From assembly GCA_911728435.2 (NCBI GenBank), contig OU452199.1, forward strand, positions 39,009,253 through 39,073,252: a stretch of 64,000 bases of DNA, written 5' to 3'. The notes beneath the pieces were generated by a model. The model was given only the letters and a program-made list of their open reading frames with translations. It was not told where the DNA came from and did no database searches. Both the position numbers and the translations under genes were made by a program. How positions within the stretch are numbered: position 1 is the first letter of the stretch; each line of letters begins with the position of its first letter. Source of the stretch: Apoderus coryli (Eukaryota; Arthropoda; Insecta; Coleoptera; Attelabidae). Of the stretch, positions 1 through 64,000 are shown piece after piece.

Positions 1-900
1 TTACCAACTTTTAGAAAAAGATAATTGTTAGTATATATTGCAAAACCTGTATACAGGTTGAGTCCAAACTCAAATTTGCGTTTTACTCGGATTTTACAAA
101 TATTAATAATTAATAATTATTATTATTATAAAGTCCAGTATCATGATGATTGCTGCAAGAAAATAGAGGAACTAACAAGAGCGTCATCCTGTGTGTTATA
201 GATTCATTGTTTCAAATATTTTCCAAGAAAAATTCCTAAAACATGCTCTCCCTTTTTTTTCATTCTTGCTATATACAAGATATTTGGATATAATATATAT
301 ATTCTGTGGAATTTCACAAACATGTTGAATAAAGCGTGCATATATGCACAATTCATGAAGGTTTATTTAAACTGCTAGCTATACAAACGGATGTGGATAT
401 GGGCTAGACCCATGTAACAGACAGTTTATTAAGTAAACACATATACCAAATCTAAGAGAGAAAAGACGTTCAGCTTTACCCGAATCTATTTAAAATAATA
501 GTTTCGTTTGGAAAAATAAGCCATTCGTTTTGGCAGAATTGTAAACTATAAGGTTATCCAGAAAGGAGACCACAATATATAATACATTTGCAGCAATTCT
601 AAGCTGTCATAAAATACTAATTGGGAGCTTTCTTTTCAAAAACAACTATCTCCAAAAAATCATAAAATGTGTTAAATGTGGAGCCAAATAGGAGTTTTTC
701 TCCGCAATCTGGTAAACATATTGTTTTTTACCAAATGCAACTATTTCGCCTTTTTTTACCTTGTTGAAACTTAAGCTTTCTTCCAAAAATAACTAATTCC
801 ATCGCTATTTTGTTTTGATTATTATTCAAAATTCACTATTTCCTTTACTAACTATTTGATCAAAACTCACTATCTCCTTTACATGTTAATCTGATTATTT
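1..900. other. AT-rich non-coding stretch
   Basis: I see no gene, RNA gene or bounded repeat here. The sequence is AT-rich with short simple runs such as the TTA/TAAT tract near 105-130. Confidence 0.6.
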
Positions 901-940
901 TGATTATTTTTTTCCAAAACTTACTAAATGCTGTTTTACA

Positions 941-1960
941 GTGGTAAAAAGAGACCGTAGGTGTAGCACAAGCTTACGTTGGAACTCCCGTGAAAGTAAC
1001 TGTATCAAATATATGCTGCAATCAAGCTGCAAGTGGAATTCCTTGCAGCCTGATAGATTAATGACGAACGTTCTGCTAGGAGACGTCGACGTTCGAGTTG
1101 GTGGAGACTCTGCTCGCTGGCCTAATACCATCTGCAAAGAGGTAGTGGGAAAGTGTAATACCAACGGTCTCTTGTTACTTACCAAATGCGCAGAACAAGA
1201 TCTTGTTATTACAAACAAACTTTTTAGACCAGTTTAAGACGACATTGCAACATCCAAGATCTAAGCACTGGCATATGATCGACTACGTCATTGTTCGCGC
1301 TCGCGACCGACATAAAGTGAAGGGCACAAAAACTTTAACGAGTGCTGATGATGGCTGGACTTGTGCGATCCAGTATGAGCCTAGGTCTACCTGCAAAACG
1401 ACCACAACAGGGAAGGAAACTAAGGCATAAGCTTAACGTTGAATGCCTAAAGGACAACCGAGCGAAACTGTGTTTCCAACAACACCTGCAGGACAAGTTC
1501 CCGGAAGAATATCTGGTCGTTATTTAGGTCCGCCTTGCTCTCTGCTGGTGAGGAGACGCTAGGCTATGTGTAACGAAAACATCAGGATCGGTTCGACGAA
1601 AATGATGAAGACATACACAAACTAAAAGACTAAAACGGATACAGGCTTCAGTCTCTTATCCCGACAGCATTCTCGCGGTGAACGCAAATATCGATGATGA
1701 GTTTCAGCATCATATAGCACCACCGAAGTTCGAACTAAGTTGCGAGTGTATAATGCTACTGTAGTTCCTACCCTTTTGTATAGCTGTGAATCTTGGACCA
1801 CTTATCGGAGGCATTTAAAAACCCTAGAGAAGTACCATCATCGATGGCTTAGAAGAATTCTTGGAATTAAATGGCAGGACCGATGAACAAACATCAGCGT
1901 TCTTGAGGGCCATCAAGTTTTTGAAGAGCACAGTCGACGACATGAGGATGCGAACTAGTC
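941..1960 (+). pseudogene. Non-LTR retrotransposon remnant: AP-like endonuclease and RT C-terminal tail
   Basis: Two blocks of one degenerate LINE are readable. At about 1060-1500 the translated pieces LLGDVDVRVGGD, NGLLLLTKCAEQDLVITN and HPRSKHWHMIDYVIVRARDR match the end of the exonuclease-endonuclease-phosphatase domain often annotated as craniofacial development protein 2-like. At 1716-1883 a second block reads VVPTLLYSCESW and RRILGIKWQDR, the region just after the reverse transcriptase palm. The catalytic RT core (YADD box) between them is missing, and several frame changes and stops break the rest, so the copy carries an internal deletion and is dead. Such proteins nick target DNA and prime reverse transcription in the nucleus. 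The clade is not resolved. Confidence 0.8.
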
Positions 1961-2736
1961 ATGTAAAAGAAGTTAAAAAATAGAATCTGCAAAATTTGAT
2001 GAAATTCATTACAATACCCAAAAATGCTAGAACATTCTTTGATCATGTCATCGCTTCCCGAACAGGAAATGAAAAAGAAGAAGCATCTATGGAGTTTGAT
2101 GAAGACAAGGATATTTTAATTTAGAGATTATAATACAATGTGAGAATGTAAGCAATAAAAACTAAAAGTTTGTGAAATTTTAATCTGTGGCTACTTACTA
2201 AATTAGCAGCTATACTAATTTTCACAAAGCTAATTAATATATCCTGATCTATTTTTATCAAAACTTACTAAATCCCGAAAATAATTAGTTTTGACAGTAA
2301 CGCATTGTTTTAATGACAAACTTTTCTAGTAATTTTAAGGAACGAAATCAGAACATTGTTAGATATACACGATAATAAAGAAAATGCTTTCGTGGATCCG
2401 CTAGCATTTCTCGCGAATTCCCACAATTTCACTAAACGTAACTAACTATTTGGAAAGAAATTCGAAAATTCCTCTGTTGAATAATTTCTTATTTTTTTTC
2501 GATATTTATGTCATAATCCTTGTTATAATTCTTAAGATAGTTAAGACTCTTATTTACGTACGTATTTACGTACCTTCATTTTTATTGTAGAGTCCTGACG
2601 CTGGTATTTTGATAAAAAAACTGAAACGATGGCAATAACCTAAATTTGTTTTTTTTTTGTGTACAGTTAGATTTACCCCACACGCTTCAACATATAACTA
2701 ATAAATGTGTAATAAAAATTGTTTTCTTTCTTTCAG
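1961..2736. other. AT-rich non-coding stretch
   Basis: No coding or repeat structure is recognised. A pyrimidine-rich tract builds up at 2720-2736, directly before the exon-like block at 2737. Confidence 0.55.
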
Positions 2737-2882
2737 GTAAGTGCCTATATTAATCAAAAATGTTCGGCTTGGCGAGGATACATGGGGGCCGCTATGAAAA
2801 ATCATAGCTTCAGAAATATTAGTGAACTATCCTATTGCGAACTGGATTGCACGACAGTGATGTGCAGTTCGTTCCAGAAGTG
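2737..2882 (+). CDS. Candidate host-gene internal exon, cysteine-rich (PAN/apple-like?)
   Basis: A pyrimidine tract ends in CAG at 2734-2736, and GTAAGA follows at 2883. Between them lie 146 bases open in one frame (48 codons plus 2 bases). The peptide has cysteines at residues 9, 34, 38 and 43 and reads ELSYCELDCTTVMCSSF near its end. The C-x3-C-x4-C-x2-F spacing resembles the core of PAN/apple domains, which sit in extracellular proteins, but that is only a resemblance. The other two frames contain stops. No neighbouring exon is seen, and 3195 onward is transposon. The first six bases, GTAAGT, with the preceding CAG are a perfect splice donor, so this may instead be a recursive-splice site followed by an optional exon. 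Product unknown. Confidence 0.35.
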
Positions 2883-3194
2883 GTAAGATTTAAATACAAA
2901 AGTTGTTTGGTTTTTAGCAAACTTTACTTTTATTGTACGGGAGTTTATACAGGTTCCTTCATTGTTGTTTTGCGGATACAAACTTAATTTTTTTAAACAT
3001 CTTTTAATTTTTATACAGAGTGAATATAAATTGTGGAAACACCTGTATATTTCGGAAAATAATCGTTATTTTGAAAAAATTTTTAGAGAAAAGTTATTTG
3101 GTATAATTGTTACTATTTCTCAGTTGCTTGTGTCCAGTCAGTATTCCTTACAAACAAAAATCGAAAAACTCAAATTTAACACTCACACTCAATA

Positions 3195-3980
3195 TTGATT
3201 GCTCTGGCAGAATTAACGGTAAAACAAAGAATTGAAATTTTGATGATGGTGGACTACGGTGACAGAAAACGCCGTTATGAAGAAGTGTGCAGACTTTTTT
3301 ATGAGTTGCATCCTAACCAGCCACAAATTCACAGAGGGTATGTATCTAAATTATGTCAGAAAGTTTACGAAACTGGCAGTGTAAGAAACAGGAAAGCCAA
3401 AAACAGCTGCAGGCGGTAACAAGGCTTTAGATGTCTTTTTGTCGTTGCAAGAAAACTCGCATATTATATGGACATGGCAAATTAGTCAAAACGATATTTC
3501 TCAAAGATTTGTGGTGAAATGATTATAAAAAGAACATTTCCATCCATACAAAATATGGCTGGTTCAAAAGCTTGAAGATGAAGATTTTCAGAGGCGTCTT
3601 GAATTCTGCAATGTAATGTTAGACCAAATTAACTTGAATCCAATCTTTACAAGAAACATTCTTTTCATGGATTCGTAAATAAACAAGACTTTCGATATTG
3701 GTCTTCCGAAAATCCACGCTGGATCATGGAGGGACGAACTCAGCGACCACAAAAAAATAATATTAGGTTGGGTATGTTGGATCGTAATGTTATTGGGCCA
3801 TTCTTCATCGATGGTAATATTACAGCTGAAAAATATTTAAAGTTGCTAAGAGAAGAAATTGTACCCGCTGTGTTGGCAGTGCGCCCAATTAATGAAGTTT
3901 GGTTACAGCAGGACGGTGCTCCTAGTCATTTTCGGAGAGATATGCGGCAATATTTGGATGCGGTTTTTGCAGAAAGATGA
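3195..3980 (+). pseudogene. Degenerate mariner-family transposase
   Basis: Two ORF pieces belong to one Tc1/mariner-type transposase. The first (3195-3419) is an N-terminal helix-turn-helix region, with VCRLFYELHPNQPQIHRGYV and VYETGSVRN. A broken middle follows, containing HPYKIWLVQKLEDEDFQRRL. The second (3726-3980) reads VIGPFFIDGNITAEKYL and WLQQDGAPSHF, which holds the second catalytic aspartate. The protein ends at a stop after residue block LDAVFAER, so the third catalytic residue is gone, and frameshifts near 3420 and 3670 destroy the first. It is the same broad family as the copy at 9100-10173, but divergent. A possible left terminus, TACAGAGTG, lies near 3016; no right end is recognised. 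Confidence 0.8.
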
Positions 3981-5295
3981 GATACTTAATAGTTAAATTT
4001 TGAGAAAATTTGCTTCTCTCTTTTGGATGTTGGGGATCTTATATGAACCTCATGCAAAGCTTACGATATTTTAAAGAATAAGTTCGCGCAGTTCTCATGG
4101 TTTCCAATGTAACTCCTACCACAACTTTAAGAACACTACCGAAAGTGGTGCTTTTTGACTGCAGTGCTTCCGACAAAACTCTCTCAAATGAACCATAAAA
4201 TTGTCTTCGTGAGCAGACGACAATATAGCAATCCCTATAATAGCTTATTAAGCCAACGCCCCCCCTAGGTGCGCCACTGCTAATAGCAGTAATTGTATTA
4301 CATTGGTTGTAATGGTTGGTTAAAATAATATAATACTGATGAGCAAATAAATGATTGTTTATATTGTGTATGTCCCTAAATACAAATTAAATGATTATCT
4401 TTGTGTGATGTAAATACAATGTACCCACCTACCTATATATTGATTTTTAGTTTTCATTTAGAAGGTAATTAAAATGTTGTTGTAGAGCTTTTATCTGTAA
4501 TTTACTGATATTTTGATATTAATACTCATCACATATAATATTGGGATTTAACTTCATTTGTGTACATCAATACGCAGAGGCGGATCTTCCATTACGCTGG
4601 GCCCTAGGGACCTGATGGAAAAGGGGTCCTGATCGAATTAATGGCGCTCGCACTAAGAAAAATAATAAAAATTATCCATAATATTTGTTAATGCCCTTCC
4701 AATATACAATAAAGTTGATTTCGTAGGGAAGAGGACTGTATATTTAAGTAAAACTTCAGTTTTTCATAAATGCGACGTTTCACGACATTATTGTCGCTTC
4801 TTTAGGCACGATAAATGTAAATACAAGACAAATTCAAATTTTTCACCATAGATAAATGTTTCTAATTAATGCAAGAAGTTGGCCAAAAAATATCACCTGG
4901 AAATCAAAATACAAACAACCATAACCTAACATCTTTTCATTTTATTGTCATCGAGTGGAGGAAGATAAAGACTCACGCACACATTGAATAGAATGAGACA
5001 GAAGGATCATAAAAACATTTTTCAAGTTATCTCTATCATTCGCTTCTCCATCGCCCCTTCGGTCATGTTCAGCTAGACACGGAAAATACCGAACCTGTTA
5101 CAGAGTACGAACTAGCAAAGCGAAGGGAATCTCTATCGTTATTTTGTTATAGAGTGCCGCTCCTGGTGAAAGTGATCTGTTTGACACACAATCTGTTTTA
5201 ACAGATCTTGTTTTGTAAAACAAGCCAGAATACCTTTTTTAGGCGTTCCACTAAGGAACCTAGGCGCGTCTGTGTATTAGTAATAATGGGGCCTA
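3981..5295. other. Non-coding stretch with possible hAT-like ends
   Basis: No gene is visible. A hAT-like terminus (reverse complement begins CAGTGGCGCACCTAGG) ends near 4285, and a sequence GCAGAGGCGGATC starts near 4576. I could not find partners with matching 8-bp duplications, so no element is called. A weak hammerhead-like motif lies at 4774-4805. Confidence 0.4.
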
Positions 5296-5736
5296 CACTG
5301 TAAAAAGAAATCGTGTAAAATTACAGCAAATTAAATTGGTTACCGGATGCCAACGACGATGGATGTGAAATCGCATCTCTAAGGTAAATTGACAAAAGTG
5401 TGTAAAACATATGTACCAAAAAATCTGTAAAATTCGAGACTATTTCGTTGTATAGTCACAGTGTGAATGCGTGTGAACATATATGCCTTTCCATTAATAT
5501 GTTTGTAAAAAAACTTTAACATTACACCATAAAATGTATTGTGTTGTGTAATTACATTTTTGATTGAAAACCACAGCACGATTATTGGAAAACGCCATTT
5601 ACAGTTTTTGTGAATTGATATCAGATAACCATTTTACTGGAAAATGTTCGCCAACGGTCATTGTAATATTCCTGCAAATTCTCGTGTACTTTTACACAAA
5701 ACACTGTTGGATTATATAGTAGTACGCATGATCATA

Positions 5737-6171
5737 CAAGGTGATTCCTAAATTGATGAAATAAATAACATTTTCAAATAACTTTTTTTAAAATTCTGAA
5801 AAATAAGTTACATTCATTTATTACAAAATGTGCCACATAGGACCGTATTTGACACATTTTGTTTTGTCAACTTAAATAATATTATTAATAGTATTTATGT
5901 TAGGTGTATTTTGTAATAATTTAAAAATTAATGTAACTCGCTTATTTTTCAAATTTTGGAAAAAAGTTATTTGAAAATGTTGTATATTTTAACGTCTTCT
6001 GTAGTTCAATAATATTATTAATAATATTTATGTTAGGTGCATTTTGTAATAATTTAAAGATGAATGTAACTCGCTTATTTTTCAAATTTTGGAAAAAGGT
6101 TATTTGAAAATGTTGTATATTTTAACGTCTTCTGTAGTTCAAAAAGAAGTATCAACTTAAAAAGCACCATG
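5737..6171. mobile_element. MITE with TA duplication
   Basis: The terminal inverted repeats begin CAAGGTGATT on the left and, reverse-complemented, CATGGTGCTT on the right. TA duplications lie at 5735-5736 and 6172-6173. The arm containing ACATTTTCAAATAAC near 5770 reappears inverted at about 5975 and 6105. It has no coding capacity. Confidence 0.7.
5875..6140 (+). repeat. 133-bp tandem duplication inside the MITE
   Basis: Two head-to-tail units with a 133-bp period (about 5875-6007 and 6008-6140) share the blocks TTATGTTAGGTG, TAACTCGCTTATTTTTC and TTAACGTCTTCTGTAGTTC with only a few differences. This duplicates one inner arm of the MITE. Confidence 0.85.
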
Positions 6172-6173
6172 TA

Positions 6174-8528
6174 TAGTCGCGAATATCAATTTGCCAATAA
6201 GTTGCTAATTTATCAATTTAAAGTAAAAAACCGGTACTGATCTACCAACAATTAAAAACATGTTTATAAGAAAAGAAATATAATTTTGACTTACAAATTT
6301 TAAGCCCTTAAAATATTTGTACTCAGTTGAGAAACACCCTGTAGAAATTAAACGACAAACATACATAATTATCATATCTATTAGGTCTTCTAATCCTATA
6401 TATATATATATAATAGCTGTCTTGGCTTTAGACATTAAAAAAAATTAAATATAATAATTTTGCGACAAAACTAACTATAAATAAAACTTTCTTCTTTGAG
6501 CACTAACAAAACGCCATCGTCGCGTCGGTGATTTCTGTACCGTCTTTCTCCTAAACAAGATTTGATCCATTCAAACTCATTTGTTAATTATATAAATCCC
6601 CCAGTTTATTTAATTGTAGCTACCTGCTACTAGTAAATGCAGAAGAACATTTTCGGTTTCCTTTACAAATACAAACTTCTTTTGGTCGCATTTCCTTGAC
6701 TATACTCTGAATAGGGCCATTTTTATTTTGCTAATTTTCTGAAACAGCTAGTACAGAGATTGGGTACCATAGAAAGTTTAAATCAAAAAAGTTACGTTAT
6801 CAGGATGTTAAATTTGAAAAAAGGAATGAATTTTAATTTTACTAAAATTATTAGTCTCGAAAGAGCAATCATTTAACCAGCACGTTAACGTTATACCTGT
6901 TGAATTAGTTACATAATAATATCTTTGTTTACTATTGCTAGTAACGCGATGAGTCCTCAGTATATGGCATTTAAAAGCAAAGTAATTTTTAAACGGCATT
7001 GAATTCTAATGTAATTTGGTACTTACCGCACTTATTATAATCTCCAGAAAAATATAAATCGGACAACAGGGGTAATAGATAACGCACTTCAACACACCCA
7101 AACAAAATCTGACCCTGCATGCCGACACCTGAAGCATGCATAACGGCACACTACAAATAAATTTTGTGTAAAATTACCATTATAGTAATAAACAATGTAT
7201 ACGTACGTATATAAGTATTGTGCTAAAGGCTAACTTTCTTATTATTTATCCTACAAAAATTTTTAAATTATCAAAATTGAAGTAGTTCAAAAGTGGAATC
7301 TTGTACAAAATAGGTCATCAAAAAAAGAGTTTGTTGATGTGCACATAAAATTAGTCAGATTTTGCAAAAAAGGTTTGGTATCTTACCAAAGCAGTTGTGA
7401 GATTGTTTAAAATCTGAATCGAAAATGACATACGTTTTGGACACCATTTTGCAACTTTCAAATAGGTAGACATCGAATATTTTTGCAGCTCTTTCTGTGA
7501 AAATGTTGGTTTATACAGTATTTCCTGATTCTGTTAAAATGGCCCTTACAAAAATAGCATTTATACATTGTTGGGTACTTACCTTAGTATAAAGTTTCCA
7601 AATCAAAAACTGCTGATTATGTTTTACGCTTCACATCAAAAACCAGTACATGTATTAAATCTCATACCCCTATCTCCTATACACATAACAACAAACAAAC
7701 AAGTACAATTGAAACAGTGTTGCCGTAGGGTATTTTTCATTTTCCCAATCAATGGAGTTAAAAATTAAGAACAGTCTTCTTCTTTTGATATTGGCAAGTC
7801 TTCATGTATTATTATCACTTTTATATTTAAATAGCCTACACAGATCCATCCAACAAAATAAATTTTAATTAACTACATCTGGAGCAAAAGTATAGGTACA
7901 TCTTTTTTGCAATTTCTTTTCAGCACAAATATTTTAGTATAGATCCAACCCATATGTTGCTCAGATTATAAATTTCCCCCAATTTATCAATTTTTTTCCA
8001 AGATTCGTAAATACCGATTCCCCAAAACTCGCACGGGAAACACGAAACGGCAACATTGAAGTTAAAGGATGCATGGCGCGATGATGATGCGACCCCTGCT
8101 GGCTTCTTGACGTCTTAAATTTTAAACAGTGAAACAGGAGATTTTACATGGTTTGATGTATTTAAACGTACTTCTACATACTCTTACATAAAGTTACATC
8201 TTTTTACACACAATTACATTATATTACACATACAAATGGAAAACTATGTAAAACGGTGTACTTTTGTGGAAATGAACTTTTTTGATATAATAATACATGT
8301 AAGTGTCTGTAACTTATAAATTACTTGGATGTTATGGTAAATATTACATAGTCGATATTGATTTATTATGTAAAATCACCAGGACTTACAGCAATTTTTT
8401 GTAGTGCATATGACGCAATGATTTCCAAAGATTACAGTAGCCCTCGATGTGATATCGCTTGAAATTAGGTAATTCAGACTTATAGGTATTTTATATGTGA
8501 AAACGCATTTTTATCTGTAATATACTTA
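6174..8528. other. Non-coding stretch
   Basis: No gene is recognised. Short ORFs here are unsupported. The right part (8150-8410) carries many TGTAAAA/TTACAT words, discussed with the possible outer element. Confidence 0.5.
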
Positions 8529-8530
8529 TA

Positions 8531-8897
8531 CAGGGTGGTCCAACGAAAAGTTTGCACCTAGCTTTTCTCTTTTTTTTGTAGTCGAATGCGAAAATGCTCG
8601 GACACGTCGATTTTGCTTTTGAGGGGGACACATTTTAAACATATTTTTCGATCTGCGCCTTTAACCCCCTAGCGGGGGTGAGTAACAACCCTAAAATTTT
8701 AAATGGAAAGAGGGGTCTAATGACATATCATTTGAAAGGACACAAAATTGTCTTTCTAATGATACCCTATTTGTCGAATTTTACTAAAACAGTTAATACG
8801 AAAACGACTTTAAAGACATTAAGCCGATAATTTTGGTATTAATGAGAAATACAAATAAGTTTTAATTATTACGACTGAAAACAACTACAATCATTTC
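8531..8897 (+). repeat. Left long terminal inverted repeat of the DD41D element
   Basis: It matches the reverse complement of 10251-10617 nearly base for base through the block TTAACCCCCTAGCGGGGGTG (8661-8680), with mismatches appearing only toward the inner end. Confidence 0.9.
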
Positions 8898-9099
8898 TAA
8901 ATTATTTACTTTGAAGAAAAACGGGATTTCAAAAACACTATCTTATTTATCAGAACTAAATTCCTCACTAATCGTTTGCGTTTTTTGTTGAAATAAAAAC
9001 TGCAGATACGTGTAGGAAAAGAATTTACACCGTTTATTTTAGTCTTTTCATTGATTCAGTTTGGTTGCTTCTCAAGTTATTTTACTTTTACCGTACAAA

Positions 9100-10173
9100 A
9101 TGATTTATTCCATTCTAGAACGAGTTGAAATTGTTAAACTTTATTTTCAAAATAATAGTAGTGCTAGACTTACGGCTCGCTTATTTAATGAGAGACATCC
9201 CGATAAAAATGTGAATGATGTGTACGTTGGCAAGTTAGTTAAAAAGTTTGTAGATACCGGATCTGTCTGTAATGTAAAACACCAGCCGCAGAAACCGATC
9301 AGAAATGAAGCTGTGGAAATCGCTGTTTTAGGGCATGTTGAAATGGATCATAGTCAAAGTACCCGTCAACTAGCTGAAGCCTCAGGTGTCTCCCGTTCGT
9401 CCATAATACGAATTTTAAAAGCGTACAAATTTCATCCGTACAAAATCAAATTAGTACAGGAACTAAATGAGGATGATCCTGATAGAAGGCTGCAATTTTG
9501 TGAAGCAATGAGCCAGCGTTTAATTGAAGATCCGCAATTATTATTTAACATTTGTTTTTCCGACGAATGCACATTTTATTTGAATGGAGCTGTAAATAGG
9601 CACAATTGCCGTTACTGGGATGACAGTAACCCACATTTATTCCGTGAGGTTCATACCCAGTATCCTCAAAAAATAAACGTCTGGTGTGGCATATTAGGAA
9701 ATCATATTATAGGACCACTTTTTATTCCTGGAAATTTAACTGGTGAAGTGTACCTAAACATGCTTGAAGACACAATTGATCCTTTAATAACACAAATAAT
9801 ATAAGATGACCAAAATCATACTGCTGATCGGCTTTATTTCCAGCAAGATGGAGCACCTCCGCACTATGTGGCTCCTGTAAGACAGTTCTTAGATGACCGG
9901 TTCCCTGGACGGTGGATTGGAAGGAGGGGCCCAATTGAATGGCCTGCCAGGTCACCGGATTTATCGCCTTTAGACTTTTTTCTTTGGGGGCACTTAAAAA
10001 ATAAATGTTTTGCCACGAAGCCCGAGTCCATAGAAGATCTTCGCCAACGCATTACAGAAGAGTGCAGAAACATAACACCTGATATGCTACAAAATGTTAG
10101 AAATAGATTTGAACAAAATCTGTATTATTGTATGGAATCAAATGGGTCACATTTTCAACATTTGTTAATGTAA
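9100..10173 (+). pseudogene. DD41D mariner transposase, one in-frame stop
   Basis: This enzyme cuts and pastes its own element in the nucleus, using a helix-turn-helix N-terminus to bind the inverted repeats and a DDE/D RNase H-like core. From ATG at 9100 the frame is open to the final stop at 10171-10173, except for a TAA at 9802-9804 (codon 235). The N-terminal domain covers residues 1-110 (GVSRSSIIRILKAYKFHPYK). The catalytic aspartates are D155 (CFSDECTF), D250 (QQDGAPPHY) and D292 (RSPDLSPLDFF). Forty-one residues separate the last two, the spacing of the DD41D rosa group. An upstream TTG in frame was not chosen because ATG at 9100 gives the usual start of the family. All catalytic residues survive, so the copy is only one mutation from an open frame, or the stop is a sequencing error or read through. 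Confidence 0.93.
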
Positions 10174-10250
10174 CGTTTTAATAAATCAATTTAACAGCTT
10201 GTTTACTTTTTTTACAAAGCAATGTTAAAACTAACAAACATTGGAATGTA

Positions 10251-10617
10251 CTAACGATTGCAGGTGTTTTCACTCGCAATAATTAAAACTTATTTGTATT
10301 TCTCATTAATACCAAAATTATCGGCTTAATGTCTTTAAAGTCGTTTTCGTATTAACTGTTTTAGTAAAATTCGACAAATAGGGTATCATTAGAAAGACAA
10401 TTTTGTGTCCTTTCAAATGATATGTCATTAGACCCCTCTTTCCATTTAAAATTTTAGGGTTGTTACTCACCCCCGCTAGGGGGTTAAAGGCGCAGATCGA
10501 AAAATATGTTTAAAATGTGTCCCCCTCAAAAGCAAAATCGACGTGTCCGAGCATTTTCGCATTCGACTACAAAAAAAAGAGAAAAGCTAGGTGCAAACTT
10601 TTCGTTGGACCACCCTG
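10251..10617 (-). repeat. Right long terminal inverted repeat of the DD41D element
   Basis: Inverse partner of 8531-8897. It begins 78 bases past the transposase stop codon. Confidence 0.9.
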
Positions 10618-11148
10618 TATGTAAAGATACATTATGTTGTATTTTTAATGCAATTTTACCAATAATTCTAATTTCACAGATTGAATGTGAATATTTACTG
10701 CACTTTTACATCTCTATAGTTGTACTCATAGTGTAAATTTCCCCCGACTTTTTACAGTGTATGTGTAGGTTATAATTATTAGTGAAACTTTAGGTGTTCT
10801 AATAAAGCATGCGATTAATTCTTTGTTGTGTTAAACGGCTTCTGAATCTAAATCTAAATAAATAAGGTACAGTACTGCACACCTGCTTTTATCGATATAA
10901 AATATTGACTATTCAAAAACTATTTTATGGGAAATATCAACAAGTAGACTGGCTGGTTGGCATAGCTTCGTGATTACAATACAATGCCACTCATTCGAGA
11001 CGTTATGTGTTGCAAATATGCAATTGACTTCGCCTACACTATATATTTATACTCACCGTTCGACTGGCTTTGGTCGATTTATTTCCCATTAACCCACACT
11101 AGCACGGCCTGGATTTTTTATTGGTAACGACTAAAAATGTATATTATA

Positions 11149-11554
11149 CAGGGTGATTCTGGTTGAAAATACACGACTCGACATATTATTATCTTACATG
11201 AAGTTGAGTTTATTCCCGAGTCAAATATTGGACGATGAGAAATATTTGTTAATACAGGGTGGTGATTGGTCGATAGTACATTAGATTCATATAATTGTTT
11301 GTAAAACCCGTGACGTGTACTGACATTTCATGGCTACCTATGTAAAATAAATCGAAATAATAGAATTATCGTAGAGACTTACTTTTATTGCGAAAACCTT
11401 ACCATATAGGGATAGGAACATGTCATGACATTTGTACGGGAATTCGATTGTCTTTCAGAATATTAGATAATATACAGGGTGTTCCATTTGAAAAAAATTG
11501 AGTTCTGCCTATTATTATCAGTAACTCACACTAAAGTAGTATGCAATCACCCTG
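11149..11554. mobile_element. Probable MITE, CAGGGTGATT ends
   Basis: CAGGGTGATT at 11149 and its inverse ending at 11554 are each bordered by TA. Two further TACAGGGTG starts (about 11253 and 11472) lie inside, so this may be several overlapping small elements. It has no coding capacity. Confidence 0.45.
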
Positions 11555-11634
11555 TAACCTTATAGCTCAATCTGTTAAGAAAATTTATTTGTCTAAGATA
11601 TTCTTCAACTACCGTCAAAATTTCAAGAGTCCGT

Positions 11635-12781
11635 CTATTTAGGTGACGAAATGGCGAATATTCTCCTGAGATTCTCAAAATATTCACTTAACGAATAAAA
11701 ACTGAATTCAAGTAACCAATCCCTTACGTTTCGTTTGAATTTACCCGGACCTGTATTCACTTTTAGATGATGGGGCAGATGATTATACAACTTAATAGGC
11801 ATTATAAGGCAACTATTTGCTGAGAGAGAGAGACGGTGTACAGGTAGTCTTAAATTTAAATTATCTCTAAGATCGTAGTTAGAAATTTGACCTGTGCTCG
11901 TAAACCGATCAATGTTAGAATACACGTAGAACACACACTCCAAAATGTAAATTGATGTTACTGTTAGAATTTTTAGATCTTTGAATAATTGACGGCAAGA
12001 ATATCTGGCGGATTTGAATATCATTGTTCTGATAATCCTTTTTTGCATCACTAGTATCTCACCCACGCGACATGAGTTTCCCCACAACACGATGGAATAA
12101 CACAGGACTGAATTAACATTTGCAAAATAAAATGATCGCAATTGAAACAAAGCTTCTCATTTTCCAAACTAAGAACGAAAGTCTGCAGAGCTTCACAGAA
12201 ACGGTCTCGATTTGTTTGTACCAATCTAGGTGCAAGTCAATGTCAACACCCAAGAATTTCACATATGATCTCTGTACTAGCCGGTGATCCCCGTTAACAA
12301 TTCTCATACTGTAGTTCACCTCCCTTGCTGAGAAATGTATATGATTTGTTTTTTCAAAATTCAAGACTAGATCGTTATTAGTACAATAATTCCGCATGTG
12401 CTCCAAACATTCATATCCTTTTGAACTTAAACCACTAATAGAGTCACCAGCTATTATAGCTGAGGTATCATCAGCAAAAAGGGTAATGTGATTTGCAGAT
12501 TTTATGTGTGTAGATATATCTGCAATGAGCAATATGAAGATTAGTGGTCCTAATGTACTGCCCTGGGGAACGCCGACGTCCAACTCCAGAACTGATGATT
12601 CAAAAACTTTGCCATCACGGTTGAGATTCACTTTTTGTTTCCTTTCTGATAAAAATGATGTTATCCAACTTAAGGGAGTGCCTCTAATACTGAAACCATA
12701 GAGTTTACGTAAAATCTTTTCATGATTCACCGTCTCGAAAGCTCGTGAATAATCGAAAAATAATATAGTATATTGTGTACT
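11635..12781 (-). pseudogene. 5'-truncated non-LTR retrotransposon reverse transcriptase
   Basis: The minus strand reads an RT from palm motif A to the C-terminus. Motif A is FFDYSRAFETVNHEK, motif B GVPQGSTLGPLIFILLIADI, and the active-site box FADDTSAII. The thumb and connection region follow (YVKFLGVDIDLHLDW), then a C-terminal part with YNHLPHHLK and FKRNVRDWLLEFSFYS. A single frameshift near 12135 separates the two ORFs (12113-12730 and 11635-12150). The 5' end stops abruptly at about 12781, so the fingers domain and endonuclease are missing, as is usual after incomplete target-primed reverse transcription. The FADD box places it in the Jockey/CR1 superfamily; the exact clade is not resolved. 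Confidence 0.9.
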
Positions 12782-13496
12782 TAGTTGGAAAATAATAATA
12801 ATAATCCAAAAATTATATGTACTCGTATATTATCAAAAAATGATCTCGTATTTGGAGTATGAAATTGCACAAATATCACACTGTTATGGTGTGATAGGTA
12901 GATTGGATTGACTGAGGAATTACTTAAATTTTGCAAAAAAATTCTATAAGTACTTAGTTTTCTTAAAAAGTCGAATGTAACATCGACCAACAATTCACCC
13001 TGTACCTATATGGTGCACGCAGATCCATTTTGATCAGAAAGCGCACACACGAGAATATGTTTTATGGCATATAATAATTTTTCTATTTGGGCGAAAACTT
13101 TAGCTTTGCATGCATAGCCTTGGGCAAATAAAAGCACAAAATATGAACTAAATCAATAATTCATTTTATTTTATGCATAGAAAATATTTTACATTACCTG
13201 CTACAGACATTATTCAGGAAATAAGGAGAATATAGATCCACGCTAAATGTGTTACATTTAGCTGCTTCTTTTGTCTTTTTATTTTCATCTGTTTAAGATG
13301 AGTTTACTGTTGGATATTTTCAATTCGTGCGTAAACAAGGTTGGGGTTTGTGTTGGGTGGGTGTACTCGTAATATATTGCTTTTCAAAAGTTACGGAATG
13401 GTCTCTTGTTTGGCAAGCGTCACGAGGCAAAATATATCACCTGGGTCTAAATGTTTTCGTCAGAGATTTGAAATCTAAAAAATACACTATTATTTT
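12782..13496. other. Non-coding stretch
   Basis: No gene is recognised. An isolated terminus-like CACCCTGTA ends near 13003 with no partner found. Confidence 0.5.
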
Positions 13497-13498
13497 TA

Positions 13499-14860
13499 CA
13501 CTGCTCAAAAAAATTAAAGGAACCACTTTTAGATAACCCTATAACTTATTAAGTGATAGTTATATACAGGTGAACATTTATATTCTGAAAGACACATATT
13601 TTCTTCTCGATAATAAATTGATTAATAGAACTTTCAACTAACCGTTTATTCGTAAACTAAAATTGCCAATTTAAAAAAAAAGTGAGAATAACAAAAAGAA
13701 AAGAAAAGATTTTTTAATAACAATGTTTCGCTATCTGAAAACAAATGTGTTTTAGTATCGCCTGTGTGCTCCAGCAGCGCGAAGGACTTCCTGGCATCTT
13801 CTTGGCATACTTCTCCTGATCCTTGGAATTGTCTTCCTGTGGTATACTGTCCCACTCTTCGACTAGGGATTCTGTTAGTTGCTGAGGGGTTTGGAGAGTA
13901 TTTGGACGAGGTCGAATACGTCTGACCAATATATCACATGAATGTTCAATAATTGGATTAAGGTCAGGGCTTATCGCTGGCCAATCCATTTTACGAATTT
14001 AATGGTCGTTAAGAAAATCTATAGAAATCGCAGCAGTATGAGGCCTTGCATTATCCTGCGTGAAACGAAAATCAAGGCCTATACTATATGCTGCAGGAAG
14101 ATTTTGCAGCTGTAAGATTCTCCGGTATCACTACAAGATCGGTTTTTGCCTTCAAACTTACTCCACCACAGACTATTACCGAACCTCTCCAAATCTGGAT
14201 GCTTCTTGTACAGCAGCAGCGGAGTATCGTTCCTTGGGACGTCGATACACACGCATCCAGCGGGACTGGTCTCCATTATCGAAGTTGTAGAGTTAAAACA
14301 GGTTTTCGTATTGATCTTCTTGGTTTTAAATCTGCTTCCCGTAACCTGTTTCTAATAGTGTGGTCAGAAATGGTTACCTGATGAACCATCGTATATTTGA
14401 AAGGCTTTTGCTATTCGTTTTCGCAAAGAAGAAACTACTAAATATCTGTGACGAAATTGTTTAGTTTTGAGCTTTCGACCTTGTCCGGTTCGTCTTTTAT
14501 ATCGTTCAGTCTCTCTAAACCCATCATACACACGTTCAATGACTGACGGACTGCGATTCAAATTTCTTGCTACTTGTCGAATTTTAAACCATTTTTAATT
14601 AAAGCGTGTGTAGCACGAGCGACCTCTATCTCGCTAAGATCTCTCATTTTGACAGATAATGAATTCGACAACTACAAACTGTCATGCCGTTGCCCGGTGA
14701 CACTCCTTAAGCCTGCCGCGACATGAAACCAAATGGTGAATACTTTCAAAATTACTTTATTTTTTGTCCTTGCTTTGGAATATTAAACTTATCTCGAATA
14801 AAGGAGCCAAAAAGTTACAGGGTTATCCAAAAGTGTTTCCTTTAATTTTTTTGAGCAGTG
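13499..14860 (-). mobile_element. Tc1-type transposon, 1,362 bp
   Basis: The inverted repeats begin CACTGCTCAAAAAAATTAAA at both ends and match for about 49 bp with a few changes. TA duplications lie at 13497-13498 and 14861-14862. The length is typical of Tc1 elements. Confidence 0.95.
13752..14647 (-). pseudogene. Tc1 (DD34E) transposase, degenerate
   Basis: The start is ATG at 14645-14647 (MRDLSEIEVARAT), the usual Tc1 N-terminus in insects. Readable segments in order are the paired-type helix-turn-helix, then RRTGQGRKLKTKQ, then a catalytic-core trace with VCGGVSLKAKTDLVV. The C-terminal block is MDWPAISPDLNPI (glutamate-box region), followed by RIRPRPNTLQTPQQL. The reading ends at a TAA (13752-13754) after a basic tail. 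Many frameshifts and stops lie between, so it encodes no working enzyme. Family knowledge: the DDE triad cuts the element at the TA-flanked ends. Confidence 0.9.
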
Positions 14861-14862
14861 TA

Positions 14863-17610
14863 TTATTATAATTATAAAAATAATAATAACAATCTAAACT
14901 AACCCAACTACGTAACCACTTTACTCAAAAATTAGAAACAACAAAAGTAATAAACTGTTGCCCTCGAGGCACGGCTATGCCTCATATTGACATTATATCT
15001 CTTAAAAAATAATCCATATAATAGCCTCGCAGAACTTGATGCACCTATCCAGATCATGAAATTTGAGTTTCTTTTTTTAAATAGTGTGAATCGAACTCTA
15101 ACTATTGTAACCATTTTGAAATTAGCGGGTGTTATATACATTCAGAAAGAATACTAATGTTATAGCTCAATCCGAATGAACCCCAATATGCTATTCAAAT
15201 TGTTACGGGTTCGATTCAAGTTTTACGAGCGGTTTCAAATAAAGAAGAACAAACAAAGAATATCAACTTGAATAATAACAGAATCAAATTATTATATGAA
15301 ATAAACAAACAACTAAAATAAGCTTTATTAATCTGTATTAAGTAATGCAAAATGACTTACCATTATAATCTTGTATCACTTCCGGTCACCGACTTTAATT
15401 AAAAGGAAATATTTAATTGGATGACCCTTTTGTCAATAATTTATCGAAAACTTTATTAGAAATAAAACGCATAGTTCGGGCTAAAATCAACTAATTTAAT
15501 AATTAAAACTAATTAAAGAAAATGAATAAGAACAAGAAATAAATATGTATAAATAAAAGAAAGAGAAAGAATAAAACAATTAAGCGATAATGGAAATTTA
15601 GACGAAAATGGTAGTTATTACTTGTACTACTTAAAAATAGGAAAATTAATATAATTCGAATAATTATATTAATTCCTATACGAGACTTTAATATACTATT
15701 GCAAACGGAACTTATTTCAATTACTAAAAGAAATAACTTTAAACTTTATATAAAAAAAAACTGATTAAACAAAAAGACCTTCAATTAAAAGAATATCAAA
15801 ACTTACGGAACTTTATACAATTCACTACTTCAGAATAAAATGAAATGGACTTAATCTTTAAACAAAAACTAGAAAATAATAATAATAAGTCCAAAAACAA
15901 ATTAAAATATTTAATTTAACATTTTATAATTAGAGAAAACACGTCTTTACTCAATCAAGGCTAGAACGATTCTGAAAAGAAAAGGACCGATTGTCTTTCC
16001 TAAACACTTAACATACATGAGAAGTAGGTACCTAGATGGAAAATAGCCGACCAGAAAAAAAGGGCCCTGTACGATATAGGTACCCTTATACATCTACAGA
16101 GTAAAACATTCACAAAATAAGATACATTTTTATTTGTATGTCGACTTTAATAAAGATTCTTGATTTTGGAGTTCGCGACTGGACAAAAACCCATAATTAT
16201 TTATGCGCCCATTATATATATTATTTTGATATGGGAAACCGTGACGCTTTCCAATTAGCTTTAGTATATAATAATGAATGTTCGACATTTAATTTACATG
16301 AGGTCATATCGAAAGTTTTAGGTGATCACACTGTAACCACAACATCTGGTTATCTTCTCAATACATGCTTTTATCTTTGGGCTCACCCATAAACATAAAC
16401 TGTATATTCTCGATTAGAAAAAAAAAAGGTTGTTCTCTTAGATACGTCACAATTCCTTTAGGCGAAGATGATATTTGTATTACTTGCAGATGTTGTAAAA
16501 TATTACGAAAGATTGTATTTGTAGGTAGAAAACTATAAAATTATGAGACACAAATACAGGATAGGACAAAAGTAAATTCCATTGCCCGTCCGTCTTATTA
16601 CACTATCTCTCGTTATCACCGCAACCTCTCATCATGAGAATAATTATTCGTTCTCGCTCAGAAACACCATTTTACCTATTTATTTTACAGATCAAAATAC
16701 AACAATTAGACTATATTTTCTACGCAACGGCCGTACTGGGGATGTATAAGTCTAAGACTCATAACCACAAGTCCTGAGTTCAAACTCTTTTATAGACAGA
16801 TCTATTTTTACAATTTAATTTTTTTTTGATACACTCTGTATGTATGAATTACTTCTCTAGAGGGCCCAGATGAACCACTCTGTATCTTTTCTGGATGTTG
16901 CGGATGGACGGTAGACCATTTTGCATCACTTCCGGTCCATAATACCCGCATAGTATATCTACTGGTAAATTAGAATTAAACTGCTTTGACATAGGGGATC
17001 AAAGTCAAATTCAAGGTCACGTAGTAATAGGGCATTAAGAATCCTACAATATTCATCTGAAATATTTTTTGTCGAAATCTTAGATTTAGAGGGAGTTCAA
17101 CAAATGTGAACTGTTGTTTGACCTTATCTCCTACACCTAAATGTAGAATTATCCCGTCTCTATTCTAGTTCCATTTAAAAAGCCAGATCTGAACTGAAAA
17201 ATGCTTTGAAGCTCACGGTCAAGGTCATAATGTAGATGACACAGGAGTACTTCGAGTCCTACAATCAGAAACAATTAATTATTCCTCAGAGTTTCCTTTA
17301 GTTTTCAAGATATTTTGCCGTTCGCTGACTTTCTGAACACGGTGTATATTTTATAATATTCTACTCTATGAATTTATACATTTAATAAATAATATAATAT
17401 GAACTCTGGGATTAACGACAATAATAAAGTGGAAAATGTCATATAAACTTTTTTGATATGTTTCCACGTTTATTCGAGAATATACCTCGACACGTTTATT
17501 ACTCTCCGTTTGCCAGAAGTTTGCAATTCTCTGCGTTTATAATATTATCATGATGCTTCATAGTTTGTGATATTTCTATTCCCAAAAAAATTAACATTTA
17601 AAATGAAATA
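14863..17610. other. AT-rich non-coding stretch with a tRNA-like trace
   Basis: The part at 15280-16010 is extremely AT-rich and lacks coding structure. An open frame at 16138-16392 has no recognisable family. A tRNA-like trace lies near 16733-16795 (see findings). The region 16850-17345 has moderate complexity but no identifiable gene. Confidence 0.5.
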
Positions 17611-17949
17611 CAGGGTCGCTGGGTATGGTCGATTATTTGGTAAAAAATACAAGGGTCCGGAAAAAGTTAAATACTTACAAAAGTTTTAGGGGTTTAAAAT
17701 GCCTATTAGAAATAATTTTGCTTGCTTTTTATGGAATCCCCTGTATATTATTTTCAATCGTCACACTTGTTGTCAAGCTGAACGATTTACGTTGTAACAT
17801 TTCCAAATCAAAACTCGATAAGTCAGGAACAATTGAACACACATTATCTGTATATTACAATTTTTGCTTAATATTGAAGGATGGATTGAAATATCGAATA
17901 TTATACAAAGGGTTCTATTTAAAAAAAAACAACTTTATCACCGACCCTG
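17611..17949. mobile_element. MITE, CAGGGTCG ends
   Basis: CAGGGTCGCTG at 17611 and its inverse CACCGACCCTG ending at 17949 are bordered by TA on both sides. A 117-codon open frame on the plus strand runs out through the right end into flanking DNA. It has no recognisable domain and is judged spurious. Confidence 0.65.
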
Positions 17950-18060
17950 TATCTGTAGTTAAAATTATTACTAACTAATAGGAATTGTATTTAACTTTTT
18001 CTGGTACCTCGTATATTTGACCCAATAATCCCTTCGCATACACATCAGCGACCATTTATA

Positions 18061-18960
18061 AGCTTTCTTCTTCTTATTGTGCCATGTCAGGTCGCCCTGG
18101 CGTTGGCAATCACGATGGCGCACTGATCCCAGATTTGCTTCCTACGCCTACTGTTGTTAAAAGTTCACGAACGGTATTTGGCCTGGCGTAGACTGCTTCA
18201 TTTCTTTGCAAAGCCACCCATGGTATTCTTAGCATTCGTCTATGTAACCACATTTCAAATGCCTCTAGACGGTTGATTGTGGCAGCTTTCAGTGTCTAGA
18301 CTTCAGCTCCATACAACAGCACAGACCAAATGTAACATTTAATCATTCTTTGTCTCAGCTTTAGGTTCAGGCTGTCATTACAAAACAGTGATCTCATCTT
18401 CTGGAACGTTGTATGGGCCGATTCAATCCTGCATCTAATTTCCTTATCCGGGTCGAGTTGCTAGGAAAATTGGATAGTCTCTCATTGTTTTCTCCATTTA
18501 ACTGTAGTGACGAGTTGAGGTATGGCTGACGGCTAAAGATCATAAACTTTGTCTTAGCAAAATTTATATTCACTCCCATTTCTTGTCCCACTGCACTAAC
18601 AGAATTTATGAGATTTTAGAGACCCTGAAGATCATCGCATAAAATAGCCGTATCGCCAGCATAGAGAATGTTCTGCTCGCCGTTGATTTTAACCCCGAAT
18701 TCTTATTCATATAAAGCCTCTTTAAAAACTTTGTCAGAATATAGGTTGAACAACAGTGGAGATAGGGCACATCCTTGTCGAACGCCTCATTGGATTTGAC
18801 GTTCATCTGTAAATCTTCTATTGACTCAAACTTTTGCCTTCTGTCGCCAGTACAGGTTCTTAATAATTATACGTAAATCTTTTCCATCAACACCAGTGTC
18901 TCTCAATATATTTATAAGCTTTTCGTGTTGAACTTAAGCTTTAGTAACTATTTTTCGTTG
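18061..18960 (-). pseudogene. Degenerate LINE reverse transcriptase
   Basis: On the minus strand the RT palm can be followed across frames: GVRQGCALSPLLFNLY (motif B), a decayed active-site box ILYAGDTAIL in place of YADD, and MGVNINFAKTKFMIFS (motif D). Downstream traces of the C-terminal region run toward 18070. The loss of one aspartate in the YADD box and several frameshifts show it is dead. It is related to the LINE at 23480-25289 (shared GVRQGC and NxxKTKFM blocks). Confidence 0.8.
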
Positions 18961-21604
18961 TACACTTTTCCAGTTCGTATACAAGTACACCCCAGGCTTA
19001 TATAGCTCGAAATATGAAGAAAAGGTTACCGATATGGGGTGGTTAACAACGTTTTGACACCGCAAAACAGCCTTCCTCAGGGTTTACAATTCAAAATCTT
19101 CTCGATCCAAGATTCAAGTATAATGTTAAATGTGTTGACATTAAAAAACAAGTAAATTTCATTGTGAACCTCATCCCAATATTAATTCGCGCGAAATATT
19201 GAAGAACTAAAGGCTCAAGAAAAGGAACATATAAGTATAAAAAAATATATGACGATACAGGGTCCAGTTTCTAAAGGGGAAACTTGAGTGTCAAAATTTT
19301 ATAAAATTTTTAAGTATTTAAATGAAATATGGCATGGATTCGATTTTTTTACGCAAACATTAATATATCACTTCCTCCAGTGGCGTGCGTACGGACACAT
19401 CTTAGTACAATTTCAATGACAAATATGGTACGCCCCTGATTTTTTTAGAAACAAAAATTATTTCAAGAATTATTGTTTAATTTATAACAAAAAAAGTCTC
19501 TTTGCGTTTTGTCGTTTGACACAACCTTTGCAAGTAAAAAATTAAAATACCACTCCGAATTTATTTAGGGTTGTGGAACATTTTCAAAGTGGTCTACGGA
19601 ATAAAAAGTTTGGGAGGGAAGCTCTGGCTTAGATCCTTATGTTTAAACACGAAAAGCTTCGAGAAAAACAAATTCCTTACATAGTTTGGTCATCAGTCAA
19701 TCAATGCTATTTGGTGAATTTATGTTTCCTAAATTCAATATAAATACTTTTTACAAGTTGAAGCTGTGTAATTTAAAAATCTATTGATAAGAACGAGAAA
19801 AATTAAGTAGCTTTTTCTGTCGCATCCAAGTACTTTACCCAAATGGCTGCATATAGTTATAAAAAGTCTCAAAGAATGGAATACTATAAGATTTTCTCTC
19901 AAGCCATTTTATCTTTGGTGGTTTTAGTAAAATATAAAATTTATCTAGCATATTTTACTGTTCACATAATAGTAAATCGTTTTTCGGTAACATGAATGTA
20001 GAATTTATTACACCAATCTTCATAAATGGAGTACGACTATGAAAGGGAAATATAGAAAATGAATGTATTGGAGAATATTCAAGTACAGTATGTCTCTAAA
20101 TCTATCTTCACAATATTTTACAACTATTTATTGAGAAATTGTATTGAATTGTTGTTTGATAAGTCCGCGGCTTTTTGAATTTCCCGCGCTACTGAGTCGA
20201 CTGATGATAGCTTTAAGTAGATGAGAATCGAAGTTTGATTTATTTTTTTGTTTTTGGTCCCAAATCCTTTAAAGCTTGCTAATATTATTATATTTATGGT
20301 TCTGTTTTAAAACGGGAAAATTTTTTTTGAAATATTTTTTTATTTCATGTCACATGTAGGTACTACGTTTCGGCTACTATGCCTTCTTCAGAAAAAAAAT
20401 ACAAGATTATAATATAAAATTATTGTATTTAATTTTCATTTAGATTATTTTGGTCACTTTCTCTCTATTTTATTAAACATTAATAATTCTATAAAACCAC
20501 TGTGTTAATGGTTTTTTACAGATTTCATTACACAGCATGGAACATCATATCATTTTTAATTTTTTCAGCATCATTTTATCAACCCTAAACTAAAATATCT
20601 GTTTTGAGGCTATTGAAATGTAGTATTTTAAAATCATTATCTTACATTATGTCGAAAATTTTAGCGTTAAGGTGTAGAACTTAGTCCGTCCCTGATAAAT
20701 TCAAAAACCTTATTTAGATTTAAGAAAATTATTTTAAGAGTTCCTCACTAGTGACCATTATATCAAATTTATGCGATCTTTTACAAATAGCTTAAAATGT
20801 TATTTTACGAAAACCTATTTCTAGTGGCGTTTAAGGGTCTACACGGAAAAAAATATTCATCGGAGGATTTTTTCATGTTCTGCGCCTGTATTCGAGAGAT
20901 TTCCCACAGTGTCCGGCGGATATATTCATATTATTTTTGCCTTAAGACAAACTCACAAGCCGCCACTGTCTACTAACCGCCACATGATGAGGTAATAAAA
21001 CAGAATCTTGTTCAGGTCATTTAGGCCTTTTTCGTATTGCAGGATTTATGTTGTTGCACAGCATGTGTATCTGATTTCATTTCAAACAATAAGAAAATCA
21101 TGCGTTGTAATGTGGAAACAGCCTGAGTACATTTAGGCACGAAGTTGTTTTATGTGTTTCTGGTGCTTTGGCAAAATCGGTTTGCAATATTTATCTTACA
21201 GTTGGCAATTTTCTATCTCTCTGCTTGTTGTAGCAAATGTTTGGAATATTAAACAAGTTTCTACTGTACTAAAACTGTTTTGTGGAAACTCCAACCGCAA
21301 TGAATAATAAAACTGTTATGTTGGGACATATACTTACCTAGCAAATATATGGAAATGTGGCGAAAGAAAGCTGATATGCATATACTCTTATAGAGCATAA
21401 TTTTCTGCATTTACCTACTTGGTTTCCTGCGTTGGAAGATTCTACATTTCGCTTACATACCTAGAAAAGCTTATATTGCATATATTCTTTGTTTAGTTCA
21501 AAGAAATGTAGAGCAAATCCGTGTCCCTGTTACGTATTTCTACATGAGCTGCTCCGAATCATAAAATAATATGTTTATTTTAAGAAGGTGCTTACTCCCA
21601 CTTA
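18961..21604. other. Non-coding stretch
   Basis: No gene is recognised. Weak hammerhead-like motifs occur on the minus strand at 20357-20395 and, poorer, near 19040-19085. CAGTGGCG at 19379 and its inverse near 20966 could be hAT ends, but their flanks do not match. Confidence 0.45.
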
Positions 21605-21606
21605 TA

Positions 21607-23401
21607 CCGGGTGTCCTATCGGGAAGGGATTCAATCGATTATGGAGAAACTACACTGTGGAAGAATCTGGTGTAGTACTTAGGTCGACGGGACCAATTCG
21701 GCTAACATGTTTTCAAGAATCTAGCACTTCCGACCCTATATAAATTATATTGTTTTTTGTATGCTACTTGTAATTCTAAACATATTTCATGCATAATATG
21801 TTATACCTATCGCCAGCCGTTTTCGAAATATTTGAAATTTTATGTCAAAAATGACGTTTTCAGAATAACGAATAATAACAATTTTTTATTATATGGAAGC
21901 TTTAATAATTTAATTTGTAAGAATATCCTAGAATGTATAGACCTACTTTAGCTGCCTACAGATATTTTTCTAGTAAATATTAATACAGGGTATTTGAAAA
22001 AAAGGGTAAAAAATCTTATTGAAAAAAGTGTCATAAATAAAAAATTTTAAATATTTTTATATATTTTTTATTTTTTTTGCATCAAAAATAAGGGCAAGTT
22101 TATGAAAGGATGTCTATCCCAAAAACTGATAGTTTTCAAAATATTGGCAATTTTACATTTTTCTATTACAATAGTAGTGATATCAATTTGAAATTTAATT
22201 GATTTTAGTTGGCCATGATGGCTTTAGATAGCAAATAAATATGACACTTGACAAAAATAATCAACAACTATGACAAATTGTAGACATTAATTAGTAGTAA
22301 TAATCATGGCATGCCTATAAATTATACTAACGAATACTATCTAGATTTGTTTATTATTTATGGAGAATGGTGCTTTTAGAAAATCCAGACTCCACTGCAA
22401 ATTTTCTCAGAGATGTCGTAGGATATGCTGTGAGGTACCCCAGTACAGCTTCATCGTCACAAATAGGTTTCCTTCGTTTTATTTTTGTCTTTACGGAACC
22501 GCAATTTTTGAAATTATCTATTATCCGTTTAACAACTTTTGGTGATGGCTTGTGGTTTTCTGGGTACCTGGCAGAAAATGTATCACACGTTTGTGACATC
22601 ACTCTGTCACATTATTTTTAAATAATAAACAAATTTAGATAGTATTCGTTAGTATAATTTATACGCCCGCCATGATTATTACTACTAATTAATGTCTACA
22701 ATTTGTCATAGTTGTTGATTATTTTTGTCAAGTATCATATTTATTTGCTATCTAAAGCCATCATGGCCAACTAAAATCAATTAAATTTCAAATTCATATC
22801 ACTATTGTAATAGAAAAATGTAAAATTGGCAATATTTTGAAAACTATCAGTTTTTTCATAAACTTGCCCTTATTTTTGATAAAAAAATATAAAATGGGGG
22901 GTTGCCATTTAAAAATTTTGAATTATGACACTTTTTTCAGTTTGATTTTTTACTCTTTTTTTCAAATACCCTGTATTATTATTTACTAAAAAAATATACG
23001 TAGGCGGCTAAAGTAGGTCTATATCTCCTAGGATATTCTAACAAATTAAATTATTAAAGCTTCCATATAATAAAAAAATGTTATTATTCTTTATTCTGAA
23101 AACGTCATTTTTGACATAAAATTTCAAATATTCCGAAAACGGCTGGCGATAGGCATAACATATTATGTATGAAATATGTTTAGAACTACAAGTAGAATCC
23201 AAAAAATATATAATCTATATAGGGTCGTATTTGAAATAAGGAAGTTGACACCCATTTCCGGTATAACCGGAAGTGCTAGATTCTTGAAAACATTTTAGCC
23301 GAATTGGTCCCGTCGACCTAAATACCACACCAGATTTTCAGATAGTTCCACAGTGTAGTTTCTCCATAATCGATCGAATCCCTTCCCGGTGGGACTCCTG
23401 G
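21607..23401. mobile_element. Composite long-inverted-repeat mariner-type element, copy 1
   Basis: The ends start CCGGGTGTCC on the left and, inverted, CCAGGAGTCC on the right, with TA at 21605-21606 and 23402-23403. Outer arms (about 21607-21984 and 22980-23401) and inner arms (starting TACAGGGTATTTGAAAAA at about 21984, inverse ending near 22979) are both inverted repeats. Together each arm is about 750 bp and leaves only a core of about 250 bp. The same nested design recurs at 39827-42249, so the composite moves as one unit. Confidence 0.85.
22354..22602 (-). pseudogene. Transposase N-terminal fragment in the composite core
   Basis: The 82-codon frame begins MMSQTCDTFSARYPENHKPS and ends VESGFSKSTILHK. 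It contains a helix-turn-helix region (FKNCGSVKTKIKRRKP, LRKFAVESGFSKSTI) of the mariner-like transposases that also occur at 3195 and 9100. The catalytic domain is absent, deleted between the two inverted arms, so this copy is non-autonomous. The near-identical N-terminus at 41153-41431 confirms the reading. Confidence 0.8.
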
Positions 23402-23479
23402 TATATACAGCTTTAAACAAAGCTTTTTATTTTCAACAGATAACTAATAAGAAACTGAAAATAGCTTTGGTATTTATCA

Positions 23480-25289
23480 GCAGCTAGATCTCTCAATGGC
23501 TTGAGGACCGATGTGCGGAAGCCGAACATCTTACCCGAATAGGCGATAGCTTTCATCTCCATAAGAAGATAAAAGAGATCGCAGGTCTATACAAGAATAC
23601 ACCAATAACCCACATCCGAAGTGAAGAAGAGGAAATAATACTGGAACCCGAGAAACTGCTGGAAACGTGGAAAACTTACGCTGCTAACCTTTTTGATGAC
23701 CAGAGAGCGCAAAATCCACCAATCCCAGATGACAATCTACCGGACGGCCCATACATATTAGAGAGCGAAGTTCTTAATGCCATAAAGCTATCAAAAAGTA
23801 ATAAAGCTCCAGGACCAGACAACCTGATATCAGAAACTCTTCCACCTCATAAGTGATCAAAACGTAAAAATAATAACTAGATTTTTTAATTTGATATACG
23901 ACACTGGAAACATCCCCACAGACTGGCTTCGTTCCGCATTTGTAGCCCTACCAAAATCGAATGACGTACAAAGATGTAAAGACTATCGGCTCATTAGCTT
24001 AATGAGCCATTTTTTAAAACTGCTTCTTCGAATCATGCACACTAGACTCTACAGAAAATGCGAGGAGGTAAGCGGATTTAGTCAGTTTGGCTTCAAGAAA
24101 GGGTTTGGAACCAGAGAGGCCATCTGCAGGCGTTGGTGCAAAACTGCCTTGATCAAAGAAAAAACGCCTTCATATGTTTCATCGACTATGAGAAGGCTTT
24201 TGATAATGTAAGACACGAACTCCTGGTAACATATCTTCAAGAACTTGGATTGGACAACAAAGATATAAAACTGATTGCGAATCTATACTGGCACCTGACA
24301 GCTCAAATACGACTTCAAAACTCAGTAACAACAGAGGAATTTGAAATAAAGAAAGGAGTCAGGCAGGGCTGCATTATATCCCCAATGCTCTTCAACCTCT
24401 ACGTGGAAAGGGTTTTTGCTGAGGTAGTACCTGAAGGACCCATGGGTATTATAGTTAACGGTGTTCCAATTAATAATATACGCTACGCGGATGACACCGC
24501 AATAATAGCCGATAATGCCAACGATCTGCAAACCCTGCTAAATCCTGTCAATGAGGCAAGTCAACAGAGGGGCCTAAAGATTAACATCACTAAAACGAAG
24601 TTTATGGTCATATCAAGAGATATCGTACCAAACGTAAATTTACAACTCAATGGAGAGCAAATAGATCGGGTCAATAAGTTTAAATACTTGGGGTCTGTGG
24701 TGGACGACAAGTGGAACCCAGAACTTGAAATTAGGTGCAGGATAGAACAAGCAAGAACAACTTTTCTAAAACTAAAAAAATTCCTCACCAACCGGAATTT
24801 AAACTTCCAACTCAGGTACAGAATGTTTAAATGTTATGTCTGGTCGGTTCTCCTATACGGAGCGGAAGCGTGGACGCTTAAAGCTGTTTCTATCAACCGA
24901 ATTGAAGCATTCGAGATGTGGATTCTGAGACGGATGCTAAGAATATCGTGGACGGAACACGTCCGAAACGATGATGTGCTCAGGATGGCTGGTTTGGAAG
25001 ACCGAGAACTCTTCGAACACATTAAGAAGCGGAAGATCTCTTACCTGGGACACATTATACGGGGAGAGCAATACGAATTCCAACGCCTGATACTACAGGG
25101 AAAGATCGAAGATGGAAGACGAGGCATTGGAAAGAAAAAATTGTCCTGGCTTAGAAACATACGCCAGTGGACGGGAATAAGCGACTTCCAGTCGCTCCAA
25201 GAAGCCGTCATAAATAGAATCATATGATAAGAAAAACTGAGGACGCTTTACGCAGGAATCTACATGGCACCAGAAGAAGAAGAAGAAGG
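23480..25289 (+). mobile_element. 5'-truncated LINE with (GAA)n 3' tail
   Basis: RT-coding sequence starts abruptly near 23490 and runs to a stop at 25225-25227. A short 3' UTR follows, then a (GAA)n tail at 25272-25289, a microsatellite-type end seen in several LINE clades. No clear target-site duplication was found. Confidence 0.85.
23490..25227 (+). pseudogene. LINE reverse transcriptase, nearly complete palm and C-terminus
   Basis: It copies its RNA at a nicked chromosomal site. In order: a pre-palm region with SNKAPGPDNL; then after a frameshift near 23852 IYDTGNIPTDWLRSAFVALP and SGFSQFGFKKG. After a second frameshift near 24122 comes a 364-codon frame from 24133. That frame holds motif A CFIDYEKAFDNVRH, motif B IKKGVRQGCIISPMLFNLY, the active-site box IRYADDTAIIA, motif D GLKINITKTKFM and motif E FKYLGSVVDDKW. 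A C-terminal domain follows with WSVLLYGAEAWTL and ISYLGHIIRGEQYEF. The two aspartates of YADD and the motif A aspartate are intact, so damage is limited mainly to two frameshifts and loss of the 5' half with the endonuclease. Confidence 0.93.
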
Positions 25290-26701
25290 ATCTCTCAAGG
25301 AATTCGATTATTGAGCTCAGGCTCACTCCTAATTTATTAGCGTACTAAAAAATTAAAAGTGCTTTCTTCCTCTTTTTATTTTCTTCTCTTAGAAGGCACA
25401 CTCAATAGAGTCATTGAGCTGTCCACGAAAGCACCAATTGCTGCTTCTGCCATTCCAAGCTGTGAAATTTATCATTAAGAATGAAACGATAATGGAATTA
25501 TTATGAAAACTCATTAAACAACAAGATCATTTGTATTAATATAATTTTAACGATTCAATAAGTTCTCTAAATGTCATAATTATTATAAAAGTTTTCAACA
25601 AACGCACATGCGGAAAATATTATACGGTAAAATCTATTCCATGCAGAAATAATACCGCGAAATCATTTTCCAACTCTTAACGCCCTAACTATCCAGAAAC
25701 TCCAAAGTTGTTTAATCCCCCAAAACTTTAGGCAGAAAATATTTATTCTGTCTAAAGAGCATCTTGAGACAAATATACGAGTATATACAGGGACATATTT
25801 ATAGCAATTTCCACTTGTAATCTTCCACTTTTAATGCCAGCATTTTCTTTTTTTTTATGGAATGGATCACTTTTTTTTAACTATGGGACACTAAGTATAC
25901 GCTCAATGGTTTAAACAGGAAACCAACTTTTCAAATTTGGATGGCAATGTGCAGATATCAAGAGGACGCTAAAGTGACTCCCTTTTTTGTACTTTTTTTG
26001 AGCCCTTGATTTTTATATTTTTTTGCATAAAAAATAAGTTTATAAAAAGATGTCTATTCCAAAAATTTATAATTTTCAATTTTTTTTTATTTAGAAAGAA
26101 AATATATTGAGATTAATAAAATAATAAACGTAACTCCAATTGCAATTCTACATGCATAGGACAAACGGGTAGGTAGATCTTTTAAAGTTCTACCTTCTCT
26201 AACCATATATTATCAACTCTAAACACACATTTATCATTGACACAAATGTTAATATTCTACATTGTTGTCCCAAGGGTAATCTCTTCAATATACTCGAACC
26301 CTTAGAAATAAATAAAGCAAAGAACGATCATAATACTGTTTGCATAAAGGACCAGTTGGAATTCGATCGTGTTTCATTTTTCAACTAACTTCTTTTCAAT
26401 AACAAAAATTGAATATTGTAACACAGAACAATTAAGTTATTAAATAATAAAATAAACATAACCTCAAACAGGAACAAATGCTTTATGACAAATGTCAAAT
26501 TCAATTTCTTCTTCAAACAAATAAATAAACTGTCTTATGGAAAATGGAGGAAATATTGGATATACTTAATATGATCATAACATCACATAATACTAAATAA
26601 TGTTTAACAGAAATATAAAAACAAAAACAAAAATTTGACATAAAAAGAAAGGAATCTTGAATTGTTTTATCTCAGTTATCATTATATAACATATAAACTC
26701 A
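25290..26701. other. AT-rich non-coding stretch with a composite-element fragment
   Basis: No gene is seen. Bases 25970-26110 resemble part of the inner arm of the composite family (shared AAAAATAAG, AAGATGTCTATTCCAAAAA and TTTTCAA words, compare 22080-22140), probably an old fragment. Confidence 0.45.
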
Positions 26702-26938
26702 CTTGCAATCATGGGCGCCGGAAGTAATTAAATTAGGGGAGGGCAAGGCAAAAAATACTAAGTAAGCAAAACAAAAGTGTTATGTATATAATATGTGGCA
26801 AAATACCTATACTTATACAGTCAATCCAACTTCTTTTGAAGTCTAATTTATATATTAAGTACTTAAAATATTATATAATTAAAAAAAAACTTAAGATAAA
26901 CTCATCCTGATCGGTTATAACATAAATTGAACATAAGT

Positions 26939-28060
26939 CTAATCAGAAAATAGCAGTAGAATATTCCTTCGTTTTTGCGAAAATCGATCTATCACTTTTT
27001 TAATAAATACGTCTTTGTTCTTATTTAAATGTTCTCTGTGTACGCTGAGAAGACATAATCCAGATAGTCTTTCTTCACTCATGACACCTTAACCAAGTTT
27101 TCACCCGTCTTAAGGTACAAAACGATCTTTCAATAATTGTGGCCGTTGTTGGAGATAAAGCCAAAAAAATAGCAATTGCTTTTTTTGTTACTACGGAAAA
27201 ACTCACAATGTTTTTCCAATAAATCGGCGAACTCTAACTGAATATTTTCATTTTTATTTTTCTCTATCCACATTTCATCCCATGTTTCACTCTGTCTCTA
27301 AATTTTCTAAATCGTATACTTAGGCTATGTTAGGAATTTTTTCTATTAATTTCCTATACTCTTCTGTTACAGTTAACTCTGGATGAAACAGGCACAAAGA
27401 AAATGCAATTTCTGTTTCTTCCAAAATCTTATCTCAATTGAGCGGATAATTGAATCCAGATATGGAATAAACAAAGAAACACGGTAATATTCCTCGCAAG
27501 ACTTTGATTTGATCCCAGTCTAGGAATTCTTAGTGGTATGTCAAATTTATCACCAATTTTTTCAGATTTTTGGAAAATTTCCTTTAAATATTTTTCAGCG
27601 TCAGATCTGTGATTTTTTAGTGCAGACAAAAGTGTTTTAATATGGTTTTTTGCCGAAAGAAGATTTATTATTTCTCCTTGTAGTATGTTGCACACCGGTT
27701 CCAATTTAGCACTATAATGTGAAATGATGTGGAGACAGAGTATGAATTTACAAGTCGAAACTGCAGCTAATAATTGATTAGCTTTTGATCGTGTTTCTGT
27801 GCTGAATTCTATTGAATAAGCCAAATGTCCCAAAGCCCCTCTTATTTCTTCGTAATTTTCGGAAAATATTCTGATGGATTTGTACTTTGAGGACCATCGT
27901 GTCACAAATTAATGGGATTTTAGGGACATCTTTTCTTCTATATCGACTGTCACGAAAAAATGTAATAACTTTGTTGATATAATCTGCAGTATTCCGTATA
28001 TCTTGGATACGGTTTAAATCATTTACCACTAAACTTATGTATGTGATATTTTCCTGTATT
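26939..28060 (-). pseudogene. hAT transposase remnant (DUF4371 / dimerisation region)
   Basis: Readable minus-strand segments in order: NDLNRIQDIRNTADYI; IPLICDT then RWSSKYKSIRIFSENYEEI; KANQLLAAVSTCKFILCLHI; YSAKLEPVCNILQGEI. Near the C-terminus are IIERSFCTLRRVKTWL and LSGLCLLSVHRE, the hAT dimerisation signature. These match the group annotated as zinc finger MYM-type protein 1-like or 52 kDa repressor-like. The N-terminal zinc finger and first catalytic region are missing, and there are frameshifts near 27905 and stops toward 27400. hAT enzymes cut the element leaving hairpins in the flanking DNA and make 8-bp duplications, as seen here. Confidence 0.9.
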
Positions 28061-28071
28061 TACGTGTTCCA

Positions 28072-28088
28072 GGGGGGGGGGGGGGGGG
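28072..28088 (+). repeat. 17-base poly-G run
   Basis: Seventeen consecutive G inside the hAT right end region. It is unusual in so AT-rich a window and prone to length error in assembly. Confidence 0.9.
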
Positions 28089-28134
28089 CAAGTGCCCCGT
28101 CTTGCCTCCCCCTTCCGGCGGCCATGCTTGCAAT

Positions 28135-29279
28135 TGTTACGCTTTCTATTGCTTAGTAGATCTAAGTTTTACTAATACAACATTGTTAACCTATAATAAG
28201 TTACACCAATATCCATCTTAAGATGTCTTATTACGATATACGGCAATTGTCGATATCTTAAATGTCACACTTAACAATTTCCGCATAGAAATAGTAATCG
28301 CCATGTACGATAAAGCATAAAAATTATAGTTTGTTCTAAATAAATTTAAACGCCCTTAAAAACACTTAATATTACGCGTAAAGAAACGCAAAAAAGCAAC
28401 AAAAACGATATTAGCAACTATTCAAGTTGTTAATTTAATTACAATTCTAGTTTGTACATTATAATGTTATAAAAATATATTTTCCTTTTTATCAACAAAT
28501 GGTGAGTAAAACAGACCAAAAAATAGAACACACTTGTATTATTAAGGAAATATGTTGCATTAATTTTTTTATAATGCAAAATAACTAAAAATGTCGTTCC
28601 ACTGATGATGAGAAAACAATTTCTCGAAACATTTATGGTAGATGGTAGAATACTGTAGTTGACAAATATAAAGTTCATTTGTGGAGTAGACGCAGTAATA
28701 TTTCAATTGAATGATATAACTCCTCACAATAACACGGATGACTTTAAAAAGTTGACATAGTTCACGCCTATGTAATGGAGTTATTGCACATGTTTAATCT
28801 TACCATAAGAATTGTATTTCATTCATGTTTATGCTATCTGCAAACAATGTATGTATGTTTTACAATAAATAATATAAAACTCTGTACGCTACTGCATTTT
28901 GATTTCCTCAAAACTAGCTTTTACGACCTGGTTTTACATCGCGTACATAAACATAAATATATTCTTAAAGTTGAACCTAACCACTAAAAAAAGTAGCACA
29001 AAGTAGTGCCATAAAATAGTGTTTGTGTGGTGTTGCTTCTCCTTGTTACCTGTTAGAGAAACTGGCGTTCTCCAAATTTAAATCTATTATTTACGGCCGA
29101 TGCGATGCATGCATGCAGTCAAGTTATTGCAGTAGACTTTTTCAGCTCAGCTTAAAATAATAATACCAACAGTGGATGCGGGAAACAGCCGCTTGTTATG
29201 GAAAATAGAGCTAGAACTCTGTAAAAAGATTGCATATAGTAATATTTGTTATCTGTTAATAACAGCAAATTTATGTGCC
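28135..29279. other. Non-coding stretch
   Basis: No gene is recognised apart from the hammerhead-like motif at 28599-28638. Small open frames here lack any family signal. Confidence 0.5.
28599..28638 (+). ncRNA. Hammerhead ribozyme-like motif (decayed, Penelope-type?)
   Basis: The core CTGATGA lies at 28602-28608. Stem II is a perfect 6-bp hairpin (GAGAAA 28610-28615, loop ACAA, TTTCTC 28620-28625). GAAAC follows at 28626-28630. CCA (28599-28601) can pair with TGG (28636-28638) as a short stem I. An extra T follows the core, and stem III is reduced to one or two pairs. Penelope-like retroelements are known to carry such minimal hammerheads; no RT or GIY-YIG coding is seen nearby. Activity is doubtful. 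Confidence 0.45.
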
Positions 29280-29415
29280 TTTTTGGTAGCAGATGCTACA
29301 AAATTTTATTAAAGAGAGTTTTGAATTTTCGACCCCAGAGGATCAAATTTAAACTCAAACGTTGTTTGTCCTTAAACAAGAATCGTTTTACCTATCCGGG
29401 GACGCACTGTATATA
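29280..29415 (-). repeat. Fragment of the MITE family found at 29905
   Basis: It shares TTTTTGGTAGCAGAT, an internal AGTTTAAATT-like arm and the terminus CCTATCCGGGGAC with the right half of the MITE at 29905-30361. Confidence 0.75.
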
Positions 29416-29654
29416 AAAATATTAAAGACCACTGCCGCGGTATGATTTTAATAAGAGAAAACAACCATAAGATATAATCTAATTAAAATTAAAAACTATA
29501 ATAATAAATAATACAACAACACTTAAATTAAACATTAAAAGTTAACAGCCTAAAGCAAGTTTTTCCTCCATTTTGCATAATCCGCATGCAGTAGTATTGG
29601 ACACAAAATTTGTTTCAATTCATGTCAGTTTACGACATTTAACTAGGCGAATAA

Positions 29655-29860
29655 ATATGCTACATTTGGTTAATTCATCTTTACTCGCTTCGAAAATATT
29701 TAAAAAAAATCGTTCTCAGGCAGTCATCTTTAACACCCTGTATCTTTGTAAATAAGGACTTGTCAAAAAATTACAATTTAGGTTTTTTTCACGATTAGAT
29801 GTCCCCAATTTGCTCACAAATTTTGATCAACTTTTTTAGAAACACCTTATATATATCATT
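29655..29860 (+). repeat. Dispersed repeat, copy 1 (paired with 47640-47830)
   Basis: It shares TCTTTACTCGCTTCGAAAAT, ATTACAATTTAGGTTTTTTT and GATTAGATGTCCCCAATT blocks with 47640-47830 in the same order and orientation. It has no coding content. Confidence 0.8.
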
Positions 29861-29904
29861 TAATGTTCCTTTAAAGATATCGCATGATATAATACATAGA
29901 TATA

Positions 29905-30361
29905 CAGTGTGTCCCCGGATAGGTGAAACGAATCTTCGAAAAGAACAATTTTTCGAGTTTAAATTTCATCTCTGGAGTTCAGCCCTGCTTGCTTTGAAAC
30001 TAATTCGAGACATAATTTTAGTTTTGAAAAATCAAGGTTGCTTTGGAAATTTTGAAATTACTGATTTTTTCTAGTAAAGTGTCCTTTCGGTTGAAATTAC
30101 AAATGAATAACTGAGTAACTGTACAAAATTTCAAAGTCCTGGGCCTTTTTGGTAGCAGATACTCCAAAATGTTATTGCAGAAAGTTGTTTAGAAGAAGAA
30201 GGTGAATAAGATAAATTGTGAAAGCTGTCTGACTTTTAAAACTAAAATTATGTCTCGAATCAGTTTCAAACCAAGCAGAGCTGGAGCCCAGAAGATCAAA
30301 TTTTAGCTCGAAAAATGTTTGTCTTTTACAAGAGTCGTTTTGCCTATCCGGGGACACACTG
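29905..30361. mobile_element. MITE, CAGTGTGTCCCCGGATAGG ends
   Basis: The 457-bp element has inverted arms (about 29905-30030 and 30225-30361) beginning CAGTGTGTCCCCGGATAGG, and TA at 29903-29904 and 30362-30363. It is non-coding. A related right end is at about 29395-29415 and a weaker one near 34805-34828. Confidence 0.9.
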
Positions 30362-30416
30362 TATATCATGCGATACTAACCTTGCCTAGACATAAAAAAA
30401 ATGTCGCATAATATAC

Positions 30417-30620
30417 ACTGTGTTGTACAATTTAAACACCTTTTAGATGGTGTTTTCAAAAGAAAACTAACTTTAGCCGTTTTCGAGAATTTTTGAAAAA
30501 ACGATTTTTTGCGATTTTAGTTTTTATTTATTTCTGACATTATTTTTACAGATTTAAAAAAATTAAAAGCACTTTCGATATTTTTTGAGGAGAAAAAAAT
30601 GGAGTTTATAAATTTTCACT
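30417..30620 (+). repeat. Dispersed repeat pair, copy 1
   Basis: It shares ATTTAAACACCTTTTAGATG, GAGAATTTTTGAAA and CGATTTTTTGCGATTTTAG with 32484-32690. No termini are recognised. Confidence 0.8.
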
Positions 30621-31185
30621 ACGACGTACCATCATCATTTTTATATATACATTTGTCATAGACTTAAAAATTTTAATTTCAAAATTTCTTTAAAACGAAT
30701 AAACTTTTGTATTCACATTTTTTTTCGAAAGTCATTAGTTTCTGAGAAAAGGTAGCGCTCCTGATACAGTGCTCACCATGAAAAAATTAGGTAACAGAAA
30801 CAGATGGCTTTCCTAAACTTAATGAAGAAAGTCCTGTGCATCAAGAAATTGCCGAAGAAGGTCTCTTCGAACATGATGGAAAATAGCCCCTCTACTGGTA
30901 TACAAAGAATATCTAATCATTGAAAAAGTAATCCATTACAACAGTGGAGGGCAATATAATAACTATATTTAATAAAAACTCAAAATTGGGACATGTTTCG
31001 AAGGAATTTCTCCATCATCAACTGCAAAGTGTAACAGTTAGTTACAAGTGGAGTGAAAGCACTTTATTATATAATTTATTTATAATATTATAATTATTTA
31101 TAAGACTTTATTCCAAAATTAGACTGTTCTGATTTATTAATAATTTAGGTAATATCTAATTTCAAAAATTGCAATTACCGGAAGT

Positions 31186-31376
31186 AATTACACCAGTGCA
31201 TCAAAATTACCGATAATTTTACATGACAGCGTGTTGTCTAAAAACTGCATGAGTGGATTTTCATATTTTGGAGAAGGAGTCCGACACCGAAGGTGGAGGA
31301 GTGCCCGAATGTAGTTTTTCCAAGACAACACGCTCGAATGCAAAAATTATCTGGTTATTTTGATGCACGAGTGTAA
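31186..31376. repeat. Foldback (imperfect palindrome), MITE-like
   Basis: The left arm 31186-31251 and right arm 31307-31376 are inverted copies sharing GTGCATCAAAAT and AGCGTGTTGTCT with small differences. The loop between is GC-richer. No target duplication was found. Confidence 0.8.
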
Positions 31377-32483
31377 TTCGGGCGAATATTTCCCGAATAC
31401 AAATACCTATTGGTTTAAATATTAAATTCCTGTTTTTTGTTTTAATACAAAATATCCATTTTAAAACATGCTGTTGGGTACAAACAAAATAAAAAGACCC
31501 AATTTTTTTTCATAACTATTTGTTTTTTCATAACTATTTTTAATAGAAAGAACAGAAATATATAATAAAACGATTTTTTATTTTTAATTATCATGGATTC
31601 ACAATGAGATTACTGTGGATACGTAAACATTGCAATTATCGCAGTGGTCTTTCGGTTTCTACAGTGCAGTTACCGCTGTAGTCAATCGATAATTGCACTC
31701 CTCTCATAGGATTTTTTACACATGAGGGAAATATTTTCTTAAACCGTTAGTATTATCGAGTTGTCACAAGAGGATGTTTCTCTGTAAAAAAAATGTTGTT
31801 GAAATATAGTATAGTTCCATGGGCTTTAGTCAGTACCTGAGTCCACGAGGATAGTCCATATTTGTCTAAAATGCACGAGCATATTCATGGTGTTTATAAT
31901 TATTGACTAGTTTTTTAATCATCTCTCTCTCTATATATTTTATGAAGAATTATGTGGGTATCGGAGTGAACTCTCATTTTCGGACGCTCAGTGTAGTGTA
32001 CAAATTTCATCACCATTATTTCGGTGATTTTAAATTTTAACTTCATTAAAATAATTAGGTCGTCCACTAACCTAATAATTTAGTGGTTTTTCATTTAACA
32101 CTAACATGCTGGTACGATTACTATGTTCTACATGTATATATGTGGTTGTGCGTATAGCCATAAATTCCACTAAAATTTTATTACGGATTTATATTCCGCT
32201 TTACCAGCTATAAATTTAATAGAATTCATACACCTACTTGTAATTCAGTGAAATTTGTAATAATAGTTTTAATGTGCGACATTATATATATTAGCATAAA
32301 ATGAACTCGATTTTACTAAGTGGATCAATGTTCTATAATATTTATTTATTACTAAGCCTAACAGACTAAGTCCATTTACAGGGCCGATATAAATCTCTAA
32401 AGATATACAATGTGTCCAAGATACGAATGGGATGATAGCATTGAGGATCTTGGAAACGGTAGGAGTTACAATGTCGGTTTAAT

Positions 32484-32690
32484 AAGAGAAATGTTCTGCA
32501 ATTTAAACACCTTTTAGATGGTGCTTTCAAAAGTAAACTAACTTTGGCCGATTTCGAGAATTTTTGAAACAACGATTTTTTGCGATTTTAGTTCTTATTT
32601 ACATTATATTTACAGATATAAAAAAATGAAAAGCACTTTCTTGCTGTTACTTTTTGCGGAGAATAACATAGTGTACAAATTTTTCAAAAA
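32484..32690 (+). repeat. Dispersed repeat pair, copy 2
   Basis: Same orientation and order of blocks as 30417-30620. Confidence 0.8.
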
Positions 32691-34468
32691 CGAAACGTTG
32701 TAGTGACAATTTGTAAAGGCTATCTTTTTCTCCTCACAAAGTAACAATTAGTTAAGAAAATATTATTGCTTGGCAAACGAATCTGTAATAACGAAGGGAA
32801 TGCGGACAAAAAAATCCTATATTGCCAAATTTCACTACAAAAAATCACTAGTTCTAGAAGAGAAGTAGTATTAATATGAAAATCGATTTTTTACAATCCC
32901 AAATAATAATAATGAAAAAAGCTCAGCATTTTTAAGTGGTTGTTTGTTTTATTTTTATTTAATAACTAAAATTTTTACCACTAAATATTAAAATAGGGAA
33001 CAGAAATTACGATCTTCTGTAAAATCGACAATACCACGCGAAATAGGTGGTTAGACGCCGCCTGAATGATCCTAATTGGTGCGTAGACTCCCGCACGTTT
33101 TGCCGCCATGCGGGTGTTCAAGTCGCAATTGGTGGAAACTGAGTTCTTCCCCGCAATTGTTGCCGCCCCTCGTAGTAATATTGAATCAGCCAGTGGCAGA
33201 GTGGTGTTATTTATACTTTTGTTGTCGTGTATGAGTTGCAATATTATCAAATATTATATCAAATTATTATTGTATATTTAGTGTTCTGTTACTTTAGTGT
33301 TTAAGGTTCAAAACAATTTTTCTTTGTTCTTGTAGAAATAGGTCAGCGTACACATTGTTTGTTGTTTATTAAGACATCAAAACTGGAAATTTTTATTGAT
33401 TCTACTTAGAATGTTTGTATTTTAAAGATTAACAACATAATCGTGACAGAAGTTAACACTATACCAAAATTGCAGAGTGTGCAAAAATCCTCGTAACAAT
33501 AAATTTTTCAATACCGCTCTCGATTTTTCATATTTCTAAAACGAAAACTATTAAGTCTCGTATATCATTTAAAAGAAACAAAAATATGCAATTTTATTGG
33601 CTAAAAAAATCAGGGTAGTTCGATTTAAAAAACATCTCTTAGAACGCCTCCGTATATATGTGCGAGTTAAACCGAATAGAGTTAACTTACGCAAAACCCG
33701 CAATACAACCGGAAATATCAACCTAATTACATTAAAAGAAGTTCTTAATATCCAGTAATGATTGGAATACTTTTTGCCGACATGTTAAGGAGTTGGAAGA
33801 AGAATTTTGGAGGAAATTGAGCACATTACGATAACTTTAGGACAAGATGACGACAGCGAGACTGATGATAATGATGATGCTCAAGCTGACGAAATCTAAC
33901 AGATTGCCACCTTCTATGAAGTAATACTAATTATATTTAATCGAAATATTTAAAGCAGTTAATTATAGTTTCTGAACGTGACTTAAAGCAACAAAAAGAT
34001 CCAAAATATTTTAATTATTTTCGATAAGTGTTAAGTTGTTTTAGAATGTTTTTGTTTTTTATAAGAAAGTTTTATATTCATTTTTGGTATGCAAACTTTA
34101 GGGTATATTCAAATAAAATAACTAATTAAATAAATAAATAAAATACTTCTTGGATGTTATAGCTTAATAGAGTAAGGGCTTTTACCAAACACGTGAAGAA
34201 CTTTTCATTAATTTTAATTTTTTAGTAACATAAATGTTTATTAATTATTACTAAACTTTTGCAACGCACGCCGCTGGAAATTTTAAGAATGGAATCAGCC
34301 ATGTTTCATTACAACTGCAATCCCCTTACCGACGCCTCGCTGTTACAGATTAATTTCCCAAACTATATGTAATTTAGAATTAAAAATGAAAGTGTCTACC
34401 AAACTGCTGTTTTCTCTCTTGTAATTCAAATCTAAATTTTATTAGTAAAAATAAATTATATACTTATA

Positions 34469-34690
34469 CAGGGTATATCAAAAATAATATTTTTAATGAT
34501 TTTGATTTTCTTGTTTTTTTGATTTTATTATTTTAATAGTAGCTATGAAATCAAATACTTTTAGTAAAAAGTTTATTAGTGTTTTTTGCACAATTGGTGT
34601 AATAAATCACGATTTTGAAAATATTTTCATAAACTTAAAAAAAAACAAAAAAATCAAAATCATTAAAAATGTTATTTTTGATATACCCTG
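34469..34690. mobile_element. MITE, 222 bp, CAGGGTATATC ends
   Basis: Inverted arms of about 47 bp start CAGGGTATATCAAAAATAA on both sides, with TA at 34467-34468 and 34691-34692. The open frames crossing it are by-products of its AT-rich sequence. Confidence 0.9.
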
Positions 34691-35102
34691 TATAGTAATC
34701 GTAAATTTGGTATTTGAAATTGTAGTTTCGACACAAGCAGACGTTTTTATAAAAAATTACTTTTTCTTCTAAATCTAAAAATAAAAAAGTTTTTCCTCTT
34801 CCAAACTCTATCCGTGGACACATTGTAGATATAACTAATACCTGGGCGAGGGACAAATTTACCTGCTTTGAGAAATTATAATAAATATACAATCCGGTCC
34901 TTTTACCTTTACGGTAGGATTTTATGATGGGCATTATCGGAATACAACTTAGTCAATACCATTTTTAGTAAACTGTACTATACGCACGTGTCTAACAAAA
35001 AGGGGCAGTTTATTCACGATCCTTTGAAAGTTTTATGACCGACCTCAAACGGATAATAGGCAATAATATTCGGTATATACCATTTCTCAAACAACCCTCT
35101 TA

Positions 35103-35915
35103 TGCTCGCTTCCCACGGCGCGTAATATTACGGGCCGCCCCGCGCCACCTCGCGCCAACAGGCCGTGGGAAGGGTGTCGCTTGAATTGGCTCGTGCAAAC
35201 CTGAGCCGGCCTGTGGTATCCGTCTCTAGTCGGTAAACTTCATACGTGGTGGCGCGACTCGAGCGCACTTGTGGTAGTTTTATTTTACCAAATAGTTTTT
35301 AGTACAGTTTTTAAAACCGTTACTATAACCACGTGTAAATGGAGTGGACAAACGAAGTAATTTGTAAGTTCCTAAATTTGTATGAAAACGAACCTGCACT
35401 TCGGGACACAAAAAGTGCAAGTCACAAAAACAGGAACGAACAATGGGATGCGTGGAATCGGATTTGTACACAATTAAAAGATAACTCCGTGGAGCATGTG
35501 TCGATAAAAGAATTAAAAAAGAAACGGGACAGTTTAATGTCAACTTATAGAAAATGGCGCCAGAGGCTCAAAGAATCCAAGGGAACGGGAACAAGCGCAG
35601 ACAATGTTTTCAAGCCTGATTGGCCTTTTTATAACATAATGGCACTTTTTCTGGACGATGTTTATAATCCAAGAAATGCAGAAAATTCTAACTAATTACT
35701 ACAAAAGCGGCTGCAGCAAGAGTACTTTCCTCTTCTGGTCACATTTTCAAAGTGACGGTTGTTTCATTAAAAATCTTGAAATAGACGATTCGTAGCACGG
35801 GCGAACACGCGCCGTGAGAAGGGGTACATTCGAGCGCGCCCGAGGCGCGACTGACGCGCACAAATCGGCGCGTCTTGTGCAGGCCTGTAATATCACAGGC
35901 CGTGGGAAGCAATCA
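35103..35915 (+). mobile_element. Short PIF/Harbinger-type element carrying a MADF gene
   Basis: TTA at 35100-35102 is repeated at 35916-35918, the 3-bp TWA-type duplication of PIF/Harbinger. The ends are TGCTCGCTTCCCACGGC and, reverse-complemented, TGATTGCTTCCCACGGC. GC-rich subterminal regions repeat the CCGTGGGAAG word internally (inverted at about 35161-35173, direct variant near 35809-35820). The element is 813 bp and lacks a DDE nuclease. Harbinger elements normally encode both a nuclease and a Myb/SANT or MADF-type DNA-binding partner, and only the latter is here. Confidence 0.88.
35339..35695 (+). CDS. MADF-domain DNA-binding protein (Harbinger accessory protein)
   Basis: An intact 118-codon frame runs from ATG at 35339 to TAA at 35693-35695. 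Residues 8 to about 90 fit a MADF (Myb/SANT-like) domain: FLNLYENEPALRDTKSASHK, WDAWNRICTQL, IKELKKKRDSLMSTYRKWRQ and WPFYNIMALFLDD, with the expected spaced aromatic residues. There is no BESS motif and no other domain. In Harbinger transposons such a protein binds the ends and brings in the nuclease; that role is inferred from the family and from lying exactly inside TTA-flanked inverted repeats. Base composition is less AT-rich than the surroundings. It could alternatively be a captured host MADF gene. The lack of any stop or frameshift stands out among the decayed neighbours. Confidence 0.85.
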   Translation: MEWTNEVICKFLNLYENEPALRDTKSASHKNRNEQWDAWNRICTQLKDNSVEHVSIKELKKKRDSLMSTYRKWRQRLKESKGTGTSADNVFKPDWPFYNIMALFLDDVYNPRNAENSN

Positions 35916-36097
35916 TTAGATAGCATTTAAATATTAGTAAGACAATGTCGTTAGTTTTATAGCACTATGGTACAGTATATTTTTACGATGACTATGGTAG
36001 ATATTATCCATAAGTGATTTTTAAATATATATATATATTAGGTAATAAAGTAATATTATCATTTTTAAATATTAGAATCATAATAACACAAAATTAG

Positions 36098-36440
36098 GAA
36101 AAAGTTCCTGATGTTGGAACTCAATTTATGAATTAATTATTTATTGTTTTGGCCTCAAAATACCTCATTACCTAATCCCATCCTTAACCTTTAAAACCCT
36201 ATTTAAATTTTTGCTACCAGACACGTATTAGCGGAGATTTCCATCCACAAAAATATGTCTGTAAATTTGAAAAAATTACCCATGTTTGAACTAAATTTAT
36301 GAGTTAACTATTTAATCTTTCCGCTTCAAAATACCTGATTACCTAATCTCATCTTTTGTCTTTAAGATCATAGCAAAATTTTTGCTACCAGATACGTATT
36401 AGTGGAGATTTCCACGCGCAAAAAATATGTCTGCAAACGA
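36098..36440 (+). repeat. Tandem duplication, ~171-bp unit
   Basis: Two diverged head-to-tail units (about 36098-36268 and 36269-36440) share TCAAAATACCTSATTACCTA, ATTTTTGCTACCAGAYACG and GGAGATTTCCA blocks. No coding content. Confidence 0.85.
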
Positions 36441-37240
36441 TTGTATTCGAATTCCCCTCTTAATTGAGATATTTATTCTTGCGAAGTGCAAGCTCAGGCA
36501 ATCAAAGTTACGTATAGACTTAGTAATACAAATAATTGGAGTAAATTTTATGATACAACATTATGAGTACGTTTTTTATTCCTGTCTTAATTAGCCCTCT
36601 CGCAATCCATAAATATTTATTATTAATAAAGCAATATACCCTGCAATAAAATTTTAATCCATCGCAACTTTCCCAGTGCTCTAGTTTACGACAAGCATTA
36701 AATACAAAACGAAAAGTTAGTCTTCCAGAAAGTTTATTCTTATTAAACTTTTTTCCAGCAGCATGTGTATATATCTGTTGGCAGTTTCCAGTTTGTTGGG
36801 CCCAATTTTAAAATGTTATAATAAAAAGTAAACAGGACAAACCAACGACATGAAAACGTTCCATGTTTTGTACTCAACTTTCTTATGTTTTTTTCTTGCT
36901 TCTCTAGAATTCGTTATATTGTGTGTAGGAACACAGAATATACCAGAAACACTTATCTTTTCCATTAAAACGTTCCCCAACTTCATTTTCTAAGCTGACG
37001 GCATCAGGGTCTTTTCACTCACTTAAGATGTTAAGCTCTTGAATTAATATTTTGTGACGTTACACTAGGATTAAAATATTGTTTTTCCGAGACTTAATTA
37101 GTGGTTTGTGAAATTTTGCAATTGCCTTAAATCCTTGAAATTTATTTTTCTTTTTTCATACTTCAAAGCTCTCGTTAATTGAGTTATTTGGACATCAACC
37201 CTAAGCGCTCTTTCACAAGGTCAGTGTATTTGTTCGTCCG
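36441..37240. other. AT-rich non-coding stretch
   Basis: No gene or bounded repeat is recognised. Confidence 0.5.
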
Positions 37241-37285
37241 AGTAATTACCGGGGCTCTCTTCAAACGAGTGCCTGCCAAGATCCG

Positions 37286-37490
37286 GACACAGTTTATATA
37301 CAGTTACTTCACCTCGTGTCGGAACGTTTGTTATCTCTGTCTTCAAAGCAATTCGACGCCCGTACAGATATAGTGTAGTATCTTATAGTATATATAGATA
37401 TAGTATAATATAGTAGCGGGCCAGAATGTGGCTGGGATTGCGACGAGTCGATGCCATTTTTAGCGTCTACTGACCCTTCTTATCTATAGT
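37286..37490 (+). repeat. Dispersed repeat, uninterrupted copy
   Basis: The reverse complement matches 55308-55412 continuing at 57299-57400 (GAAGTAACTGTATAT, GGCATCGACTCGTCGCAATC and CTATAGATAAGAAGG blocks). A third partial copy is at 60419-60520. This copy shows the pre-insertion state of the site occupied by the transposon at 55413. Confidence 0.88.
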
Positions 37491-37856
37491 TATTATTCTA
37501 TGCTCTTGGTGCTTTACTACTAGTTCAGTTTGCCGCTGACTACTAGGGGGTGTATAAAATTTTTAATGTCAGTTGAAATCGCCTAACGCGGCAAACAACT
37601 ATCAGTTTGGAGGCATGGGCGTATCATTATTTTAGCGAAAACAAAAACAAATTTATATATATAAATATTTGGTGTTTGAATAATTTGTTTGTGATAGGGT
37701 TTTATGATCCTCGAATCATCTCGATCGGATTGAAAATACAGTGGTAAGGCGGGAAACTGAGAACAGAATGTCCTTAAGTTAGGCAAATTTGTCTATTCCA
37801 TATTCTTTTTTCAAATTAAATTATTTTATTCTATCAAGTGATTATTTCTTTCTCGA

Positions 37857-38045
37857 CTATGTTTTAGGATGTTTCTCTGTCATAAAATGAACAATATGAT
37901 ATTTTTTGATATTGCTATTAGGAATTTTGATGGACAATCTGGAATGATAAGATGCGTTGTCCATAGCAATAATATAATTGCTCGGAATGTTTGAAAGCAG
38001 TTGTTCAGCCGTCCACTTTTCAAATAATTGAGCATAATCCAAAAA
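37857..38045 (-). pseudogene. DDE transposase fragment
   Basis: The minus-strand frame reads FEKWTAEQLLSNIP, then IIAMDNASYHSRLS with the second catalytic aspartate, then KIPNSNIKKY. This block is typical of DDE_3-type (IS630/Tc1/mariner superfamily) transposases seen in insects. Upstream and downstream coding is lost. Family assignment beyond the superfamily is not possible. Confidence 0.7.
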
Positions 38046-38512
38046 CGCCTTCCAATATTTCTTTTTTCACATTTGTTAATCGAAAATTGTAATATTTTGA
38101 TATAAACAAACTTCAGGGTTAGTGATATATTAATATATTAAATAAATTTGCTTCTATTTTTTAGGCCATTGAAGTAGTAAATATTTATTTTTTACTTTTT
38201 GTCAGTTCCCTTGATTTCGTTTTCAGTTAAAATAAATCTTTTATGGAGCTAAATTAAGCAGTTTTGCAAACAACAGTTTGCAAGTAGATAATCCAAATAT
38301 TATGATTTGTAGTATAATTTCCCCGATGGCCGGCGTGGCGCCATAATTTACGAGAATATTTGTTGCAATTGAAAAAATCCGAATAGCGCAGAGATTATAA
38401 AAATTATATTCAAACAGATGTATGAAAATAATAACAAATTCCTTTATATAATAACAAAATTCAATTTTGTGTAATAAAAAGCAGAAAAGAAATCCAAAAA
38501 TCATTTGATGTT

Positions 38513-38695
38513 CATTCGCTCAACCTAAGGTTTAGCGGCAGAATATCACCACCTCCTCATCGAACAGCCACTTTTCAGTGGTCATTTACTTATACGGTTT
38601 ATGCGCTCTACAACGGAATTAGCGATTCGTTAAAAGAAATGCCTGTGTCCAGATTTAAGCAAGATTTTAAGAGGTATCTGCTATCGATGAACTGA
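38513..38695 (+). pseudogene. LINE reverse transcriptase C-terminal fragment
   Basis: Sixty codons ending at TGA 38693-38695 read HSLNLRFSGRISPPPH, FTYTVYALYNGI and VSRFKQDFKRYLLSMN. The pattern of an aromatic-rich segment, a YN box and a basic FKxxxKxxLL tail is that of the C-terminus of Jockey/CR1-type RTs (compare 11635-11900 and 42790-43020). It lies 75 bases upstream of retrozyme copy 1 but is on the opposite strand to the retrozyme sense. Confidence 0.7.
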
Positions 38696-38770
38696 GTTTC
38701 AGACTTGGTGAGTAGCTGATTTCGGATTTCATAATATATTCATTCTTTCAGTACAACATATATATTATTG

Positions 38771-39297
38771 AGAGAGAGATGTATTTGGCGACACCTAGCG
38801 TGAACAGGCAATATGCCGGGTGAAACACAGTTCACAACGATGGCCGGACAAGAAGCAACAACTCCATTACATCCTATTGCCAACACTAGATGCGCCCGAA
38901 TCCCATAGCAGGGAGGCTTTATTTAAGAATTGCTTGTTACATAAAGCAACAAGACTTTAAGTTATGTTGGAAATTTGTTTCACACTACTATGCTTTCACC
39001 AGACGGCCGTTTCGTCGATCCACGACTCATCAGTGGTGATCGGCAGGCAGTGTGACCCAAATTTCCAACATTTACAAAGAGCTTATACTAGCACGAGAAT
39101 TGATTGAGAGAGAGATGTATTTGGCGACACCTAGCGTGAACAGGCAATATGCCAGGTGAAACACAGTTCACAACGATGGCCGGACAAGAAGCAACAACTC
39201 CATTACATCCTATTGCCAACACTAGATGCGCCCGAATCCCATAGCAGGGAGGCTTTATTTAAGAATTGTTTGTTACATAAAGCAACAAGCAATTCTT
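38771..39297 (-). mobile_element. Hammerhead retrozyme, copy 1 (1.57 tandem units of 336 bp)
   Basis: The block starting at 38771 recurs 336 bp later, giving a head-to-tail array of one and a half units. It is flanked by an exact 13-bp direct repeat ATATATATTATTG (38758-38770 and 39298-39310). It encodes no protein and carries one complete type I hammerhead on the minus strand. At the sense 5' end a 14-bp perfect hairpin (AAGAATTGCTTGTT and its inverse around GCTTTATGT) can form. Known animal retrozymes are small non-coding tandem units with hammerheads that circularise and retrotranspose with help from other elements; this copy fits. Confidence 0.9.
38997..39038 (-). ncRNA. Type I hammerhead ribozyme (retrozyme copy 1)
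   Basis: On the minus strand: stem I 5' strand CACCA (39038-39034), core CTGATGA (39033-39027), stem II GTCG/CGAC with a 5-base TGGAT loop, GAAA, a very short stem III (AC/GT around GGCC), then GTC with predicted cleavage after C at 39002. The closing stem I strand is TGGTG (39001-38997). All invariant core bases are present. An outer helix (38965-38977 with 39058-39070, plus AGTGTGA/TCACACT) extends stem I beyond internal loops, as expected for natural, fast-cleaving forms. Confidence 0.92.
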
Positions 39298-39310
39298 ATA
39301 TATATTATTG

Positions 39311-39824
39311 TTTTTTATGAAATTTTTGTGATTATTTTTTGATGTATATTTCTATTATTATTATTATTGTGTGTTATGTTATGTTATTTTAGGATTGGAA
39401 CTGTGATCTTTTTTAAATTGTTTTTCCAAATCCTTTTGTAGTGTTTTGTACTGCAATAAATTATTATTATTATTTGCCTAGGGACGTGCATGGGTAATTT
39501 TAATTATCCTATCTTTGAATGTATTTTAATTGTTCGGTCTTATAAGATGTCTTAACCCTTTTGATGACAGTTCATTAATAAATTGTGCAATAAAGTAGGA
39601 AAACCCTTTTTTGTACAATTCCGTAGAATGAGCAGGTCTAGTAAGAGTATGTTTATGTCGAACATGTGGAATCGAGATCTTATCAGTATAACTGTGAGAT
39701 GCTATTATAACAATGATTTAAACTAAGACTTAATTGTAGCGTGTTATGTTTTCATATTTTATTCCTATGATAATTGTTGTAATTTTTATATTTTTCTATA
39801 TTATTAAAATCAAGGGACTGTTTA
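39311..39824. other. Non-coding stretch
   Basis: AT-rich, with a TTATTATTATT tract near 39355 and 39465. No gene. Confidence 0.5.
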
Positions 39825-39905
39825 TACTGGGTATCCCACCGGGAAGGGATTCGATCGATTATGGAGAAACTACAGGGTAGGACAATCTGAAAATCTGGTG
39901 TGGTA

Positions 39906-40809
39906 AGGGAAAGGGGGGCACATTCAACCATTTTGTAAGTTTTGTTGAATAAAAAACTCCCAGTAAGGATTTTTATGTTATACTTATTAGTATAATGTTA
40001 AGTGTGGTTTTAGCTGCCTTTTTTGTAAAAAAAGTTTAATTTTAAAACATTTTATAAAGTTTAAACCAACTTTACAAACGGTTTAAAGTGCCCCTCCGGT
40101 GGGGTAGATTCAACCATCACAAGGGGCGGTTTAAACCATAACAAGCATTTGTAAAAAAAAACTTCTTTTTGCATATAGCTTTTATTTGTGAGTTTTTAAC
40201 ATTGCTGATGATGTTAAATCAAGACTAAACGTATGGAGAGAAGAAGGTCTAGCTGTTTTAGTTGTGTTTGGTTTAGGTAACTTTAACCTTAGATCATACC
40301 GCTCAGCTGTAGCTATGTCATCAACAAAAAACTTAAAGCTAGGTCTTTTACGTCGTAAATATTTAATCTGAAATTCATTTTTTAATATACTGAACTATTC
40401 CCAGTTCTTGAGATTTTGTAAACACTATATTTGCTAGAAAAAACCAGCTCGTTTTCAACAAAATCGCTATTTTCGTTACCCGAGTCATTATTATATAAAT
40501 TTTGTAACTCTGCCGGTGAGTATTTTTTCCGTAGTTTTTTAATTATAGAATGCAGTGTATCTCGTTTTACAATGAAGCTTCTGCTGTATTCTCTTTCTGA
40601 CATATTCTTACTTATATCTTCTCTATTAGCATTCCTCATATCGGTTTCAACTAGGTTGGCCCAGTTTGTCTTTTTTTTGTAATTACGCACCATTTAAAAT
40701 GAAGAGAATATTTACTTTTTAAAATCATATGACATATACCGTACAGTGAAGAGGTTTGGGGCTGGTTGAATATACCCCACCTCTATGTGGTTGAATGTGC
40801 CCCATCCTT
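39906..40809 (-). mobile_element. Pogo/Tigger-like non-autonomous element
   Basis: The inverted ends share GGGGCACATTCAACCA (left about 39916, right inverse ending near 40804), with TA at 39904-39905 and 40810-40811. The insertion TA corresponds to the GGTGTGGTA site seen uninterrupted in composite copy 1 (inverse, near 23320). It contains N- and C-terminal pieces of one transposase. Confidence 0.75.
40195..40693 (-). pseudogene. Pogo-like transposase with the catalytic core deleted
   Basis: From ATG at 40693 the frame begins MVRNYKKKTNWANLVETDM and reads on through FIVKRDTLHSIIKKL, a pipsqueak/CENP-B type helix-turn-helix N-terminus. A stop ends it at 40382. In the next frame, 40200-40370 reads QIKYLRRKRPSFKFFVDD, resembling the C-terminal tail found after the DDE domain in jerky/Tigger-like proteins. 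The whole nuclease domain between them is missing, so the element could at most make a DNA-binding fragment. That a protein is made is inference only. Confidence 0.7.
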
Positions 40810-40983
40810 TAGTTCGCAATAAAATCTCCTGATATCCATACATTTTATATTTTAAGGTTAAAACAATAATAAAACAGTAATCTCTAATAACAAAGTAAAT
40901 CAGTGATAATTATGTTACAGGTATAATTTATAACTCATTAAAATAATATTACAAAATGTAGTAAACAAAATCTTCCCGTAAAT

Positions 40984-41431
40984 TTAAATTAAATCACACT
41001 TTATTTTTTTCACCAAGCAACTGACCACATACAACTTTCTAACTACATTGTTCATGTTTGCCCGCCGAATAGATGGTTGACTCAAATTGGCAAATGCATC
41101 CCGAACTCTTTGCATACAGTCCTCTTTAGTGGTCAAATGCCTGCTGTACACTTCATTTTTGATCCTCCCCCAGATATAATAATCGATCGCTTTTAGAAAA
41201 TCCAGACTCCACTCCAAATTTTCTCAGAAATGTCGTAGGATATGCCGTGAAGTACCCAAGTATAGCTATTTCTACAGCTTCATCGTCACAAATAGGTTTC
41301 CTTCGTTTTATTTTTGTCTTTACGGACCCGAAATTTTTGAAATTATCTATTATCCGTTTAACAACTTTTGGTGATGGCCTGTGTTTTTCTGGGTACCTGA
41401 CAGCAAATGTATCACACGTTTGTGACATCAC
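40984..41431 (-). pseudogene. Mariner-like transposase, N-terminus joined to C-terminus
   Basis: The N-terminal frame (41153-41431) starts MMSQTCDTFAVRYPEKHRPS and is nearly the same as the fragment at 22354-22602. After FGVESGFSKS it runs out of frame into the C-terminal part (40984-41217), which reads AIDYYIWGRIKNEVYSRHL and NMNNVVRKLYVVSCLV. The junction deletes all three catalytic residues except the region just after the last. It carries more transposase than copy 1 but is equally non-autonomous. Confidence 0.8.
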
Positions 41432-42789
41432 TCTGTCCCATTATCCATAAATAATAAACAAATTTAGATAGTATGCGTTAGTATAATTTATACGCCCGTC
41501 ATGATTATTACTACTAATTAATGTCTACAATTTGCCATAATTGTTGATTATTTTTGGCAAGTGTCATATTTATTTGCTATCTAAAGCCACCATGGCCAAC
41601 TAAAATCAATTAAGTTTCAAATTCATATCACTATTGTAATAGAAAAATGTAAAATTGCCAATATTTTGAAAACTATCAGTTTTTGGGATAAACATCCTTT
41701 CATAAACTTGCCTATATTTTTGATGCAAAAAAATATAAAATGGGGGGTTGCCATTTAAAAATTTTGAATTTTGACACTTTTTTGAATTTGATTTTTACTC
41801 TTTTTTTTTTCAAATACCCTGTATTAATATTTACTAAAAAAATTAACGTACGCGCCTAAAGTAGATCAATATCTCCTAGAATATTCTAACAAATTAAATT
41901 ATTAAAGCTTCCATATAATAGAAAATTGTTATTATTCTTTATGTTGAAAACGTCATTTTTGACATAAAATTTCAAATATTTCGAAAACGGCTGGCGATAG
42001 GTATAACATATTATGCATGAAATATGTTTAGAATTACAAGGAGAATCCAGAAAAAATATAATTTATATAGAGTCGTATTTGTAATAAGAAAGTGGACACC
42101 CATTTCCGGTATAACCGGAAGTGCTAGATTCTTGAAAACATTTTAGCCGAATTTGCCCCATCGATCTAAGTACTACACCAGATTTTCAGATTGTTCCACA
42201 CTGTAGTTTCTCCATAATCGATCGAATCCCTTCCCGGTGGGACACCCGGTATAAGAATAATAGCTTGAATTTTTTTCGGTAAAATTATTTACCTCTTATT
42301 TAAGAGATTTATTATCATATTTATTATCATAGGAAGCTTATATTTTATTCAGTATTATGAATTAAATTTGTGGATTTATAACTCGGAGAACTTTAACGAC
42401 ATTTTTGCCCTAAAGACTTTTTGACCACCAAATATGAAAGCTCTCGCACATATTTTCTACCTACCATTTGATTCCGGGGAAACGATCTCGTTAAAATTTG
42501 CACGGTGTGTTGACCTGAATTTAGATTAACATTAAAGGAATATGTGGTGAGTTGTTTGTTTTATTACAGCCATAAAAAAAAAAAAAACGTGTAGGACGAA
42601 TCCAATTTTAAATCACGCAATTGATATTTGCGAATAACTTTGGAGAAACGAGCAGAGAGCATGGCTTTTTTACAACAATCCGAAACTTAATTTTGAATAT
42701 CATTAGCTGCTTGAAGATGACGAAGTTCTTTTTTAACTTTTCTATCTAGAGTTATTTTAAATCGTTCCCCTCCTTACCTTTTCAATAAA

Positions 42790-43020
42790 TTGATATTTCG
42801 CCAAAATGTCCACGCCCTAAACATCCGAAATCCACTGAAATTGACAATGCCTTTACTTTATAGGACGGCCATCTTTAAACGAGGATTCACCTACAATGTC
42901 GTAACTCTTTTTAATGGCCTCACCAGTGCAATGAAACCTAAATTGTTAAACGAGAGGCATTTCAAACCGCGCCTCAAGCAGCACCTACTCTCGCAGCAAC
43001 AAGATCAAACGATTTTATGA
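42790..43020 (+). pseudogene. LINE reverse transcriptase C-terminal fragment
   Basis: The 76-codon frame reads NVHALNIRNPLKLTMPLLYR, FKRGFTYNVVTLFNGL and HFKPRLKQHLLSQQ, the usual end of Jockey/CR1-type RTs. Weak coding traces extend upstream to about 42700. No tail or target duplication was found. Confidence 0.7.
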
Positions 43021-43343
43021 AGTTGTTTTTCCATGAAACAGATACAATAGTTCTTTTCTTTATTTTGAAATTCGAAATTTTGCCATATCTAAGTGATTTT
43101 CGTCGTATTTTTGGTTGTAGATTCTATTCCTAAAGGGTAGGATTTTTTTTGGGACACCCTCTATGCGTTTAGGATACTATCTGATACCTATATGATACAG
43201 AAATAAACATTATAATTAGGCAGCACGTAACATTAAGTAAAAAATAAATCTTGTATTTTGTATAAGGAGAAATAAAAGTCAAACTCTACGAAATAATTTT
43301 AATAAATCACTGTTTGAGTACTAAAATAATTCTATCCTAAAGA

Positions 43344-43384
43344 CCAACCATGTTTCGAAGGTATCTAGCCTGATCATCAGTGGG
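43344..43384 (-). ncRNA. Hammerhead-like motif (decayed)
   Basis: On the minus strand CTGATGA (43380-43374) is followed by a short AGG/CCT hairpin and GAAAC (43356-43352). CCCA upstream can pair with TTGG downstream. Stem III is damaged. Probably a relic of the Penelope-associated type. Confidence 0.35.
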
Positions 43385-43529
43385 TAAATGGATATCCATT
43401 GTGCATCAGGAGATGTATTTTCATCTTTAGGAATTATTAATAAATTTACTTCCGCGAAAGGAATCAAAAAAACATTTTAGTATTTCTGAAGTCAATATTT
43501 TAAAAACTACACATTTTCGACATAATATA

Positions 43530-44752
43530 CGAGGGTTGCCTTCTATATTTCGGGATTAGAGATCAAAAAAAAATATTAATCATCGAAAATCACTTTATTG
43601 TTTTTCAAAATATTTCCCATGAAGATCTATAGACTTTTGCATGCGTTAGAACTAATTGTTGAAGCACTTTTGCCACTCTGATTGAGGTATCTCCAAAACA
43701 TGCATTCTGAATGCAGCAACCGTTTGTTTTTTACGTACGGGAATAAAAAGAAGTCATTCGGTGCCAAGTCAGGACTATACAGCGGATGACTCTCCAAATC
43801 GATGTTTTGGGTTCTCAAAAATGCAGTTGTTTGAGCTCGCATTGTCGTTGTGAAGAGTGATCCGTCTTCGGCGGTGGGTTTTCCTGATTTCTTGGAAGAC
43901 AACTGGCAAACAAATGGTTGGGTACCACTCAGAATTGACTGTTCTGCGTTGTTCTAGTAGTATGGTTGCGACATGTCCAGTTTTTCCGAAAAAACACACG
44001 ACCATTTTCTTGGAAGTCCTTCGTGCGCGAACAATTTTTGTTGGATTTGGCACATCTTGAAACACCCATACAGTCGACTGCTGTTTACTTTCGGGTTCAT
44101 ACGCGTAAATCCACGATTCATGACCTGTCACGATGTCATAGACGTGTTTCGAAGCACCGCAATCGTATTTTTTGAACATTTCTTTCGACCAATCGACACG
44201 AGCCTTTTTTTGACCGATTGACAAATTGTGTGGGATCCAACGCGAACAAATTTTTTTGACAGGCAAATGTTTATGCAATATTGAATGTATGCTGGTCCCA
44301 CTAATGCCTAAGGTTATCTCAATCTCTTGATATGTCACATGACGATCTTGCAATATCAGTTTGCGCACATCATCAATGGTTTTCGGAACAACAACTGATT
44401 TTGGACGACCTTCACGAAATTCGTCTTAAAGTGAACTACGACCACGATTGAAATCACCATACCATCGATAAAGACTGGTACTTGATGAAGCTTCATCCCC
44501 AAAAATTGAATTAAGTTCATCCATGCACTGTTGCTGAGTTAATCCACATCGAAAGTTGTAAATAATAATCGCACGAAAATGTTCACGATTTAATTCCATT
44601 TTTGGGCCGAGATGAATCTTATAAGTTACTGTAAACAACACAAATAGCGCTCGTATAAGCTCAAAAATGTCCAACTTTACGATAGAGCTGTCAGTTGCCA
44701 GATTGCAACACCGCAGGGTTGCCAAATCCCGAAATAGAAAAGGCAACCCTCG
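43530..44752 (-). mobile_element. SETMAR-type mariner, full length, 1,223 bp
   Basis: The inverted ends begin CGAGGGTTGCCTTCTATATT and CGAGGGTTGCCTTTTCTATT, with TA at 43528-43529 and 44753-44754. Length and ends are those of a complete mariner of the family that is widespread in insects. Confidence 0.95.
43595..44599 (-). pseudogene. Mariner (DD34D) transposase, inactive
   Basis: The start is ATG at 44597-44599 (MELNREHFRAIIIYNF). The N-terminal helix-turn-helix region includes GLTQQQCMDELNSIFGDEA. A second DNA-binding block follows (VTYQEIEITLGISGTSIHSI), then the catalytic domain with VYDIVTGHESWIYAYEPESK, TLHNDNASS and YSPDLAPNDFFLFPYVKNK. The first catalytic aspartate is replaced by histidine (TGHES for the usual TGDES). 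A premature stop after GRSSL and frameshifts in the catalytic part add to the damage. The C-terminus HGKYFEKQ is kept. Confidence 0.93.
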
Positions 44753-44754
44753 TA

Positions 44755-46124
44755 CAATCTAATACAAAGTTAATATTTTAATGTCAAATAAGATAATTTT
44801 ACAAACAGTAGTAGATAAGTAGGTTCCATTAGAAAAAAATTACTTTCGACTGTTTAGGCTTTAGAACATACCCTTTATCAATATATAACAAAGGATGTTC
44901 TAAAGTACTAACAATAAACCTTTCTCTACAAGAATTCATGCAAATTTATTTGCGGTCTACTTTCGTCTCGTATTGTACATATGCGATTTTACGAGCAGGA
45001 AAATATCGTAAAGTTTTCTCTTGAGTGGCTCTTTGTGTGTTAACATATCCCAAAAGTATTCCCTCGATTCCTTAAATTTTCTACTTCTTCAAGACTGCAC
45101 ATTCGTCGAGCTCGTGCGAGGTCAGTTTTTTGCTCCAAATTTAATTGGACAACGTTCTATCCGACGACAATAATAAAATTTTATGGATTCGGTCTTTGTA
45201 ACATTTTATTTCAGCGATTATGACAGATTCTTTGGAACTTGAATTACGACAATAAAATTGAGAATGTGGAATTGCTGGAATGCTCTATTGATGCTAAGTT
45301 TAACGTAGATAGCATTTTTTTGAGGAGATATGTTTTCTTGATTTAGAGATTCATTACTAAAATAAATAATGTATAGCTCTCCATATTTAAGATGTAAAAG
45401 TACTATTTTTGTGACCTTTTTGTCATTTACCTTTTTCGTAATACACTATTGGGACAAGTTGCGACTTGCTCTAACGTGTCATGCCTTGCTCTGTGGGCTG
45501 CGGTAATTTCAACCAGTCTGTGCCTTTGTGTTTTTACTTTATATTGTAATTTATTATGTGTATTTTTTGTCTTTTATATTATACATATTTTTTTGTATCA
45601 TCTTTTTTGTATTTTACACTTGAATAGTTTCGATTTGTTTATTTTTGTTTAACTACCTATGTAATTGTCAATGTAAAGTGGTCGTTTATATTTTTTGACT
45701 TGCCAATGTATATGCTTTATACTGGCCAATAAAAAATTCACAAAACTATTAGTAAGTATTTCTTGATTTACAAAATGTGGTCTAAAGCAGACGTAGAATA
45801 AACGTACGTCTATGTATTTATCCTCGTTGCTATAAGTATTAATCTCCAAATAATGCAGGAAAAAATAAATTTTCTGCTGCTTGAGATTCTTTGTCCGTTG
45901 GTCACGAACTAATCCAGTACTTACCCGCAACAAATGGTTAGTATCTATAAATTTATTTTTCCCTCGTGCCATTGAGCAACAGCACGCAGGCATCGGTTGG
46001 ACTAAAAACAGAATAAATCACACCGAAAAGTAGCCATTAGGATATCCTGATAAAAAGCTTTGTGCTTATGAAGTTGCAGACGTTTGTGAGACTTATTTTG
46101 AATGTATTTCAATGATTAGTGATT
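44755..46124. other. Non-coding stretch
   Basis: No gene is recognised. Open frames at 45449-45652 and 45649-45993 have no recognisable family. Confidence 0.45.
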
Positions 46125-46498
46125 ATTTAAATAATAATAATCATAATAATACATTTATTTGCATTCAAACCATAAGAACGTACAGATTAAGTAAGAATAT
46201 CATAAATACATAACGTAATAATGAATTGATATGCAAAATGGAGTTAAGAACAATTCATAAAAGTTCTAAGTTCAACCCCAAAATTCATAACTTTAGAACC
46301 AAATTTCTAATACGTCCGACCAATAACTGCACTTAGTCATGCTTTTTACTACAATCAAAGTTTACTACCTGCCACAAAAAAATCTGAAAAGAAAAATTAA
46401 ACAAAAAATCTATTTGAAATCCAAAAGTCGATTCCTGTATTTAAACTTAAAAGTTGTGAAGCCTAACCTTTTGAAGTCCTTTGGTATGTTATTGTATA
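46125..46498 (-). repeat. LINE 3' end, copy A (interrupted by mariner)
   Basis: Matches 63129-63493 almost throughout: an ATAATAATAC tail, ATTTATTTGCATTCAAAC, and AAGTTCAACCCCAAAATTCA (46269-46288). It is the 3' UTR and start of the RT C-terminus of the same minus-strand LINE. The match stops exactly where the mariner enters at TA 46497-46498. Confidence 0.9.
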
Positions 46499-47477
46499 CG
46501 AGGGTTGCCTTTTATATTTCGGGATTTGGCAAGCCTGGTGTTGCAATCTGGCAACTGACAGCTCTATCGTAAAGTTGGACATTTTCGAGGTTATACGTAC
46601 TCAGAACGTTTTGTCATACGGGCGCTATTTGTGTGTAACTTAAAAGATTCATCTCGGCCCAAAAATGGAATCGTGAACATTTTCGTGCGATTATTGTCTA
46701 CAACTTTCGACGTGAATTAACTCAACAACAGTGCATGGATGAACTTAATTCAATTTTTGGCGATGAAGCTCCATCAAGGACCAGTGTTTATCGATGGTAT
46801 GGTGAATTCTTTCGTGGTCGTAGTTCACTCCAAGACTAATTTCGTGAAGGTCGGCCATAATCAGTTCTTGTTCCAAAAACCATGGATGCTGTGCGCGAAC
46901 TGATATTGCAAGATCGTCATGTGACCTATCAAGAGTTTGAACACCTTAGGTATTAGTGGGACCAGCATACATTCAATATAGCATAAACATTTGACAGTCA
47001 AAAAAATTTGTTCGCGTTGGATCCTACGCAATTTTTCAATCGCTCAAAAAAGGCTCGTGTCGATTGGTCGAAAGAAATGCTCAAAAAATACGATTGCGGT
47101 GCTTCGAAACACGTCTATGACATTGTGACAGGTGATGAATCGTGGATTTACGCGTATGAGCCCGAAAATAAACAGCAATCGACTGTATGGGTGTTTCAAG
47201 ATGAGCCAAATTCAATAAAAGTTGTTCGCGCACGAAGCACTTCCAAGCCAATGGTCGCCTGTTTTTTTCGGAAAAACTGGACATGTCGCAACCGTACCAC
47301 TAGAACAATGCAGAACAGTCAATTCTGAGTGGTACACAACCATTTGTTTGCCAGTTGTCTTCCAAGAAATCAGGAAAACCAACCGCCGAAGACGGATCAC
47401 TCTTCACCACGACAATGCGAGCATGCACATCGGCTCAAACAACTGCATTTTTGAGCACCCAAAACATCGATTTGGAA
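46499..47477 (+). mobile_element. SETMAR-type mariner, 3'-truncated, nested in a LINE
   Basis: It begins CGAGGGTTGCCTTTTATATT after TA 46497-46498 and follows the element at 43530-44752 (opposite strand) until about 47477, just past the second catalytic block. The right end and the rest of the host LINE are missing, so a deletion followed insertion. Confidence 0.9.
46665..47477 (+). pseudogene. Mariner (DD34D) transposase, 3'-truncated
   Basis: ATG at 46665 is followed by a small deletion that puts the N-terminus out of frame (GGAATCGTGAACATTTTCG). The catalytic part reads SKKARVDWSKEMLKKYDCGA and VYDIVTGDESWIYAYEPENK, so the first aspartate is intact here, unlike at 43595. The second block is TLHHDNAS; the third catalytic residue is lost with the truncation. 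Frameshifts occur near 46940 and 47275. Confidence 0.9.
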
Positions 47478-47639
47478 ATTTTAGGGCAAAACTGGTCCTT
47501 AGTAAACAGCATTAATAAAATTATTGAAATACAGTTTGCTAACGAAAAGTTTAAGTTTTTCTTGAAAAAAGAAGTAAGTTTATGTAGAAAACTTTATTTT
47601 ATCACATTTTTGACACAAAATGAATAAAAATCACAAGGA

Positions 47640-47830
47640 AAAAAAGTTAGGTTTAATTGATCTTTACTCGTTTCGAAAATATTTCAAAAAAATCTTTATA
47701 AATAAGGACTTTTCGAAAAATTACAATTTAGGTTTTTTTCATGATTAGATGTCCCCAATTCGCTCACAAATTTTGGCCAGCGTTTTTAGAAACACCTTGC
47801 ATGTCCCGATTAAATGTTCCAAACCTGAAA
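47640..47830 (+). repeat. Dispersed repeat, copy 2 (paired with 29655-29860)
   Basis: Shares the same ordered blocks as 29655-29860 up to TTTTTAGAAACACCTT. Confidence 0.8.
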
Positions 47831-48814
47831 CGTTTAACTCCAGCTATGTACAACAAACAAAACAAAAAAACTTTCTCCGAGTAACTTAACTCCCTTAACC
47901 GTTAGCAACGGCTTATTGAAAGTTAAAATCTCTGTATTTATTTCTCTCTGTCTTAAAAGTTGTGGGTGAGAGTCATACGCACGGTTGAAACTTTGCAATA
48001 AATCTTTTGCTGTCTAAAATAACTTTATATGCTGGAAAATACACATAGAAACACCAACCACTCGACATTTTTATCTTGTTTACGTGTTCTCCGAATTGTC
48101 AAGTTATTGCAGGCAATTTTGTCGTTAGAGTTTCCAAAGTTTGACGGATTTTGAAGTAATATTATTGTAACTTCGTAAATTCAAGTTATTTATTAAGTTA
48201 TTTCATAATGGCTTGGTTGCAAATAAAAGTTTATGTTGTTATAGATGGTCAATTATTGGCGGCAGGACAGACAATTTACCAATCAGGCATTAACTCAATC
48301 AAATGAAATAACAATCCAAAGTAATAAAACAAACAATATTAATATCAAACGCTTTTATTGAATTACAGCACACATTTAAACAATTACGGTTAACGTTATG
48401 AACAAATTTCTGCTCTGATTTAATAATAATAATAATAAATCAGTTTATTTGCAGTTCTATAAAACAAAAAGATTATACAACTTAAACTTACTAACAAAAT
48501 AATGTAGAACTACAAAAAGGGTTAAAATGACAGTACCCTATGAAAAACAGAAACAATAAAAGACATAAACATATGTTATCCTTCAAAAAAACACAAACAG
48601 AAAAAGCACAAACAGTATTACCTAATAAATCTACATTAATAATATATACTTATACATAAATATTAGAAAAAAAAAAAGAGATTAGAAGAGGGGATGAGAT
48701 TATGAGATAAGGATCAAAAACCATTCCTAAAAGTCTGACTCAACCAAATAGTAAGCGATGTCTAAGTTTGCATTTAAATGAAAGCATAGGTATGTCCTTT
48801 AACTCACCTGAGAC
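47831..48814. other. Non-coding stretch with a LINE-like tail
   Basis: A (TAA)n run at 48421-48438 followed by ATCAGTTTATTTGCAGTTC resembles the 3' end of the LINE at 63129, possibly a divergent copy on the minus strand. Nothing else is recognised. Confidence 0.4.
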
Positions 48815-49690
48815 TTGATTGTTTTTCACATATTTTCTTTTACATGAACTTGAACTTAAGTACATATTTAGCTGGCTTACTTGGTATAAACATCCTAAAG
48901 CTGCTGCGTCCCCGAAAAGACACCAACGTTTTGTTTACTGCTATATATTCTCCCAGGGAGTAGTTTTCTCTACAGTTTTGAATAAATGTTTAAAAATATT
49001 TCATTTCATTCATTCTTTCATTTCCTTTCATGTCAGTTCATCGTCCAATCAAAGACACCATAATAGGAAGGAGAATTTATAGCTAGAGGCATAGTACATC
49101 TAAATATGTCTTGTCCCATCAGTAGCCCAGAGGGACATCAAATCTGCATGACCGGACTTATACCTATAAACCAAGAAAGTATAGAAGACCAATAATAATG
49201 TCTGTTTTCTCGATCTACCACCTGATAGTCCAGGCTTGTAAGGCAGATTGGGGTTTGTTTTGAGCAGCATTTCCTTTCAAACCAAGCAACACTTTTTTTA
49301 TATTCTTGGAAACGGTTTTTCCTCTAACTGTAGCGGTTTTAGACCATTTTGTTCTGTATTTTCCCTACAAGGCCTTCAGTACCCCTTTATTTGTGTTCGA
49401 ATCCACTTCGTTATTATTGGGACTATTTGAATGTTCTTCGTCCGAAGGCTGCCATTCCTGTTCGCTGTCCATATCATCTACCTCTTCTTTATGGTTCTGG
49501 TCCCCAAATTTATAAAGTATTTTACATGCAACACGTTTATCTTCATTTTCAACAGTATTGTAATATTTTATTGATTGGTGGTAGATGACGATCGATGAAG
49601 CTATATATTAATATCGTCCAAAGCTTCCCAGAACTCATCAGACTCAATAATTCATTCCAAATCTTTGGTAGTAAGTTGGAAATTCCTTAT
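48815..49690 (-). pseudogene. piggyBac-type transposase remnant (DDE_Tnp_1_7)
   Basis: Minus-strand pieces follow the piggyBac order. First an acidic N-terminus with EQEWQPSDEEHSNS and KYRTKWSK. Next NIKKVLLGLKGNA, then IIIGLLYFLGL followed in other frames by HADLMSLWATDGT and HIFRCTMPLA. Finally the block SFRGRSSFRMFIPSKPAKY (48850-48925). The acidic EWQPSDEE start and the FRGR..F.MYIPSKPAKYG-like block are signatures of the family. Several frameshifts and stops make it dead. The C-terminal zinc-binding part and TTAA-flanked ends are not seen. piggyBac enzymes excise precisely at TTAA. Confidence 0.85.
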
Positions 49691-49939
49691 AACCTGAAAA
49701 CAAAACAAAAATGTAAATAATTGTAAAAAAATTGAAAGCATAAAATATTGTAAAATAATGCGAAAAAGATACCACTTTACAAAAAACTAAAAAAGCATGG
49801 TAAAACTTATTATTACCTCTACTCTGGGGTACTGAGGCTATTTATAAATTCAATAAACAAAAGAAGTAAAAGTTAGAATTTTTTTATTTTAGACACAATT
49901 TGTAGAGAAAGCTTTGGAAAATTAAGTGGCAAAGATTAT

Positions 49940-50625
49940 GTTGTCCAAATATTGACCACCGCGCTGCTGGCGCTCCTCTAACCGAAAACGGAAATTAGGC
50001 GCCATACGCTTCTATACATCTCTCTGGAAATGGCAGCCATTTCCATGCAGATGTTGTGCTTCAATTTCAGTAGAGTTCGTTGTTTTAATCCTCATAAGAA
50101 ATAATCAAGGGTTCTAAGATCGAAGCCTCTAGGGGGCCAGTTGATAGTGCCTCGATGAGAGATCACTGTTTCTGGAATAATTTGATTGACAAGCGATTGG
50201 TTGGAGGTGTGGCAAGTGGCCACATTAAAACCTTCAAACTCCTGCGGTTGTGGAGCTAAAAAGTTCCTTAAAATATTGCAATAATTTTTGGACTATATAG
50301 TGGTCGTTCATTTTTCTCTCTCGGATTTTCGTTGCCCCAGTAGCGGAAGTTCTGTTTGTTTTCAAACGTTAGGACGCATGTCATTTACAAAATTCAGTCG
50401 GAGTGGATCGTCGGTAACTTTCACTTCTTGAACTTGCTGAATTTAGTATGCTGTAAGATGTAAATCTTGCTTCAGAATCTTGTGCAACGACAATTTATCA
50501 ATGCTAAGTCCTTGACTGCGTCTGCGAACTGATTGAGACGGATTTTGACGCATGGAAACTCTTACTTCTTTGCTGGGTTCGAACAGAGCTCGGGTGACCT
50601 TAATTGTGAATTTTTACACTTGAAC
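49940..50625 (-). pseudogene. Mariner-superfamily transposase remnant
   Basis: Minus-strand frames give SMRQNPSQSVRRRSQGLSID and LSLHKILKQDLHLTAY (helix-turn-helix region), then VTDDPLRLNFVNDM. After a gap come VATCHTSNQSLVN and TINWPPRGFDLRTLDYFL. The segment around the first catalytic aspartate is deleted. The second aspartate appears changed to asparagine (NVATCHT where DGATCHT is usual). About 39 residues separate it from the final aspartate. It differs from the DD41D and DD34D copies in this window, so it is a further lineage. Confidence 0.75.
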
Positions 50626-50692
50626 CGGTATTCTGAAATATTCGAATCGATTTTCTGATTGGTATCGTCCTTCGGTCTCCTTCTTAAAGTGC

Positions 50693-50950
50693 CTATCCTC
50701 TGTGGATGTTGGCTATCACATTGGTCCAAATCACTCTATTCACCGCCGCTCTGAATAGTGCTGTTGACATCATTCCGGTCCATGTTCGCAGATTTCGCAG
50801 CCATGATATTCGTCTGCGTCCTGCTGACCTGCGACCCTCTATTTTTCCCTGCAGGATAAGTTGAAGAAGGTGATATTTTTCACCTCGCATGACATGCCCA
50901 AAGTATTCCATTTTTCTGCGTTCGGTGCATCCCGCATATTAAATTCGGCA
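50693..50950 (-). pseudogene. LINE reverse transcriptase C-terminal fragment
   Basis: Minus-strand frame RRKMEYFGHVMRGEKYHLLQ, then ILQGKIEGRRSAGRRRISWL, then LFRAAVNRVIWTNVIANIH. This is the same C-terminal motif set as 25000-25227 (ISYLGHIIRGEQYEF..LILQGKIE). The coding is lost upstream of about 50950. Confidence 0.85.
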
Positions 50951-51110
50951 CGATATAAATCACCATTGCGATAGTAGGCGCGTATGCAAAAAGCGCAATG
51001 GTCACCAGGGTATACGCTTCCATAATTACTAAATATCCAAACAACGGAAAAAAACCATCCTTCGAGGCCGCTCCCATCCACGCCGTTACATGGATAGCGC
51101 AGATACAAAT

Positions 51111-51881
51111 GTTGGGACCTTGTATAGGTACTTATCCATGAATCAATTTGGCCCAGCGGCCGCCATTACAGTCGAATGTACTACATCACTACGATGAAAT
51201 ATCGATGTACTCTGATCTTGCTAGCGGCTCAATAAATAATACTGAAGCGTCGCCTTCTCGTGCTGACTATATTGACATATAGTTACAGAGGCTCAACACT
51301 CAATAACCCGGTATATTCAGGATAAAATAATAGAAGGAACTATAAATTTAATAATATCCATAAAAATACATCTCCCTAAATAACGGTCGTTACAACCGTA
51401 AAAGTGTCGGTCGTTTAGCGAAATTCCCTGCTGCAAGTATTTGTCTTTGCGATATTTATGGAAAAATCTAATATAATGTTATGTATATTTCATAGTCATC
51501 GTTATACCGGTAAAGAGCCCATTGACGATTTAAGTTTCGCTATCCAGACATGGAACGGCGAGGCAGAACCCAGCTATATCATATTATACTTACTTTACTT
51601 TGTAAGTTATACAGCTGTAACAGCTGTGGTTTTTGCTATATATTATACCTTCTGAAATATCTGAGAGTATACAGCTTTTAAGAACTTTAGTTGCATATAA
51701 TAATGTAAAGTTATAATATGATGGAGGGATAATAATTTGTTTGTTGTATTATTTGTTACATATAACGTTGAATTTAATAAAAGGTTCTTCAGTCCTTGAA
51801 TATAGTGACCTAGTTTGGTATGAGGAGGTTTAATTTGAGAATAACTTAATGTGTTACTAAGAAAGAAAAAAATTGTTAGAG
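51111..51881. other. Non-coding stretch
   Basis: No gene is recognised. A 65-codon frame at 51458-51655 has no family signal and lacks splice donors that would support an exon. Confidence 0.45.
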
Positions 51882-51895
51882 AATAATTTTTATAG

Positions 51896-52381
51896 AGAGA
51901 TGTTTGTGGCGACACCTAGCGTGAACAGGCAATATGCCGGGTGAAACACAGTTCACTAACGATGGCCGGATAAGAAGTAACAACTCCATTATATCCTATT
52001 GCCAACACTAGATGCGCCCGAATCCCCTAGCAGGGAGGCTTTATTTAAGAATTGCTTGTTACATAATACATACATAGTATAGTGTTGGCAATAGGATATA
52101 ATGGAGTTGTTACTTCTTATCCGGCCATCGTTAGTGAACTGTGTTTCACCCGGCATATTGCCTGTTCACGCTAGGTGTCGCAACAAACATCTCTCTCTCA
52201 ATCAATTCTCGTGCTAGTATAAGCTCTTTGTAAATGTTGGAAATTTAGGTCACACTGCCTGCCGATCACCACTGATGAGTCGTGGATCGACGAAACGGCC
52301 GTCTGGTGGAAGCATGGTAGTGTGAAATAAATTTCCAACATAACTTAAAGTCTTGTTGCTTTATGTAACAAGCAATTCTTA
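51896..52381 (+). mobile_element. Hammerhead retrozyme, copy 2, internally inverted
   Basis: Flanked by an exact 14-bp direct repeat AATAATTTTTATAG (51882-51895 and 52382-52395). The left part (51896-about 52065) lies in the opposite orientation to the right part (about 52080-52381), and both match retrozyme copy 1. The right part contains the hammerhead in sense. An inverted 5' section within one target duplication is the signature of twin priming during target-primed reverse transcription. Confidence 0.9.
52267..52308 (+). ncRNA. Type I hammerhead ribozyme (retrozyme copy 2)
   Basis: CACCA 52267-52271, CTGATGA 52272-52278, stem II GTCG 52279-52282 / CGAC 52288-52291, GAAA 52292-52295, short stem III with GGCC loop 52296-52302, C at 52303 as the predicted cleavage site, TGGTG 52304-52308. 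The catalytic core is identical to copy 1. The outer helix 52235-52247 / 52328-52340 is kept through a compensatory change. Confidence 0.93.
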
Positions 52382-52395
52382 AATAATTTTTATAG

Positions 52396-55307
52396 TTTTT
52401 TATACCTAGGCAGAAAAACAAATCGATTGTCACCCCAAACTATATTACACCCGGTCACAAGGCACTGCGAAAACTTCCGTCTGTGGGGTAAATCGAACCG
52501 AAAAAGGCTCCGTCCTGAAAAGGTGAATCTAAATTTATTTTTTATTTTTATTGTAGACATCAGATCTTTTTTTATTTAAATTGTTCCATATTTTGAATTA
52601 TTATGATACATTTCGTAGGTTATTTTCTATCAAACCCATAAATAACTAGTCAATAGTTCTGCTATTTTTAGGAAATGTGTTTTAAGTTTTTAACCTCTTG
52701 TTACACTCTTTTCGAACGCCTATGTGATCTATTTTTTATTAAATATTTAAGAAGTATGAATTTTTGAACCCTTTGTTAAACCTCCTGCCTACGCTCAATG
52801 TTTTCCAAAAATTAATCAGCACCTAGAAATATGCTGAAGAATTTTTGTACCAAATTTGTTAAAAATCTGTTAAGTGAGTTTTGAGTTATCGTGGATGGAG
52901 ATTTTTCTGGCCCTTTTTTTAAACTTTTCACAAAAGCCTATGGTACAGATATTTTTTTCGTATGTAACACCTATTCAACTACTTAAAAGGCTAAATATAT
53001 CATTTTACAGTCTAATTTTTTTAAATCTTTTTCTACTATCTTTTGGAAATCATGAAAACTAAGGCAAATAATAGTTTCACTTGCTTGAATGACCAAACGG
53101 CTTTCATTGAGTCCTATTTACCGATTTTTATAATTTTGTAGCATTTCAGTTCAATTCTTTTTGGGCATACTGTACTTACAGAAAAAGGATACACGTTTTT
53201 TTTTTTTCTTTTTGATAGGTATATTTGGAATCTAAGCTTAGATGCATTAAAATTCTGAATTGTATTTACTCAACACAGGATATTTTCGTGTTTGTGAGTT
53301 GTTTTCGTGTATTATCATTTAGAGTTTGATGTTTTCTGTACACAGATGTTTTTGTCAAATGGTAAGTTGTTACCTTATAAACTTATGTACACATTTGTTG
53401 TCCATTTTACGTTTTGTTTTTGTTTCTCTTATGCGTTCGTTTTTGTAGGACTGATGATGGCTTGTTAAGCCGAAACTAGTTTCCGTTTCCATAATTAAAT
53501 TAAATATTAGGTGGAGTTGACTTCGAAAGTTTTTGTCTGTTTTCTTTTATTTGACAAAAAGATTGATAATTAATGTTTTTTAAGTTATGTAGATGTTCGA
53601 ATGGTCCAATAATAACGCAGCTCATCGGCGAGGATACTTTTGGTTAAACCGCAAAGAAAGTATGACGTTATCATAGTGAAACCGGCAATAACCAGGGTTA
53701 GTGAATGCAAAAAGTTTGACTGTTTATAACCGGTTATGGCGTGAATTCGACTATAGTAACTATCTTTAACTTTGTTTGACCATTGCGACCATATTGAACA
53801 ATTACCTTATAATCCGAATTCGACCAAATTATACGATAGGCGTTTTCATTTCAAAGTCTACTTACTAAAAATGCAGAATCTAGTTATAAATCAAATTATT
53901 TAACCGGTCGGCATATATAACCATAATAATGTGTGCTGTACGTTGAAATAAATACAATTTCTCTCAGAATAATAATTATCAGCGAACATATTATAACACA
54001 TTTTAAAACAAACATATTTCATATTTTTCACGTAACATATGAAATTTTCTCATAATTTATACAGTACCTACTATGGTTTTAACTAAATATAATAGGTTCA
54101 GGAATCCACATTATACCAAAACTAATCAAAACTTTCTGTGCGAATTATTGCTTAATAAACAACTCTATGTTGGATTAACTTTTGCAAACTATGTGACTAT
54201 TAAAAGTATAGATAGTATAGTATGCCTATTATTATTATAGTTTAATAACAGGGTGATTTTAGGTACGTATTCAGGGACCCAAAACTATTATTATGCTTGA
54301 AGTTCCTATAAACATGGGTCCTATTCTCAGCCGATACAGAAATATAGGGTTAAACAACTCTCATTCTAATATTTTTATTAATTAGGCCTTGATGCGGGTA
54401 TGTTTCTTATAATTGTTGCCCTATTTATTATTAGATATTAGTTTGTCAATTTTGTCGTACATTGAGTGGAACATCTTCTAATAGGTTTTGCAAGTGATTT
54501 TGTAGAAAATTCAAGTATTCTTGTCCTATAAGATGACCGTCGAATATGGATGGACCGATGACTTGACGATTTACATACCACACATGCTGCATCTATGTCA
54601 GTCATACTCCACTCCTATTTTCAGGTTTGATTAACTTTCTTAAGGTATGATTTACATATAGCAAATGTACCTACGTGGATTTCAGTACATTCTGTCGCAC
54701 TACGTTCTGCTAAGTCTGTAAGTTCGTTGACTTCTATACCAATATATACTTTTGAATAGTATTTAAATATTATAAAACGCTAAATATATGAATATTAATT
54801 TATTAAAGTATTTAAATATTAAATACTATATCGAAAACCGAAGAATTTAAATAGTATTTGTTTTATTCTATGAAAATAATCACAATAAAATTAATGGATT
54901 AAAATTTTATTTACTAAAATTATTTAAATTTAACAAAAAATAAATACTTAGGTAGGTATAACACAAAATTAAAAACAGTTTTCTAAATTTTATATATTCT
55001 ACATTGTGGACTTTAAGTAACACTAAATACTCAAAATGGAACGTCGGACAGTGTATACCTGCCTGGGGAATTAATGAAAGTGCGGCAAAAGAAAACATCC
55101 TCTCAACCAAAAAATATTTAAATTTTAAATACTTAAAAGTATTTATTCCTGTAAATACTTGGACAGCTAAGAATCCATACGAATACTCTTTGGGCTCAGG
55201 TAAATGATTTGAAATAGCTTTGAGGGAACTTAGTGAATCTGATAAGTACATACCAAACGATCTATATGAACTAGTATATTATGTTGTATAGTGCTTGGCC
55301 ATCGAAT
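52396..55307. other. Non-coding stretch
   Basis: AT-rich with no recognisable gene. It contains the hammerhead-like motif at 53448-53484. CAGGGTGATTTTAGG near 54250 looks like an element end, but no partner was found. The frames at 54907-55251 have no family signal. Confidence 0.45.
53448..53484 (+). ncRNA. Minimal hammerhead ribozyme-like motif (Penelope-type?)
   Basis: GGA (53448-53450), CTGATGA (53451-53457), one extra T, stem II GGCTT/AAGCC with GTT loop (53459-53471), GAAAC (53472-53476), a tiny stem III (AC/GT around TA), then TCC (53482-53484) pairing with GGA. This layout matches the minimal hammerheads reported in Penelope-like elements. The single extra base after the core is a deviation. 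No element protein is found nearby, so this is probably a 3' fragment. Confidence 0.5.
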
Positions 55308-55412
55308 ATTAACTATAGATAAGAAGGTTCAGTAGACGCTGAAAACGGCATCGACTCGTCGCAATCCCAGCAACATTTCTGGCCCGCTCCTATATTATAT
55401 ACTATCTATATC
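55308..55412 (-). repeat. Dispersed repeat, left half (split by transposon)
   Basis: Reverse complement of about 37390-37490. It continues at 57299-57400 on the other side of the element inserted at 55413. Confidence 0.88.
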
Positions 55413-57298
55413 CAGGGTGTCCCCTCTCAATTGGAAAAACTTCTGGGGGATATTGAGGAACCATAGACAAGCAGTTTGAGATAAGAGACTGATGTCCGGA
55501 AGTGCATGGTTTTCAAATTACAGGGTGTCAAAGTTTTTTTCGAAAAACCTTTTTTTATCAATATCTCAAAGACACGTTAACCGATTTTCTTGAAATTCGC
55601 TGGTGATGTAAGCTTAATAAGACGCTCAGTTAGCACTAATTAAATGTTAATTATGACTTCCAGTGGCGCCCCGGGGGACAGTGTCACGAATAAAAATGAC
55701 AAAAAAATGTACGCTACTGACTTTTTTGAAAATTTTATATATTTTTTAGAAAGAGCAGTTAAAAATACAACTTTTTGGTCACTTCATATTTTTTCGTATC
55801 TCTCTCCGTTTTCGAGAAAAAAAATTTATTAGAAGGTTCATTATTATTAGAAAGAAAAACAAGGAGGCTTTTTTACAAATAATTTATTATTATTAATAGT
55901 GAAAATCTAAAATGAAATGGCAAGTTTCTGTGTTTTTTTCTTGCGCGTTTCTGTTTTACAGCCAATCTAAGAGGCTTTGTTATCTTTGCAGCCTTTTCGA
56001 GAATTTGCAGAGCAGTGTCCGATCAGAGATGTCGTTGAGGATGAAGTCATGGCACGCGTTCAGAATGAGCCCAACACTAGCACTCGTCAGATCGCGTCGC
56101 GACTTAATTGCAGCAAAAATACTGTCCATCGAGTATTGAAAATCCACGATCTGCATCCATTTAAACTTCAAAAGGTGCAGCATCTACTGCCTGGCGACGC
56201 TCCTCGGCGGCTCGAGTTCTGCGAGGGGTTGCTCGGTCAAGCGCATGAAAACGCTGATTTTTTAAGTATAATCTTCACGAGCGATGAAAAAGGATTTTCG
56301 CGCGAGGGGACATTCAATCCTCGTAATAACCACGAGTGGAGCGAACAAAATCCCCATGCTACGCACATCAGAGGATTTCAGCAGAAGTTTGGTGTTAATG
56401 TTTGGGCAGGATTTCTGGGCGACCATTTGATTGGGCCGTACGTTCTACCTGATCACCTCAACGGTAATAGCTATCTAGTTTTTTTGCGAGATATTCTGCC
56501 CGAGCTCGTGGAAGATGTACCCCTCCAGTTGCGTAGAGAGGCCTGGTTCCAACACGATGGTTGTCCAGCGCAGCAAGGTCGCCGGACTTGGCCCCCCTGG
56601 ACTTTTTTCTTTGGGGCGAAATGGAACGGTTGATCTATGCAACTCCTGTGCCGACAATGGAGGACCTATTTGCTAGAGTTGTGGTGGCAGCGGAATTTAT
56701 CGCGAACGATTCAGGCGTGTTTGCTCGGGTGCGCGAATCCTGGCTCGACAGGTGCAGAAAATGCATCAAAATGCATGGTGAACATTTTGAGCATTTGCTC
56801 CACTATTAATAATAAATTATTTGTAAAAAACCCTCCTTGTATTTCTTTCTATAATAATGAACCTTCTAATAAAATTTATAATAAAAAAATTTTCTCGAAA
56901 ACGGAGAGAGATACGAAAAAATATCAAGTGACAAAAAAGTTGTATTGTTAACTGAGCTTTCTAAGAAATATATAAAATTTTCAAAAAGTCAGTAGCGTAC
57001 ATTTGTTTGTCATTTTTATTCGTGACACTATCCCCCGGGGCGGCACTGGAACTCATAATTAACATTTAATTAGTGCTAACTGAGCGTCTTATTAAGCTTA
57101 CATTACCCGCGAATTTCAAGAAAATCGGTTAACGTGTCTATGAGATATTGATAAAAAAAGGTTTTTCGAAAAAAACTTTGACACCCTGTAATTTGAAAAC
57201 CATGCACTTCCGGACATCAGTCTCTTATCTCAAACTGCTTGTCTATGGTTCCTCAATATGCCCCAGAAGTTTTTTTCCAATTGAGAGGGAACACCCTG
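55413..57298 (+). mobile_element. Mariner-type element with ~490-bp inverted repeats
   Basis: It starts CAGGGTGTCCCCTCTCAATT and ends with its near inverse; TA follows at 57299-57300, while the left flank reads TC instead of TA. The inverted repeats cover about 55413-55902 and 56803-57298. The right repeat overlaps the transposase stop codon. It is inserted into the repeat also found at 37286-37490. Confidence 0.92.
55983..56809 (+). pseudogene. Mariner-superfamily transposase with internal deletion
   Basis: The frame from about 55983 reads VQNEPNTSTRQIASRLNCSK and HRVLKIHDLHPFKLQ (helix-turn-helix region), then IIFTSDEKGFSREG with the first catalytic aspartate. Next come FGVNVWAGFLGDHLIGPYVL and WFQHDGCPAQ with the second. 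A deletion then joins directly to RSPDLAPLDFFLWG (third aspartate) in another frame, which runs to TAA 56807-56809. Roughly the spacer between the last two aspartates is missing. A short GCA repeat at the joint suggests microhomology. The first N-terminal helices are also absent. All three aspartates are present, but the spacing is destroyed. Confidence 0.88.
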
Positions 57299-57400
57299 TA
57301 TACTATGAGATACTATACTATAACTATAAGCGCGGCGAATTGCTTTGTAGACATGAACATCAAACGTGCCGACACAAGGTGAAGTAACTGTATATTATCT
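57299..57400 (-). repeat. Dispersed repeat, right half
   Basis: Continues the match to the reverse complement of 37290-37390, including GAAGTAACTGTATAT. Confidence 0.85.
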
Positions 57401-58474
57401 TAAACTGTGATAATACGTAATTTAAACTACTGTCGGGGAGGCACTCATAGGTGTCGGAAAAAGGGGGGTTAATATGAATTACAAAAAAAAACTCTTCAGT
57501 TTTAGAAAAATATTGGATTTTTGTTTTTGTTAAATCTTATTGTACTCTATGCCCCCTCCAGTTAAAATTTTTGTACTGTAGTGATAGTTAATCGTGTATA
57601 ATAATAATTTTACTTCATTTGATCCAAAATATACAACAAATTCATAAAATACAACAGGCTGTTCCATTTGAAAAAATATAACTTTGATATGCCACACTTG
57701 TGTGGAACACTCAGTTTATTCAAAAACATTCTCCTTAGATGTTCGTGATACCTAAACTGTTCTAATTATTTTCGAGACAAATAAGATCAATTTCAATGAT
57801 GTGGAATTTCGCCAACTATTAATCACAATGGCTTATCACAGATTATACATAATAAGGACGAGAAGTGCTGAACCAATTGAATTCCATGTGTTACTAGATA
57901 GATTTCGAACATACCCGCTGCCTGTCTGCCACATGCATTAGAGTAACACAAAAGTTACATTCACATTCAGTGTTGCTGAAATTAAATTGTCTGAAAATGT
58001 GTGCTGCCAAGTTAATGAAGCAATGTCATAAGTGATTTCCGCATTCATGATATGGATAGGTTGCATTGTGGGAGATCTGAGGCGGCCGTCTCTATGCATA
58101 TAGACAAACTTAACCCATTTTCTGATTGATATTTATATGTATGTTCATTGCGCTAATGACATCCAGCGTGGTTTGAGGTTTGTTGTTGATGAAGAGTTGA
58201 ATATCTCGCTACTGGTCATAGATTAAATTATTTGGATATAGGGTTACCAGATTTTAATTGTTGATGTCTCATTTTCGCTGTCCATACGGGATACCTTGGT
58301 TATTTTTTAAGATAGAAGCTTGAGATTTTCGCGAACCTGCGCTACTTTTTTGAAGAATGAAAGATGCCGCAAACAAAATGGTCAATGGCCCCTTCTTAGT
58401 TTCCGAGTTACAGGGCGATATAGAATATATTTTTTATGAGGCAAACGATTTCGGAGATATAAACCAACTTCAAA
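57401..58474. other. Non-coding stretch
   Basis: No gene or bounded element is recognised. Confidence 0.45.
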
Positions 58475-58476
58475 TA

Positions 58477-59983
58477 CAGGGTGGTCTATTTGAAATTAAC
58501 AGGTTCAATTAAAAATTCGCCCAATATTATGAATATGTGCATTTTCCACGAAAACATCAACGAGAGAAACCCCCATTTGCTAACGATGAGTAGAGAAATT
58601 AGGAAGAATTTTGAGAAATCATTTAGAGCAGGTTGGGAGCTATACAAATCAATTATTACAACGAACTAAGACTAAAATTTAAAATAATACAGCAGAAATG
58701 AACAAAAGATTAAACTAAATAAATTTTCAACTAAAAAAAGTTAAGCAACTAACGATAACAAAACTAATTTAATTGTTCGATATGACCCCCCTTTAGTCTT
58801 AAACACTTATTTACCCGTTCAATAAATTCACTCGTTACAGCTCGTGCAATTTGGACTCTAGGTAAGGCTTCGAATGAAGTTCGGATGCGTCCTACTAATT
58901 CTTCTTTTGAATTAATTAGGGTGGAATACACCTTTTGTTTAATTGCACCCCAAACATAAAAATCCAGCGGTGATAGATCTGGAGATCTCGCTGGCCAATC
59001 CCAAGGCCCTAAACGTCTGATCCATCGATCTTCAAACATTTCATTAAGTTGTTGTGTGATTCTATTTCCACAGTGAGGTGGTGCTCCCTCTAACTGGTAC
59101 CAACAACTTCTTAATTGATTTAATGGTAGATCATCCAAAAAATGCGCCAGAACATTTTGCAAAATATAAATATAACCTTCCGTATTTAAATTATGCTCGT
59201 AAATAAAATATTCAACATTTGTGTCTTTCACCATACAAAAAACTAAATTTATTTTGAAAATTTCGTTCACGAATAGCGTGCGGATTCTCAGAAGCCCAAA
59301 AATGACGATTTTGAAATTCCTAGATCTTGTTCAGCAGCACGCACTGATGATTCAGGATTTGTATTAAAATATGCCAGAACATTTACCACATTATCCTCAT
59401 TTGTAGTTACAGGTTTTTGTAGTACTCGATTTGCATGCCACTGCCCCACCGTATTTGATTTCTCAAAATTCTTCTTAATTTTTCTCTAGTCATTGTTGGC
59501 AAATGCGGGTTTCTCTCGTTAAATACCTACTCTACAGGTTCTATTAATCACTTTGTTACATTCTCCATGGATTAATAATACATTTACAATATCAGCATAT
59601 GAATAAATATTTTCCATTTTGTAATAGTTATTGTAAAATATAATGGTCACAAATATTGATAAATAACGAGTGGTTGGATAGCAACAACTAATTTCATATT
59701 TAGTTTGACGTTTATGCTAATTCAGAGAAATGTCATTATTTTCATGGCTAACTAAATTAATTAGCTAGCTTCCAGAGAGACAAAGGTAGGCGCTGCAGAA
59801 AAATTTAAAATGACGATATTTCGAAAACTATGCATTTTAGAAAATGATAACCTATTACAAAATTGCATTACTTTTTAATGCTAAGGAAGATAAAATAATA
59901 ATAGTATACCCATTCCATTTAAAAAAATTGACTTTCAACTGTTTTTCTTGAACCGTTTTCAATATAATTTTTTGACCACCCTG
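58477..59983 (-). mobile_element. DD41D mariner, internally deleted, with inverted N-terminal copy
   Basis: The ends CAGGGTGGTC (58477) and their inverse (ending 59983) are flanked by TA at 58475-58476 and 59984-59985. Besides short terminal repeats, bases 58555-58680 are an inverted copy of the transposase N-terminal coding region at about 59420-59525, making a foldback. Confidence 0.85.
58764..59617 (-). pseudogene. DD41D mariner transposase, first catalytic region deleted
   Basis: It starts near ATG 59617 (MENIYSYADIVNVLLIHGEC). The N-terminus is broken (ERNPHLPTMTRE). The sequence jumps from the helix-turn-helix (EQDLGIS) straight to NRHFWASENPHAIRERNF, removing the first catalytic aspartate. 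The frame 58764-59270 then reads CWYQLEGAPPHCG and DWPARSPDLSPLDFYVWGAI. The second aspartate is replaced by glutamate (LEGAPPH for the usual QDGAPPH). Forty-one residues separate it from the last aspartate, so it belongs to the same DD41D group as 9100-10173 but is a distinct lineage. Confidence 0.88.
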
Positions 59984-60079
59984 TATAAACTAATCAGAAA
60001 ATGTCTTGTCAATTCGAAAAAGAAGATCCCACCTGATAAGAAAATACCTGTAAAATAATTATTAAATATTGATTTACAA

Positions 60080-60418
60080 GGAAAAAACGGAATTCTTATG
60101 GAGCCCTAAACTGTCAATGTTGACATAAATCTTGATATAAGTCAAAAACGACTGACGTTAGGTATAGAACATGATACATGAAATATGTCTGAAATCTTAT
60201 TTAGAATCCAAAAATATAATAATATATAGGGTATTCCATCTAAAATAACAAAGTTGCCATCAACTTCCGGTAAAACCGGAAGTGCTATGCCGTTGCTATT
60301 ATATTATTTGAGTAGAGCATATTTGACAATATAGACAGTGATATTTTTAAAATTCAATTCTAAGTAGTGTCTGAAGTAATCTAATGGGTTACCACCATAG
60401 AACACCCTGAATATACTA
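60080..60418 (-). repeat. Diverged fragment of the composite family's outer arm
   Basis: Shares ATGAAATATGTCTGAAAT-like, CTTCCGGTAAAACCGGAAGT and AGTGCTA words in the same order as 42000-42135. Old and partial. Confidence 0.65.
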
Positions 60419-60520
60419 TAAGATACTATACTACAATTATAAGTGCAGCGAATTGCTCTGTAGACAGGGAGATAAACCGTTCCGACACGAAGTGAAGTAA
60501 CTGTATATTAAACTGTGGTA
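60419..60520 (-). repeat. Dispersed repeat, third partial copy
   Basis: Parallels 57299-57400 (ATACTATAAGATACTATACT, GAAGTAACTGTATATTA) and is likewise preceded by AACACCCTG. Confidence 0.8.
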
Positions 60521-62051
60521 TAAGTATTGTATATATCAGATCCAGTTTTAGTTATAAATTATCAAATTTTACAACTTTTTCCACGTTCTACGAAATCGAT
60601 TTCTTTATTTTGCCGTAGAGTCTATATTTGTTCCATTTCACTTTTCAATTTTATTGCTGGTGTTTTGTATAAAAAAATCATATTGAATCTAACATTTTTA
60701 CCTCATATCAAGTTCATATGCCACTACACCTCCCCGGGCAAAACTGATTTAACCGTAAAACGAGCCAGATCTCTTACCATAGCATTAACTTAAAATGTAA
60801 TTTAAAAACCATTTTCCGAATAGAAAATATTATATATCACTTTTCCAAGATATTCCAGTATTTTCGGATACATGATATCTACAAGAAAAATTCAGATAAA
60901 AATTTTAAAATCGCGTTATTTGTTCATGAAATTAAATACAGCGATACCAAATATAACAGTAAGAACAAAAAATTATACTCAATTTTTTCATCAACTGGTG
61001 CTTCAGTAATAAGCTGCTATATCTGTTCCCGTGATAGAACTTTTGACTTGTTCGCTTTATAGCCGTCCGACCGTCGCTTTAGGAAAGCTCGTAATTTTTA
61101 GTAGATTTTTAAAAAAAATCTAACTATTCAGGAGATCGACACAACCGAAATTTTGAAAAATTTGTATGCAGTCCTTCATTTTATGACCCCTGGATTCTAA
61201 AAATGACCTCAGTTCATATATATATATATATGGGATATAGAAACTTTGCGTCACGGTCTAGGCCGCATTTTTTGACCAATCGAAACAAAATTTGGTTAAA
61301 AAATCGGCTAGGTCATGGAATCGCGTGAGTTCGTTGGCGATTGAAATCGGCGAGCTAATTTCGAAATGGCGGCCTGTCAAAGTTTTAAAAAAATCATAGT
61401 TTTTTCACTGTTAATAGAAAATACCAATGTTACATATCAAATGATAGAGCACATAAATCTCTACAATGTTTATTTGGAGAGTTTTTTCATCGCTGGCATA
61501 TTTAAGTAAATGTAAGTCAATATAAAGTAACAAAAAATAAAAAAAATATGATCACCCGCTACACCTGTAATTATTTTGACAAATAAACACCTGTGACATA
61601 ACAATAATACCGTACTTACGTATGTGTTATAGTATAATGGGTATTTCAGTTAAAATAACTGTCAATATGACACTTTGGTTATATTTGGCGACTGTCAGAA
61701 TATTCCATTATTTGTTTATAAATAGTGGGTGTCAGTGGTAGACTAAGTATAAATAAAAAATACATAAATCACTCGACTGGCTGCCATCGGGATTTTTGTA
61801 TTTTGAAATGTCGATATATTCTTTTGCATTAAGAGTTGCTCTTACCATCAAATAACTTGACCCCAATGTAAATGGTTTCGTCTTCGTAGATAATTTTTTA
61901 CTAAATATAGTAACCAAGCAAATTACTTAATTTTAAGTTATGTGTCAAATTTCATGGATTACAGCGATAATACCCCACATGTGGTGTTTTCAGTTAGGTG
62001 TTTTTTTTTATTAAAAATTAATTAAACGTCCAACTGACAACTGGTATAAAA
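60521..62051. other. Non-coding stretch
   Basis: A (TA)n tract lies near 61218-61231. A minus-strand frame 61732-61917 has only a faint domain resemblance (see findings). No supported gene. Confidence 0.4.
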
Positions 62052-62126
62052 ATGTCGCGTAGATTTGGTATTGCATCTAACGATGCAATTAATGATGTTA
62101 TATCTAATAATATACCAAAAAATACA
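62052..62126 (+). pseudogene. Crypton-like protein start, interrupted
   Basis: Twenty-five codons from ATG 62052 read MSRRFGIASNDAINDVISNN and then IPKNT. The pattern FxI/VxSxxxIxxxIxxxIPKNT is common at the start of Crypton-derived and ZMYM-type proteins. The frame is cut by the foldback at 62130. Beyond it, 62287-62313 reads STKYAVTTF in another frame, resembling the KYAVxxF segment that normally follows closely. Assignment rests on a short motif and is tentative. Confidence 0.35.
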
Positions 62127-62129
62127 ATA

Positions 62130-62272
62130 CTCCTCGGGCCTTGATAAATACTCAAAATTTTGTCATAGAGAATCCTTCAAGCCAGTTGCTGAAGGATAAT
62201 AGCCCTCGGCCTGCGCACGCTTTCGGCATTCTCTGTAACAACATTATCTCGGTATTATCAAGACCCTAGGGG
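62130..62272. mobile_element. Foldback MITE, 143 bp
   Basis: The left end CTCCTCGGGCCTTGATAA and right inverse CCCCTAGGGTCTTGATAA are flanked by TA at 62128-62129 and 62273-62274. The arms continue through GAGAATCC/GGCATTCTC. It is inserted in the Crypton-like start. Confidence 0.75.
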
Positions 62273-62274
62273 TA

Positions 62275-63128
62275 TCACTACTGATAATTCGACAAAATAC
62301 GCAGTAACAACTTTTTTGGGACCGGGAAGTCCATAAAACGATTATAGGGAATTCGTATTTTTCTCGAGATTCCAGATTTGCAAAGTCGGGGGGCCGATTT
62401 TATTTTTAATATTCATCGTTGACATAGGTAACCAATATTATAAGGTTCAGTGAATGTTCAACACAACAATATCCTATTCCCTATAGAAAATAATTCATTG
62501 AAAATTTATCAATCGAAAAATACGCTTACATAACTTACCTGAAAAAAACTGCGTGAAAACTCTTGGCATATACTAGCGAAAACTTTATAGTTTTACAAAA
62601 AGCGATCGTACAAGTTGCTCTTCTAGAAGATAGAACGCGTGCTGAATACACAATGACTTGTCATCTATTTTGATCAAACTTCAGCTTAAAATTCAACAGT
62701 CGTAGTTGGTTATTCAAAGGAGAAAGGTGAAACAGTATTTTTAGTGCGTTCGCAAATTGGTCAATTTATCGGAAGCCTCTAAAAGGTGTCCCAAAGTAAA
62801 TACAGGATTTAATTGTAGGTGATTTGCCAGTATTCAGAAATTTAAAGTATAAATGTTGCTTTTAAACGTATAAAATAAAATACGAGGACCACCATATTTT
62901 GAGCCTATAGTACATATCGAAAACACAGTAATTATTCATTGAAAGTTAATTTATTGTTTCACGAAATATTCATCTTTATGAACCATTTGTCATAACATTT
63001 TTTCCAATTGGTTATTTAAGGATTTGGGGGATGAATCCATTTTAACCAAAAATTAATGGGTTCAACCTATGCAGAGAAGCCTCCACCTGGAAATGGTCTT
63101 ATTCGTCTCAGGAGACTTCAAAATGGTT
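62275..63128. other. Non-coding stretch
   Basis: Apart from the short KYAVTTF trace near 62290-62313, nothing is recognised. Confidence 0.45.
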
Positions 63129-64000
63129 ATATAATAATAATAATACATTTATTTGCATTCAAACGATAACAACAAGATTAAGTGAGAATATCATAAATAC
63201 ATAACATAATAATTAATTGATATGCAAAATGGAGTTGAAAACAATTCATTAGAGTTCTAAGTTCAACCCCAAAATTCATAACTTTAGAACCAAATTTCTA
63301 ATACGTCCAACCAATAACTGCACTCCTTAGCCATGCCTTTTACTACAATCAAAGTTTACTACTTTCCACAAAAAATCTGAAAAGAAAAATTAAACAAAAA
63401 ACCTCTTTGAAGTCCAAAAGTCGATTCCTGTATTTAAACTTAAAAGTTGTAACCCCTAACTTTTTGAAGTCCTCTGGTATGTTATTGTATAGTATATAAA
63501 TTTGGTAAGTAAATGATCTCTTGAATAATGAAGTTTTGTGAGGCGGAGGGGAATAAGTCCGCGAAAACGTAAGTTCAACGTATGAATATCAGTCCTATAT
63601 TTAATTTTATTGGAGAGGTATGGAAGACGATGATTATTTATTATATTAAGAAATAAAACTAACGAATGTAGCTTTCTTCGATCCTGCATGCTCAGCCACA
63701 TAGCCTCCCTCAATTTGTGCGAAACGGGCTCAAATTTTCTAATTCCATACACGATTCTAAGGCATGATCTCTGAACCTTTTGAATTCTGTCTTTATCAGA
63801 ACAATCTAGGCACGGTCCATACACAACATCACAGAAGTTAAAGTAGCTTAGGACTAAACTATCGGCAAGTTTTTTTTTCTAAGGTTGTGATACTAGATGC
63901 CTATGGGGATATAACATCTTTAATGACGAATATGCTCTCTGAATATTGATGCTCACATGCTTCTTAAACCGCAACTCCAACAGGCGCCTGTTTTTACCAA
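63129..64000 (-). mobile_element. LINE, copy B, 3' part, runs off the window
   Basis: Ends in an (ATA)n-type tail at 63129-63147 and extends through a 3' UTR shared with 46125-46498 into RT coding sequence up to the right edge. Confidence 0.9.
63456..64000 (-). pseudogene. LINE reverse transcriptase C-terminal half, partial at window edge
   Basis: The minus strand reads in from the edge: NRRLLELRFKKHVSINIQRA, LADSLVLSYFNFCDVVYGPC, then (63456-63824) IQKVQRSCLRIVYGIRK, FLNIINNHRLPYLSNKI and HTLNLRFRGLIPLRLTKL. The SYFNFCDVVYGPC and KVQRxCxRxIYG blocks are the post-palm region of Jockey/CR1-type RTs. One stop near 63875 interrupts it. The palm lies beyond the window. Confidence 0.88.

Follow-up and report, generated by a model that had tools for sequence, protein, structure and literature searches.

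A probable hammerhead retrozyme of the beetle Apoderus coryli with head-to-head inserts and two fixed borders

Two copies of the element and their hammerhead motif

The window, a stretch of 64,000 nucleotides from contig OU452199.1 of the Apoderus coryli assembly (GCA_911728435.2, positions 39,009,253 to 39,073,252), contains two copies of a short element. Copy 1 had been described from its letters as protein-free, with a 336-bp tandem period, a type I hammerhead on the minus strand and a perfect 13-bp direct repeat at its borders, and each of these features was recovered. Two 187-nt copies (38767-38953 and 39103-39289) are 99% identical and lie 336 bp apart, the exact 13-mer ATATATATTATTG occurs twice on the plus strand of the window, as left (38758-38770) and right (39298-39310) target-site duplication, and since the 187-nt repeats sit 336 bp apart inside these flanks, copy 1 amounts to ~1.55 units. 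Retrozyme units are expected to span 150-450 bp, to be low in GC and to encode no protein; here the unit has 336 bp and 44% GC, and the longest stop-to-stop frame of copy 1 is 56 aa.

The larger part of copy 1 is an arm on the minus strand (38771-39289) that copies the sense (minus) RNA over ~1.55 turns of the 336-nt unit and has its 3' end, at the site named B below (unit position ~235), at the left border; its BLAST match begins at 38767, with 4 bases in common with the duplication, and the reference unit used as search query was taken from copy 1 (38767-39102, minus strand). At the far end lies an inverted 9-base piece (39290-39298, plus strand; the last base also belongs to the duplication), which is part of the element and was absent from the preliminary description. 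It is the tip of a second arm, ends at site A (unit position ~78) and is joined via a 6-base homology, AACAAG (39284-39289). Copy 2 (51882-52395) shows the same inversion in full view: according to the border and sequence readings, a 14-bp left duplication (51882-51895) is followed by a B arm on the minus strand (51894-52066, 3' end at unit position ~229), a 13-base filler at the head-to-head junction (52067-52079) and an A arm on the plus strand (52080-52386, 3' end at unit position ~83), the end of which overlaps the 14-bp right duplication (52382-52395).

Both copies contain a type I hammerhead motif. Hammerhead_1 (RF00163) matches copy 1 on the minus strand at 39039-38996 (33.8 bits, E 1.6e-6 in an 851-base search), and the cut predicted earlier between 39002 and 39001 agrees in position with the cut motif; the match in copy 2 lies on the plus strand at 52266-52309 (32.3 bits), with the predicted cut at 52303/52304. 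These scores fall slightly below the RF00163 gathering score of 34, and gathering-level searches listed no Rfam match over the entire window and no RF00163 match at 20 further loci. The core is unbroken in 82 of the 91 units that cover it, and its mismatch rate is 0.6% vs 1.7% in the rest of the unit. Helix III is very short and has a palindromic loop, ACGGCCGU. For the isolated 44-nt hammerhead, a rod fold other than the hammerhead is more stable (-16.5 vs -7.8 kcal/mol), with energies that leave out tertiary contacts.

Apart from the two copies, the window holds a minimal hammerhead-like core at 53451 on the plus strand (CTGATGATGGCTTGTTAAGCCGAAACTAGTTTCC, with a palindromic helix III), which is absent from the Rfam listing at E up to 2 and which we take to resemble PLE-type minimal hammerheads. 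Four frames (9061-9804, 43775-44368, 55977-56633 and 58764-59270) look by eye like pieces of Tc1/mariner-type transposases. Two short tandem duplications, at 5875-6142 (133 bp x 2.0, 96% matches) and 36111-36437 (171 bp x 1.9, 82%), gave no match to the hammerhead core pattern. Additionally, sub-threshold Rfam matches to families of microRNA and of Wolbachia sRNA fall on long inverted repeats at head-to-head junctions (window 51941-52149 and L061:3540-3720, the latter in a Penelope-like insert treated below) and are most likely artefacts of the inverted repeats.

Dispersed inserts and their borders

According to the preliminary description, such an element should recur as dispersed copies with target duplications, and this was found to be the case. 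A search of the 428-Mb genome with the 336-bp unit gave 133 matching pieces, which were grouped into 40 places including copy 1; since these 40 scored best among 1656 first-look candidates, young copies are over-represented. Copy 2 was absent from these places, and borders were read at 41 loci (39 fetched loci and the two window copies), from which L027 was dropped with borders and flanks as in L026, leaving 40. An exact flank repeat of at least 10 bp was present at 25 of the 40 loci, compared with 82 of 1560 mispaired flanks, and one of at least 12 bp at 21 of 40, compared with 12 of 1560, the mispaired counts leaning high because 13 element bases per side are included. Taken with the 40 dispersed places, the latter comparison puts the element and its duplications beyond chance. 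Judged by eye from the border sequences, the targets are AT-rich. Relatives of the retrozyme DNA were found neither in plasmids nor, with an exact pattern, in viral contigs. The dropped locus L027 (C21:11678425) and L026 (C21:12088801) have identical insert borders and flanks ~410 kb apart, and two places from a search for an older subfamily (C21:12034377 and 11624060) are separated by a nearly equal offset, pointing to a segmentally duplicated stretch of at least ~54 kb.

The borders are highly ordered. With the sense unit numbered from the base after the hammerhead cut, 62 of the 80 outer borders at the 40 loci are the start of the antisense strand, i.e., the sense 3' end, and these 62 lie within two intervals that make up 6.8% of the unit, namely positions 77-85 (site A, TTTAAGAATTGC...) and 227-240 (site B, TTGAGAGAGAG...). 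The B border falls in the unit's own CTCTCTCT stretch, and no poly(A) was seen in the retrozyme border sequences read. Counting a locus as two-ended when the sense 3' end stands at both borders (head-to-head, 3' ends outward), we read 23 of the 40 loci as two-ended, 15 as one-ended, one as showing neither site (L035) and one as complex (L040). The two-ended loci comprise 22 with one border of each kind (A/B: L009, L010, L013-L016, L018, L021, L026, L028, L032-L034, L038, L039, L041-L044, L046 and window copies 1 and 2), a single B/B locus (L023) and no A/A locus; under free site choice, at least 22 mixed loci out of 23 have a probability of 2.9e-6. At L015 and at copy 1 of the window, the second border consists of a short tip in which 12-15 bases match; such a tip is below the BLAST-table length and was read from the border sequence. 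One-ended loci have a single start-site border, at A (L011, L017, L036, L037, L045) or at B (L012, L019, L020, L022, L024, L025, L029-L031, L047), and the opposite end is joined directly.

Among the 22 A/B loci, the target duplication measures at least 10 bp in 20 and 12-15 bp in 19, with 13 bp as the commonest length; the shorter flank repeats belong to L009 (8 bp) and L021 (6 bp). The other 18 loci include eight with a repeat of at least 9 bp (exactly 9 bp in three, 13 bp in L030) and ten with 8 bp or less. That the inverted copies are assembly errors, or products of later recombination between separate inserts, is hardly credible when duplications of at least 10 bp bracket 20 of 22 A/B loci and the same diagnostic bases recur on both arms (see below), even if individual loci such as L023, which has no clear duplication, and the complex L040 may be of this kind. 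At L040, an 11-bp duplication is followed by another B-type border that has a short inverted piece, possibly a nested or repeated insertion.

The arms range from a fraction of a turn up to 1585 nt, or 4.7 turns, and their junctions show overlaps of up to 8 bases or fillers of up to 22 bases. In this respect, one has to consider self-priming on antisense RNA, in which a cDNA would fold back and serve as its own template, a route proposed in 2013 for the inverted repeats of Penelope-like elements (PMC3846280). The palindrome CTTGTT/AACAAG at the junction of copy 1 would suit such a process. However, fold-back should give the same end site on both arms, and the two sites differ in 22 of 23 two-ended loci; moreover, the arm 5' ends scatter across the unit apart from one cluster near 218-232, so that we consider self-priming very improbable here. 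The cluster concerns A arms, 7 of 27 of which end at unit positions 218-232, just past site B, while B arms show no corresponding cluster at site A. One possibility is that the enzyme encounters the opposite primed strand just past site B.

Template sequence and predicted fold

Whether the two arms of an insert go back to the same RNA can be read from 13 diagnostic positions at which two bases are each present in at least four elements. The comparison covered 22 elements in which each strand has units of 40 nt or more, i.e., 19 A/B loci (without L015, L026 and window copy 1) together with L019, L023 and L031. Discordance amounted to 18 of 671 comparisons (2.7%) within one arm and 10 of 353 (2.8%) between the two arms of one element, vs 15719 of 52153 (30%) between different elements, and none of 2000 shuffles of arm partners gave a discordance as low. 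It follows from these rates that a single RNA sequence underlies an insert in all its turns and on both arms, either one molecule or the transcripts of one locus. Furthermore, the hammerhead cut site is read through in 57 of 65 arms, and of 61 5' ends 2 are located 6 nt or less from it, so that the template must have been ligated or uncut. Crossing arms and shared variants fit a circle and a homogeneous linear multimer alike and do not by themselves separate the two.

Folded as a circle, the unit is predicted to form a dumbbell (circular MFE z = -5.7 vs 100 dinucleotide shuffles), and the two longest unpaired runs of this fold, 216-245 and 70-87, are those that contain sites B and A, respectively; the probability that one random position falls in each of the two runs is ~0.01. 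In 24 other copies, represented by one unit per element and folded as they stand, site A was at least 80% unpaired in 19, partly unpaired in three (L019, L023, L034) and mostly paired in two (L040, L041). Site B was at least 80% unpaired in 21 of these 24 copies, and the script found no site B motif in the remaining three.

These data bear on the form of the template. A linear multimeric transcript could have served for insertion from two starts, with the hammerhead acting elsewhere in the life cycle: the 57 of 65 arms that cross the cut site are also allowed by an uncut template, and hammerhead mutants left in vitro insertion unchanged in the experiments of PMC11167929. Nevertheless, we regard a linear template as unlikely, given that units match each other as well across the two arms of an insert as within one arm, and far less well when they come from different elements, that the two start sites face each other in the closed dumbbell as predicted, and that the hammerhead core is better conserved than the remainder of the unit. 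In addition, in other animal retrozymes circular molecules usually outnumber each of the other RNA forms, as described in PMC7229834.

Penelope-like elements and the proposed mode of insertion

The same genome contains Penelope-like elements (PLEs) whose inserts have the same layout. A genome search for the GIY-YIG domain (PF01541) yielded 1260 candidate places, and among the 150 that were scored all 18 neighbour pairs closer than 6 kb are arranged minus-then-plus, i.e., head-to-head with 3' ends outward; one PLE copy has an ORF with RVT_1 and GIY-YIG. Where the ends of PLE pairs were read, an extra tail of ~25-35 nt stood on exactly one side, together with a 12-14-bp duplication, in 11 of 12 pairs, so that the PLEs of this genome obey the one-of-each rule as well. 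The class of the pair L070/L071 was left unassigned (best repeat 11 bp). In a protein search with a PLE of this genome, those of the 120 matches listed whose names state an organism come from arthropods, namely longhorn beetles (Molorchus, Aromia), Tribolium, a lacewing, a springtail and mosquitoes.

The retrozyme is not itself a Penelope-like element, as copy 1 has no ORF with RT and GIY-YIG (longest frame 56 aa), and tblastn with two PLE ORFs against the 64-kb window gave nothing at E 1e-3. The retrozyme end regions have no similarity of note to the PLE stretches L048-L061; strong matches were confined to an old retrozyme copy in L060, besides one 16-base match in L061 (E 0.16). In L048-L061 the hammerhead core pattern occurs only in this old copy, which lies beside the PLE in L060, and Rfam lists no hammerhead at E up to 1 in the PLE inserts L060 and L061. 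PLE agency is therefore read from the common insertion pattern.

Another candidate mover is a LINE with an APE-type endonuclease, in which case the inversions would be ordinary twin priming. Twin priming in LINE-1 generates inversions with similar target duplications, the second start being scattered and a minority of inserts being inverted, and three frames in the window (11635-12730, 24133-25227 and 63456-63824) look by eye like pieces of LINE reverse transcriptases. In contrast to such scattered starts and minority inversion, both starts are fixed here and 23 of 40 loci are two-ended; the borders read lack poly(A), and the PLE inserts of the same genome, with which the pattern was compared, follow the same rule. 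Since 22 of the 23 two-ended inserts use two different sites, both self-priming and ordinary twin priming were set aside, and a LINE as mover appears improbable.

Considering all this, we judge that the element is probably a non-autonomous animal (non-LTR) retrozyme whose RNA circle is primed by both target strands through a PLE enzyme, with one start in each linker. A transcript of tandem units would be cleaved by its own hammerhead and re-ligated into a 336-nt circle, predicted to be a dumbbell with the hammerhead arm, a second arm and two single-stranded linkers between them. A Penelope-like reverse transcriptase with GIY-YIG endonuclease would bind this circle and cut an AT-rich target in both strands so as to produce 3' overhangs of ~13 nt, a length suggested by the target duplications. 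Both target 3' ends would then prime on one RNA, in linker A (~80) and linker B (~235), as we infer from the fixed borders and the variants common to both arms, and the two cDNAs, a fraction of a turn to 4.7 turns long, would be joined head-to-head, either via a homology of up to 8 bases or via a filler that reaches 22 bases. The outcome is seen at the loci themselves, as inserts that carry a sense 3' end at each border, A on one side and B on the other, with duplications mostly of 12-15 bp around them; in a minority, a single start-site border is present and the other end is joined directly. Against this model with PLE enzyme and circle stand the 15 of 40 loci with one start site and L023, which is B/B without a clear duplication (best flank repeat 7 bp). 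Further points against it are the lack of any match of note between retrozyme ends and PLE stretches, hammerhead scores below the gathering level, the preference of the isolated hammerhead for a rod fold, the negative Rfam search for hammerheads in L060 and L061, the folded copies in which site A is partly or mostly paired, and the start site that did not differ between strands in vitro (PMC11167929); moreover, a homogeneous linear multimer could take the place of the circle. As a more specific version, there is about an even chance that a PLE enzyme dimer sits at the dumbbell junction, with the two protomers each responsible for cutting one strand of the target and for starting synthesis in one linker, the circle being copied from both sides at once. 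If so, animal retrozymes would be parasites of PLEs that mimic the two-site template of the PLE with the two linkers of a circle.

The reading of the locus as an animal retrozyme thus stands in its anatomy (336-bp units, type I hammerhead, GC 44%, no long frame, long duplications, dispersal), but the picture of a simple tandem array has to be revised, because head-to-head inserts that start at two fixed sites make up 23 of the 40 loci. In line with the animal non-LTR retrozymes described in PMC7229834, the element has a type I hammerhead, tandem units, a GC content below 50%, no long frame, dispersed copies, duplications longer than 4 bp and a compact predicted circular RNA. By description it also resembles the hammerhead repeats of newt and axolotl (PMC7229834), which have units of ~330-350 bp, a very short helix III and a palindromic loop. 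The account in PMC7229834 is of tandem copies, to which the present data add fixed dual starts, borders with one of each and a layout in common with PLE inserts. A word search of its main text found neither "inverted" nor "head-to-head", and a two-sided, two-site insertion pattern for retrozymes was not found in the open-licence literature searched. Plant LTR retrozymes (PMC4918200), as described in PMC7229834, are likewise non-autonomous and have a hammerhead and a circular RNA intermediate, as would apply here too, but they possess LTRs, type III hammerheads and 4-bp duplications, unlike the type I motif and longer duplications of this element.

For PLEs, the two-sided, two-site pattern is already known in outline, while the element itself fits the animal non-LTR retrozymes. 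By the account in PMC3846280, head-to-head is the commonest PLE arrangement, a tail is optional on one inverted pLTR, and the layout was explained by self-priming on an antisense template; the rotifer duplications are 8-10 bp long, compared with mostly 12-15 bp in the retrozyme. In vitro, both strands were cut and extended by a PLE, and synthesis started at two internal RNA sites bounding the tail, with a start site no different between the two strands (PMC11167929); to this, the genomic pattern adds one site per side within one insert. The retrozyme thus shares head-to-head inserts, AT-rich targets and two internal start sites with the GIY-YIG PLEs of these two reports, and is unlike PLEs in having no ORF and in its start sites, which lie ~155 nt apart across a whole dumbbell arm vs a tail of ~25-35 nt.

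The insertion pattern suggests which enzyme moves animal retrozymes, for which LINEs or PLEs have been named, PLEs being a strong candidate through co-occurrence and common hammerheads (PMC7229834). As the inserts carry a readable signature in common with the PLEs of the same genome, namely two fixed start sites, one per side, and duplications of ~13 bp, the mover question becomes testable in any genome. The pattern also bears on the origin of PLE inverted repeats, ascribed earlier to antisense self-priming in PMC3846280, and a 336-nt retrozyme with two mapped start sites offers a small template for studying insertion by PLE enzymes.

An older subfamily is represented by the retrozyme relative of 84% identity that adjoins the PLE in L060. 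A search with this relative gave 3158 candidates, of which 40 were scored, and we read 20 places, chosen in part for visible opposite-strand pieces; classified by motif, five of these 20 are A/B, none is A/A or B/B, nine are one-ended and six are unclassified. Read by eye, hammerhead stem II in the older subfamily is mostly GUUG/CAAC vs GUCG/CGAC in the 336-bp family, a two-sided compensating change, and the region of helix III mostly has one extra base (ACGGCCCGU vs ACGGCCGU).
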